Both the position numbers and the translations under genes were made by a program. A DNA stretch of 37,681 nt from a virus: positions 1 to 37,681 of the IMG/VR virus record IMGVR_UViG_3300003891_000001. One strand, written 5' to 3'. Positions 1 through 37,681 of this stretch are shown piece by piece. The notes under the pieces were generated by a model. It had not been told where the DNA came from. It searched no databases and was given only the letters and a program-made list of their open reading frames with translations. Each line of letters begins with the position of its first letter. Position 1 is the stretch's first letter.

Positions 1-428
1 TTTCACAAAGATTGGCTTCTGCTGGTTTAGAAAATTCTTCTGTGGCTCAGTCGGCTTATAATGAATTAACGAGACAATATACTTCTTACTCTGCTGATTT
101 ATTGAGACAACAACTTAGTGATGCTCTTTCGTTATCAGGACTTTCTCAAGAGTATATTAATAATCTACTCTCAAGAACTCAACTTGAATTAGGGGCTCAA
201 TCTGCTTATGCACAATCTTATACTCAAGCGATGGGAGCAGCACAGCAGGCAGCAGCACAAAGAGGACAGGCTGCAGCAGGATTGGGACAGGCAGCCACAG
301 GATTGACTGGAACTTTAGAAAGATTAGGTGTTCCAACAACACCAGTTGCAGGGAGTGAACCGCTTGTTACCACTACGCCTGAAACTTTTTACTCTTTACC
401 AGTATATGAAGCTCCGACAACTTATTGA
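1..428 (+). CDS. Internal virion (ejection) protein, C-terminal part
   Basis: The reading frame is already open at the window start (first full codon at base 3) and ends at 428. It is rich in Ala, Gln and Ser, with a stretch of Ala-Gln-Gly repeats around bases 230-300. The opening residues SQRLASAGLENSS look like the middle of small ejection proteins of podoviruses (T7 gp14 position), which follow the tail-tube genes. The matching N-terminus is probably the open gene at 37401-37681. Next gene begins 14 bases on. Role is inferred from gene order and composition. Confidence 0.6.
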   Translation, partial: SQRLASAGLENSSVAQSAYNELTRQYTSYSADLLRQQLSDALSLSGLSQEYINNLLSRTQLELGAQSAYAQSYTQAMGAAQQAAAQRGQAAAGLGQAATGLTGTLERLGVPTTPVAGSEPLVTTTPETFYSLPVYEAPTTY

Positions 429-442
429 TAGGAGGATTTCCT

Positions 443-1102
443 ATGGGACGTAAAAAAGTAAGACCTCTATACATACAACCCTATTATAGCCCATACTATT
501 ATCAACTTACTGGATTCCAAACAAGTCCTGATATAGATATTACTCCTCTTGTTACTGGAATTGAAAGGAAAACAGAAGTAGGGAAAGAAGAAGCAATTGC
601 AAGGTTGAGAAATGCTATTATGGCTGCAATAGGATCACTTACCTATAACCCTTATGAAAGATTGGTTTCTGAATCTTTTGCAAAAAGGGCTGAAACTCAA
701 GTAAGTCCCTTCAGGGGAACAGAAGCCATTGCACCTACTTTAAGAACAGCAGGGGCTTATGTGGCTTTGCCAGCACCTATTGAACCTAAACCTGCTGAAA
801 CTACTATACCAACATTTGAAGAGGTTGAACCTGCGAAACCTGCTCCTATTCATTATGCAGAAGAAAAAGAGCAATATGAAACTTATTTACCCACTTATCA
901 AAAGGCTTTTGAATCTGCAAAGCAGTTTTTAGAATCTACAAGGCAAAATTTATTAACAATGGGATTTAGTGCAGAGGAGATAAGGGGAATGATGTCTCCT
1001 TATTTATCTGCAATTAGAGAGGGTATAACATCATCTCTTGGTATGGGTGGAGTAATTAGACCAGAATACCAGGAGTTTGTTACAGAATGGGGGTTAGTAT
1101 AA
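443..1102 (+). CDS. Putative internal virion protein, 219 aa
   Basis: ATG at 443 has GGAGG at 431-435 with ideal spacing. An in-frame TTG at 425 lies upstream of that site and is not preferred. The N-terminus is basic and tyrosine-rich (GRKKVRPLYIQPYYSPYYY), the middle is Pro/Glu-rich, and the C-terminal half is predicted helical. No family is recognised. It sits among ejection-protein genes, and its stop overlaps the next start by one base, so it is probably a virion protein made in the same operon. Confidence 0.6.
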   Translation: MGRKKVRPLYIQPYYSPYYYQLTGFQTSPDIDITPLVTGIERKTEVGKEEAIARLRNAIMAAIGSLTYNPYERLVSESFAKRAETQVSPFRGTEAIAPTLRTAGAYVALPAPIEPKPAETTIPTFEEVEPAKPAPIHYAEEKEQYETYLPTYQKAFESAKQFLESTRQNLLTMGFSAEEIRGMMSPYLSAIREGITSSLGMGGVIRPEYQEFVTEWGLV

Positions 1103-2361
1103 TGCCATTACGAGAAAATCTTAAAAATATTGATATTCCAATTGACGACGAGCCTATTATATTTGAAGCCATTGCCACTCCTCCTGAAGGAAAATTGAAG
1201 GTTGGGTTGGAAACAATTGGTGTAAAAGCAGAACCTATTGTTCCTCCCAAAGTTTTACCAAAAGAAGAAATTAAGAAACCACCAGAAAAACCGATAGCAC
1301 CTAAACCACCAATTGTAACTAAAAAGGCTAAAGTTGAAATCAAGAAAAAAGAAGAAAAACCACCAGAACCTAAAACTAAGGAAAAATCAGCATTAGAATC
1401 GGTAGCAAATGAGAATATTAAACTTCTACTTAAAGAAGAAGAGCAATATAGTAATATCATAAAAACTGCAAATGAGGAATTAAAGAAAACCAGAGAAAAA
1501 TATTTCTCTAAGATTGATGAATTTTCTAAAAAAATTGATGAATGGGGGAATAAACTTGACACCTTATATCAAAAAATAAGTGAAGAACTTGCTAAACCAT
1601 TGCCTAAACCACCTACCAGAGAAGAAGTTGTAGAACCTAAACAACCTATTCTCGCTGTTTTAAAAGAACTAACTCCTTTTGTTGTTGGATTAACTGCTTT
1701 GTTGAGACCAGGTAAATATGGAGAAAATTTATTTTATTTTAATAGTATGTATCAAGCAATAAGAGATGCAGATGATAGAAAATTTAAAGAATCTCTTGAT
1801 AAATGGCAAAGAGAATTACAAATTGGATTGGCTGAAAAAAATAATAAAATCAATGCACTTAAAACTTTGGCTGATGGTATTAAAAGTCGAATGGATATTT
1901 TAGGGACTACTGGGCAGTTAGCCTTAAAGGGAATTGAAGTTGAAATATCAGGATGGGAAGATCAGATTAAAAATGCTAATGCAATGATTGATAGAATTAA
2001 TAAGGCTGTTGAAAGAATAGAAGATAAATTATACAAACAAAAAGACCTTGAAATAAAACAACAAAGACTTGAAATAGATGCTTTATATAAAATGGGAAGA
2101 TTAGGAATTGAAAGAGAAAAAGAAAGAAGACCACTTTCGCCTGAATTTAAGTATATTGAAGATTTAGAAAAACGATTAGGTAGAAGGTTATCTCCAGAAG
2201 AAATAGAGGAAGAACTTAAAAAATATAGAGAAACAAAAAAATTTGGTTTTGGATTCGGATTAGAATCACCAGCACCATTACCAACTACTCCTCCTCCCCC
2301 AAAAGGGTCACCAAAAGTAACTCCTGAACAATTTGGAGAAAAACTTTACAGGTTTAAATAA
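1102..2361 (+). CDS. Putative internal virion protein, coiled-coil, 419 aa
   Basis: ATG at 1102 overlaps the preceding TAA and has a G-rich ribosome site. An in-frame ATG lies at 1087. Residues ~40-100 are a Pro/Lys/Glu-rich linker. Residues ~100-170 and ~220-350 are long charged heptad-like helices. A short hydrophobic patch near residues 195-205 (PFVVGLTALL) could touch membrane. The C-terminus is Pro-rich. This architecture fits podovirus ejectosome proteins (T7 gp15 position). No sequence family was recognised. Confidence 0.6.
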   Translation: MPLRENLKNIDIPIDDEPIIFEAIATPPEGKLKVGLETIGVKAEPIVPPKVLPKEEIKKPPEKPIAPKPPIVTKKAKVEIKKKEEKPPEPKTKEKSALESVANENIKLLLKEEEQYSNIIKTANEELKKTREKYFSKIDEFSKKIDEWGNKLDTLYQKISEELAKPLPKPPTREEVVEPKQPILAVLKELTPFVVGLTALLRPGKYGENLFYFNSMYQAIRDADDRKFKESLDKWQRELQIGLAEKNNKINALKTLADGIKSRMDILGTTGQLALKGIEVEISGWEDQIKNANAMIDRINKAVERIEDKLYKQKDLEIKQQRLEIDALYKMGRLGIEREKERRPLSPEFKYIEDLEKRLGRRLSPEEIEEELKKYRETKKFGFGFGLESPAPLPTTPPPPKGSPKVTPEQFGEKLYRFK

Positions 2362-2372
2362 TGGAGGATTGA

Positions 2373-4910
2373 ATGCCTGAAATATCATTAACTCCCGATG
2401 AAAAGTTAATTGTAAATGATGCTATTCTTTCAGGCAAAGATGCTATTAATGTTCTCAATGATTTATTTGAAGGAACTAAAAGGTATGAAGTAAAAAAGGC
2501 TATTCGTGATGAAATAATTCATTTTAAAACTCATCCTGTTGACCTGGTAGATAAATTAAAAAAAACACCTGTAGAAACCAAAGGTCCTGCCGAATGGCTT
2601 TCATATAGACTTAAGCGTATTCCCCAAGTCTTTGAGGAAGAAATAAAGGGAGTAAAGAAAGAATTTAAGGAAGCAAGATATGCTCCCATGATGCAATCAT
2701 GGAAATATATTTTTCCTGCCTTAAGAGCACTCAATATTCCTTTTGCACCAGTTAGGGCTTTAGCAGGAGAACCAGTTGAAGAATTAGCAAGAGAAAAAGG
2801 AGCTCCTGAATGGTTAAGTCGAATAATAGGATATGTTCCAGAAATTGCAGCTACATGGGGAGCAGGGGCTTTATTAAAAACTGCAAAAGTCCCTCGATTA
2901 TTGGGGATAGGTAGAAAGGCTGAAGAAGTAATTGGTCCATCTTATGAAGTTCACAAAACAATGACAGAAGTTCCCCTTGCTGAGACTATCTGGAAAAGTA
3001 TTGTAGAAAAAACTGAAACATTGAAAAAATTAGCACCACAGCAAAGAAAATTATGGAGAGAAGCCTTTAGAGAAAAAGTAGGTAATTATTTTGATGATTT
3101 TAATTTAGCCTTATCTGAAGGCGATTTTAATAGAGCAACAGCATCAGCAAAAGCCCTAAAGGGTAATCTTGAATCACTTCTTGTAGAACATCCTGAATTT
3201 ACTAAAAAAATTCCAATTTTTAGTGCCGAAGAATTGGAATCTATGGTAAAAACCATTCATGGAGCACCAAAGACTCTTTTTGAGAAAAAAGAAATTGTAG
3301 ATGCCCTTGCTGATGTAGTTATTAAGGGTAGAGTGCCAGAAAAACATCATTTAAAAGCACTTCAAGAAATTTTAGGTTTTGATATTTCATCACTTGCCAA
3401 AAAGGGGTTTTTAGCCGATCTAATATCTTTTCCAAGAGCAATTATGGCTTCTACAGACTTAAGCGGTATCTTTAGGCAAGGTATTATGGCTGTTGGAAGA
3501 CCCCAATTTTGGAAAGCTATTCCTAAATATGTAAAATCTTTTAGTAGAAAGAATTATGAAACATTGATGGAAAGTATAATGACTGATAATTATTTTATTA
3601 AAGCTCGAAAAGCTGGTTTAGGATTAACAGATATACTTACTGGTTCAGAAGAAATGTTTGTTTCAAAGTTAAGACCTATAGGTATTGGTTGGTTAATTGA
3701 GGCTTCAGAGCGTGGTTATCAAGGATTTTTGAATAAATTAAGATTTGATTTATTCAAAGATATGGCAAGAAAACTTGAAAAATTGGGTTATAATATTGAA
3801 GAAAATCCAGAGAAATTCAGACAATTAGCGGATTACATTGGAGCTTTAACAGGTAGAGGTCCACTTCGAGGAAGGCTCGGTAGAGCTGCAACAATGTCAG
3901 ATACTTTTTTTGCTCCCAGATTAATCGCTTCAAGGGTATATTTTTTGAATCCCAAAAATTTAATTGCACTGCCAAGAGAATTAAGACTCGAAGGATTAAG
4001 AGATATTTTATCGGTTTCGGCTTTTGGGAGTGGAGTTTTAGGGCTTGCTTACCTTAATGGTGCAAAAATAGAGAGAGACCCAAGAAATGCAGATTTTTTG
4101 AAAGCCAGATTTGGAGATACAAGGATTGATCCCTGGGGTGGTTTTTTACCTTATGTTGTTTTATTATCCCGACTTGTTTCTGGTAAAGTTGTATCATCTA
4201 CCAGTGGTAAAGAATTTGAAATTGGGGAAGGAATAAATAAGATAGGATATGATGAAATGATGTATCGATTTCTTGAAGGTAAATATGCTCCTATCCCTTC
4301 TTTTCTATGGCACTGGTTTAAAGGGACTGACTTTGCAGGTCAACCTTTTGATGTGATTAAAGAAACATATACAAGACTAATTCCATTAACAATTCAGGAT
4401 ACTATGGATATTATTGATATAGAACCTACAGATTTATGGGCAGTGCCTTTTAGTGTTACTGGATTTGGTGTTCAAACTTATATGGCAAATACATACTATA
4501 AAGATATTGATATTCCCAAAGAAATTAGAAATAAAGTTGATAATGGTTTATTGGAAGTAAAATTAAATTTACCTATTAGAAGAACTTTACACGGATTCCC
4601 TTTAAGCGTAGATGAATCAGAAGCAATGAAGCAGGTTTTTGGGAAAGAAATATATGGAAGGTTATACAATCTATTTTCAGATAAATCATATCAATCCTTA
4701 CCTGATATTGCTAAAGAAAAGGTAGTAAAAAGTATAATTACTCAAACAGCAGATTATGTAGCAACTAAATATTTCCCTCACAAAAAATACTTTCATGACT
4801 TAACTGAAATGATTCAATTTGCTTACAGATGGGATAAAAAGAAAGCCCAAGATTATGTTGATAAATTAATGAAAAGATATGAAAGGCAATTAAGGGGAAC
4901 TTTGGATTAA
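2373..4910 (+). CDS. Large internal virion / DNA-ejection protein candidate, 845 aa
   Basis: This is the largest gene in the window, with GGAGG at 2364-2368 before ATG 2373. It is mostly helical, with amphipathic and hydrophobic stretches, for example around residues 145-170 and 555-570. It has the gene position and size class of the last ejection protein of podoviruses (T7 gp16 slot). I see no transglycosylase motif near the N-terminus, unlike T7 gp16. Its stop overlaps the next ATG. The role is inferred from synteny and size. Confidence 0.6.
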   Translation: MPEISLTPDEKLIVNDAILSGKDAINVLNDLFEGTKRYEVKKAIRDEIIHFKTHPVDLVDKLKKTPVETKGPAEWLSYRLKRIPQVFEEEIKGVKKEFKEARYAPMMQSWKYIFPALRALNIPFAPVRALAGEPVEELAREKGAPEWLSRIIGYVPEIAATWGAGALLKTAKVPRLLGIGRKAEEVIGPSYEVHKTMTEVPLAETIWKSIVEKTETLKKLAPQQRKLWREAFREKVGNYFDDFNLALSEGDFNRATASAKALKGNLESLLVEHPEFTKKIPIFSAEELESMVKTIHGAPKTLFEKKEIVDALADVVIKGRVPEKHHLKALQEILGFDISSLAKKGFLADLISFPRAIMASTDLSGIFRQGIMAVGRPQFWKAIPKYVKSFSRKNYETLMESIMTDNYFIKARKAGLGLTDILTGSEEMFVSKLRPIGIGWLIEASERGYQGFLNKLRFDLFKDMARKLEKLGYNIEENPEKFRQLADYIGALTGRGPLRGRLGRAATMSDTFFAPRLIASRVYFLNPKNLIALPRELRLEGLRDILSVSAFGSGVLGLAYLNGAKIERDPRNADFLKARFGDTRIDPWGGFLPYVVLLSRLVSGKVVSSTSGKEFEIGEGINKIGYDEMMYRFLEGKYAPIPSFLWHWFKGTDFAGQPFDVIKETYTRLIPLTIQDTMDIIDIEPTDLWAVPFSVTGFGVQTYMANTYYKDIDIPKEIRNKVDNGLLEVKLNLPIRRTLHGFPLSVDESEAMKQVFGKEIYGRLYNLFSDKSYQSLPDIAKEKVVKSIITQTADYVATKYFPHKKYFHDLTEMIQFAYRWDKKKAQDYVDKLMKRYERQLRGTLD

Positions 4911-5281
4911 TGGCAAAAAGAGGAAGGCCTCCTAAAAAAAGTAAAGATAAGGGGATAGAAATTATTGATAAACTTAATACACTTGCTATCAATGTTCTGG
5001 ATGATCTTTTTGAAAAAAGAAGGACAGGGGATTCTATTAATTTTGATGACTTCAAGATTCAACTTCTGGCTATAAAAGAGATAAAAGACCTTTGTAAAAT
5101 CAATGCAATGAGAAAAGATAGTTTTGGTAGTTTTTTTGACCAAGGAAGTATTGAAGAAAAAGAATTAGAAGTTGAAGATATATTTGGATTAAATGAACTG
5201 GAAGAAAAACAAAAGGAAATAGAAGAGGAGGTCTACGGTGATAGAACTTCAAGAAGAACCGAGAAGAAGTCGGAAGCCTAA
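4910..5281 (+). CDS. Putative small terminase subunit, AT-hook-like N-terminus
   Basis: This 123-aa charged protein begins MAKRGRPPKKSKDKG, an AT-hook-like RGRP core, and continues with helices and an acidic, coiled-coil-prone C-terminus (residues ~75-120). It lies upstream of the large terminase in the slot that small terminases occupy in T7-like gene orders. DNA binding plus acidic tail fits a packaging recognition protein, but no family match was recognised. Its last 44 bases overlap the next gene. Confidence 0.45.
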   Translation: MAKRGRPPKKSKDKGIEIIDKLNTLAINVLDDLFEKRRTGDSINFDDFKIQLLAIKEIKDLCKINAMRKDSFGSFFDQGSIEEKELEVEDIFGLNELEEKQKEIEEEVYGDRTSRRTEKKSEA

Positions 5282-5468
5282 ATCAAGTTTATCTAAAATA
5301 ATTGGATTTACTATTATTTCGGGATTGATTGAATTTCTTATTATTATTGTTGTTAATATGGCCTTATTTCTTGTTGCTCTTCGTTATAAACCTGAAGCCT
5401 TGCCTTATGTTTTAGGGTTCTTTTTAATTTCCTGCGTTGCAAGATTTTTAAGGATTAAGAAAAGTTAA
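5238..5468 (+). CDS. Small two-helix membrane protein (possible holin-like)
   Basis: GTG start at 5238 is supported by a very strong GAGGAGGT site (5225-5232) inside the previous gene. The 76-aa product has a basic cytoplasmic start (PRRSRKPKSS), then two hydrophobic segments at about residues 22-47 and 52-70, and ends RIKKS. The layout resembles class II holins (T7 places its holin just before the terminase genes), but a better holin candidate sits beside the lysozyme at 30469. Stop overlaps the next ATG. Confidence 0.55.
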   Translation: MIELQEEPRRSRKPKSSLSKIIGFTIISGLIEFLIIIVVNMALFLVALRYKPEALPYVLGFFLISCVARFLRIKKS

Positions 5469-5911
5469 TGTTTCGCTTTCAGGAATATATCAATCGAAGA
5501 AATATTACTGATGATTTTTTAATTGATAAGATAGAACAGTTCTGTTCTTCTTTTAAGTTGAATTTGATTAACGATAGTGCAATTAGAATGATGTTTATTG
5601 ATATTGGAGTTGAATTTGGAGAAGGATATATTTTTAAAGTCCTCAATTATTTGAGTAAAAAGTCAAAAGTTTTTATCAGAGGGAAAGTCCCTACTCCCGA
5701 TTTTAAAGAAGAATACGCAATACACTATCTTAATACTAAGAATGTTCACGAACAATTTCTTTTTATTATGAGGGCTTTATTCAATACCATTGAAGCAAGT
5801 TCTACAAATTATCAAAAACTAAAGAAAATTGTTAATTATTTCTTTGAAAAAGCCACTGGTATTACTTATAATTATACTCAAAATGATTCTAAAATAATTA
5901 GGTATGTATAA
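5468..5911 (+). CDS. Unknown late protein, 147 aa
   Basis: Start overlaps the stop of the upstream membrane protein and the end overlaps the terminase start, so it is translationally coupled on both sides. Predicted mixed helical protein with several aromatic and charged residues. No motif recognised. Position directly before the large terminase suggests a packaging or assembly accessory, perhaps an alternative small terminase candidate. Confidence 0.55.
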   Translation: MFRFQEYINRRNITDDFLIDKIEQFCSSFKLNLINDSAIRMMFIDIGVEFGEGYIFKVLNYLSKKSKVFIRGKVPTPDFKEEYAIHYLNTKNVHEQFLFIMRALFNTIEASSTNYQKLKKIVNYFFEKATGITYNYTQNDSKIIRYV

Positions 5912-7712
5912 ACTAAAAAATTTCTTAAACTGGTGTTCTTATTTAAAAATATCATCAAGAGAAAAAGGAGTTACTTCTTTTTCTCCTCATTGTTGGTTTG
6001 ATAGTCAAAAAATTTTAGTTCGTGAATTCTTTAGAGAAATAGAAAATGATTCTCCAGTAAGGGATTTTTTAATTTTAAAAGCAAGACAACTTGGAGTAAC
6101 TACAATTGTTTTTGCCTTTGACCTTTTCTGGATAATGCAGAATCCTTCTATCAAACTTGGATTTCTTTGCCACAACTACGAAGTAAGACCTAAATTAAGA
6201 GAAAATTTTAGAAGTCTTTATCTTAATTTACCTAAAGCCTACAAAATACCTGTTACATTAGATAATCGAGAAATGATGCATTTTGTTAATGGTTCTGAAA
6301 TTTTTTTCTATCATATTAGTTCTAAAGAAATGAGTAGACAGGCAGTTGCAAGGTCTCAGTCTCTTACCTGTATCCATGCTACGGAGGCGGCTTATTACGA
6401 CGCAAGTGATCCCAATAATGAAGTTTTAAAAAGTCTTCAAATCTCTCGTGCTAAAAATCATCCTGCAAGACTTACCATTATTGAATCAACTGCAAATGGA
6501 TTTAATAATTTCTATGACTATTGGGTTAATTCTAAGAATAATCCTTCCGAAAAGGCAATTTTTATCGGCTGGTGGTCAAGAAATGACTATCGAATTTCTG
6601 AAAGCAATCCCTTATTTCAAGAATATTCTTATCCTCTTACCAGAGAAGAAAAAAGAGCGGTTAATTCAGTTAAACGGTTGTATGGCCATACAATAGATAT
6701 GGAGCAGATTGCCTGGTTTCGGAATGAGGTAGCAACGACTTATCAGGGAGATATTAATTTTGCCCTTCAAGAATTACCTTGGACAGAGGATGATGCCTTT
6801 AGGCTTTCGGGATACAAATTTTTTGATAGTCAAAAACTTACAGAATTTAGAAAAGAAACTGAAAAACAGGATGTATATTATCTTAATATCTATGCTGATA
6901 TTAATGGAGTTTATTTAAGTGAAGCAAGTAAACAAAGACATAATCTTGAAATTTATGAACTTCCTCAAGGTGGAGAATACTATTTTTTAGGGGCTGACCC
7001 TTCGTTTGGAAGTTCTCCTGATAGTGATAATGCTGTTGTTTCTATATGGAAAGGTTACAATGATAGGATAGAGCAAGTAGCAGAGTATTGTGATAATTCA
7101 ATAGGGACAATAGAATTTGCAAAATTGCTTGTCTTTTTTTCGTGTTTTTATAGACCAAGTTATTTAAATTTAGAGGTAACTGGACCAGGAAGGGTTGTAA
7201 TTAAAGAACTTGATAAAATAAAAAATAATTCTTTTGATATTGGAGAGGTTCAAATTAATCTTAATAAAGAATTATATGACCTTGAAAGAATAAAGATAAA
7301 TATAAGGGATATAAGGGAATATATGTATTATCGACCAGATTCAATTAGGAGGAGTTTGGCAAGGCATTGGGAAACTAACCAGGGGACAAAAGAGGCTTTG
7401 ATGAATCAAATGAAAAGTGTTGTAGGATTAGGGATGTTTATACCTAAATCAAAAAGATTAATAGAAGAAATGAACATTTTTATTAAAGATGGTTCTTATT
7501 TGGGTGCTGAATCGGGTAGAAATGATGACCGAGTTATTGCTTCTGCCCTTGCAATAGAATATTGGCGAACCTATTGGGCTCACAGGCTTGTCAAATATGA
7601 AGATGCTAAAAAGATCATTGAAGTTTCGGAATCTAGGAAAATACTTGAACAGACAGGCTTAATACAAACTATTCAACCCTTTATTAAACCAAGAGTTCAT
7701 ATACCCGCATGA
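5904..7712 (+). CDS. terL: Terminase large subunit
   Basis: The packaging motor ATPase and nuclease that translocates DNA into the prohead through the portal. The Walker A-like motif KARQLGVTT lies at residues ~59-67, in the form used by large terminases with an Arg-Gln P-loop. The Walker B and catalytic Glu region is seen in IHATEAAYY around residues 155-163. The C-terminal RNase H-like nuclease has FLGADPSFG (first Asp) and GRNDDRVIASALA near the end. At 602 aa the length is normal. The gene overlaps the 5468 gene by 8 bases and the next gene by 4. It lies at the far end of the late operon, distant from the portal, as in T7-like maps. Confidence 0.93.
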   Translation: MYKLKNFLNWCSYLKISSREKGVTSFSPHCWFDSQKILVREFFREIENDSPVRDFLILKARQLGVTTIVFAFDLFWIMQNPSIKLGFLCHNYEVRPKLRENFRSLYLNLPKAYKIPVTLDNREMMHFVNGSEIFFYHISSKEMSRQAVARSQSLTCIHATEAAYYDASDPNNEVLKSLQISRAKNHPARLTIIESTANGFNNFYDYWVNSKNNPSEKAIFIGWWSRNDYRISESNPLFQEYSYPLTREEKRAVNSVKRLYGHTIDMEQIAWFRNEVATTYQGDINFALQELPWTEDDAFRLSGYKFFDSQKLTEFRKETEKQDVYYLNIYADINGVYLSEASKQRHNLEIYELPQGGEYYFLGADPSFGSSPDSDNAVVSIWKGYNDRIEQVAEYCDNSIGTIEFAKLLVFFSCFYRPSYLNLEVTGPGRVVIKELDKIKNNSFDIGEVQINLNKELYDLERIKINIRDIREYMYYRPDSIRRSLARHWETNQGTKEALMNQMKSVVGLGMFIPKSKRLIEEMNIFIKDGSYLGAESGRNDDRVIASALAIEYWRTYWAHRLVKYEDAKKIIEVSESRKILEQTGLIQTIQPFIKPRVHIPA

Positions 7713-8125
7713 TAGAGTTCATTGATACCAAAGGTAAAAAATTAACCTTTAGGGAATTGTGTTTTTATACTATTGGTATCAATCCTGCCCATCTTAAGGC
7801 AATTTTGGATAAAGGTTCAACAGGTGGATTCCCCTTAGAGAAGGCATTTGAAATTGAGCAAAAGTTAAAAAATTATGGTTTTGATATACCAATGGAATTT
7901 TTTTTGAAGGAAAATACAAGAAAAATCCTGAAAAAATATGTAGAAAATTTAACCGAAAATTTATTTACAATAAGAGAATATAATCCCAAAACTGGGAAAT
8001 TAAATGATTTTAATAAGATAAAAGCAAAATATGATATATTATTTGAAGAAATTAAAAGTAAAGTATTGGAATCATTTAATATATACAATCCTGCTTTTAG
8101 CACGAAGAAGAACACGCCACATTAG
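7709..8125 (+). CDS. Unknown protein at end of late operon, 138 aa
   Basis: ATG overlaps the terminase stop (ATGA). The protein is helical and Lys/Glu-rich, with LNDFNKIKAKYDILFEEI coiled-coil-like near the C-terminus. Around residues 28-55 the segment AHLKAILDKGSTGGFPLEKA reads somewhat like a helix-turn-helix, but this is weak. Last rightward gene: its final 54 bases are shared tail-to-tail with the leftward gene 8072-9259. Confidence 0.6.
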   Translation: MIEFIDTKGKKLTFRELCFYTIGINPAHLKAILDKGSTGGFPLEKAFEIEQKLKNYGFDIPMEFFLKENTRKILKKYVENLTENLFTIREYNPKTGKLNDFNKIKAKYDILFEEIKSKVLESFNIYNPAFSTKKNTPH

Positions 8126-9259
8126 ATTTGGGGTAAATTTTTCAGTAATTACAGTATCGAATTCTCCAAATTTAACTTCCAAGGGATTAGCAAAATATAT
8201 TTGAGGTGCAATCCATTCTTTATTTTTAATGTTATTTTTCCATTTTTTATAATAAGTGCTTTGCACTGGAGTTAGACAGTATTCTATTCTATCTTTTATT
8301 AATTGGTCTGTAAGGTATTCAAAAAGCCCTGAACGTTTTAACCCTTTTGCGTATATTTCTTTTACGGGTTCAAAAGTTTCGTTTAATAATTTCCTTCCAC
8401 CGAATCTCTGGACAATTTCTGCCCTTGTCAACTTAATAATTCTTAATATTTCATCACAACTTATCATCCTTTTTTCCTGATTAATAGCCTCAAGTGTATC
8501 GGTATATTTAAATAACTGCACGGGAATTTTTATTTTATCCTGGTTTAAATCTCTGTAAGCAATATTATTATTAAACAATTTGTGTTTCAAACTATTATAT
8601 TTTGAAGCAATTAAAACCTTACCAAGATTTACTTCTTTTAAAAAAGAAAATAAAAATTCTTTTTTTACTTCAGTAACTTCGCCACTATAATCCGCAATTC
8701 TTAATTTAGGAATGTATGGTTGAATCCCATTTAATTTCATTTGGGGAAGAATTTTAATAATTTCATTATAGATTTTTATGGGGAAATGATAAAATTGATT
8801 AAGGTCATAAAATATATCAGCCTGAAAATCTTTTAAATAATTCTGTCCCCAATTTTCAGGATAATCGGAAATATTAGGGTCACCTGCTAAAATTAAATTT
8901 TTGGTATCTATGAAATTTTTTATAAATTCTATACTTGGCTTACTTAAATCGTGTGAATCAATAACAACAATGGTATTTGCTTTGAATTTACCCATTGCAG
9001 TCTTTGCTCTTTCCCAAAAGACTTTATTGATATTTGGAGGATGGTTTTCTATACCTACAAATTCAGTAAAATAGGTATAGAAGTTATTTGTTTGAGCATC
9101 AAGGTTATATTGAAGTATCTTATCTTTTAGGGGGTAATAATAAGAAGAGTAGAAGAATAGAATATTAATAGGAGAGTAATTTTGGTATTCTTTTCTTAAG
9201 AAATCCAAAGTCCAATCAATATAGGAATTACCCTTGCAACCTATGATTTTTATTAACAT
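8072..9259 (-). CDS. Degenerate SF1 (UvrD/Rep-like) helicase-fold protein
   Basis: 395 aa. Several pieces align in order with superfamily 1 helicases. The N-terminal IIGCKGNSY sits where GxxGxGKT is expected. IVVIDSHDLS at ~97-106 corresponds to motif II (DEAQD). LILAGDPN at ~122-129 corresponds to motif III (GDxxQ). Near the C-terminus FGEFDTVIT and LLRAKSRIVYI correspond to motifs V and VI (GLEFDxV, VALTRAK). The Walker A Lys-Ser/Thr and the catalytic Glu of motif II are missing, so ATP hydrolysis is doubtful. Last gene of the early leftward operon, perhaps a structural loader or host-helicase partner. Confidence 0.6.
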   Translation of the reverse strand: MLIKIIGCKGNSYIDWTLDFLRKEYQNYSPINILFFYSSYYYPLKDKILQYNLDAQTNNFYTYFTEFVGIENHPPNINKVFWERAKTAMGKFKANTIVVIDSHDLSKPSIEFIKNFIDTKNLILAGDPNISDYPENWGQNYLKDFQADIFYDLNQFYHFPIKIYNEIIKILPQMKLNGIQPYIPKLRIADYSGEVTEVKKEFLFSFLKEVNLGKVLIASKYNSLKHKLFNNNIAYRDLNQDKIKIPVQLFKYTDTLEAINQEKRMISCDEILRIIKLTRAEIVQRFGGRKLLNETFEPVKEIYAKGLKRSGLFEYLTDQLIKDRIEYCLTPVQSTYYKKWKNNIKNKEWIAPQIYFANPLEVKFGEFDTVITEKFTPNLMWRVLLRAKSRIVYIK

Positions 9260-9262
9260 AAC

Positions 9263-9454
9263 TTATTCATTCTCTTCCATTTCCATCTTTATCTCTTCCA
9301 GTTCTTTTTCAATTTCCATTGCTTTTGCTTCATCCAATTTATATTCCATAATCTCGTCAAGATAGTCTTCGTAGGATGGATAGCAACGACCATATCTCCA
9401 GATAGAAATTATATTCTGCAATAGTGTTAATTCACCGTATTCATAAGGATTCAT
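9263..9454 (-). CDS. Small acidic protein, 63 aa
   Basis: Start ATG at 9454 with a modest AAGAGTT-type site. The sequence ends in a strongly acidic helix (LEEIKMEMEENE). The stop lies four bases before the helicase-like gene, suggesting coupled translation. No known family recognised. Confidence 0.55.
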   Translation of the reverse strand: MNPYEYGELTLLQNIISIWRYGRCYPSYEDYLDEIMEYKLDEAKAMEIEKELEEIKMEMEENE

Positions 9455-9502
9455 AACTCTTATCTTTCTGTGCTTGGTTTAACGTCCCACGCACCCCCGA
9501 CA

Positions 9503-9568
9503 TCAAAATTGAACATATCCGTAATTACTACCTGTATCCGTAGGTTCATGGTAATAACACGGTTGCAT
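9503..9568 (-). CDS. Micro-ORF, 21 aa, with strong ribosome site
   Basis: ATG at 9568 is preceded by AAGGAGG with a 7-base gap, a much better site than most genes here. The product is MQPCYYHEPTDTGSNYGYVQF. The GAGGTGAT...ATGCAACCG context recurs at 9825-9848. It may be a leader peptide or a gene remnant. The alternative frame gives a 38-aa ORF with poor start spacing. Confidence 0.35.
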   Translation of the reverse strand: MQPCYYHEPTDTGSNYGYVQF

Positions 9569-9588
9569 AGCATCACCTCCTTCTATTC

Positions 9589-9801
9589 TCACACATTCCT
9601 GGTATCTTTAAGTAGGTCAATTACTTTTTGTATTCTTTCGTTAAATTCTCTTTCTTCTGGAGTTATAATTAAATCACTACTCCAATGAATTACCATACAA
9701 CCAGGCCTTCCCTCTGGACAAGGTATTTGATAAGAGTGAGGCTTTATTTTTAAACTTTCCAAGATTTCAATAACTTTTTGTAAGGGTATAACCTCTTCCA
9801 T
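9589..9801 (-). CDS. Unknown small protein, 70 aa
   Basis: ATG at 9801 with AAAAGGAG upstream. Contains IPCPEGRPGCMVIHW, with two cysteines and a histidine that might bind metal, followed by a charged helix. No family recognised. Part of the tightly packed early leftward operon. Confidence 0.6.
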   Translation of the reverse strand: MEEVIPLQKVIEILESLKIKPHSYQIPCPEGRPGCMVIHWSSDLIITPEEREFNERIQKVIDLLKDTRNV

Positions 9802-9839
9802 ATTTTTACTCCTTTTCTTATCTCAACGGTTGCATTATA

Positions 9840-10013
9840 TCACCTCATTTTGACTTCATAGTTAGCAGAGTTTAGGCTCCAATCAAGAATCTCTCCTACG
9901 TTTTCCTTGCCAACGCACTCATTGCACAACTTAATTTCCCACACCTTACCACGCATAAATATCGTCAAGTCAAAGTATCTATCAATATCATTTCCGCAAT
10001 ACGTGCACTTCAT
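9840..10013 (-). CDS. Zinc-ribbon microprotein, 57 aa
   Basis: ATG at 10013 has an AAAGGGAG site. The sequence begins MKCTYCGNDIDRYFDL and has CNEC at residues 30-33, giving a CxxC-x23-CxxC zinc ribbon. No enzymatic motif. One of several tiny zinc-binding proteins in this phage. Such proteins often bind nucleic acid or host polymerase parts, but the target is unknown. The gap down to the 9801 start holds only the repeated ATGCAACCG leader. Confidence 0.65.
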   Translation of the reverse strand: MKCTYCGNDIDRYFDLTIFMRGKVWEIKLCNECVGKENVGEILDWSLNSANYEVKMR

Positions 10014-10026
10014 AACATTACTCCCT

Positions 10027-10311
10027 TTAATCTTGTGAATTTATAAAACTAATATCCGCTATTACATCTCCATCAACATTTTCAAAAGAAATTTTCTTGT
10101 CAATAGTTTCCATTTTCACCTCATTTTCCTTAAGAAACTCTAAATCAACTTTTATAATCAGGTATTTCTCGTCTTTGGCTACTATTATGTTTTCCTTATT
10201 TATCTCACAAGAAGGACGTTCATTTGGCAAAACTGGTTCGATATTATAAAGTTTACCATCCACCCACTTAAACCTTTCAACAGTCATATGATCCTTACCT
10301 TTTCTTGACAT
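10027..10311 (-). CDS. Unknown protein, 94 aa
   Basis: The ATG at 10311 is chosen because GGAGGAG lies 4-6 bases upstream; an ORF extension to 10329 would run through this site. The protein is predicted beta-rich and charged (YLIIKVDLEFLKENEV). No family recognised. It is the first gene downstream of the folded RNA at 10336-10420, so its expression may depend on that element. Confidence 0.6.
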   Translation of the reverse strand: MSRKGKDHMTVERFKWVDGKLYNIEPVLPNERPSCEINKENIIVAKDEKYLIIKVDLEFLKENEVKMETIDKKISFENVDGDVIADISFINSQD

Positions 10312-10335
10312 TTTCTCCTCCTTCACCAATAGATT

Positions 10336-10420
10336 GGGTAGGGTTAGAGCCCAACTTCGGGTAGATTTCCTGTAGTCGAAGTCAGGTTTGCAGGCTCACC
10401 ACACCTGTCTAACCCCACCC
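10336..10420 (-). ncRNA. Three-way-junction RNA element (5' of the 10311 gene)
   Basis: The ends pair in a 12-bp stem with one mismatch (10336-10348 with 10408-10420; core GGGTTAGA/TCTAACCC). Inside are two hairpins, ACTTCG/CGAAGT (54-59 with 77-82 of the 103xx block) and CAGGT/ACCTG (10383-10387 with 10403-10407). An alternative GAGCC/GGCTC pairing competes. It lies just upstream of the ribosome site of the 10311 gene, so a cis-regulatory role is possible. It lacks the T-loop consensus of a tRNA. Confidence 0.45.
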
Positions 10421-10426
10421 TTGCCT

Positions 10427-10570
10427 TTATTTTTTATCAGTCCATCTCACAACAATACTAAACCCCTTTTCTTTTTTCTTCCAAATATGGAAACCTTTAT
10501 GCCCTGCCCTTAAAAGGCAATCACAATTACAAATAGGTAAAATTATTCCCTTTTCACATTTCCTTTTCAC
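10427..10570 (-). CDS. Cysteine-rich microprotein, 47 aa
   Basis: GTG start at 10570 with GGAG and a 7-base gap, inside the end of the upstream gene (overlap 17 bases). The sequence holds ICNCDCLLRAGHKGFHIW: three closely spaced cysteines and two histidines, likely metal binding. The C-terminus is basic. No family recognised. Its stop lies just before the structured RNA element. Confidence 0.5.
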   Translation of the reverse strand: MKRKCEKGIILPICNCDCLLRAGHKGFHIWKKKEKGFSIVVRWTDKK

Positions 10571-10733
10571 TTACTTTCTCCATTTTTATAAAACCCTCAT
10601 CTTCTTTCTCCACTTCGGTGCTTGCCCCATATAACATTGCAAGCATATCAAGAAGCCCCTGCTTGACTCCTCTTCTTCTCAAATATGCTTTCAACATTTC
10701 CTTCAAATCATCATAATATACTATCTTTTCCAT
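10554..10733 (-). CDS. Small helical protein, 59 aa
   Basis: ATG at 10733 with GGAGG six bases upstream, overlapping the end of the previous gene. The product is helical: VYYDDLKEMLKAYLRRRG, then LLDMLAMLYG, then an acidic-basic tail. No family recognised. Coupled on both sides within the early leftward operon. Confidence 0.6.
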   Translation of the reverse strand: MEKIVYYDDLKEMLKAYLRRRGVKQGLLDMLAMLYGASTEVEKEDEGFIKMEKVSEKEM

Positions 10734-11035
10734 TGGTTGCCTCCTTTTTTCTCAATTTTTTCTCCTCTTAATTTTAATTGGGTTTTTCTTGAGATATATG
10801 GGTCTTTCCAAAATGGATTGGTTTCTGTTCCCTGGGTGTAAATATTCCAGGTCTTTGGTCTTCTTTTCCACCCGTCGCAGATTCGGGCTAAATCTCCATA
10901 AATGTCATCTCCGATTCCTAATGTTCGTCCCAGCAGAAGACATACTGTAGTTGTGCAACCTGTAGTATGCACTCGATAATATCGACAGTTAAAACAAGAT
11001 TTGTCATGAAACTTGAGTTCTGGTAATACTCTCAT
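10721..11035 (-). CDS. Cysteine-rich protein, 104 aa
   Basis: ATG at 11035 is chosen: it overlaps the upstream stop as ATGA and follows a run of G bases that can act as ribosome site. Cysteines are at SCFNCRYYRVHTTGC, then TVC and RICDGW, a layout like small Fe-S or zinc proteins with four to five Cys. The C-terminal part is basic. It directly follows the Cas4-like nuclease gene, so it may act with it in DNA processing (inference). Confidence 0.6.
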   Translation of the reverse strand: MRVLPELKFHDKSCFNCRYYRVHTTGCTTTVCLLLGRTLGIGDDIYGDLARICDGWKRRPKTWNIYTQGTETNPFWKDPYISRKTQLKLRGEKIEKKGGNQWKR

Positions 11036-11838
11036 TTTTCCCCCCCCCTTAAGCAATCATTATACCATTTACAAATTTTCTCAATTTTTTCTTCATATTC
11101 GGGCATTATTACTTCATGTCCCTGACCTGACCGTGAATTTATATGTTTATTTATTCCCCACTCAGTCTCAAAACCCTTTTCACAGGTCTTGCAATATGGC
11201 TTTTTAATCATAATTTTTAGTGTTTTAGCACACATCCATTGAGGGCATAAGGGAAGGTCGCTATGTTCTCTTTTTTTAAGAGCATCCTCAATTCCCATCT
11301 TGGTTTTAAGCAACCTTCCCCTTTCTTCTTCCAATTCTTCACTGGTAAATGTTACATCATAAAAAGCCCATTCAGGAGCAGTCTTATTAGAATCGTCCTG
11401 TTTTTCAAGCAAGGAGAGAATAATTAGCCATCCTTTGGTGATATTTTCAATGGCACAATAACCTTTAAGTTGATTGAGATAATGCTCATAGGTTTCCGCT
11501 TCTTTTCCTTCTTCGGCAAGTAATCTTCGGCGAGTTTTAATTTCTGCGGGGATGTTTCCCATAAAACTATCCACCGAATACTTGATACCATTCCATTCTT
11601 TGGTTTCCCCCTTTTTGTAACCCATTGCAGACAAGATTCGATATTCAATTGTTTGTCCACTTGTCCAATATGCAATCTCCTCAATGGATGGTTTCATAGG
11701 TTTTACTATTTGCCAATATTTCTTTCGTGGAGTTAAAAGATCAGTTAAATGGATACCTTCTCTGGTATCTTTTCCCCAGTTATTTTGAACTTCCCCTAAG
11801 CACCATTCTTCAATCGACTTATTTCTATAAATTTGCAT
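11032..11838 (-). CDS. PD-(D/E)XK nuclease, Cas4/RecB-like, with C-terminal zinc finger
   Basis: 268 aa. Nuclease motifs appear in order: HLTDLL near residue 30, GQTIE ending at E65, D90 in YSVDS, E99-x-K101 in PAEIKTRR, and the QLKGY (QxxxY) motif at 123-127 typical of RecB/Cas4 exonucleases. Cysteines C13 and a later cluster could bind a metal. The tail KPYCKTCEKGFETEWGINKH is a classic zinc-finger-like segment. It probably resects DNA ends. The adjacent annealing-like gene at 12034 makes an exonuclease plus annealing pair of the phage recombination type. Confidence 0.72.
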   Translation of the reverse strand: MQIYRNKSIEEWCLGEVQNNWGKDTREGIHLTDLLTPRKKYWQIVKPMKPSIEEIAYWTSGQTIEYRILSAMGYKKGETKEWNGIKYSVDSFMGNIPAEIKTRRRLLAEEGKEAETYEHYLNQLKGYCAIENITKGWLIILSLLEKQDDSNKTAPEWAFYDVTFTSEELEEERGRLLKTKMGIEDALKKREHSDLPLCPQWMCAKTLKIMIKKPYCKTCEKGFETEWGINKHINSRSGQGHEVIMPEYEEKIEKICKWYNDCLRGGEK

Positions 11839-12053
11839 TAAAAATCACCTTCTTCTGCTAAAATTTTACTAAGAAATTTATAGAATTCGTCTAAGTGTTC
11901 TGGTTTTATTGTTATCTTTTGGTAGACATTTCTATTTTTATATTTTTTAACCTTACCGAGAGACGCAAACCGATGCGTCTTCCATTGTTTATCTACAAAC
12001 GAATCGTTAAGATTCCAGGTATATTGAATATTATCAATCGTTATTTCCTTCAT
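11838..12053 (-). CDS. Unknown protein between recombination genes, 71 aa
   Basis: ATG at 12053 with AGGAG seven bases upstream. The stop overlaps the next ATG by one base. Mixed alpha/beta, with THRFASLGKVKKYKNR basic patch and PEHLDEFYKFLSKILAEE helix. No family recognised. Its location between the annealing-like and nuclease genes suggests a recombination accessory or DNA-binding role. Confidence 0.6.
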   Translation of the reverse strand: MKEITIDNIQYTWNLNDSFVDKQWKTHRFASLGKVKKYKNRNVYQKITIKPEHLDEFYKFLSKILAEEGDF

Positions 12054-12771
12054 TATTGGTCTCCTTTGAGAATTTTTGTTTTAGGGAATCTTTTAATTCG
12101 ACAAGCATTTGGAAATGCTCTGGTAAAAGGTTATTCTTGAATTCTTGGTAATGTTTCGTCCACCAGTTCTTCAATTCATAAATATTTTTTACTTTCATTG
12201 CTCTATCGTGATATTCGGCAAACTTCTTTTCTGATTCCTTTTTAAATTGATCCATATCACTTTCACTAATTTCTTTAACACTTCCAACTTTCTTAGCATG
12301 CTCAATAACTGCTTGAACAATTGATTTGGGGATAAGTCTCATTGAGGCATTTCTTGAAGCTTTAACTCCCCCCTGCTCGAACCAGAAGGGATTTAATGAC
12401 CCGGAAGAATATTTTTTAGGTTGCCTTTTAAAACCAAAGGCAGTATCCAGTAAAATTTCTTTGCCATCTCTTGATACGACATATCTACCCGCTTTGACAG
12501 TAAAAAATGCCTCATCTTCCTTTTCAGTGAAAGTAACTTCTAACTCCCTGATGCATTCCCCTTGTTTGCCAAGTTCTCCCTTTGCTTCATCAACCCCCGC
12601 CTTGCTTAATCCCCAAATCTCTTGTCCTTTATCTTTAAAGTGATAAGTTAGAATTTCAGGGAGTCTCCCCTCAAGTTCCTGGATGATTAGTTCATCATCC
12701 AAAGAGTCCATTATCCTGAAAGGCAAGGATTCGTCTTTTTCAATCTGTTTTGGTAGTTGCTTCTCTTCCAT
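12034..12771 (-). CDS. Putative ssDNA-annealing / recombination protein
   Basis: 245 aa with a strong AAGGAGGAGG site before ATG 12771. The pattern GxEIWGLSKAGVDEA, then a beta-rich middle, then ASRNASMRLIPKSIVQAVI resembles a widespread phage family (GLSxxG...SKAxRNAxRxLIP) usually found beside Cas4/RecB-like nucleases, as here. Annealing activity is inferred from that context and not proven. The C-terminal third is charged and helical. It overlaps the next gene by 20 bases. Confidence 0.5.
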   Translation of the reverse strand: MEEKQLPKQIEKDESLPFRIMDSLDDELIIQELEGRLPEILTYHFKDKGQEIWGLSKAGVDEAKGELGKQGECIRELEVTFTEKEDEAFFTVKAGRYVVSRDGKEILLDTAFGFKRQPKKYSSGSLNPFWFEQGGVKASRNASMRLIPKSIVQAVIEHAKKVGSVKEISESDMDQFKKESEKKFAEYHDRAMKVKNIYELKNWWTKHYQEFKNNLLPEHFQMLVELKDSLKQKFSKETNNEGNND

Positions 12772-12913
12772 ATTCCTCCTCCTTTTTGAAAAAATTTTTT
12801 ATCTCCTCTTCAATTTTATCACTAAAAGAAATTGTATTATAAGCAGAATTTGTTATAATAGTGATTGTTAAATCGCCATATCTATTTCTATAAATATTGA
12901 ATTCTTTTATCAT
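12740..12913 (-). CDS. Small protein, 57 aa
   Basis: ATG at 12913 follows TTAAGGAGGAGGTAATT, one of the strongest ribosome sites in the window. The N-terminal half is beta-like (IYRNRYGDLTITIITN) and the C-terminal half is a charged helix. The last 32 bases overlap the annealing-like gene, so the two are coupled. No family recognised. Confidence 0.6.
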   Translation of the reverse strand: MIKEFNIYRNRYGDLTITIITNSAYNTISFSDKIEEEIKNFFKKEEEYGREATTKTD

Positions 12914-12915
12914 AA

Positions 12916-13125
12916 TTACCTCCTCCTTAAATTCTTTTTTTCAAGGATACCAATTCTCACCTCAAGCGAAGTAAGTTCTCTTGAAATTTCCCTTTGATTT
13001 TCTTTTACCTTTTCTATCTTTTGAATCAATGCAGGCTCAACCTGACAGGCTCTCCAGTAATAACCTAAACCAACACCAATTAACAAGATAAAAAACAAAG
13101 TAAGTATTTTTTCATAAAGATTCAT
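12916..13125 (-). CDS. Membrane-anchored coiled-coil protein, 69 aa
   Basis: ATG at 13125 is chosen because GGGGAGG sits seven bases upstream. An N-terminal hydrophobic segment (residues ~7-22, ILTLFFILLIGVGLGYYW) is followed by a heptad-patterned charged helix to the end. It is an N-in, C-out single-pass protein by charge. This resembles i-spanin or superinfection-exclusion-type early proteins. Being in the early operon makes the latter more likely. Confidence 0.6.
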   Translation of the reverse strand: MNLYEKILTLFFILLIGVGLGYYWRACQVEPALIQKIEKVKENQREISRELTSLEVRIGILEKKNLRRR

Positions 13126-13126
13126 A

Positions 13127-13408
13127 TTATACCTCCCCATCCATATTTTCAAAAAAATGGCAATTTTTGGCATTGAAAAATATTTTTCTCACTCTTATCT
13201 TGTCTCCACGCAATTCCTGATCTGAAATTTTGAATAGTCTCTCGTCCTCATTTGCATTCTCCCATATCCTCTTTTGACATAGGAGAAAGAACACTTCATT
13301 TTGTTTTCGGAGTTTTAGATAAAGGCAGTTAAGGCAGGTTGGATATTTTCCTCTTTCGGCAGGCGTGCAATCCATTCTGCACCAATTACATGTTTTGCAA
13401 TTTTTCAT
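13127..13408 (-). CDS. Zinc-finger protein, first gene of early leftward operon
   Basis: Start ATG 13408 is fixed by the promoter, whose -10 box ends 6 bases upstream, so the mRNA probably begins at or next to this ATG. The 93-aa product starts MKNCKTCNWCRMDC, then CLNC, and later C and H residues, suggesting two zinc knuckles. No ribosome site is present. A DNA- or RNA polymerase-binding early regulator is plausible but unproven. Confidence 0.62.
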   Translation of the reverse strand: MKNCKTCNWCRMDCTPAERGKYPTCLNCLYLKLRKQNEVFFLLCQKRIWENANEDERLFKISDQELRGDKIRVRKIFFNAKNCHFFENMDGEV

Positions 13409-13414
13409 GGCTAA

Positions 13415-13443
13415 ACTATACCATAAAAAAATAGTTTTGTCAA
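13415..13443 (-). promoter_or_regulatory. Early leftward promoter (leaderless)
   Basis: Read on the minus strand: TTGACA (13438-13443), exactly 17 bases, TATAGT (13415-13420), then TTAGCC and ATG at 13408. The start point expected 7 bases after the -10 box is the A of the ATG, giving a leaderless transcript. Confidence 0.8.
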
Positions 13444-13524
13444 GAAAAAAATAGACATATAAGTTGTCATTTTTTAACCTTTGTTTTTCTTTTTCACAAG
13501 GTTCAACTGAAGTCAACAAGGGTA
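13444..13524. promoter_or_regulatory. Intergenic switch between divergent promoters (possible operators)
   Basis: 81 bases separate the two -35 boxes. An imperfect dyad, GTTCAACTGAAGTCAAC at about 13501-13517, touches the rightward promoter and is a candidate site for the XRE repressor encoded just downstream. No second convincing copy was found. Confidence 0.3.
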
Positions 13525-13553
13525 TTGACATTCATTAAATTTTATGATATATT
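13525..13553 (+). promoter_or_regulatory. Early rightward promoter (leaderless)
   Basis: TTGACA (13525-13530), 17-base spacer, TATATT (13548-13553), then ACAACC and the ATG of the XRE gene at 13560. The spacing to ATG is the same 6 bases as in the divergent promoter. Confidence 0.8.
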
Positions 13554-13559
13554 ACAACC

Positions 13560-13766
13560 ATGACACAAACCGAAATGGCTAAAAAATTAGGCATTTCAAG
13601 AACTTATTTAAATGGTATCCTCAATGGCAAAAGAAAACCCTCAATTAAGTTAGCCAAAAAGATAGCAAAGTTAATGGGAATATCTTACCTTGAATTAAGG
13701 AAAGATATAAAAGAAATTTTACTTGATTCACTGGATGACCTTCTAAGGAATAGAAAAGCAATATAA
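13560..13766 (+). CDS. XRE-family helix-turn-helix repressor
   Basis: 68 aa. The N-terminal helix-turn-helix is clear: QTEMAKKLGISRTYLNGILN, then SIKLAKKIAKLMGI, as in Cro/CI-type regulators. A short helical tail may dimerise. The gene is at the centre of the divergent early control region and its ATG is at the predicted transcription start, with no ribosome site. It probably regulates one or both early promoters. Without an integrase in view, it may serve a Cro-like timing role or a plasmid-like prophage state. Confidence 0.8.
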   Translation: MTQTEMAKKLGISRTYLNGILNGKRKPSIKLAKKIAKLMGISYLELRKDIKEILLDSLDDLLRNRKAI

Positions 13767-13777
13767 TGCGGGGGCGG

Positions 13778-13801
13778 TCTCTACATTGAGGGGAGTAGAG
13801 A
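13778..13801 (+). promoter_or_regulatory. Stem-loop after repressor gene
   Basis: TCTCTAC pairs with GTAGAGA across a 10-base loop, in a G-rich setting, 12 bases after the XRE stop. There is no U-run, so it is not a normal terminator. A weak TATAAT overlaps the XRE stop. The following 50 bases hold a 7-codon mini-ORF before the 13852 gene. Confidence 0.35.
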
Positions 13802-13851
13802 GGGGCAGTTTATCTGACTCTATGAAAGTGAGCCTCCGTCAATAAAAAACA

Positions 13852-14136
13852 ATGAAGATATTAGCCTTAATTTTATTACTTTTGGGCATTACCATTATTT
13901 TCAATGCCGAAACCAATGAAGGGTTTGTTTATATAAATAGAAGTGGATCTGATGCTACATATATTTTGCAACCCTCTTTAAATCGAGTAACAGTGTTTGA
14001 TTCTGATGGTAATTCCAATACAATGACTTATATATTTTTTTTGAAAATCTTTAAAGAAGTAAATAAGGAATTTGGTAAAGAAGATTTGCGGGCAATTATA
14101 AGATCATTCACGAAAGAACCCAAAATGATTTACTAA
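13852..14136 (+). CDS. Secreted or membrane-anchored small protein, 94 aa
   Basis: Begins MKILALILLLLGITIIFNAE, a typical signal peptide or N-terminal anchor, followed by a beta-rich domain and a helical C-terminus. There is no recognisable ribosome site at ATG 13852; reinitiation from the upstream mini-ORF is possible. It might alter the host envelope or exclude other phages (inference). A protein with similar layout is encoded at 30079. Confidence 0.55.
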   Translation: MKILALILLLLGITIIFNAETNEGFVYINRSGSDATYILQPSLNRVTVFDSDGNSNTMTYIFFLKIFKEVNKEFGKEDLRAIIRSFTKEPKMIY

Positions 14137-14137
14137 A

Positions 14138-14326
14138 ATGATTGATAAAATTGAAAAAATATTTGGTTATGCATTTTGGACATTTATTGTTTATCTTTTT
14201 GCAATTAGTTGCTATGGAGTGGGAGAAAAACAGGGTAGTTTTTGGATTGGACTTTTTGGATGGTGGCTCTTCGCAATACCCATTGAATGGTTCATAAATA
14301 GAGACAATCCCGACCCCAAACCTTGA
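14138..14326 (+). CDS. Small membrane protein, 62 aa
   Basis: ATG follows one base after the previous stop, so the two are coupled. Two hydrophobic segments lie around residues 8-26 and 35-52. No family recognised. Its stop codon lies within the -35 box of the next promoter. Pairing with the secreted 13852 product suggests a two-component envelope function. Confidence 0.55.
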   Translation: MIDKIEKIFGYAFWTFIVYLFAISCYGVGEKQGSFWIGLFGWWLFAIPIEWFINRDNPDPKP

Positions 14327-14351
14327 CATTCGATTAAAAATGTGATATGAT
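14323..14351 (+). promoter_or_regulatory. Promoter for structured RNA and replication genes
   Basis: TTGACA (14323-14328), 17 bases, TATGAT (14346-14351). Expected start near 14358. This is the one consensus promoter here whose transcript has a leader and an SD-like AGAGG. Confidence 0.78.
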
Positions 14352-14373
14352 AATTTTTAAAGAGGCAGGCAAT

Positions 14374-14463
14374 ATGGAAGCATTAAATCAAAAAAATAAA
14401 AACCAAAAGCAAGGGGTTGTTAGGAAAGCCTGCCCTCCGAGAGATCGGAATGCTTCCACCTAA
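14374..14463 (+). CDS. Possible leader peptide, 29 aa, inside the structured RNA
   Basis: ATG at 14374 has AGAGG 8 bases upstream, partly within helix arm a. The ORF runs through arms b, c, a' and b' and stops at 14461-14463 inside terminator arm c'. Translation would therefore unfold the terminator. The peptide is basic and Gln/Asn/Lys-rich in its first half. It may be real or a chance ORF. Confidence 0.35.
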   Translation: MEALNQKNKNQKQGVVRKACPPRDRNAST

Positions 14464-14481
14464 CAGCCCCTTTGTTTTTGG
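14403..14481 (+). terminator. Intrinsic terminator / attenuator before the initiator gene
   Basis: GGGGTTGTTAGG (14413-14424) pairs with CCTAACAGCCCC (14459-14470) with one G-U, followed by TTTGTTTTT. The long loop carries the a', tetraloop and b' segments that can pair upstream, so termination may be conditional. The replication gene starts 15 bases after the tract. Confidence 0.65.
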
Positions 14482-14495
14482 TGGAGATAATATGT

Positions 14496-15239
14496 GTGGC
14501 ATCACCTCAATTAGAAAATGGATATACTTCTATTGCCAATGAAATTTTGGAAGCACTTTGGAAAATAAATTTATCCCCATATGAGTATAGAGTGCTTTTA
14601 TATTTATTAAGAAAAACTTATGGATGGCAAAAGAAAACGGATAGAATAACCTTATCTCAATTTGCAAGAGATATTGGAATTGACCGTAGATTAATTTTTA
14701 GGGCTATTAAAAAATTGTCATCTAAACAGATGATTGTCATCTATAAAGATGACAAAAATCGTTTAAGTTATGGATTTCAAAAGGATTATGACAAATGGTT
14801 TTTGTCATCTAAAAAGATGACTGTCATCTATAAAGATGACAAGGTATCATCTAAACAGATGACAAAACTGTCATCTAAACAGATACTCACAAAAGAAAAT
14901 ATAATAAACTATACAAAAGAAAATATATACATTGATCGTTTTAATGTTTTTTGGAAAGAATATCCTAAAAAAATAGGCAAGGGATATGCAAGAAAAATTT
15001 GGATGAAATTGAAACCATCCCAAGAACTTTTAGAAAAAATGCTTTCTACCTTAAAAGCATATAAAGAAACGGAGCAATGGAGAAAAGAAAATGGTAAATT
15101 TATACCCCATCCTTCGACCTGGCTTAATCAAGGAAGATGGGAAGATGAAGTTGAAACCATAAAACCAGAACCCCAGCCTATAGAAACTGGAGTCCCTGAT
15201 TGGATAAAGGAGGCGATTAAAGATGGATGGAAAGGATAA
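14496..15239 (+). CDS. Replication initiator, O-like, containing the origin
   Basis: Start GTG 14496 is chosen because VASPQLENGYTSIANEILEAL matches the N-terminus of phage replication protein O families, and GGAG lies 9 bases upstream. Residues 1-80 form a winged helix (LSPYEYRVLLYLLRKTYGWQKKTDRITLSQFA). Residues ~75-135 are encoded by the iterons and read as repeats of SSKQM and IYKDDK. The C-terminal domain, FNVFWKEYPKKIGKGYARKIW to FIPHPSTWLNQGRWED, is common in phage and DnaT-like replication proteins. It should bind the iterons within its own gene and recruit the host helicase, as in lambda. It overlaps the next gene by 17 bases. Confidence 0.85.
   Translation: MASPQLENGYTSIANEILEALWKINLSPYEYRVLLYLLRKTYGWQKKTDRITLSQFARDIGIDRRLIFRAIKKLSSKQMIVIYKDDKNRLSYGFQKDYDKWFLSSKKMTVIYKDDKVSSKQMTKLSSKQILTKENIINYTKENIYIDRFNVFWKEYPKKIGKGYARKIWMKLKPSQELLEKMLSTLKAYKETEQWRKENGKFIPHPSTWLNQGRWEDEVETIKPEPQPIETGVPDWIKEAIKDGWKG
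14716..14940 (+). repeat. Replication origin: six palindromic iterons plus AT-rich stretch
   Basis: Six copies of TGTCATCT-N4-AGATGACA, each 20 bases, start at 14716, 14735, 14803, 14822, 14845 and 14869. Copies 1-2 and 3-4 are spaced 19 bases with one-base overlap. Copies 2 and 4 are perfect; 1, 3, 5 and 6 deviate in one arm. An A/T-rich stretch follows (14889-14940), a likely unwinding element. The arrangement matches lambda-type origins inside gene O. Confidence 0.85.
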
Positions 15240-15528
15240 ATTTGGTAAAAGTCTTGGTAGGGATTGCATTAAATTAATTCAACGCAAACTTGCTGGTGTC
15301 ATTTCAAAAGAAGAATTTTATAGCGAACTTGTTAATTTACATGAAAAATATCCTATACCTGGCCACGAACCATCGTTGACCAAAACAAGAATGGATAATT
15401 ATCGAGAAAGAAATGTTATTGAAAATTATGAAGATATTTATTATTGGGATAAAACATACCCCAAAAATTTTTGGGAATCCGCTCAAATGTATTTGGTAAA
15501 TATCAAAAAGGAAAATGATGAATTTTGA
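15223..15528 (+). CDS. Putative replication accessory protein, 101 aa
   Basis: ATG 15223 has AAAGGAGG 9 bases upstream, within the end of the initiator gene. The product is charged and helical (CIKLIQRKLAGVISKEEFYSELVNL). It takes the place where lambda has its helicase loader P, but no loader motif or ATP-binding site is visible. Role unproven. Confidence 0.55.
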   Translation: MDGKDKFGKSLGRDCIKLIQRKLAGVISKEEFYSELVNLHEKYPIPGHEPSLTKTRMDNYRERNVIENYEDIYYWDKTYPKNFWESAQMYLVNIKKENDEF

Positions 15529-15704
15529 TAGTTTGTAATACTTGCAGTGCTATATTTTTTGACATTGATGAAAAAGGAAGAGCTGAAAGAGTCTACAAAG
15601 AGCATCTAAAATATTGTGAGCCCATTAGAAAAAAGAAAAGTTTGAGGAGGAAGGATGAAAAATTATTACATCCATTTAGACAATGGAAAATGGCAAAAGG
15701 TTAA
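15525..15704 (+). CDS. Zinc-finger-like microprotein, 59 aa, TTG start
   Basis: An open frame between two genes begins at TTG 15525, which overlaps the previous TGA, and runs 50 bases into the next gene. It encodes VCNTCSAIFFD followed by YKEHLKYC, a CxxC...HxxxC pattern. Ribosome site is weak. Without it, this 126-base gap would be empty. Confidence 0.45.
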   Translation: MIVCNTCSAIFFDIDEKGRAERVYKEHLKYCEPIRKKKSLRRKDEKLLHPFRQWKMAKG

Positions 15705-15948
15705 GGGTCGCAAAGTTAAAATTGAAGGTTTTGAAGACCTTGACTTGTTTTACTATAAAGAAGACGATTATTATTATATTACAGAAGGAAAGACAGGTAT
15801 GAAGGTTGTTGGTGGCATTGAATCTTTAAACATTGCTAAACAATGTGCTCGTGATTTTTTGATAAAGATAAGAAAAAATAGAAAATTAGATAAAGTAATA
15901 AGTGAGTCAATTAAAGTATATGGATTGTCTCCAAGATATGAGGTGTGA
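15655..15948 (+). CDS. Unknown protein, 97 aa
   Basis: ATG 15655 follows GAGGAGGAAGG. The protein has a Tyr-rich beta segment (LFYYKEDDYYYITEGKTG) and a helical, basic C-terminus (IKIRKNRKLDKVIS). No family recognised. It ends two bases before the resolvase-like gene and is probably co-translated with it. Confidence 0.6.
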   Translation: MKNYYIHLDNGKWQKVKGRKVKIEGFEDLDLFYYKEDDYYYITEGKTGMKVVGGIESLNIAKQCARDFLIKIRKNRKLDKVISESIKVYGLSPRYEV

Positions 15949-15949
15949 A

Positions 15950-16231
15950 ATGAATAAATTCAAAGCCAAAGGCGATAGGTTTGAGCGTGAATTAGTCCAT
16001 TTAGCGGAATCTTATGGTTTAAAAGCATACCGAAATCGCATGAGTAGAGCAAGTCCTCAGGAACACTGGGATATTTCAATTGCTGGACGAAAATTCGAGG
16101 CAAAGAAGCGTGGCCATGGTTTTAAAGAAATCCGTAAATGGCTCATTGGTAACGATGGAGTCATTGTAGGATCGGATAGAGAGGAGCCTTTGGTGGTTTT
16201 AAGACTTGATGATTATTTGAAATTGCTATAG
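15950..16231 (+). CDS. Holliday-junction-resolvase-like PD-(D/E)XK nuclease
   Basis: ATG 15950 is chosen by GAGGTG upstream; a longer ORF starts inside the previous gene. The 93-aa sequence has KGDRFERELVHLAESYG (E12/E14), HWDISI (D41) and FEAKKR (E50-x-K52), the Hjc-type resolvase order with a basic Arg-rich loop at AYRNRMSRAS. Small size is usual for phage and archaeal resolvases. It would process recombination or packaging junctions. Not proven to cut. Confidence 0.72.
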   Translation: MNKFKAKGDRFERELVHLAESYGLKAYRNRMSRASPQEHWDISIAGRKFEAKKRGHGFKEIRKWLIGNDGVIVGSDREEPLVVLRLDDYLKLL

Positions 16232-16241
16232 GGAAGAATAT

Positions 16242-16571
16242 ATGGAATACAGAAAAACTCCAGAATATTGGCGAAAAAAATTAAATATTATACCTGGTAT
16301 GTCTAAACAAGAGGCATTAGAAAAATTTTTAGATTGGCAAAAAGATAAAAAGACTTGTATTCGATGTGAGGAAAATGAATATAAATATAAAGATTTTTGC
16401 GACCTTTATTTGATCTGTAAGGAGGTGGAAAATGGAATACCTAATGGTCAATTATCTAATCACGGAGAAAAATCTTGCAGAGGCTCTTGGGGTATCCAAA
16501 CAAACACTTTTAAAATTACGCCAAAAAGGTTGTCCGTGGATAAGTATCGGAGGCAAAGTGTATTACTATGA
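16242..16571 (+). CDS. Cysteine-rich small protein with overlong C-terminus
   Basis: The first ~63 residues look coding: helical start, then CIRCEENEYKYKDFCDLYLIC, a zinc-ribbon-like set of four Cys. The remaining ~46 codons lie entirely over the next gene and look unlike protein, so this ORF may have lost an earlier stop or be frame-shifted near 16430. ATG 16242 has GGGAAGA upstream. Confidence 0.5.
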   Translation: MEYRKTPEYWRKKLNIIPGMSKQEALEKFLDWQKDKKTCIRCEENEYKYKDFCDLYLICKEVENGIPNGQLSNHGEKSCRGSWGIQTNTFKITPKRLSVDKYRRQSVLL

Positions 16572-16656
16572 ACCCGATTTTATGAAATGGGTTTTAGAAA
16601 ATCAGAAAAGAGTCACAGATATATCACAACAAATAACGGGAGATAATGATATATAA
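16432..16656 (+). CDS. Helix-turn-helix DNA-binding protein (excisionase / Nu1-like)
   Basis: Strong AAGGAGGTGG before ATG 16432. The 74-aa protein has LAEALGVSKQTLLKLRQKGCPWISIGGKVYYYEPDFMKWV, the MerR/excisionase winged-helix pattern also used by lambda Nu1 small terminase. Being last in the early rightward operon and with no integrase in view, a regulator or packaging-site recognition role is as likely as excision. An alternative small-terminase candidate is the 4910 gene. Confidence 0.68.
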   Translation: MEYLMVNYLITEKNLAEALGVSKQTLLKLRQKGCPWISIGGKVYYYEPDFMKWVLENQKRVTDISQQITGDNDI

Positions 16657-16740
16657 ATAAAACAATATAATATATAACGCCAGATATGGTTTATCTCTAA
16701 ACCTATATAAAACCATTAACTCTTAAAAAATTGTGTAAGA

Positions 16741-16887
16741 CCCCCAGTCCCGTCTCAGGATTCTCACCCGTAACGTTAAGGATTGAGTGAGCCTTCCCCG
16801 TTGCTCCCGTTCCCTGCCCAGCGGTCAAGTGCAATCAAAGGCACTGACATAGGTCTTATGGTATACGCTCAATCCATAGACTGGGGG
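16741..16887 (-). other. Folded region between convergent operons
   Basis: No convincing gene in this ~238-base gap between 16656 and 16895. Its ends CCCCCAGTC (16741-16749) and GACTGGGGG (16879-16887) pair over 9 bp. Inside are AGG..CTCAC/GTGAG.CCT, GTCA-a-GTGC/GCACTGAC (16824-16848) and TATGG/CCATA. On the minus strand it follows the zinc-ribbon gene and is followed by an AATTTTTT run, so it may end the leftward transcript. Family unknown. Confidence 0.4.
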
Positions 16888-16894
16888 ATTAAAT

Positions 16895-17035
16895 CTAATT
16901 TTCCATCTCCAGCCTATCTATGGGCATGGAGTAGAAACACTCCCTACATACCTCTATATGACGCCCGTCCTCGAGGATAAGGTCATAGAGGGCAACAACA
17001 AGTTTGCCACATTTGTCACATATATAACACTTCAA
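16895..17035 (-). CDS. Zinc-ribbon microprotein, 46 aa, TTG start
   Basis: TTG at 17035 is supported by AAGGAGGTGATTAAT upstream. The sequence holds CYICDKCGK and, later, VCRECFYS: a paired CxxC zinc ribbon. It is coded in the GC-rich hairpin-dense block (10-bp stem with bulge at 16951-16962/16982-16991; GGAGT/ACTCC at 16928-16943). Last gene of the leftward block. Confidence 0.6.
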   Translation of the reverse strand: MKCYICDKCGKLVVALYDLILEDGRHIEVCRECFYSMPIDRLEMEN

Positions 17036-17048
17036 ATTAATCACCTCC

Positions 17049-17213
17049 TTATTTTTCTTCATTTGCCGTTTTTACTCCCAATAAATATGCTTGCGTTAAT
17101 AGGGCACAAGTTCTAGTGAACTGTTCCCATATTGCACACTTTTCCTTAAGGCAGTATTCTAAATGCTCCCTTGAACTTGCTAAACAAAATGGACATATTT
17201 TTTCGTTTTTCAT
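17049..17213 (-). CDS. Zinc-knuckle microprotein, 54 aa
   Basis: ATG at 17213 with GGGAG upstream. The N-terminus KICPFCLASSREHLEYCLKEKC gives CPFC then C and C with a nearby His, a small zinc knuckle, followed by a helix with one more Cys. It lies downstream of the terminator at 17302-17348, so it is read only by leak-through or from an unseen promoter. The next gene's ribosome site overlaps its end. Confidence 0.6.
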   Translation of the reverse strand: MKNEKICPFCLASSREHLEYCLKEKCAIWEQFTRTCALLTQAYLLGVKTANEEK

Positions 17214-17301
17214 TTTTTCTCCCTTCTCCCCGTATAGCCGATAGGTCAGCTTTGAGTTGTTTAATCAGGCCAAACACCGAATTTAAGCAACCAATCTTTT
17301 G

Positions 17302-17348
17302 TTTAAAACAAAAAGGGGTAGCCAGTCTTTCGACCAACTACCCCTTTT
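17302..17348 (-). terminator. Intrinsic terminator of the GC-rich leftward operon
   Basis: On the minus strand AAAAGGGGTAG (17338-17348) pairs with CTACCCCTTTT (17311-17321), the inner bases continue as a G-U-rich stem closed by a GAAA tetraloop, and TTTTTGTTTT follows. It is 36 bases past the stop at 17384. Between it and 17213 I see no gene. Confidence 0.8.
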
Positions 17349-17383
17349 CTCGGTTGCCTATTGCAGTGAGGTGGGGTTGAATT

Positions 17384-17905
17384 TTATTCTAATAATTGTT
17401 CAAGTCCCTCTTCCTCCATATTTTCAATCTTTCCGTCAGGGAACGATTTATAAGAATATTCCCCTTGGGAAACCCTTCTACCAGAGATGCTGGCGTGAAC
17501 TACCAGCTCTGGGCTTTTGACATTAACCAGAGCCCAAGCTGTCTCTCCAAGATTACCTTGGGGGGAATGAAACTCTTTACCCTCAGCAACTATTTCAAAA
17601 TCTCCCTCAAGGGAGAAATCAGCTGACCCCCTATACCCCGATCTTTCTTTGACCAGGGCAACCCAGCCTTCTGCAGGACGAAGAACAAGAGCACCTTTTT
17701 CTGTCTTGACAACTTGTGCTCCATGGATGGGGAATTCTAAATCCCAAGGAGTCCACTGCTTTCCTGCATCTGGTGGGATTTCTTCAGGAGAGTGTGGGAC
17801 AAAACTTTTATTAACCCACACCTTTGTCTTGATGTGGTCGTGGCTACCAGCCACGAGTTCAATGTAGAAGAAGTTTTTCTCGTTCCTAAATAACTTTGCC
17901 TTCAT
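17384..17905 (-). CDS. Unknown beta-rich protein, 173 aa
   Basis: ATG 17905 has GGGAGG with a 6-base gap. The protein looks beta-rich (FFYIELVAGSHDHIKTKVWVNKSFV; FEIVAEGKEF) and ends in an acidic tail. No family recognised. Codon use is GC-richer than in the rest of the phage, and the DNA holds many hairpins, including TCGTGGCT/AGCCACGA at 17838-17856. Last gene before the terminator. Confidence 0.65.
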   Translation of the reverse strand: MKAKLFRNEKNFFYIELVAGSHDHIKTKVWVNKSFVPHSPEEIPPDAGKQWTPWDLEFPIHGAQVVKTEKGALVLRPAEGWVALVKERSGYRGSADFSLEGDFEIVAEGKEFHSPQGNLGETAWALVNVKSPELVVHASISGRRVSQGEYSYKSFPDGKIENMEEEGLEQLLE

Positions 17906-17906
17906 C

Positions 17907-18116
17907 TCAATCCTCCCTTTGGGCTTCCGCTCCTTCTGAGCTTCCGCCCTGGTAGCTTTTCTTAGATTTACCTCTATAACGTGGAGGCTTCAGAGGCTTA
18001 GCTACCAAAACCCCTACGGATCGGTTATCGGGTCTCCGATCAACCCTTTTTGTATCTTTATTTGCACCGAGGTGGTTCGTCAGGGGTGCAAACCACCTCA
18101 CGATGTCCATCTCCAT
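17907..18116 (-). CDS. Small basic, low-complexity protein, 69 aa
   Basis: The frame overlaps the upstream gene by 59 bases and ends one base before the 17905 start. The C-terminal half is Arg/Lys/Gly/Ser-rich (PPRYRGKSKKSYQGGSS). No clear ribosome site, and the start could be 18116 or the next ATG at 18110. Its 5' region coincides with the pseudoknot-like repeat at 18061-18099. It may be real or fill a folded RNA stretch. Confidence 0.4.
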   Translation of the reverse strand: MEMDIVRWFAPLTNHLGANKDTKRVDRRPDNRSVGVLVAKPLKPPRYRGKSKKSYQGGSSEGAEAQRED

Positions 18117-18312
18117 ATAAACGGTAGCAAGAATGCTTACCGTAGGAGATGACCCTTACCAGAATCCAAGACTCTGGTGAGGGGAAAATGATTTCCTCGC
18201 TCCATTGGTTTCCCGTTTTGGAGCGAGCAAATACTCGTCCCTCAACCCCGTCGCTGTATTCAGCGACGAAAGTTGAAGTTCCTATCCCTGCCTTTTTACA
18301 AGCTATTATCAT
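18058..18312 (-). CDS. Unknown small protein, 84 aa
   Basis: ATG 18312 overlaps the upstream stop by 4 bases with AAGGAGG very close. The sequence is beta-like with SEEIIFPSPESWILVRVISYG, and has Cys near both ends. No family recognised. Contains several long stems, e.g. CTCGCTCCA/TGGAGCGAG at 18196-18227 and CGTCGCTG/CAGCGACG at 18249-18268. Confidence 0.55.
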   Translation of the reverse strand: MIIACKKAGIGTSTFVAEYSDGVEGRVFARSKTGNQWSEEIIFPSPESWILVRVISYGKHSCYRLYGDGHREVVCTPDEPPRCK

Positions 18313-18548
18313 TCCTCCTTCTTCTCCTTATTATAAAAAAGCCCACCCTCGCCTTGAGCGAGAATGAGCTTTCTATTTTGATACACCCAAAGAGCATGCT
18401 TGCACAGATGCCCATTGAGTGCGTGAGGACAAGAGCACTTGAGACTCTTAATCCCCACAAAATAAAATTGCCCAGGAACGGATTCAGATTCAATCTGAAC
18501 CGTCTCTGGGCCAATCCTTTTCCATGAGGAGGGGACAAAAGGTCTCAT
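18309..18548 (-). CDS. SWIM-type zinc-finger protein, 79 aa
   Basis: The motif C38-x-C40...C49-x-H51 (KCSCPHALNGHLCKHALWVYQNR) matches the SWIM zinc finger (CxCx(n)CxH). The segment before it, VQIESESVPGQFYFVGIKSL, resembles the strand that leads into SWIM domains. SWIM fingers bind DNA or partner proteins. ATG 18548 has AGGAAGG upstream and 4-base overlaps with both neighbours, so translation is coupled. Confidence 0.75.
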   Translation of the reverse strand: MRPFVPSSWKRIGPETVQIESESVPGQFYFVGIKSLKCSCPHALNGHLCKHALWVYQNRKLILAQGEGGLFYNKEKKEE

Positions 18549-18931
18549 TGTTCCTTCCTCACAAACCGAGTCACGGCAACAATGTTGCCGTGCTCATCCC
18601 TGATACAGGATTTGCCCGTATCAGGGGCCAGGAGATCGGTCCTCTCGCTGGCCTCGAAGACCAGCGAGGAGACCAAAAAGAAAACCCCTTCCTGAGGTTC
18701 AGGGAGTCCAACAACCCGACCAGTCTTTCGGGTCACAGTCGGAATCCCCTCTACCTCGGTTGAGGGGGTCTCAATCGTTTCCACCCGAGGAACTATGCCC
18801 TCAGGTGGAAAAATAACATCCTCCTCCCAAAAGGGAGGGGGCTCCATCCACCCCTCTTCATCATAGTGAGGAAGAGTGGAAAACCTTTTGATCCTCACCC
18901 TGACCGGGTGAGGGGTCAAATTCTTGACCAT
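18545..18931 (-). CDS. Unknown conserved-type protein (NLTPHPV family), 128 aa
   Basis: ATG 18931 is chosen: AGGAGGG lies 7 bases upstream, whereas the TTG at 18937 is too close. The sequence starts VKNLTPHPVRV, has FPPEGIVPRV and GLPEPQEGVFFLVSSLVFEA, and ends RDEHGNIVAVTRF, a pattern I recognise from uncharacterised phage and bacterial proteins. Function unknown. First gene after the sigma-54-type promoter. Confidence 0.7.
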   Translation of the reverse strand: MVKNLTPHPVRVRIKRFSTLPHYDEEGWMEPPPFWEEDVIFPPEGIVPRVETIETPSTEVEGIPTVTRKTGRVVGLPEPQEGVFFLVSSLVFEASERTDLLAPDTGKSCIRDEHGNIVAVTRFVRKEQ

Positions 18932-18967
18932 CGCCAATCCCTCCTTTTTATTTTTTACTTATTTAAA

Positions 18968-18983
18968 AGCAATCCCTGTGCCA
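18968..18983 (-). promoter_or_regulatory. Sigma-54 (RpoN)-type promoter
   Basis: On the minus strand TTGGCAC, 5 bases (AGGGA), TTGCT: the -24 GG and -12 GC are exactly 12 bases apart, as in the sigma-54 consensus TGGCAC-N5-TTGC(A/T). The expected start is near 18957, giving a ~26-base leader to ATG 18931 with a strong ribosome site. Confidence 0.7.
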
Positions 18984-19065
18984 ATTTTCAAAAAAATTTT
19001 TTCTCAATAAATTCAATATGTTAAAAATTTAGCCAATCCTCCAAACTCCAAAAATCCTTACATTT

Positions 19066-19159
19066 TTGAACAAAACGCATTACAATTTTGAACATTTCCA
19101 AAAACACTGCCTTAACTATTTAATTTTATTCAACTTTCCCATTGTTCAATTTTGTTCAA
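19066..19159. promoter_or_regulatory. Putative upstream activator sites (four TTGAACA/TGTTCAA)
   Basis: TTGAACA at 19066-19072 and 19088-19094, and the inverse TGTTCAA at 19143-19149 and 19153-19159. They lie about 85-180 bases upstream of the -24 box, the usual range for sigma-54 enhancer-binding proteins. ACAATTTTG also recurs nearby. Confidence 0.5.
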
Positions 19160-19196
19160 AAAATTACAATTTTGTAACCCAATTCACGCTCCTTAT

Positions 19197-19352
19197 ACTA
19201 CTATAGTACCCAATATTACTAATTCTTTTTATATATTAATTTTATATATATAACTACTATAGTACCCAATACTACTAATATTAGTAATAATATCTACTAA
19301 CGTAGTATTTGTTATTATGTTGATATAACTACTAAGATAACCAATAATACTA
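19197..19352. repeat. AT-rich intergenic repeats
   Basis: A 27-base unit (core CTATAGTACCCAAT) occurs at 19197-19223 and 19253-19279 with one difference, and a looser copy starts near 19328. The surroundings are almost pure A/T to 19400. The rest of the 18932-19759 gap holds the sigma-54 region, a 19-aa micro-ORF at 19412 and promoter-like sites, but no convincing gene. Confidence 0.6.
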
Positions 19353-19629
19353 TTATTATATTTATTATAATTATTATAATATTCTATATATATTACGTAT
19401 ACTTGGTAGTAATGGATTCCATATCTAAGGAGGAACTCCGTAGTTTACATAATAGATATTATCAGACGTAATTATAAGTATCTGAATTCATTAAAGATTT
19501 TTGGAACTTTTTGTGAAAATGAGAAATGAAAGGCAAGGGGAATCCGTCGCTGGACTTTTTTATAAAAGGTTTGGCGGCGCTTACCTTCCTTCCCCCCAAA
19601 GAGAAATTTTTAGGGTTTTGGGGTTGTGG

Positions 19630-19659
19630 TATAGTTTAGAAATGCCTCTGTGGATTTAA
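19630..19659 (+). promoter_or_regulatory. Second promoter-like site with leaderless mini-ORF
   Basis: TGGTATAGTTTAGAAATG: an extended -10 (TGgTATAGT), 6 bases, then ATG 19642 of a 5-codon ORF. TGGTATAGTTTAG is identical to the early leftward promoter, but no good -35 box is present. Confidence 0.4.
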
Positions 19660-19723
19660 ATTTTGCGTTTTAAGGGGGGTTTGGTTTTTGTGGTCTTAAA
19701 ACGTGAAATTTTTAATTTGGGGC

Positions 19724-19753
19724 TTGACAAAGTTTTTGGTTTGTGTTTATTAT
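19724..19753 (+). promoter_or_regulatory. Late operon promoter (leaderless)
   Basis: TTGACA (19724-19729), 18 bases, TATTAT (19748-19753), GGGGTT, then ATG 19760. Same 6-base gap to ATG as in the early promoters. It is the only strong rightward promoter I see before the ~26-kb late region. Confidence 0.72.
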
Positions 19754-19759
19754 GGGGTT

Positions 19760-19954
19760 ATGAGTATTAGGGAGCAGGGTTATCCTTACGACATACCTAT
19801 CAAGATTAGTCCTCATGTAGATTTAGACATCACGATTACCTGGACGGGGGATAAGCCAACGACGATTGAGGTTGTAGGGTTGGGTAAGACTAAGACGATG
19901 ACACTTACCTGGTCTGGGGATAATCTTACTTCAATAGCAACAGTGATAACATAG
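19760..19954 (+). CDS. First late gene, small beta-rich protein, 64 aa
   Basis: ATG 19760 sits at the predicted transcription start. The protein has two similar strands, ITITWTGDKPTTIEVVG and MTLTWSGDNLTSIATV, i.e. a short internal repeat as in phage fibre or neck appendage proteins. Followed by another virion-like gene. Confidence 0.65.
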   Translation: MSIREQGYPYDIPIKISPHVDLDITITWTGDKPTTIEVVGLGKTKTMTLTWSGDNLTSIATVIT

Positions 19955-19962
19955 GGGGTTTT

Positions 19963-20241
19963 ATGTCAGATGTAAGATATTGTGTTCCAGTAACTTTGAA
20001 GAGGACAGTGTCGGTGACTGATTTATATGCTGCTCTGAAATCGATATTGAATGCTTTACTTAGACCGATGTGGGTTGATCCGACAACTTCAAGGGTAAAA
20101 GCGGATGTAACAGCAACTCAATCTGGAACTTGGAATGTAGGCACAGTAACTACACTTACCAATTTAGGAACAGCAAATGTTACTGGGATGTATATTGATA
20201 GAACAGCATGGGGACAGAATATTCGTCCTCGCATAACATAG
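19963..20241 (+). CDS. Putative minor virion protein, 92 aa
   Basis: ATG 19963 after AGGGGG. Helical start (VTDLYAALKSILNALLRPMWVD) then Thr/Val-rich beta repeats (VKADVTATQSGTWNVGTVTTL) that resemble low-complexity segments of fibre proteins. No family assigned. Operon position suggests a tail or fibre part. Confidence 0.55.
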   Translation: MSDVRYCVPVTLKRTVSVTDLYAALKSILNALLRPMWVDPTTSRVKADVTATQSGTWNVGTVTTLTNLGTANVTGMYIDRTAWGQNIRPRIT

Positions 20242-20254
20242 AAGGAGTGGAAAA

Positions 20255-21841
20255 GTGACAACTACGTTGGGCTTTAAGGATTTGATTGATTTACCGCAAT
20301 GGAGAACGTTGGCAAATTCTATTACAGCAACGGCTGCTGGTTCTTGTATTTGTGATGATGATAGACACGATGTATCAAGAGACCCATATTTATATCTTTT
20401 AATCAATGCAACCACTTTTCAAAGATACAATACCAGAAACGATGAATGGCAAACTCTGACTTCTCCAGCGTTGGCAGGGACTTTCGGTGCAGGTGCAGGG
20501 TCAGTTTTTGTTCCTTCGGCAGGGCCTTCTGGGACTTTAGCAGCAGGATCAACTACTACATCTGTAGTTCTTTCAACTGCTTTGCCAGCAGCAGTAGGTG
20601 TAAATCAACTCGCTAATAGAGGAGATGGCGTAGGATATAAGATAAGGATAATTGGCAATGCCACAGGTTCATCTGGAAAGACAGAAGAAAAATACATTAT
20701 TGGAAACACTGGTGGGACTACTCCCACAATCTACCTTGATAGTGCATTAAGTTTTACTCCTATTGCTGGAGACAGGTATGAGATACTGGCTGGTAGGGTA
20801 ATGCTGATGTCTGCTGGGACATTGGCGGCTGGTATTGTCAAGGGCTATGATGTTGCCACAAACTCTTTTGTTACCGTAACTCAAACTAACCTTCCTGCGA
20901 CGATTGGAACAGACTCAGAATTTATCGCTCTCGATGAACAATATGTACCTAATACCAGAAATCCAGGTGAAGGGTTCTTTGGCAATCTTGTTGCAACCGC
21001 CAGTTCTTCAACCTCTATTACGGGACAGGCAACTGGTGGAGACGCTGGGGTTTTGGCTAATGAATATAGAAATTTTCAAATTAGAATTGTTCAAGATACA
21101 ACAACCCCAACCGCTGTAGGGCAGCGAAGGATTATTTCCTCTCATACTGCAGGCCCTTCTGCGGTTTATACTCTTTCATCTGCCTGGACAGTAACTCCTT
21201 CTGCCAATGCTACATTTGTAATCGAAAATAATAACGATGTCATTTTATCAACTTCTGCTTCGACTACGATGTATTCTTATCGAATGGGTGGGTTTACCGC
21301 TGACGGCACTTGGTCTTATTCGGGAACAGTAGGGACAAATGGAGCACTGGCTTATGCTGCAAGACCTGGTGCTTCAGGTGCTGGAACTTGTGCTATACCT
21401 TCTTATGGCTTAACTCTGGATACTGCCAAGAATGCAAGATATAGTTATATTTATTGGTTCAGAGGTGGAGCAACAAATACCCTCGATTTACTTGATATTG
21501 CAGGAGCAGCAGGAACTGGAGCATGGACAGGAGCGATTGTCTATGGTGGTCAGACAGGAGCAACTACATTTACCACGGGCACATCATCCTGTTATGATGC
21601 TGCAACTAATTCAGGAAAGTATGGGTATATAAGTGTGAATGGGACTCAAAGGTTTGCAAGATTTGATGTGTTGAATAGAGTGCTTGAACCCTGGTGCTAT
21701 TTACCTTATGCACAGTCAACTGCGGTTGTAGGAGAAAAGGTAGCAACAGGATTGTTTATTGATGGAACGACAAAATTGACATTCTTGTATGCAATCCAAA
21801 ATAGTGGCTCTGTATTCTGGAACTGTGCAATACAGAGATAA
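20255..21841 (+). CDS. Large structural protein, tail fibre/appendage candidate, 528 aa
   Basis: GTG 20255 has AAGGAGT 8 bases upstream. The protein is Gly/Ala/Thr/Ser-rich and beta-dominated. It has repeated segments such as AGPSGTLAAGSTTTSVVLSTALPAA and ATASSSTSITGQATGGDAG, and later TSS(C)YDAATNSGKYGYI. This composition is typical of head fibres, tail fibres or surface appendages. It does not match a known depolymerase on sight. Confidence 0.6.
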   Translation: MTTTLGFKDLIDLPQWRTLANSITATAAGSCICDDDRHDVSRDPYLYLLINATTFQRYNTRNDEWQTLTSPALAGTFGAGAGSVFVPSAGPSGTLAAGSTTTSVVLSTALPAAVGVNQLANRGDGVGYKIRIIGNATGSSGKTEEKYIIGNTGGTTPTIYLDSALSFTPIAGDRYEILAGRVMLMSAGTLAAGIVKGYDVATNSFVTVTQTNLPATIGTDSEFIALDEQYVPNTRNPGEGFFGNLVATASSSTSITGQATGGDAGVLANEYRNFQIRIVQDTTTPTAVGQRRIISSHTAGPSAVYTLSSAWTVTPSANATFVIENNNDVILSTSASTTMYSYRMGGFTADGTWSYSGTVGTNGALAYAARPGASGAGTCAIPSYGLTLDTAKNARYSYIYWFRGGATNTLDLLDIAGAAGTGAWTGAIVYGGQTGATTFTTGTSSCYDAATNSGKYGYISVNGTQRFARFDVLNRVLEPWCYLPYAQSTAVVGEKVATGLFIDGTTKLTFLYAIQNSGSVFWNCAIQR

Positions 21842-21855
21842 GGATGGTGAGAATC

Positions 21856-22038
21856 ATGGATTTAGGTCAACTCATTCAGATTATGGAGAATAGAATTTCA
21901 ACTCTGCAACGAATTTTAACAGAAGCCTATTCGGCAGGAGATATTGACCGTTATAGCCAAATTGATGGTGAATTGAAAGAAACTCAATTAACATTAGAGA
22001 AACTTAAATCTATTACCAAAATGGAGACAAATTTATGA
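21856..22038 (+). CDS. Small coiled-coil protein, 60 aa
   Basis: ATG 21856 preferred (AAGGA and GGTGAG upstream); an ATG at 21844 is too close to the site. Helical with heptads (LIQIMENRISTLQRILTEAYSAG, LKETQLTLEKLKS). Stop overlaps next ATG. Probable structural adaptor or chaperone for the fibre. Confidence 0.55.
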   Translation: MDLGQLIQIMENRISTLQRILTEAYSAGDIDRYSQIDGELKETQLTLEKLKSITKMETNL

Positions 22039-22394
22039 ACATCAACACGCTTATCGAATCCCTTGAAAATAAATTAACTGCCCTTGAAGCAAAAAAGAAA
22101 GTTGCAGTAGAAAAAGGCAAACCCGAACTTCTTTTTACCTTCGACCAGGAACATATCGAGACTGCAACAACACTTAATCTCATAAAAAAGGCAGTAGAAG
22201 AAATCAAAGTCTACCAGGCAAAAGAAGTAAAAGAAAAACTCAAATTATATCTTCTTGAGAATCTCCCCAATCTGGCTTTCTATTTTAAACAGGAAAGTAT
22301 CAACAAAGTAGTAAGCGATGCTTTAGAGCAGGCGTTTAATAAATTAACCGAAGAAGATTTTTTAAACAAGGTTGTAAATTTAGTAGAAAAATGA
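22035..22394 (+). CDS. Helical protein, 119 aa
   Basis: Starts in an ATGA overlap. Coiled-coil-prone (LIESLENKLTALEAKKKVAVEKG), followed by more helices. It resembles the 21856 product in style and may be a paralogous fibre chaperone. No family recognised. Confidence 0.55.
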   Translation: MNINTLIESLENKLTALEAKKKVAVEKGKPELLFTFDQEHIETATTLNLIKKAVEEIKVYQAKEVKEKLKLYLLENLPNLAFYFKQESINKVVSDALEQAFNKLTEEDFLNKVVNLVEK

Positions 22395-22407
22395 ATGGAG
22401 GTATTTT

Positions 22408-22722
22408 ATGGAGCAAATAGTAATAAGGGCTTATCAAGCGTTTGATTATGAGAGTGTTACAGTGAGTAGCACAGCGGTTGGGTTGACGGCAAGTAAGTTT
22501 AATTCTTATGCGGCTTATGAGATAAAGGCTTTTATGACGCTTGAGAGTGCTCAAATCAGGTGGAGAATAGATGGGACGAATCCAACCTCAACTGAAGGGC
22601 ATTTGCTTGAGGCGGGTCAAAATTTAACTATTGAAGGTTATAAAAATTTGAGTCAATTTAAGGCTATTAGAACTGGGACTACAGATGGGGTTCTTAAGGT
22701 GACTTATTTGATTGCAAGATAG
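22408..22722 (+). CDS. Putative virion protein, 104 aa
   Basis: GGAGG upstream of ATG 22408. Beta-rich, with IRWRIDGTNPTSTEGHLLEAGQNLTIEG, a pattern seen in small phage head or tail decoration proteins (Ig-like or spike subunit). Family not certain. Confidence 0.6.
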   Translation: MEQIVIRAYQAFDYESVTVSSTAVGLTASKFNSYAAYEIKAFMTLESAQIRWRIDGTNPTSTEGHLLEAGQNLTIEGYKNLSQFKAIRTGTTDGVLKVTYLIAR

Positions 22723-22724
22723 AG

Positions 22725-22904
22725 ATGGAACAAGAATTATTTAACAAACTTACTGAGGAGGAAAAGTTGCGATACAACAACCTATCTCTCCAACTCGAAA
22801 ATTGCCAACTCCGACTCTTCATTGCCCAGCATAACTTTGAAGAGTTTGTGAGTCAGATGAAAACTAAGTATAGTGAGGTGAAGAAAAATGGGGATGATAA
22901 ATGA
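22725..22904 (+). CDS. Small coiled-coil protein, 59 aa
   Basis: ATG 22725 begins two bases after the preceding stop. Highly helical (LFNKLTEEEKLRYNNLSLQLENCQLRLFIAQHNF). Ends 17 bases inside the next gene, so it is coupled with the receptor-binding candidate and may be its chaperone or oligomerisation partner. Confidence 0.6.
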   Translation: MEQELFNKLTEEEKLRYNNLSLQLENCQLRLFIAQHNFEEFVSQMKTKYSEVKKNGDDK

Positions 22905-24024
22905 CTATATGCTTATTGGAGCGTTACCTTGGCCGTTAGTGGTTAAAGACGGCAGCGTCGGCATAAATACAGTTCCAGAAACAGATTTTGTTGATTTTCC
23001 AGGCAAGGTTAAATTGCATATTCATACTGGAGACTATAACGGTGGCATTAAGATTACTGCAGGTTCTGGAAAATTCGCTGGTATATGGTTGGCTCATAAC
23101 AACGCTAACCACGAAATGTGGGAAATGGCGTCTAGTTATAATACTTACTGGGGAAATTATTTTACTCTCTGTGACCATACGGCTGGAGTTGGTATAAACA
23201 ATGATAGGTTTATTCTGGTGGGGGCGGGAGCGACTTCAGGTCCTTATACCGAAGGAACGATGGTTTGGAAAGCGGATAGGGTAATTGATACTTGGAACAA
23301 ACCACAATTCCAAATCTTAGGTGAAACAAATGATTTACAGAAGTTGGTTATCGGCTACGATACAACTAATGATAGAGGAGTTATTCAGGCTGGACATGGT
23401 GGAGTGGGATATACGGGGTTATTATTAAATCCATTCGGTGGCAACGTTGGTATCGGGACGACGAGTCCAGGTGGCTCATCCACAGCAGGAGAAAAAGTTC
23501 TCTCCATCGCTAACGGTACAGAACCTGTCGGTGGGGTTACTGGTCAAGTAAGTTTATTTAGCAAAGATGTTACAGGTTCAGCAGAACTTTTCGCTATGGA
23601 CGCAGCAGGCAACAAAACTCAGTTATCTTCCCACCCCACTGACTTTCTTGACACTCTCCCTGTCGAAGACCATCCATTCCCTTGGGCTTATCGAGCTGAG
23701 AACGAATACTTGGGTAAGCGAATCAATGTTGACCTCGCTGGATTGGTTGCGGCGGTTGAGAAACTTACAGGTAAGAAGTTTATGTTCATTGAAGACATCG
23801 AGAGACGAGATTGGGACGCTGATCAGGAAATTCAGAGACTTGCACGAGAGGAAGAAAGACAACGAGCCTTTGCACAAATCGCAGACCTTGAACAGAAGAT
23901 TGCACTTGAAGAAGACGAGGAGAAGAAAGCCGACTTAATCAAACAAAAAGATGCAATCGTCATTCCCGAATCTTATGTCAAGAAACCAATGCCAAAGTGG
24001 ATGGCGGATAGGGTAACGAGTTAA
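22888..24024 (+). CDS. Receptor-binding tail fibre candidate with C-terminal coiled coil
   Basis: 378 aa. The repeat-like NPFGGNVGIGTTSPG and the Gly-rich beta N-terminal two thirds are typical of phage tail fibre proteins. GIGTTSP is a common fibre motif. The last ~80 residues are a charged coiled coil (EIQRLAREEERQRAFAQIADLEQ), close to chaperone-type tails (S74-like) but without a visible self-cleavage serine. It probably meets the host surface. GAGGTG precedes ATG 22888. Confidence 0.6.
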   Translation: MGMINDYMLIGALPWPLVVKDGSVGINTVPETDFVDFPGKVKLHIHTGDYNGGIKITAGSGKFAGIWLAHNNANHEMWEMASSYNTYWGNYFTLCDHTAGVGINNDRFILVGAGATSGPYTEGTMVWKADRVIDTWNKPQFQILGETNDLQKLVIGYDTTNDRGVIQAGHGGVGYTGLLLNPFGGNVGIGTTSPGGSSTAGEKVLSIANGTEPVGGVTGQVSLFSKDVTGSAELFAMDAAGNKTQLSSHPTDFLDTLPVEDHPFPWAYRAENEYLGKRINVDLAGLVAAVEKLTGKKFMFIEDIERRDWDADQEIQRLAREEERQRAFAQIADLEQKIALEEDEEKKADLIKQKDAIVIPESYVKKPMPKWMADRVTS

Positions 24025-24026
24025 CT

Positions 24027-24290
24027 ATGTTTTATATTCTTTCAATATTGCTGACTATCTTTAATTGGGGAGACTATTTTCTAACCCAAAGGTTGTTGTC
24101 TTGTGGCTATCAGGAGTTAAACCCAATTCTAAAAAAGTTAAGTATGTTTTGGGCTAAGTTGATTATAAATGTTGCTTTAGTTATTATAACCTACCTAACC
24201 CACTGGCTTGTTCTTGTCGTTCCGACACTTGCCTTACTTTCGGCTTGTGTTTGGAATGGAAGATTATTATACAAATATTGTAAGAGGTAA
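24027..24290 (+). CDS. Small membrane protein, DUF5658-like, 87 aa
   Basis: Hydrophobic helices at about residues 1-15, 41-58 and 61-78. The segment NWGDYFLTQRLLSCGYQELNPIL resembles the DUF5658 family signature (aDxxLTxxxxxxGxxELNP). Function of that family is unknown. Sits between fibre genes, no clear lysis link. Confidence 0.55.
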   Translation: MFYILSILLTIFNWGDYFLTQRLLSCGYQELNPILKKLSMFWAKLIINVALVIITYLTHWLVLVVPTLALLSACVWNGRLLYKYCKR

Positions 24291-24292
24291 AA

Positions 24293-24628
24293 ATGGTTTT
24301 TATTATCAAAGACTACAAGAAAAAACAGATTAATCAAAAGTTTATTGATGAAGTTGGAGATAGAATTGGTAGTGTGAAAAAGCACTATGACGATATTGTC
24401 AAAGAATCAAGAAAGCAAAAGAAAGAATTAGAAGAAAGGTTAAGAGAAAGTGGTCTTCATGGAGTTAAGAGTTTTGAGATTAGAAATTTTGAAGAGTTTG
24501 CAAATATTGAGAAAACAATGAGTATGATTCGGGATTATAAAGAAGTTTCACAATCAACAAAAGATTTACTTAAAAAAATTGAGCCACTTCGAGCTATTGA
24601 TGAAAAGGGTAACATAAAGAAGGTGTGA
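24293..24628 (+). CDS. Charged coiled-coil protein, 111 aa
   Basis: ATG 24293 with AAGAGG upstream. Almost wholly charged helix (KKHYDDIVKESRKQKKELEERLRES). No motif recognised. Probably structural or chaperone for the neighbouring appendage genes. Confidence 0.55.
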   Translation: MVFIIKDYKKKQINQKFIDEVGDRIGSVKKHYDDIVKESRKQKKELEERLRESGLHGVKSFEIRNFEEFANIEKTMSMIRDYKEVSQSTKDLLKKIEPLRAIDEKGNIKKV

Positions 24629-24629
24629 T

Positions 24630-25496
24630 ATGTCATTACCATATACTTTCTCAACACTCAATCTTACTACATATCCTAAAGATGCTCAAGGAAATTATAT
24701 CTTACCTGCTTCTGCTTTGGATGATAATTTTACTTATGTTTTGAATCGTATTTGGGTAAATACAACCGCACCTACAGATACAGATAAGTATCCATTCTGG
24801 TTAGATACTTCTACAAGTCCAAATTTATTTAAATTATGGAATGGTAGTCAATGGGTTACTTTTCAGAGTGCTGGTCAGACTGTAAGAAAGAATTCAGGAA
24901 CGAATGTTGGAACTCGGAAAAGATTCAATTTTATTGAAGGAACTGGAATTACCTTAACCATTTCAGATGATGCCACAGATGATGAGATTGATTTAACGAT
25001 AGGAAGTTCAGGGGGAACGAGAAAAATAGACTTCCCTGCCTCTTGTTTTGAAACAAGAGTTGCTACAGGATGGGCAGAATTTGTTCAGGTTCAGGGAACA
25101 AACTTTGATTGGGGCGAGTTAAGGTTTGATCCCTCGACAGATGAAAAAGCAATATCCCCCCCATTCAGGCTTACAGGATGGGGTGGTGGGAATATAAGTG
25201 TGAGGATTGGATTTAAGGCTAATGCTACAAGCGGGGATGTGATGTGGATAGTATCGTTTCTCGGAAGAGATACAACAACTCCAGAAGCCTGGGATGCGGC
25301 TTTTACTGACCACGCCTTAAGTGCAGTAACTGTTCCCTCAACCGCTGAATATTTAAAAGAAGCAGTATGGACAGGGACTCCATCAGAATTGGCAAATAAT
25401 GACGCAGTTATTATGAAAATTACAAGAGACGCTGATAATGCAGGAGATACATTAACAGTTGATGCAAAACTTCTTTATGTTCAAATAGAATATTAA
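24630..25496 (+). CDS. Putative tail/appendage structural protein, 288 aa
   Basis: Helical N-terminus, then WVNTTAPTDTDKYPFWLDTSTSPNLFKLWNGSQWVTF, a segment recurring in phage neck and fibre proteins. The C-terminal half is a beta-sandwich-like region with Trp and Gly-rich turns. Length and composition fit a fibre or baseplate-like protein. AAGGTG upstream. Confidence 0.6.
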   Translation: MSLPYTFSTLNLTTYPKDAQGNYILPASALDDNFTYVLNRIWVNTTAPTDTDKYPFWLDTSTSPNLFKLWNGSQWVTFQSAGQTVRKNSGTNVGTRKRFNFIEGTGITLTISDDATDDEIDLTIGSSGGTRKIDFPASCFETRVATGWAEFVQVQGTNFDWGELRFDPSTDEKAISPPFRLTGWGGGNISVRIGFKANATSGDVMWIVSFLGRDTTTPEAWDAAFTDHALSAVTVPSTAEYLKEAVWTGTPSELANNDAVIMKITRDADNAGDTLTVDAKLLYVQIEY

Positions 25497-25507
25497 GGAG
25501 AGAATGT

Positions 25508-25750
25508 ATGGATTTTTCTAAGTATTCTAATTATAAAATAAAAAATATGGTTAAGGTTGATAAAACTAAAACCAAACCAGAGATTACTTTAAGTCTTTAC
25601 AATAGGGATACTGGAGAATTGGAAACATCGGAAGTTTTTGAAATAGATATTAAAGATTTGCAACAGACTTTGGTTAATCTTCAAGTGGAGAAAATGAAAT
25701 TAGAAAATCAGATAAATCAAATTAATGAATTAATAAAAGATTTAAGTTAA
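25508..25750 (+). CDS. Small protein with C-terminal coiled coil, 80 aa
   Basis: AAGGAGAG upstream of ATG 25508. N-terminal beta, C-terminal heptads (LQQTLVNLQVEKMKLENQINQINELIKDL). No family recognised. Probably virion-associated. Confidence 0.55.
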   Translation: MDFSKYSNYKIKNMVKVDKTKTKPEITLSLYNRDTGELETSEVFEIDIKDLQQTLVNLQVEKMKLENQINQINELIKDLS

Positions 25751-25768
25751 TATGGAGGTCGAATATTA

Positions 25769-26230
25769 ATGGCAATTATGCTTTTTGGGAAAACTCCCGC
25801 TGATTTGGATACTTATGGCGGTGGGGATACAACGACAATTTTAGGACCTTCAATTAGTGCTTATCAAGCCCCGGGTCGAGGAATAATGAAAAGTTGGTCT
25901 ATGTATAGTGCCAGTGCAGGACCTTATAATGTGAAAGTAAAAGTTTTCAGGGATGACGGGACAAATTATGTCTTTATAGGAGAAGGTCCTGTGCAATCTG
26001 TATCTGGAGGTCTTAACGCCGATTTACCTTGCTGGATTCCAGTGGAAAAAGGCGATTTAATTGCGATTTATATTAGTGGGACTTATAATATTGAGATGAC
26101 TTCTGAGACTGGAGGTAGAGCAACATATTCGGGAGATGTAACCAGCACATTGCCTAAAAGTTCGTGGACTCTCAGTGATTATTCTCTTGCTCTACAAGGT
26201 AAGATTTTTACAAGAGTAAGACCGTTATAG
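25769..26230 (+). CDS. Putative appendage protein, jelly-roll-like, 153 aa
   Basis: TATGGAGG before ATG 25769. Beta-dominated, Gly-rich, with AGPYNVKVKVFRDDGTNYVFIGEGP and GDLIAIYISGTYNIEM, as seen in carbohydrate-binding or fibre-tip domains. Last gene before the portal. Role inferred from composition. Confidence 0.5.
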   Translation: MAIMLFGKTPADLDTYGGGDTTTILGPSISAYQAPGRGIMKSWSMYSASAGPYNVKVKVFRDDGTNYVFIGEGPVQSVSGGLNADLPCWIPVEKGDLIAIYISGTYNIEMTSETGGRATYSGDVTSTLPKSSWTLSDYSLALQGKIFTRVRPL

Positions 26231-26239
26231 AAGATTAAG

Positions 26240-27802
26240 ATGGCTAAAAGACAAAAAGAAGAAGTAAAACAAATTTCATATTCAGACCAGGAATTAAGAC
26301 AAATTAAAGATGACTGTCTTTCTGGGCTTGAAGAAAGAAGAAAAATCTATGATACCTATGGTGAAAAGGTTTTAAGAAATAATCTTAAAAATCCCCTCTT
26401 TAAACACCTCGAAGACATTGTCTCTTTAATTTACTTTCCAGATAATATTATCTTCGATACAGTGATTCAATTAGATAAAGAAAAAATTACAAAAGATATG
26501 ATTGAAAAATTTGGTAAATTAAAAACTGAAATTTATGAGGATTTTATTAATGAAGCTCTTGATATTCAACTCTATGATATTTTCTTCTGGGGATTAGTTT
26601 ATGGTGCTTATTTCGTTAAATTTTTTATCAATTCAGATAATGAAATAAGAATTAAAAAAGTTTCTCCCTATGATATTTGTGTTCTTTATGAAGATTATTT
26701 AGATTTAGATAAAAATCAAATTATCCTTCACGTTACAAGAATTCCAAAACATATAGCCGTAAAAAGATATGGTGAAGATTTACTGGTAGAGATGAAAGAA
26801 GTTTCTGCACCTGTAAGACCTGAATCAAGATTTATTGCTCTGGTTTATTCTCAAACAAAGGGACAAGTTCCTACACAAGAAGATATGTGGGCACTTGAAA
26901 GAGATATGCCACCAACTCCGAAGCAAGTAGGAAAATATGTAGAACTTTATGAAATGTGGTTATGGGATGATTCGATTAAAGATTATTTGATGACTCAATT
27001 CATTGGTAATAAGATAATAAAGTCTAAAAACCCATTCATACCAAAAGTCCATCCTATTATCCACTGCGTTCCAAATCCAATTGAAGGATACTTTTTTGGA
27101 CTTTCAGAAATTCATTTTCTTTATCCAATACAAGATAAACTTAAGGGACAAATTGACAAAATTGAACATAATGAAAAAATGCTTTCAGAACCACCAATGA
27201 TTGTAAGTGGACTGACAGGTTCTATTGAAGCACAAGAAATCAGAAAAAAATTAGATACTCCTCGTGAAGTTATTGAAATTATTGATCCTACATCGAAAAT
27301 TGACTTTTATCTTCCTAAACTAACCCCAGAGATTCTTTATAATTCACTTCAATATTGGGAAACATCTTTTAAGGAATTAAGTGGTATAATGGGAATATTG
27401 GGGGGTAAACCACTTCCTAATGTTCGATCTGGTTCTTATGCTTCAATCCTTGCTCAATTTGCTTCTGCTCCTCTTAAAAAGAAGGCCTTAAGGGCTGAAT
27501 GTTTTATTGAAACAATGATGACGATGTTTGCTAATATTAAAACAAAAATACTTGAGAAGTATGCTACGATTTCTGGAGTTCCTTTTAGGGTTGATGTTTT
27601 TGCTCATACTTCATCTCCGATAGTTGCAACTTTCTATCAAGATATGTTATTAGAATTGGCAAAGGCAGATTTTATACCTGCGGAGGTTATTGTAGATATT
27701 TTACCTTTGCCTGAAAAGGATAAGATAAAGCAGTTTTTAAGGATTAGGGCTATGGAGTTGGGTTATGAGAAGGAAACCCAGAAAGGCAAGGAAGAGACCT
27801 AA
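26240..27802 (+). CDS. Portal protein
   Basis: 520 aa, length typical of short-tailed phage portals. It has a helical N-terminus, the crown/clip-like middle (PYDICVLYEDYLDLDKNQIILHVTRIPK; NPFIPKVHPIIHCVPNPIEGYFFGLSEIHFLYPIQDKLKGQ) and the helical stem SGSYASILAQFASAPLKKKALRAE. The run PxxGxxFGxSEI and the following QDxxN-like helix are standard portal features. It forms the DNA gate and binds the terminase. First of the head module. Confidence 0.85.
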   Translation: MAKRQKEEVKQISYSDQELRQIKDDCLSGLEERRKIYDTYGEKVLRNNLKNPLFKHLEDIVSLIYFPDNIIFDTVIQLDKEKITKDMIEKFGKLKTEIYEDFINEALDIQLYDIFFWGLVYGAYFVKFFINSDNEIRIKKVSPYDICVLYEDYLDLDKNQIILHVTRIPKHIAVKRYGEDLLVEMKEVSAPVRPESRFIALVYSQTKGQVPTQEDMWALERDMPPTPKQVGKYVELYEMWLWDDSIKDYLMTQFIGNKIIKSKNPFIPKVHPIIHCVPNPIEGYFFGLSEIHFLYPIQDKLKGQIDKIEHNEKMLSEPPMIVSGLTGSIEAQEIRKKLDTPREVIEIIDPTSKIDFYLPKLTPEILYNSLQYWETSFKELSGIMGILGGKPLPNVRSGSYASILAQFASAPLKKKALRAECFIETMMTMFANIKTKILEKYATISGVPFRVDVFAHTSSPIVATFYQDMLLELAKADFIPAEVIVDILPLPEKDKIKQFLRIRAMELGYEKETQKGKEET

Positions 27803-27857
27803 AAGGTTTAGAATATATTACAGGTATCATAGACCAAGAAGAGTAGAGAAACGCTAA
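27765..27857 (+). CDS. Arginine/lysine-rich micro-ORF, 30 aa
   Basis: ATG 27765 with GGAG and 7-base gap, inside the portal's end. The peptide is overwhelmingly basic (MRRKPRKARKRPKRFRIYYR...) and could bind DNA or RNA, like protamine-type core peptides. It may be expressed, but could also be a by-product of the repeat structure here. Confidence 0.45.
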   Translation: MRRKPRKARKRPKRFRIYYRYHRPRRVEKR

Positions 27858-27994
27858 CTAATTTCAGAGAAAGGAATATTAAATGCCAAGAAAGAAAAGA
27901 GTAGGCCGTAGGGCCAAACGAAGAGTCAAAAGAATTTAACTAATGGGATTAGTTAGTTGATTTCTCTACTCTTCGGTCTAATTAATTCCCATTA
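27831..27994 (+). repeat. Long inverted repeat with alternative hairpin around basic micro-ORF
   Basis: 27831-27862 pairs with 27948-27979: 5 bp (AGACC/GGTCT), a perfect 14 bp (27838-27851 with 27961-27974) and 9 bp (CTAACTAAT/ATTAGTTAG), about 28 bp in all. A second hairpin, 27942-27956 with 27978-27993 (core AATGGGA/TCCCATT), uses the same bases, so the two exclude each other. No U-run follows. The 27940-28023 gap has no gene. Confidence 0.65.
27883..27939 (+). CDS. Basic micro-ORF, 18 aa
   Basis: ATG 27883 with AAAGGA upstream; MPRKKRVGRRAKRRVKRI. It lies entirely inside the loop of the long inverted repeat 27831-27979, so its expression could be controlled by that fold. Confidence 0.4.
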   Translation: MPRKKRVGRRAKRRVKRI

Positions 27995-28023
27995 GGGAAA
28001 TTTAAAAAAGGAGGTAAAATAAA

Positions 28024-28332
28024 ATGGCTGAATTTGGAAGATTTGCAATATTTTCACCACGGTCAGTAAGTGGAGCTTACACAATGACGCTTGATGATAA
28101 TTGTATTCTACATACTGTGGGTGCAACAAACCAAGCAGTAACTTTACCAAAGGCTTCACAAGTCAAAGGTAAGGTAGTTTATATTCAGAAAGTTGATTCT
28201 GGAGCGGGCTATACAGTTGTAACTGCTGCTTCAGGAGATACAATTGATGGAGCTGCTTCTGTAAATATTACTGCACAATATGGTAAGAAAATGCTTTTAA
28301 GCAATGGTTCGACCTGGTCAACTATTGTATAA
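28024..28332 (+). CDS. Putative capsid-decoration or fibre protein, 102 aa
   Basis: GGAGG before ATG 28024. Beta-rich (TVTAASGDTIDGAASVNITAQYGKKMLLSNGSTWSTIV), the 'GDTIDGAAS' turn recurring in phage spike and decoration proteins. Located between portal and lysis genes, so a virion role is likely. Confidence 0.6.
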   Translation: MAEFGRFAIFSPRSVSGAYTMTLDDNCILHTVGATNQAVTLPKASQVKGKVVYIQKVDSGAGYTVVTAASGDTIDGAASVNITAQYGKKMLLSNGSTWSTIV

Positions 28333-28344
28333 AAGGAGGCCAAT

Positions 28345-28785
28345 ATGCCAGAGAGAGGTATCTTAGACCAATTAGGGGTTAATTTGCCTCCTCCACCTGT
28401 AGGTGGAATTGGAGGTCAGGCAGTAAAACCACCAATGGCTGAAATGAGTAAACCTGCTGAACTTGGAGGTATAGAAGCCCTTGCCGATACAATGGTTACA
28501 GGTGCTTTGATGTTACTTACTCAAGCGGTTTCTCTTTATGGGACTTCTGAAAAAGGTGATGGAGTAATCAGGGCTATAAGCACTTTGAAAAAGGTTATTC
28601 CTACAGAAAAGATGAAAGAAGCAGAAAGTAACATTATGGCACTTTTATCTTCTATTGGGAAACCAGGGACTATGGCAACTCCAGCACCAGCACCGACTCC
28701 AGAGACTTCACCAGCAGTAGCAGGAGCACCAGCACCGCCTACAGCTGGAGTGACTCCAGAGATACCAGCAGGTAGAACAATTTAA
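28345..28785 (+). CDS. Unknown virion-associated protein, 146 aa
   Basis: GGAGG before ATG. N-terminal Pro/Gly stretch, helical centre (ALADTMVTGALMLLTQAVSLYG), Pro/Ala-rich disordered C-terminus. No family recognised. Confidence 0.55.
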   Translation: MPERGILDQLGVNLPPPPVGGIGGQAVKPPMAEMSKPAELGGIEALADTMVTGALMLLTQAVSLYGTSEKGDGVIRAISTLKKVIPTEKMKEAESNIMALLSSIGKPGTMATPAPAPTPETSPAVAGAPAPPTAGVTPEIPAGRTI

Positions 28786-28799
28786 GGAGTTGAGATAAG

Positions 28800-29045
28800 A
28801 TGGCTGATGTTAAAGGTGATTGTCCTTCAAACTTACTTGAAACAATCAGAGCACAATATAATACATTGCGAAACGATTTAAATACTGTTATTACTCTTGT
28901 CAATGAGCTTAAGACTAAAATGAGTGCTCATACTCATACTGAAAATACAGCAGCGACATATACCCAGAATGCAACGACAGCGGCAGCTCCAACTATTACA
29001 TCGGCATCTGCTTCTCTTACTGCGGAGGCAGTTAATAGAACTTAG
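28800..29045 (+). CDS. Small virion-associated protein, 81 aa
   Basis: N-terminal coiled coil (LLETIRAQYNTLRNDLNTVITLVNELKTKM), then SAHTHTE, a motif common in phage fibre or tail-associated proteins, then Thr/Ala-rich tail. No specific function assigned. Confidence 0.55.
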   Translation: MADVKGDCPSNLLETIRAQYNTLRNDLNTVITLVNELKTKMSAHTHTENTAATYTQNATTAAAPTITSASASLTAEAVNRT

Positions 29046-29060
29046 TTCTGGAGGCTTGCG

Positions 29061-29255
29061 ATGGATTATAGTTTCGTTGGTGGTGTTGCAGTAGCTGTTG
29101 CGGGTATTGTTTTAGGTAACCTTCTTTTAAATGGGATTAAGGGAAACAAAAAAGCTTCTGAAGAAGCATTCAAACTTTTCGTTGAAGAAACAAGAGCAAA
29201 TTTTAGATTACTCAACGAAAGACTTGAACATATTGAGAATGCAATAAGGAGGTAG
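29061..29255 (+). CDS. Single-pass membrane protein, 64 aa
   Basis: ATG 29061 (GGAGG upstream). Hydrophobic segment ~residues 5-24, then a charged helix. Resembles i-spanin or holin-associated proteins; located before the lysis genes but separated by the HNH gene. Not certain. Confidence 0.5.
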   Translation: MDYSFVGGVAVAVAGIVLGNLLLNGIKGNKKASEEAFKLFVEETRANFRLLNERLEHIENAIRR

Positions 29256-29256
29256 T

Positions 29257-29904
29257 ATGCCCGCAAGGTCGGAAAGGCAAATTTTGCATTGCCTAATGTT
29301 AAATAGTCTTCCTCAAACAATAGAGCATAGATTTCAAAAAGGAAATGTGCCTCATAATAAAGGGGAAAAAAATTTTGTAGAACGAGTTTGTCGTTTTTGT
29401 GGGAAAACTTTTTTAATAGCTGAAAGTGCTTTAAAGAGGAATAGGGGGATTTTCTGTTCTAAACAATGTTTTTATGATAATAAGAAAAAATTTAGTAAAA
29501 GAGCTATGGTCTTTAAATTGTATAAAGAAAGAAAAACTTATAAAGAAATTTCACAAATTTTAGGAATACCACAAAGCACAGTAGGATATTATGTATATAA
29601 ACAGAAAATATGTAATAGGTATGGAGATGGTATTATAAACGGGGCAACAAGGCAAAGAATAAAAAATCTGTTAAATATTAATTCTTGTGAGTTGTGTGGA
29701 TATGATAGAATTCTTGATGTTGCTCATATTGTGCCCAGGAAAGATGGTGGAAAATGGACTTTAGATAATGTTCTTATTCTTTGCCCGAATTGTCATCGTT
29801 TGTTTGACAAAAATTTGTTAAATGATGAGGAAAGAGAAAAATTAAATTCTATTGAAAGAGTTAAAAAAAGTTTGGAGGTGATGAAAAATTCCAGCAAAAA
29901 GTGA
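29257..29904 (+). CDS. HNH homing endonuclease
   Basis: 215 aa. Domains: a Cys cluster CRFCGKTF...FCSKQC (residues ~43-70), a helix-turn-helix (YKEISQILGIPQSTVGYY) and a C-terminal HNH (CELCGYDRILDVAHIVPRKDGGKWTLDNVLILCPNC). It cuts DNA to spread itself between phages. It starts MPARSERQ, matching the start of the adjacent gene (29888), so it seems to have captured that gene's 5' end. AAGGAGG before ATG. Its stop overlaps the next gene. Confidence 0.82.
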   Translation: MPARSERQILHCLMLNSLPQTIEHRFQKGNVPHNKGEKNFVERVCRFCGKTFLIAESALKRNRGIFCSKQCFYDNKKKFSKRAMVFKLYKERKTYKEISQILGIPQSTVGYYVYKQKICNRYGDGIINGATRQRIKNLLNINSCELCGYDRILDVAHIVPRKDGGKWTLDNVLILCPNCHRLFDKNLLNDEEREKLNSIERVKKSLEVMKNSSKK

Positions 29905-30082
29905 AAAACAAAGACGCATAGCAGGAATAGCTTTGTCTATAAAGCGTGGTGAAACCCCAAGATCATATTCTCCTGAAGCTGCAAGGATGGCCGAATCTAT
30001 GTCTGAAGAAAAATTGAGACATTACGCAGGAAGAACGAAGAGAAAAAAGAAAAGAACTTCAAGAAGAAGCAGAAGAAAATGA
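29888..30082 (+). CDS. Small phage protein (PAKSEKQ type), apparent ATT start
   Basis: The frame PAKSEKQRRIAGIALSIKRGE...SMSEEKLRHYA matches a well-known small phage protein type starting MPAKSxxQ. No ATG, GTG or TTG precedes it: the codon before PAK is ATT at 29888, with GGAGGTG 7 bases upstream, after a TGA two codons earlier. Extremely basic C-terminus (RTKRKKKRTSRRSRRK). Possibly translated from ATT or by coupling with the HNH gene; could be a disrupted remnant. Overlaps the next gene's ATG. Confidence 0.6.
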   Translation: MPAKSEKQRRIAGIALSIKRGETPRSYSPEAARMAESMSEEKLRHYAGRTKRKKKRTSRRSRRK

Positions 30083-30459
30083 AAAAAATAATTATTTTAA
30101 CATTGTTACTTTGTATTATACCATTAATAGCGATAGGGAATGAAATACCAGCTCCTTTTGCTAAGGCTAAAGAACTTGCACTTAAGGCAACACCAAATGA
30201 CGCAGGCAACTACATATTAGTCTTTGAGGGTTCTGACGCTTCCTACTATTTTTACTTGTTAGGTTACATACCAGGTAAGCAAATTATAGGCGTAGGCAAG
30301 TTAGAAAGTAAAGACACCGTCGTTGCAGAATACCACGAAGCGACAAAAGAGTTTAGTTTCTGGGTGAATGGATATCGCTATATGGATGTTGATAAAACAA
30401 AGGTGATAGAGTTTGCTTTTAAGGTATTTAGAGAATTGGTTGCAAGAAAACTAATTTAG
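30079..30459 (+). CDS. Secreted small protein, 126 aa
   Basis: Begins MKKIIILTLLLCIIPLIAIGNE, a clear signal peptide with likely cleavage after AIG or GNE. The mature part is beta-rich (NYILVFEGSDASYYFYLLG) with a helical C-terminus. No family recognised. Located just before the lysis genes, so it might assist lysis or alter the envelope. Coupled to the upstream gene. Confidence 0.6.
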   Translation: MKKIIILTLLLCIIPLIAIGNEIPAPFAKAKELALKATPNDAGNYILVFEGSDASYYFYLLGYIPGKQIIGVGKLESKDTVVAEYHEATKEFSFWVNGYRYMDVDKTKVIEFAFKVFRELVARKLI

Positions 30460-30468
30460 GAGACAAAT

Positions 30469-30927
30469 ATGGCTGCTTTAATCCCTGCAATACTTGGTGC
30501 AGTAGTTGGTATTATTCCTGAGATTGTAAAATTCTTCAAAACAAGGGAAGACCATAAGCACGAACTTGAAGTAATGAAACTTCAAATCGAAGCGACAAAG
30601 GTAGCAGGCGAACAGCGTCTTGAAGAAATAAAAGTCCAGAGAGACATTAGCGAAGCAGAGGCTGCCTATAAATTCGCTGCACCACCACAGAAATCAGGGA
30701 TTAAGTTTTTTGACGCCATTGTCTTCTTCTTTAATGGTCTGGTAAGGCCACTTGTTACTTACTGGCTCTTTATTGCTTATGTGGGTAACAAACTCAATTT
30801 AACCAATATTGCCTGGAGTGAATTTGACCAGGGTTTACTGGCTGGTGTTGCCTCATTCTGGTTTACTAACCGAGCAATGAGATATGCTGTTGGACAATTA
30901 GGCAGTGCAAGTAGCAAATGGTATTAA
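30469..30927 (+). CDS. Holin-like membrane protein, 152 aa
   Basis: N-terminal hydrophobic patch, then a charged coiled coil (EDHKHELEVMKLQIEATKVAGEQ), then NGLVRPLVTYWLFIAYVG and FWFTNRAMR, a pattern common in phage holins of the 3TMs type (RPxVTYxF ... FWFGNRAM). It should form pores for lysozyme release. Adjacent lysozyme supports the call. GGAGA upstream. Confidence 0.68.
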   Translation: MAALIPAILGAVVGIIPEIVKFFKTREDHKHELEVMKLQIEATKVAGEQRLEEIKVQRDISEAEAAYKFAAPPQKSGIKFFDAIVFFFNGLVRPLVTYWLFIAYVGNKLNLTNIAWSEFDQGLLAGVASFWFTNRAMRYAVGQLGSASSKWY

Positions 30928-31361
30928 CAGAAAAGGGATTAGAGTTAATAAAAATGTTTGAAGGTTTTAGTGCGACTCCCTATTTATGTGAGGCAGGCTA
31001 TCGAACTATAGGATATGGTCATGTTATCCGTCTTGGAGAAAATTTACAAAATGTTACTGAGACCGAGGCTACGGTTATTTTACTACGAGACATTGCTAAT
31101 GCAGAAAGGGCAGTTTGGCGTCTTATTGGCGTTCCCCTTGAAGCTAATCAGTATGATAGTTTGGTATCTTTCTGCTTTAATCTTGGCGGTGGTTCTTTAC
31201 AAAGGTCGACGCTCAGGCAAAAGTTAAATCGTGGCGAATACTACGAAGCCGCTGAGGAGTTTCCCAAATGGTGCTATGCAGGGGGTAAAAAAAGTAAGGG
31301 GCTTTTAAAGCGTAGATTGATTGAAAAAGAAGTCTTTCTATATGGAGATTATCCTATTTAG
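30918..31361 (+). CDS. Endolysin, GH24 lysozyme
   Basis: 147 aa. The catalytic pattern E-8-C-5-T is seen: E15, C24 in place of the usual Asp, T30 within FEGFSATPYLCEAGYRTIGYGH, as in P22-type lysozymes. Later QYDSLVSFCFNLGGG is also characteristic. Cleaves peptidoglycan. No signal peptide, so release depends on the holin. Overlaps the holin gene by 10 bases. Confidence 0.88.
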   Translation: MVLTEKGLELIKMFEGFSATPYLCEAGYRTIGYGHVIRLGENLQNVTETEATVILLRDIANAERAVWRLIGVPLEANQYDSLVSFCFNLGGGSLQRSTLRQKLNRGEYYEAAEEFPKWCYAGGKKSKGLLKRRLIEKEVFLYGDYPI

Positions 31362-31378
31362 GAAGGAGGTAAAAAGAA

Positions 31379-31537
31379 ATGTCATTACTTATAATTATTT
31401 TATGGGTTATTACATTGGTGATTGCTTTTGTATCGGGACTTCTGGTATATAGAAACAATGCAAAGAAATTTAAAAGACTTGAAGAGGAAGCCAAGGCTAA
31501 AGGAAAAACAGTAGAAGATTTAATTAAAGAATGGTGA
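31379..31537 (+). CDS. Small single-pass membrane protein, 52 aa
   Basis: ATG 31379 with AAGGAGG. Strong N-terminal hydrophobic helix (LLIIILWVITLVIAFVSGLLVY) followed by a basic and acidic helix. Could be a spanin component or antiholin. The block AGGAGGTAAAAAGAAATG at its start is repeated before the capsid gene at 33050. Confidence 0.55.
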   Translation: MSLLIIILWVITLVIAFVSGLLVYRNNAKKFKRLEEEAKAKGKTVEDLIKEW

Positions 31538-31564
31538 AATCTAAAAGAAAGGAGGTGAGCAAAA

Positions 31565-31723
31565 ATGTTAAAGACAGGCAAGGCACGGGAACAGGTAAAT
31601 GTTGATTTGGAGAGGGATAAGAAATTTTTGGTTGACCTTGACCGAGACCCTATTATTGGCTTCAATAAGAAGGTCACAGGTGTTTTAACCAAAAAACATC
31701 CCTCCAAAAAGAAAGGGAGGTAA
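31565..31723 (+). CDS. Small basic protein, 52 aa
   Basis: GGAGGTGAGC before ATG 31565. Charged with a Lys-rich tail (KKHPSKKKGR). No family recognised. Next to scaffold and capsid genes; possibly head assembly. Confidence 0.5.
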   Translation: MLKTGKAREQVNVDLERDKKFLVDLDRDPIIGFNKKVTGVLTKKHPSKKKGR

Positions 31724-31726
31724 TCT

Positions 31727-32284
31727 ATGGAGTGGGATTTTGAGGAGTTACAAAAAGAATACGAAAGACTAAAAAAGGAGTATGAAGAAGTCAGTAAGGC
31801 AAAGACTGAATATGATGAGGTTATAAAGAAAGCCTATGCTGACCCAGAGTTAAGAGAACCTTTAAAAAAGATTGCTCGCAAGGTTGCTGGATTAGAAATT
31901 CAAGACCCAGCTTACGAAAAGTATACTAAGGAAGAAATTTCAAAACTTCAAAAAGAATTGGAAACCCTTAAATCTGAAAAGGAAGTGGAAAGTAAAAAAT
32001 CCTATGCGAAACAACTTGAGAATGTTTTAAGTCAGTATGGTATCACTGGGGATGAAGTTAAGAAATTTCAAGAGTTTGTTTCAAGCACGGGTCTTGTTCC
32101 AACAACAATTTCTGGTTGGGAAATTGCAGCACAAAATTATCGTCGTTCTTTAGTGGCAGAACCTGTTTTTGGGAGAACAAAAACTTTCAGAGAGGCTGTT
32201 ACTTCAGAAGACTATCTTAAGAACCCAAGTCAAGCATTTGAGAAAGACTTCTTGAATGCTTTAAGGTCAGCAGGAAAAAAGTAA
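31727..32284 (+). CDS. Putative scaffolding protein
   Basis: 185 aa. N-terminal long coiled coil (LQKEYERLKKEYEEVSKAK...), acidic and Lys/Glu-rich, then a helical region and a basic C-terminus (FLNALRSAGKK) as in scaffold proteins that bind the capsid by a positive tail. It sits just before the capsid gene, split from it only by an HNH gene. Confidence 0.65.
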   Translation: MEWDFEELQKEYERLKKEYEEVSKAKTEYDEVIKKAYADPELREPLKKIARKVAGLEIQDPAYEKYTKEEISKLQKELETLKSEKEVESKKSYAKQLENVLSQYGITGDEVKKFQEFVSSTGLVPTTISGWEIAAQNYRRSLVAEPVFGRTKTFREAVTSEDYLKNPSQAFEKDFLNALRSAGKK

Positions 32285-32285
32285 G

Positions 32286-33053
32286 ATGGCATTTGGTAAA
32301 GGCTCTTTTCATCCGATGAATGATCCCAAAATTCGGGAAATAGTTAGCCAGAAAATAAAAGAAAAATGGCAAGATCCTGAATATAGGGATAAGGTTTGCA
32401 AAACTAAAGGACAGGTTATTAAGGCCTTAAAAAGGAGGTGGAATGATCCTATACAGCGAGAGAAATTTGCAAACAAAATTAAAGAAAAGTGGAGTGATCC
32501 CGAATATAAAAAGAAAGTAGGAGAGAAAATATCAAAAGGTAAAAGTTGGAATTTGTTTACAAAAGAAGAGCTTGAAGACCTTTATTTGAATCAGAAAAAA
32601 TCATCAGATGAAATTGCAAAAGAAAGGGGTTGCTCTAAAGGTTCAGTTTTAGATTATCTAAAAAAGTATGGGATAAAACGTAGAACAGTTTATGACTATA
32701 TCCCAAAATTAAGAAAAGCCTTTCTTAGAGAAAATAATCCTCTTTGGAAAGATGGAAAGACAAAAGTAGATAAACTTTTAAGAGAATGTGCAAAGTATGA
32801 ATTTTGGCGTCAATCGGTTTTTGAAAAAGACAATTTTACTTGTCAGAAGTGTGGACAAAAAGGAGGTGATTTAGTTGCTCATCATAAGAAACCGTTCTCC
32901 AAATTGTTAGATGAGGTAAAAAAGAATTTACCATTGTTTGGTTTGTATGAAGGTGCTCTTATCTATACTCCACTTTGGGATGTAGATAATGGCATAACAT
33001 TGTGTTTAAAGTGTCATAAAAAAATTCACAAGATAGGAGGTAAAAAGAAATGA
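32286..33053 (+). CDS. HNH homing endonuclease with NUMOD-like repeats
   Basis: 255 aa. Two repeats, IKEKWQDPEYRDKVCKTKG and IKEKWSDPEYKKKVGEKIS, are NUMOD3-like DNA-binding units. A helix-turn-helix follows (YLNQKKSSDEIAKERGCSKGSVLDYLKKYGI), and a C-terminal HNH: CQKCGQKGGDLVAHHKKPF...DNGITLCLKCHKKIH. Mobile gene inserted between scaffold and capsid. Start one base after the scaffold stop; its end overlaps the capsid ATG. Confidence 0.82.
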   Translation: MAFGKGSFHPMNDPKIREIVSQKIKEKWQDPEYRDKVCKTKGQVIKALKRRWNDPIQREKFANKIKEKWSDPEYKKKVGEKISKGKSWNLFTKEELEDLYLNQKKSSDEIAKERGCSKGSVLDYLKKYGIKRRTVYDYIPKLRKAFLRENNPLWKDGKTKVDKLLRECAKYEFWRQSVFEKDNFTCQKCGQKGGDLVAHHKKPFSKLLDEVKKNLPLFGLYEGALIYTPLWDVDNGITLCLKCHKKIHKIGGKKK

Positions 33054-34123
33054 CAGCGCCTTTTATGAATTATTCTACGCCCTATGGAATTTATCCTCCA
33101 TCTGTAGAGGTAGGGGCAAATGACATGCTTAATGCATTGTCAAGAGCAATCCCTTCGTGGGTCGTGGCTCAGAACCTTGGTAAGCTTTCTCCCCTTATGC
33201 GTAAACTCCTTACGATTGCAGAGGTGAAGGCTATGAGTTTCCCATTTATCAGCCAGCCAGTTGCAGGGACTCCTGTAAGTCATGCTCAATATGTAACGTA
33301 TGATGGAGCATTTAATGTTCCAACTTCTCTTGATGTGGACTTGACCAAAATGCCTACTTTCTATGCTAACATGATTCTGGATACATTATATGTTACGGAT
33401 ATTGAAGCAAAGGCATTTGAAGCAGGCAATCCCTACATGCTTTTTAACAACCTTAAAACAAGGGCTTCTCTTGTTTGGATTGGGTTAATGGATACTTTGA
33501 CCACCAATCTTACTGGAACAAGAGTGAGTGGAACAGAGGATACTAACAAGTTCTATGGACTCAAAGATGTTGTGGATGATGGAACCACGAATGCCAACTT
33601 TGGTAACCTTTCAAGGTCAACTTACACTTGGTGGAACTCCAAAGTCTACAATGCAACGAGTTTATGGACTGACTCTCCTTCTGCTTTTGTTTATGTGATG
33701 AGGGCCCTTGCTAAATTCCAAAATGAATGTTCAACAATGGGGATGCCAACTTGTGCTTTTACTTCTCATGGAGTATGGCAAAAAATTGCAGAGTCCTTTA
33801 CTAACATTGAACGTTACATTGTGGCTGATACAGGGAAACTTGAAGAAACCAGGCAGTATGAAGTAACAGGATTGATTGTTCAGGGAATTCCTATCTTTCC
33901 TGATCCATATCTAACTGAATCTACCATTTACTTTTTGAATTTCGATCATTTGAGATTCGACTTTGTGGATGGATATGTTTCAGTTGTAACTCCCTGGTAT
34001 AATATGACGATTGTAGGGAAACTGGCTTATCTGGCACTAATTATTATTGGCGGGCAACTTTGGAGTGATGCTCCAATTGCTTCTTTTAAATTGACCAATA
34101 TGCCAGCAGTTTCTAATGTCTAA
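33050..34123 (+). CDS. Major capsid protein
   Basis: 357 aa, HK97-fold-like by context: abundant mixed alpha/beta, FPFISQPVAGTPVSHAQYVTYDG (N-arm and E-loop-like), long spine helix and C-terminal beta (MTIVGKLAYLALIIIGGQLWSD). Follows scaffold and precedes the adaptor. GATAGGAGGTAAAAAGAA upstream of ATG 33050. No other gene in this position could be the shell protein. Confidence 0.75.
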   Translation: MTAPFMNYSTPYGIYPPSVEVGANDMLNALSRAIPSWVVAQNLGKLSPLMRKLLTIAEVKAMSFPFISQPVAGTPVSHAQYVTYDGAFNVPTSLDVDLTKMPTFYANMILDTLYVTDIEAKAFEAGNPYMLFNNLKTRASLVWIGLMDTLTTNLTGTRVSGTEDTNKFYGLKDVVDDGTTNANFGNLSRSTYTWWNSKVYNATSLWTDSPSAFVYVMRALAKFQNECSTMGMPTCAFTSHGVWQKIAESFTNIERYIVADTGKLEETRQYEVTGLIVQGIPIFPDPYLTESTIYFLNFDHLRFDFVDGYVSVVTPWYNMTIVGKLAYLALIIIGGQLWSDAPIASFKLTNMPAVSNV

Positions 34124-34147
34124 TTGATTATGGATTTGGAAGGATAA

Positions 34148-34173
34148 ATCCCTGGGAGAATAATCCCAGGGAT
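34148..34173 (+). other. Stem-loop downstream of capsid gene
   Basis: ATCCCTGGGA pairs with TCCCAGGGAT over a 6-base loop, 10 bp perfect, with no U-run. It may stabilise or mark processing of the capsid mRNA, or damp transcription of downstream genes. Confidence 0.6.
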
Positions 34174-34201
34174 ACCTTCGCATAGGGAGGAGGATTATGT
34201 T

Positions 34202-34519
34202 ATGGTTGTAGCCTTAAATACATCCGATAGGGAACTTATACTCTTTTCAGGCGGTATTGAGTATAAATTACCGATAAATGAGCCTGTAGAGTTACCAGAT
34301 GTAGTAGCACAACTTTATTTTGGATATGGAATTAATGTTGATGAGGATTTGATGAATTTATGTATCAGCAGATTAAAGCGTTATAATCCTCAAATCTTTG
34401 GGCTACCAGATTCCGATGTTTGGGATAATTATATCCAGAAGGTTGAATTTAATATTGATGCTATTAAAGCCAAGAAAGAAACTTTTGATTTAAGGGAATT
34501 CAAGAAAGGTAAGTTTTAA
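34202..34519 (+). CDS. Putative head-completion protein, 105 aa
   Basis: GGAGGAGG upstream; ATG 34202. Beta start (MVVALNTSDRELILFSGGIEYKLPINEPVELPDVVAQLYFGYGI) and helical end. Similar size and position to small connector or decoration proteins after the capsid gene. Family not certain. Confidence 0.55.
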   Translation: MVVALNTSDRELILFSGGIEYKLPINEPVELPDVVAQLYFGYGINVDEDLMNLCISRLKRYNPQIFGLPDSDVWDNYIQKVEFNIDAIKAKKETFDLREFKKGKF

Positions 34520-34524
34520 TATGT

Positions 34525-35106
34525 ATGACAGGACGAGACTATATTAATTGTGCAAAAGATAGTTTTTATCCCACTGAAACTTATGTTTCTGATGCAACAC
34601 TTGCAACTTTTTTAAACTATGCACGAAGGAAAGTTATTAAGCATGGGAAAATAGGTTTTACGGAAATATCTTTATCTCTGGTAGCCCAAACACCAAGTTA
34701 TACTTTAACTAAAGATTTACTCGAACTTTACAGTGTGCTTCTCGAATGGGATAATACAATCAGGTATTTATTAACTCCTATTCCCTGGGGTAGGTTTCCA
34801 CTCTCTACAAGCACATTTTTTGCTCCTCCCTGGAATTACTCGTTTATTCCTACAAAAACAGTAGGATTTTATCCATGTCCAGATAGGGCTTATAGTGCCT
34901 ATTTGTATGGTGTTCCTTTCCCATCAAAAACTTATACAGGCACAACTCTGGATGATACGGATACAGATATTACTACGGATAATTATCTTGAACCTGTCGC
35001 TGTTTTGGTTGCTTCAAGGCTTGCAAGTAATGACCAGAATTATGAACTTTCAGAATTTCTTGAAAGTAAATTATTTTTTGATATTATGAGGATTTCAAAG
35101 ATTTAA
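34525..35106 (+). CDS. Head-to-tail adaptor (tail tube A-like)
   Basis: 193 aa. Helical start DYINCAKDSFYPTETYVSDATLATFLNYARRKVI and later EFLESKLFFDIMRIS, the four-helix-like layout of podovirus adaptor proteins (T7 gp11 / P22 gp4 slot). It should bind below the portal and link the tail. Follows the capsid module directly. Confidence 0.62.
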   Translation: MTGRDYINCAKDSFYPTETYVSDATLATFLNYARRKVIKHGKIGFTEISLSLVAQTPSYTLTKDLLELYSVLLEWDNTIRYLLTPIPWGRFPLSTSTFFAPPWNYSFIPTKTVGFYPCPDRAYSAYLYGVPFPSKTYTGTTLDDTDTDITTDNYLEPVAVLVASRLASNDQNYELSEFLESKLFFDIMRISKI

Positions 35107-35107
35107 A

Positions 35108-36583
35108 ATGGCTAAAAATCCTAAAAGACCCAAAACTATTGCTAAGGATTTTGAAATTTTACTTTCACCCTGGGAAGGTCTTGTTACATCTCAAGACGCA
35201 TACACGATCCCTGAAACAATGTCTGTATGGATTGAAGGGTTACCTAAACTTACGGGTGCGATTGAAGGTGTATTGAAATCTACTACAAAGTATACTCATA
35301 CTAAAACGATTTCTGATTACTTTAATTTTGCTTTAAGTGATAATTTCCATACCATTCTGGATGGAACAAATTTAACCTTTTTAAACTCTTCTTTTGTCTC
35401 TGCGGGAACTTTTTCTACTACAGATACCATTTGTGATTTTGGTCTTCAAGGAAACACAGCAGTCTGGGTGGTTACCCGTAATTTTTTAATCACCTTTGAT
35501 GGGACGACTGTTTATAATCTAACTGGTAGAAATGTTTTAGGAGATGCAATTTGTTACTGGAAGGGTAGAATCTTTATAGGGAAGGATAGAACAATAACTT
35601 TTAGTGTTCCCAATCCTGATTACACAAATGTAAATAATCCTTTCGATACTGGGTCAGGTGCTGGATATATCACAATTAATATTGGAAGTTTTGGTAAGAT
35701 TTTAGGACTTATTCCTAAAGAAGATAGTATTTATATTTTAACAGATAATAATATCCTTGCACTTCTCGGAACAACTATATCAAACGACCCAACCCAATGG
35801 TATCTTGCGGAAGTTATTTCTGGTTATGGGCTTACAGATGTAAGAAAATGGATTAGATATGAACATACTATTTATTACCACTCCAATATTGGTATTGTTA
35901 GTATCATTGCTACTGCACCTGAAAAAATAGATGATGCAATTAGTAATTTAACGGATTCTATTTATGGAATTAACTATTTTGTTTATAATGGTATTCCTTA
36001 TATTGGAGTGATCGTAGATTCGCCTGAATCAGATAATAAAACTATTTGTTGTTACAATTTACTTTTTAAAAAATGGTTTTCCTTACCTTTGAATTTAACA
36101 ACTTTTGCAACCATTGAGAAAGAAACTTATGGAATTCAGGGAGCAAATATAATAAAATTCTTCGATTCTGATAAATATTTTCCTATAAAAATTAAAACAA
36201 AAACCTTCTTTAACCTTGACCAAATTTATTATAATTTAAGAACAATTTATCTTTATGGTAGGGGTAATAATGTTGTTAATTGTAATGTCTATGATGAAAC
36301 AAGTAAGGAATTGCAATTTGGTTTCAATCAACTGAATCCTGTTTCAAATTCACTTTTGTTTAGCAATTCTTATGGAGATTTTTTGTTTAATAATACTTAT
36401 GGGCATTTTATGTATGGACAGACTCCATATTTTTTCTTAAATGTTTATAAAAATCTTAATGAAAATTATCGTGGGATTAGAGTGAAACAATTTTATTTAA
36501 CCCTTGAAAGCGAAGACAATGGAGTTTATACAGAATTTATAAACTTGAAAGTTAAGGGAACTTTAGGAGCGAGGTATACATAA
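35108..36583 (+). CDS. Tail hub / tail tube B-like beta-propeller protein
   Basis: 491 aa, beta-dominated with repeated WxGR-type blades, e.g. AICYWKGRIFIGKDRTITFSVPNPDYTNVNN, PKEDSIYILTDNNILALLG and IRYEHTIYYHSNIGIVSI. This is typical of tail nozzle/hub proteins (T7 gp12 / P22 gp10 slot). Directly after the adaptor with one base gap. Ends at the next start. Confidence 0.65.
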   Translation: MAKNPKRPKTIAKDFEILLSPWEGLVTSQDAYTIPETMSVWIEGLPKLTGAIEGVLKSTTKYTHTKTISDYFNFALSDNFHTILDGTNLTFLNSSFVSAGTFSTTDTICDFGLQGNTAVWVVTRNFLITFDGTTVYNLTGRNVLGDAICYWKGRIFIGKDRTITFSVPNPDYTNVNNPFDTGSGAGYITINIGSFGKILGLIPKEDSIYILTDNNILALLGTTISNDPTQWYLAEVISGYGLTDVRKWIRYEHTIYYHSNIGIVSIIATAPEKIDDAISNLTDSIYGINYFVYNGIPYIGVIVDSPESDNKTICCYNLLFKKWFSLPLNLTTFATIEKETYGIQGANIIKFFDSDKYFPIKIKTKTFFNLDQIYYNLRTIYLYGRGNNVVNCNVYDETSKELQFGFNQLNPVSNSLLFSNSYGDFLFNNTYGHFMYGQTPYFFLNVYKNLNENYRGIRVKQFYLTLESEDNGVYTEFINLKVKGTLGARYT

Positions 36584-36981
36584 TGCCTTTTAGGATACCC
36601 ATGATATTAGAAAAAGACAATCTTTTGGCAATAAGGGATTATAATTCCTTTCATGCTTTGGAGCATCAGGATATTGCTAACTGGTTAAATGCTCTGGCTA
36701 AAGCAAAAGGATTAAGCATTGTAATAAGTTATTATACTTTACCTGTTTTAGACCCTAATAATCGTGAATCAATTGAAGCATTTTTTACAACAAATTGGAG
36801 ACAACACATAGTTTTTTATGATTATTTGAATAAAATTGGAGCGACTTATTCACCACCAGTGTTCGTGTTTCCTAAAAACTACCCTAGCGAAATATGGGAC
36901 TTAGATATTGAAAATCTGGTAAAATTGGAGTGGGAGGTGCATTTAAATTTTTGGAGGGCTATTGATATATTAAAAAGTTAA
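36583..36981 (+). CDS. Unknown tail-module protein, 132 aa
   Basis: Start shares a base with the previous stop. Mixed fold with several aromatics (HALEHQDIANWLNALAKAKGL). Between hub and ejection genes, so probably a virion or assembly protein. No family recognised. Confidence 0.55.
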   Translation: MPFRIPMILEKDNLLAIRDYNSFHALEHQDIANWLNALAKAKGLSIVISYYTLPVLDPNNRESIEAFFTTNWRQHIVFYDYLNKIGATYSPPVFVFPKNYPSEIWDLDIENLVKLEWEVHLNFWRAIDILKS

Positions 36982-36982
36982 A

Positions 36983-37387
36983 ATGTTGGTATCGCATTTA
37001 TTTGAATATATTTTGCATTTAACAAGAGGAACTAATGTAGGACTCATTAATGAACTTACTCCATTTTATGCTTTTTGTTGGGAAGTTGGAAATTATTTGT
37101 TTTTATCTGAAGGGAATAATGTATCACTTTGTATCTATTCGTTTTGTAACTTATCGGATGCTGAAAGGATAGTGAGTTTACCCTATCAACAGGCTCTTTA
37201 TGAGTCTGCCCTGGTTCTTTTAAGAAAACAAATCAGGGGAGATGTAGTAATACCTGATTTGGTTTGTGGGAAGGTTAGTAAAATAGGTAAAAATGTTGCA
37301 TTAACAAAATGGAGGGATTTGGGAGCTAAAAAAATTTTATATCACAAAGCAAAGTTAAACAAATTTTTTCTTATACCGTTAAGGTGA
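36983..37387 (+). CDS. Unknown tail-module protein, 134 aa
   Basis: Helical with several Cys and aromatic residues; a motif LVSHLFEYILHLTRGTNVGLINELTPFY resembles podovirus acetyltransferase-fold-like small tail proteins only faintly. Follows previous gene by one base. Ends 13 bases before the ejection protein. Confidence 0.5.
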   Translation: MLVSHLFEYILHLTRGTNVGLINELTPFYAFCWEVGNYLFLSEGNNVSLCIYSFCNLSDAERIVSLPYQQALYESALVLLRKQIRGDVVIPDLVCGKVSKIGKNVALTKWRDLGAKKILYHKAKLNKFFLIPLR

Positions 37388-37400
37388 AAGGAGGTAAATT

Positions 37401-37681
37401 ATGGCAGCTATAGCTGGAATAGCTGGAGTTCTTTCATCGGTTGCTTCCTTGGCAAGCACCGCAGTTTCAATTTATTCAGCTTTTAACAAACCTGATGTAA
37501 AAATTCCTGTTGTTAGAATACCTGATGCAGAATTGGCACAGATTAATGCCGCAATTGAAGCGAACAAATCACTATCTGACCAAGCAAGGGCTACGATCAA
37601 TCAGAATATCTCTATGTATAATGAAGGAAGACTTTCTCCGCAATATCAAGCCAGATTAGATGAATGGTGGGCTCAGGCTTC
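37401..37681 (+). CDS. Internal virion (ejection) protein, N-terminal part
   Basis: GGAGG precedes ATG 37401. The open frame runs to the window end with no stop. AAIAGIAGVLSSVASLASTAV is a hydrophobic Ala/Gly-rich start typical of small podovirus ejection proteins (T7 gp14-like). It should continue into the gene at the window start, where the frame resumes with 2 bases (mod 3) missing at the join. Confidence 0.65.
   Translation, partial: MAAIAGIAGVLSSVASLASTAVSIYSAFNKPDVKIPVVRIPDAELAQINAAIEANKSLSDQARATINQNISMYNEGRLSPQYQARLDEWWAQA

Follow-up and report, generated by a model that had tools for sequence, protein, structure and literature searches.

The window (the whole 37,681-nt stretch of viral DNA analysed here, positions 1 to 37,681 of IMG/VR record IMGVR_UViG_3300003891_000001) carries a replication initiator gene of the Phage_rep_O type, and the segment between this gene and the promoter ahead of it is made up of the complementary arms listed in Table 1. 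On the predicted transcript the arms follow one another in the order a-b-c-a'-b'-c' and are succeeded by the initiator ribosome binding site (RBS). An earlier note had described this order together with helices of 7, 9 and about 22 bp, of which the first two were said to be perfect and the last not. The order can be read directly from the DNA, a and c have the stated lengths, and b is one pair longer than given; a/a' and b/b' are fully complementary and c/c' has small irregularities. The b/b' and c/c' helices share no bases in the window. As judged from its sequence, c/c' is a putative intrinsic terminator, a stable hairpin ending in a U-tract, and the near-consensus promoter noted previously is also in place. 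Two features had been overlooked: arm a overlaps the Shine-Dalgarno region of a short leader ORF, and arm b starts at the U of the leader AUG (14374).

Table 1. Coordinates of the interleaved-helix element and the adjoining initiator gene in the window.
Feature	Position (strand)	Remarks
Sigma-70-type promoter, TTGACA-17-TATGAT	14323..14351 (+)	11/12 consensus, TG ahead of -10; -35 TTGACA 14323-14328, 17 nt spacer, -10 TATGAT 14346-14351
Transcription start, predicted	about 14358 (+)	inferred from promoter
Helix arm a, GGCAGGC	14364..14370 (+)	7 bp with a', 100% complementary
Leader ORF, 29 codons, MEALNQKNKNQKQGVVRKACPPRDRNAST	14374..14463 (+)	stop TAA 14461-14463 inside c'
Helix arm b, TGGAAGCATT	14375..14384 (+)	10 bp with b', 100% complementary
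A-rich linker, b to c	14385..14402 (+)	18 nt
Helix arm c, 5' side of terminator-like hairpin	14403..14424 (+)	about 22 bp with c'
Helix arm a', GCCTGCC	14428..14434 (+)	within terminator loop
GNRA tetraloop hairpin, CCGA-GAGA-UCGG	14437..14448 (+)	between a' and b'
Helix arm b', AATGCTTCCA	14449..14458 (+)	directly 5' of c'
Helix arm c' and U-rich tract, intrinsic-terminator-like	14459..14481 (+)	contains TTTGTTTTT
Initiator RBS, GGTGGAG	14480..14486 (+)	overlaps c' end
Replication initiator Phage_rep_O, GTG start	14496..15239 (+)	PF04492, 3.6e-22; PHROG replication initiation proteins

Several other features of the neighbourhood were recorded. Inside the initiator gene (14721-14885), repeated TCATCTnnAnAGATGAC inverted repeats resemble origin iterons as in lambda O, and the SSKxM-type peptide repeats that this region encodes recur in the initiators of two related loci, L149 and L150. 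Upstream of the element (13525-13766), a second near-consensus promoter (TTGACA-17-TATATT) is followed by a 68-aa Cro/CI-like HTH gene; this promoter region and the start of the gene are kept in the sister phage L013, where a quite different, primase-like replication module then follows. The stretch from the HTH gene to the next ORF (13767-13850) is G-rich and partly self-complementary, and is possibly another structured RNA.

The interleaved-helix pattern at 14358-14481 is real. With all three helices in place its energy is -62.3 kcal/mol, and none of 2,000 dinucleotide shuffles of 14358-14490 reached this value or even -45 kcal/mol. When c/c' was held fixed and the rest was shuffled, a b helix of at least 10 bp arose in 10 of 20,000 sequences, and an interleaved pair of 7-bp a and b helices in 1 of 20,000. 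Nested folding of 14340-14500 retained only c/c' and the small GNRA hairpin (-47.9 kcal/mol, z -3.6); a nested fold can accommodate no more than a subset of the three helices.

No covariance model in Rfam 15 matched the window at gathering score; the same search of 20 related loci returned only unrelated tRNA, and a relaxed search of the element gave nothing near gathering score. An HDV-like ribozyme, in which the order a, b, a', hairpin, b' is similar, was rejected for want of an Rfam hit and of the expected J1/4 GG and P3 hairpin, which are absent by eye. DNA homologues of the window RNA were not found in phage records at blastn sensitivity, nor in viral contigs with an exact seed, and a looser gapped seed produced chance hits. 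The phage closest to the window by its terminase (L013, 93% aa) has another replication module and lacks a significant element. None of six isolated phages with rep-O genes has a significant element either, and in the five of these that are annotated rep closely follows or overlaps another gene. Our survey of the open literature turned up only comparison systems, which, with few subscription journals covered, is weak evidence of novelty.

Because DNA relatives of the window RNA were not found, we collected relatives by the N-terminal domain of the initiator, as 146 loci, about 140 more and a last set. Removal of near-duplicates left 210 upstream regions, later 225, most of them from phages unrelated at the DNA level. 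The phage contigs in which the element was found are of varied origin, among them MAG contigs labelled Ignavibacteriales, Omnitrophica, Gracilibacteria and Proteobacteria; the hosts are mostly uncultured. A simple density scan for the abcabc order had a high background in GC-rich loci. Scored against shuffles, the interleaved triple beat all 40 in 25 of 144 loci, and a scan for the core alone (helix b crossing hairpin c) beat all 50 in 47/210, compared with 6/204 and 5/206 at control positions 500 and 900 nt further upstream in the same loci. Among loci fetched later and not used for setting the method, 5/15 scored equally well. The statistic in this first scan was helix b plus half of c; since a strong terminator alone could inflate such a score, it was replaced by a test conditional on c, in which the hairpin is picked independently of b and shuffling is confined to the flank and loop. 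A long-loop hairpin lies ahead of rep in 96 of the 225 loci, and in these 96 a b helix was found at p<=0.005 in 18 (0.5 expected) and at p<=0.05 in 31 (4.8 expected); the counts at the control offsets, at p<=0.005, were 0/30 and 1/36. The lists of positive loci include chance hits, such as a rep-proximal hit in L240 that lies inside an HNH coding sequence. Loci without the element form the majority of rep-O loci, and the window's nearest initiator homologues (L148-L150) are among them.

Between lineages the arm sequences are wholly different and their positions alike, as in one example with a at about -130 from rep, b at -115, c at -85, a' at -65, b' at -50 and c' at -30. The gap from b' to c' is 0-2 nt in 26 of the 56 positive loci, and a predicted promoter matching at least 10/12 consensus positions lies no more than 45 nt upstream of b in 23 of them. 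The 12 nt at the c' end contain a mean of 5.6 T over the positive loci (background 3.4). Other parts of the initial description hold for the window and travel less well. The GNRA hairpin is not common to other loci, and the A-rich linker, strong in the window, is only mild across loci (0.37 vs 0.32 A). A third helix crosses b in the window and in L229, L181, L182, L162, L164 and L156; it is nested inside b in others (e.g. L193, L154 and L402) or is missing. Comparison of topologies gave enrichment of the acb and bac orders as well, which by eye often reflects a long terminator split in two or a nested third helix. We therefore do not claim three mutually crossing helices, true of the window, as the conserved feature. 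On sequence grounds, what is conserved is a core of two helices, b and terminator c, that interleave, and the triple in the window is one variant of it. In L164 and other loci the loop-closing pair of c is often U-G, with c ending in T and c' starting with G (GATT/AGTC and CATT/AGTG; GGT/GCC is a further example of the closing sequences).

A search for covariation among homologues with interleaved helices, which the earlier note had proposed, gave compensatory changes in the two families that could be aligned. In L416, L250 and L297, all 24 pairs of b and c are paired in all three members. Both bases have changed in 6 of these pairs, of which 2 are in b and 4 in c, and pairing drops to 37-46% when the partner is offset by 1-3 columns. 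In L306 and L425, 3 pairs are changed on both sides. The convergence of unrelated lineages, in which helix order is kept while sequence identity is lost, is a second, independent form of covariation. Loss of the a or b complementarity from a locus that is otherwise kept would speak against the element. L148, L149 and L150, which are the closest initiator homologues having full upstream sequence, lack the whole element and not a or b alone, and the two alignable families, which have c, also retain b through the compensatory changes. The proposal of a new regulatory RNA between promoter and initiator is well supported by its presence in dozens of lineages, by the two covarying families and by the lack of an Rfam match; the RNA may, as the earlier note suggested, gate replication or be a free small RNA. 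Outside the helices, a short AGCCGTNA is kept in the terminator loop of L416, L250 and L297, its position shifting by a base.

The placement of b with respect to a start codon recurs. An ATG whose A lies exactly one base before b is found in 10 of the 56 positive loci, compared with about 1 for each other position. Reading frames that begin at ATGs in the helix arm are open for a median of 24.5 codons; for the other two frames the median is 6.5 (p = 1.4e-4). ATGs for this test were chosen by their position relative to the arm only, an automatic choice that is imperfect; in L416 an upstream ATG was picked instead of the one at the b arm. In 9/32 cases the leader stop is no more than 20 nt from the rep start (3/64 for other frames); in the window it lies about 33 nt upstream of rep. 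The leader peptides show no sequence conservation and the frame is not the same in L416 as in L250, ruling out a conserved leader peptide; it therefore appears that initiation and translation matter and not the product. 'PPRD'-like residues in a few leader peptides were judged coincidental.

Element-like hits are also found before other genes. When all loci were scanned strictly for the core with a T-rich end, 28 hits fell in the 15 kb immediately upstream of rep and 82 in the rest of 1.12 Mb, both strands included. The latter include hits before a 62-aa protein (L252, -180 from rep), an 85-aa protein (L183, -773, minus strand), a gene other than rep (L160, -833, minus strand), an HNH-like gene (L240, -557) and other phage genes (L276, -613; L368, -1318). 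From their sequences these hits look real, having a promoter, a start codon at b and a downstream RBS, and the element is thus not restricted to initiators.

Nested-model calculations predict that b and c form in succession. In the window the probability of b/b' is 0.89 before c' is transcribed and 0.00 afterwards, with c/c' at 0.92 in the full RNA. Averaged over 47 loci, the value for b drops from 0.74 to 0.20 and that for c is 0.73. As b and c share no bases, their mutual exclusion would rest on topology and on short linkers in five loci (L177, L360, L383, L386 and L401), which are too short for a coaxial stack of b and c. We infer that once c lies within a closed loop, a c' still tethered to the polymerase is unable to wind around it. 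The 18-nt linker of the window is long enough that b and c could be folded simultaneously, and there exclusion is not forced.

We consider it fairly likely that the element is a transcription attenuator in which the loop of the terminator is complementary, as an antisense sequence, to the region around the start codon of a leader ORF carried by that transcript. Production of the phage replication protein would probably be determined by this arrangement. Sequence statistics support the anatomy, the promoter position, the U-tract, conservation through covariation and convergence, the AUG placement, the long leader frames and the predicted folding order; termination, the direction of the ribosome effect and any action in trans are the proposed part. 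Transcription would start just upstream of a and b, with the first start codon in or beside b. Given the order of synthesis (b, linker, c, then a'-b'), b/b' would form first, together with a/a', hiding the leader start codon and holding c in a closed loop around which the polymerase-attached c' would be unable to wind fully. If b/b' were prevented or displaced, c/c' would form and transcription would terminate, giving an RNA of about 120 nt with b' displayed in its loop. A ribosome that had begun translating the leader ahead of the synthesis of b' would stop b from pairing and, as the frame usually runs to or through c, would also cover c, leading to read-through into rep. Several observations count against this model. 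In several loci the predicted transcription start lies at or beside the start codon, so that the transcripts would be leaderless; and the leader frames of L181, L183 and L258 end before c, so that covering of c by the ribosome is a weaker part of the model. The lack of shared bases between b and c, the non-conserved leader peptide with its shifting frame, the chance hits among the positive loci and the absence of the element from most rep-O loci also count against it.

The b' arm of the terminated RNA could, in addition, pair in trans with b of another nascent transcript and block its leader, which would provide feedback on copy number or immunity specific to self. Selection for recognition of self would be expected to leave just this pattern, in which the sequence turns over completely and self-complementarity is strictly kept, and we tentatively entertain a widespread class of phage riboregulators in which b/b' is a topological antiterminator and the terminated RNA a trans-acting signal for immunity or copy number. 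It seems rather unlikely that such trans action is the main function, with terminated RNA from resident copies shutting off the rep transcripts of identical incoming or sister genomes in the manner of P4 CI RNA. Selection for self-recognition would fit the turnover, b' would be displayed in a hairpin loop, and P4 CI RNA is described as terminating transcription of replication genes early through seqA/seqC pairing (PMC4825925). This role would, however, require lysogeny of these phages and accumulation of the RNA; turnover can also come from drift with compensation, and pairing in cis explains the same data.

That all helices form together in a static pseudoknotted RNA, a free and stable species that binds a protein or host target and for which read-through into rep is incidental, seems to us unlikely. 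The abcabc order is the L-type pseudoknot topology, the terminator would give a defined RNA of about 120 nt, this RNA would be protected from 5'-dependent decay by b lying at or close to its 5' end, and elements precede other genes too. Against this, the linkers of the five loci named above are too short for the coaxial full fold, an arm placed on an AUG with a long leader frame is at odds with a free RNA, and the strict scan showed a strong preference for the position before the initiator RBS. Attenuation of the plasmid type by a countertranscript from the opposite strand, following the logic of pT181 and pIP501, is very improbable. An initiator with a leader and a terminator is, from general knowledge, its usual setting, but antisense promoters matching at least 10/12 positions occur in only 3/56 loci within 250 nt after c' and in 0/56 inside the element (control 5/52), and the antiterminator arm b does not overlap the terminator arm c. 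Finally, an ordinary terminator insulating rep from the promoter, with the complementarity of a and b due to chance, is scarcely tenable: terminators before genes are common and many loci have c alone, but this reading is contradicted by the tests conditional on c, by the covariation of b in two families and by the fixed AUG offset.

Should the attenuator reading hold, the element would be an undescribed family of phage riboregulators before replication initiators, linking translation and termination, within about 120 nt, to an RNA topology of interleaved and not overlapping helices. As its sequence is lost and its architecture kept, covariance-model searches for single families miss it and a search by helix order finds it. 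It would also provide a concrete system for asking whether termination can be blocked topologically by a loop of RNA that closes ahead of terminator completion. If the RNA also acts in trans, RNA-based superinfection immunity would be far commoner than that of P4.

Known systems share parts of this arrangement. In the rep attenuators of pT181 and pIP501, the rep mRNA ends early at an intrinsic terminator under alternative pairing, with overlapping pre-emptor and terminator arms and a countertranscript; b and c, in contrast, have no bases in common. In IncI/IncB plasmids of the ColIb-P9 type, translation of a leader ORF and a pseudoknot govern the initiator gene (PMC10286972, citing Asano and Mizobuchi 1998). 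The window has a putative leader ORF and interleaved (pseudoknot-type) helices ahead of its initiator gene, but the IncI switch is translational and uses a separate antisense RNAI, whereas here antisense promoters are not enriched and the terminator is one of the interleaved helices. The C4 RNA of P1/P7 is likewise a phage RNA with complementary sequences; these are probably loop-displayed, block a ribosome binding site and give heteroimmunity (PMC12197685). Its target is the antirepressor ant mRNA; in the element described here the complementary segment lies in the terminator loop of the same leader, ahead of rep. Gifsy-1 IsrK has a phage promoter, a short RNA ended by a terminator and a read-through mRNA with a small ORF, the short isoform acting on its own mRNA in trans (PMC4825925). 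A promoter, a terminated short RNA and a read-through mRNA with a small ORF are predicted here too. In IsrK, however, the ORF is downstream of the terminator and the sRNA activates it, and it is translation and not transcription of an initiator that is controlled; here the leader ORF starts before the terminator and the downstream gene is the initiator. In P4, phage replication genes are controlled by premature termination through short RNA complementarities within the leader of their own transcript (PMC4825925), and in both cases a leader segment is complementary to another segment of its own replication transcript (a/a' and b/b' in the window). P4 CI RNA is released from a longer transcript by processing and has pairing sites to either side of it, whereas in the element described here the 5' end would pair with the terminator loop within about 120 nt, with the start codon in the 5' arm.
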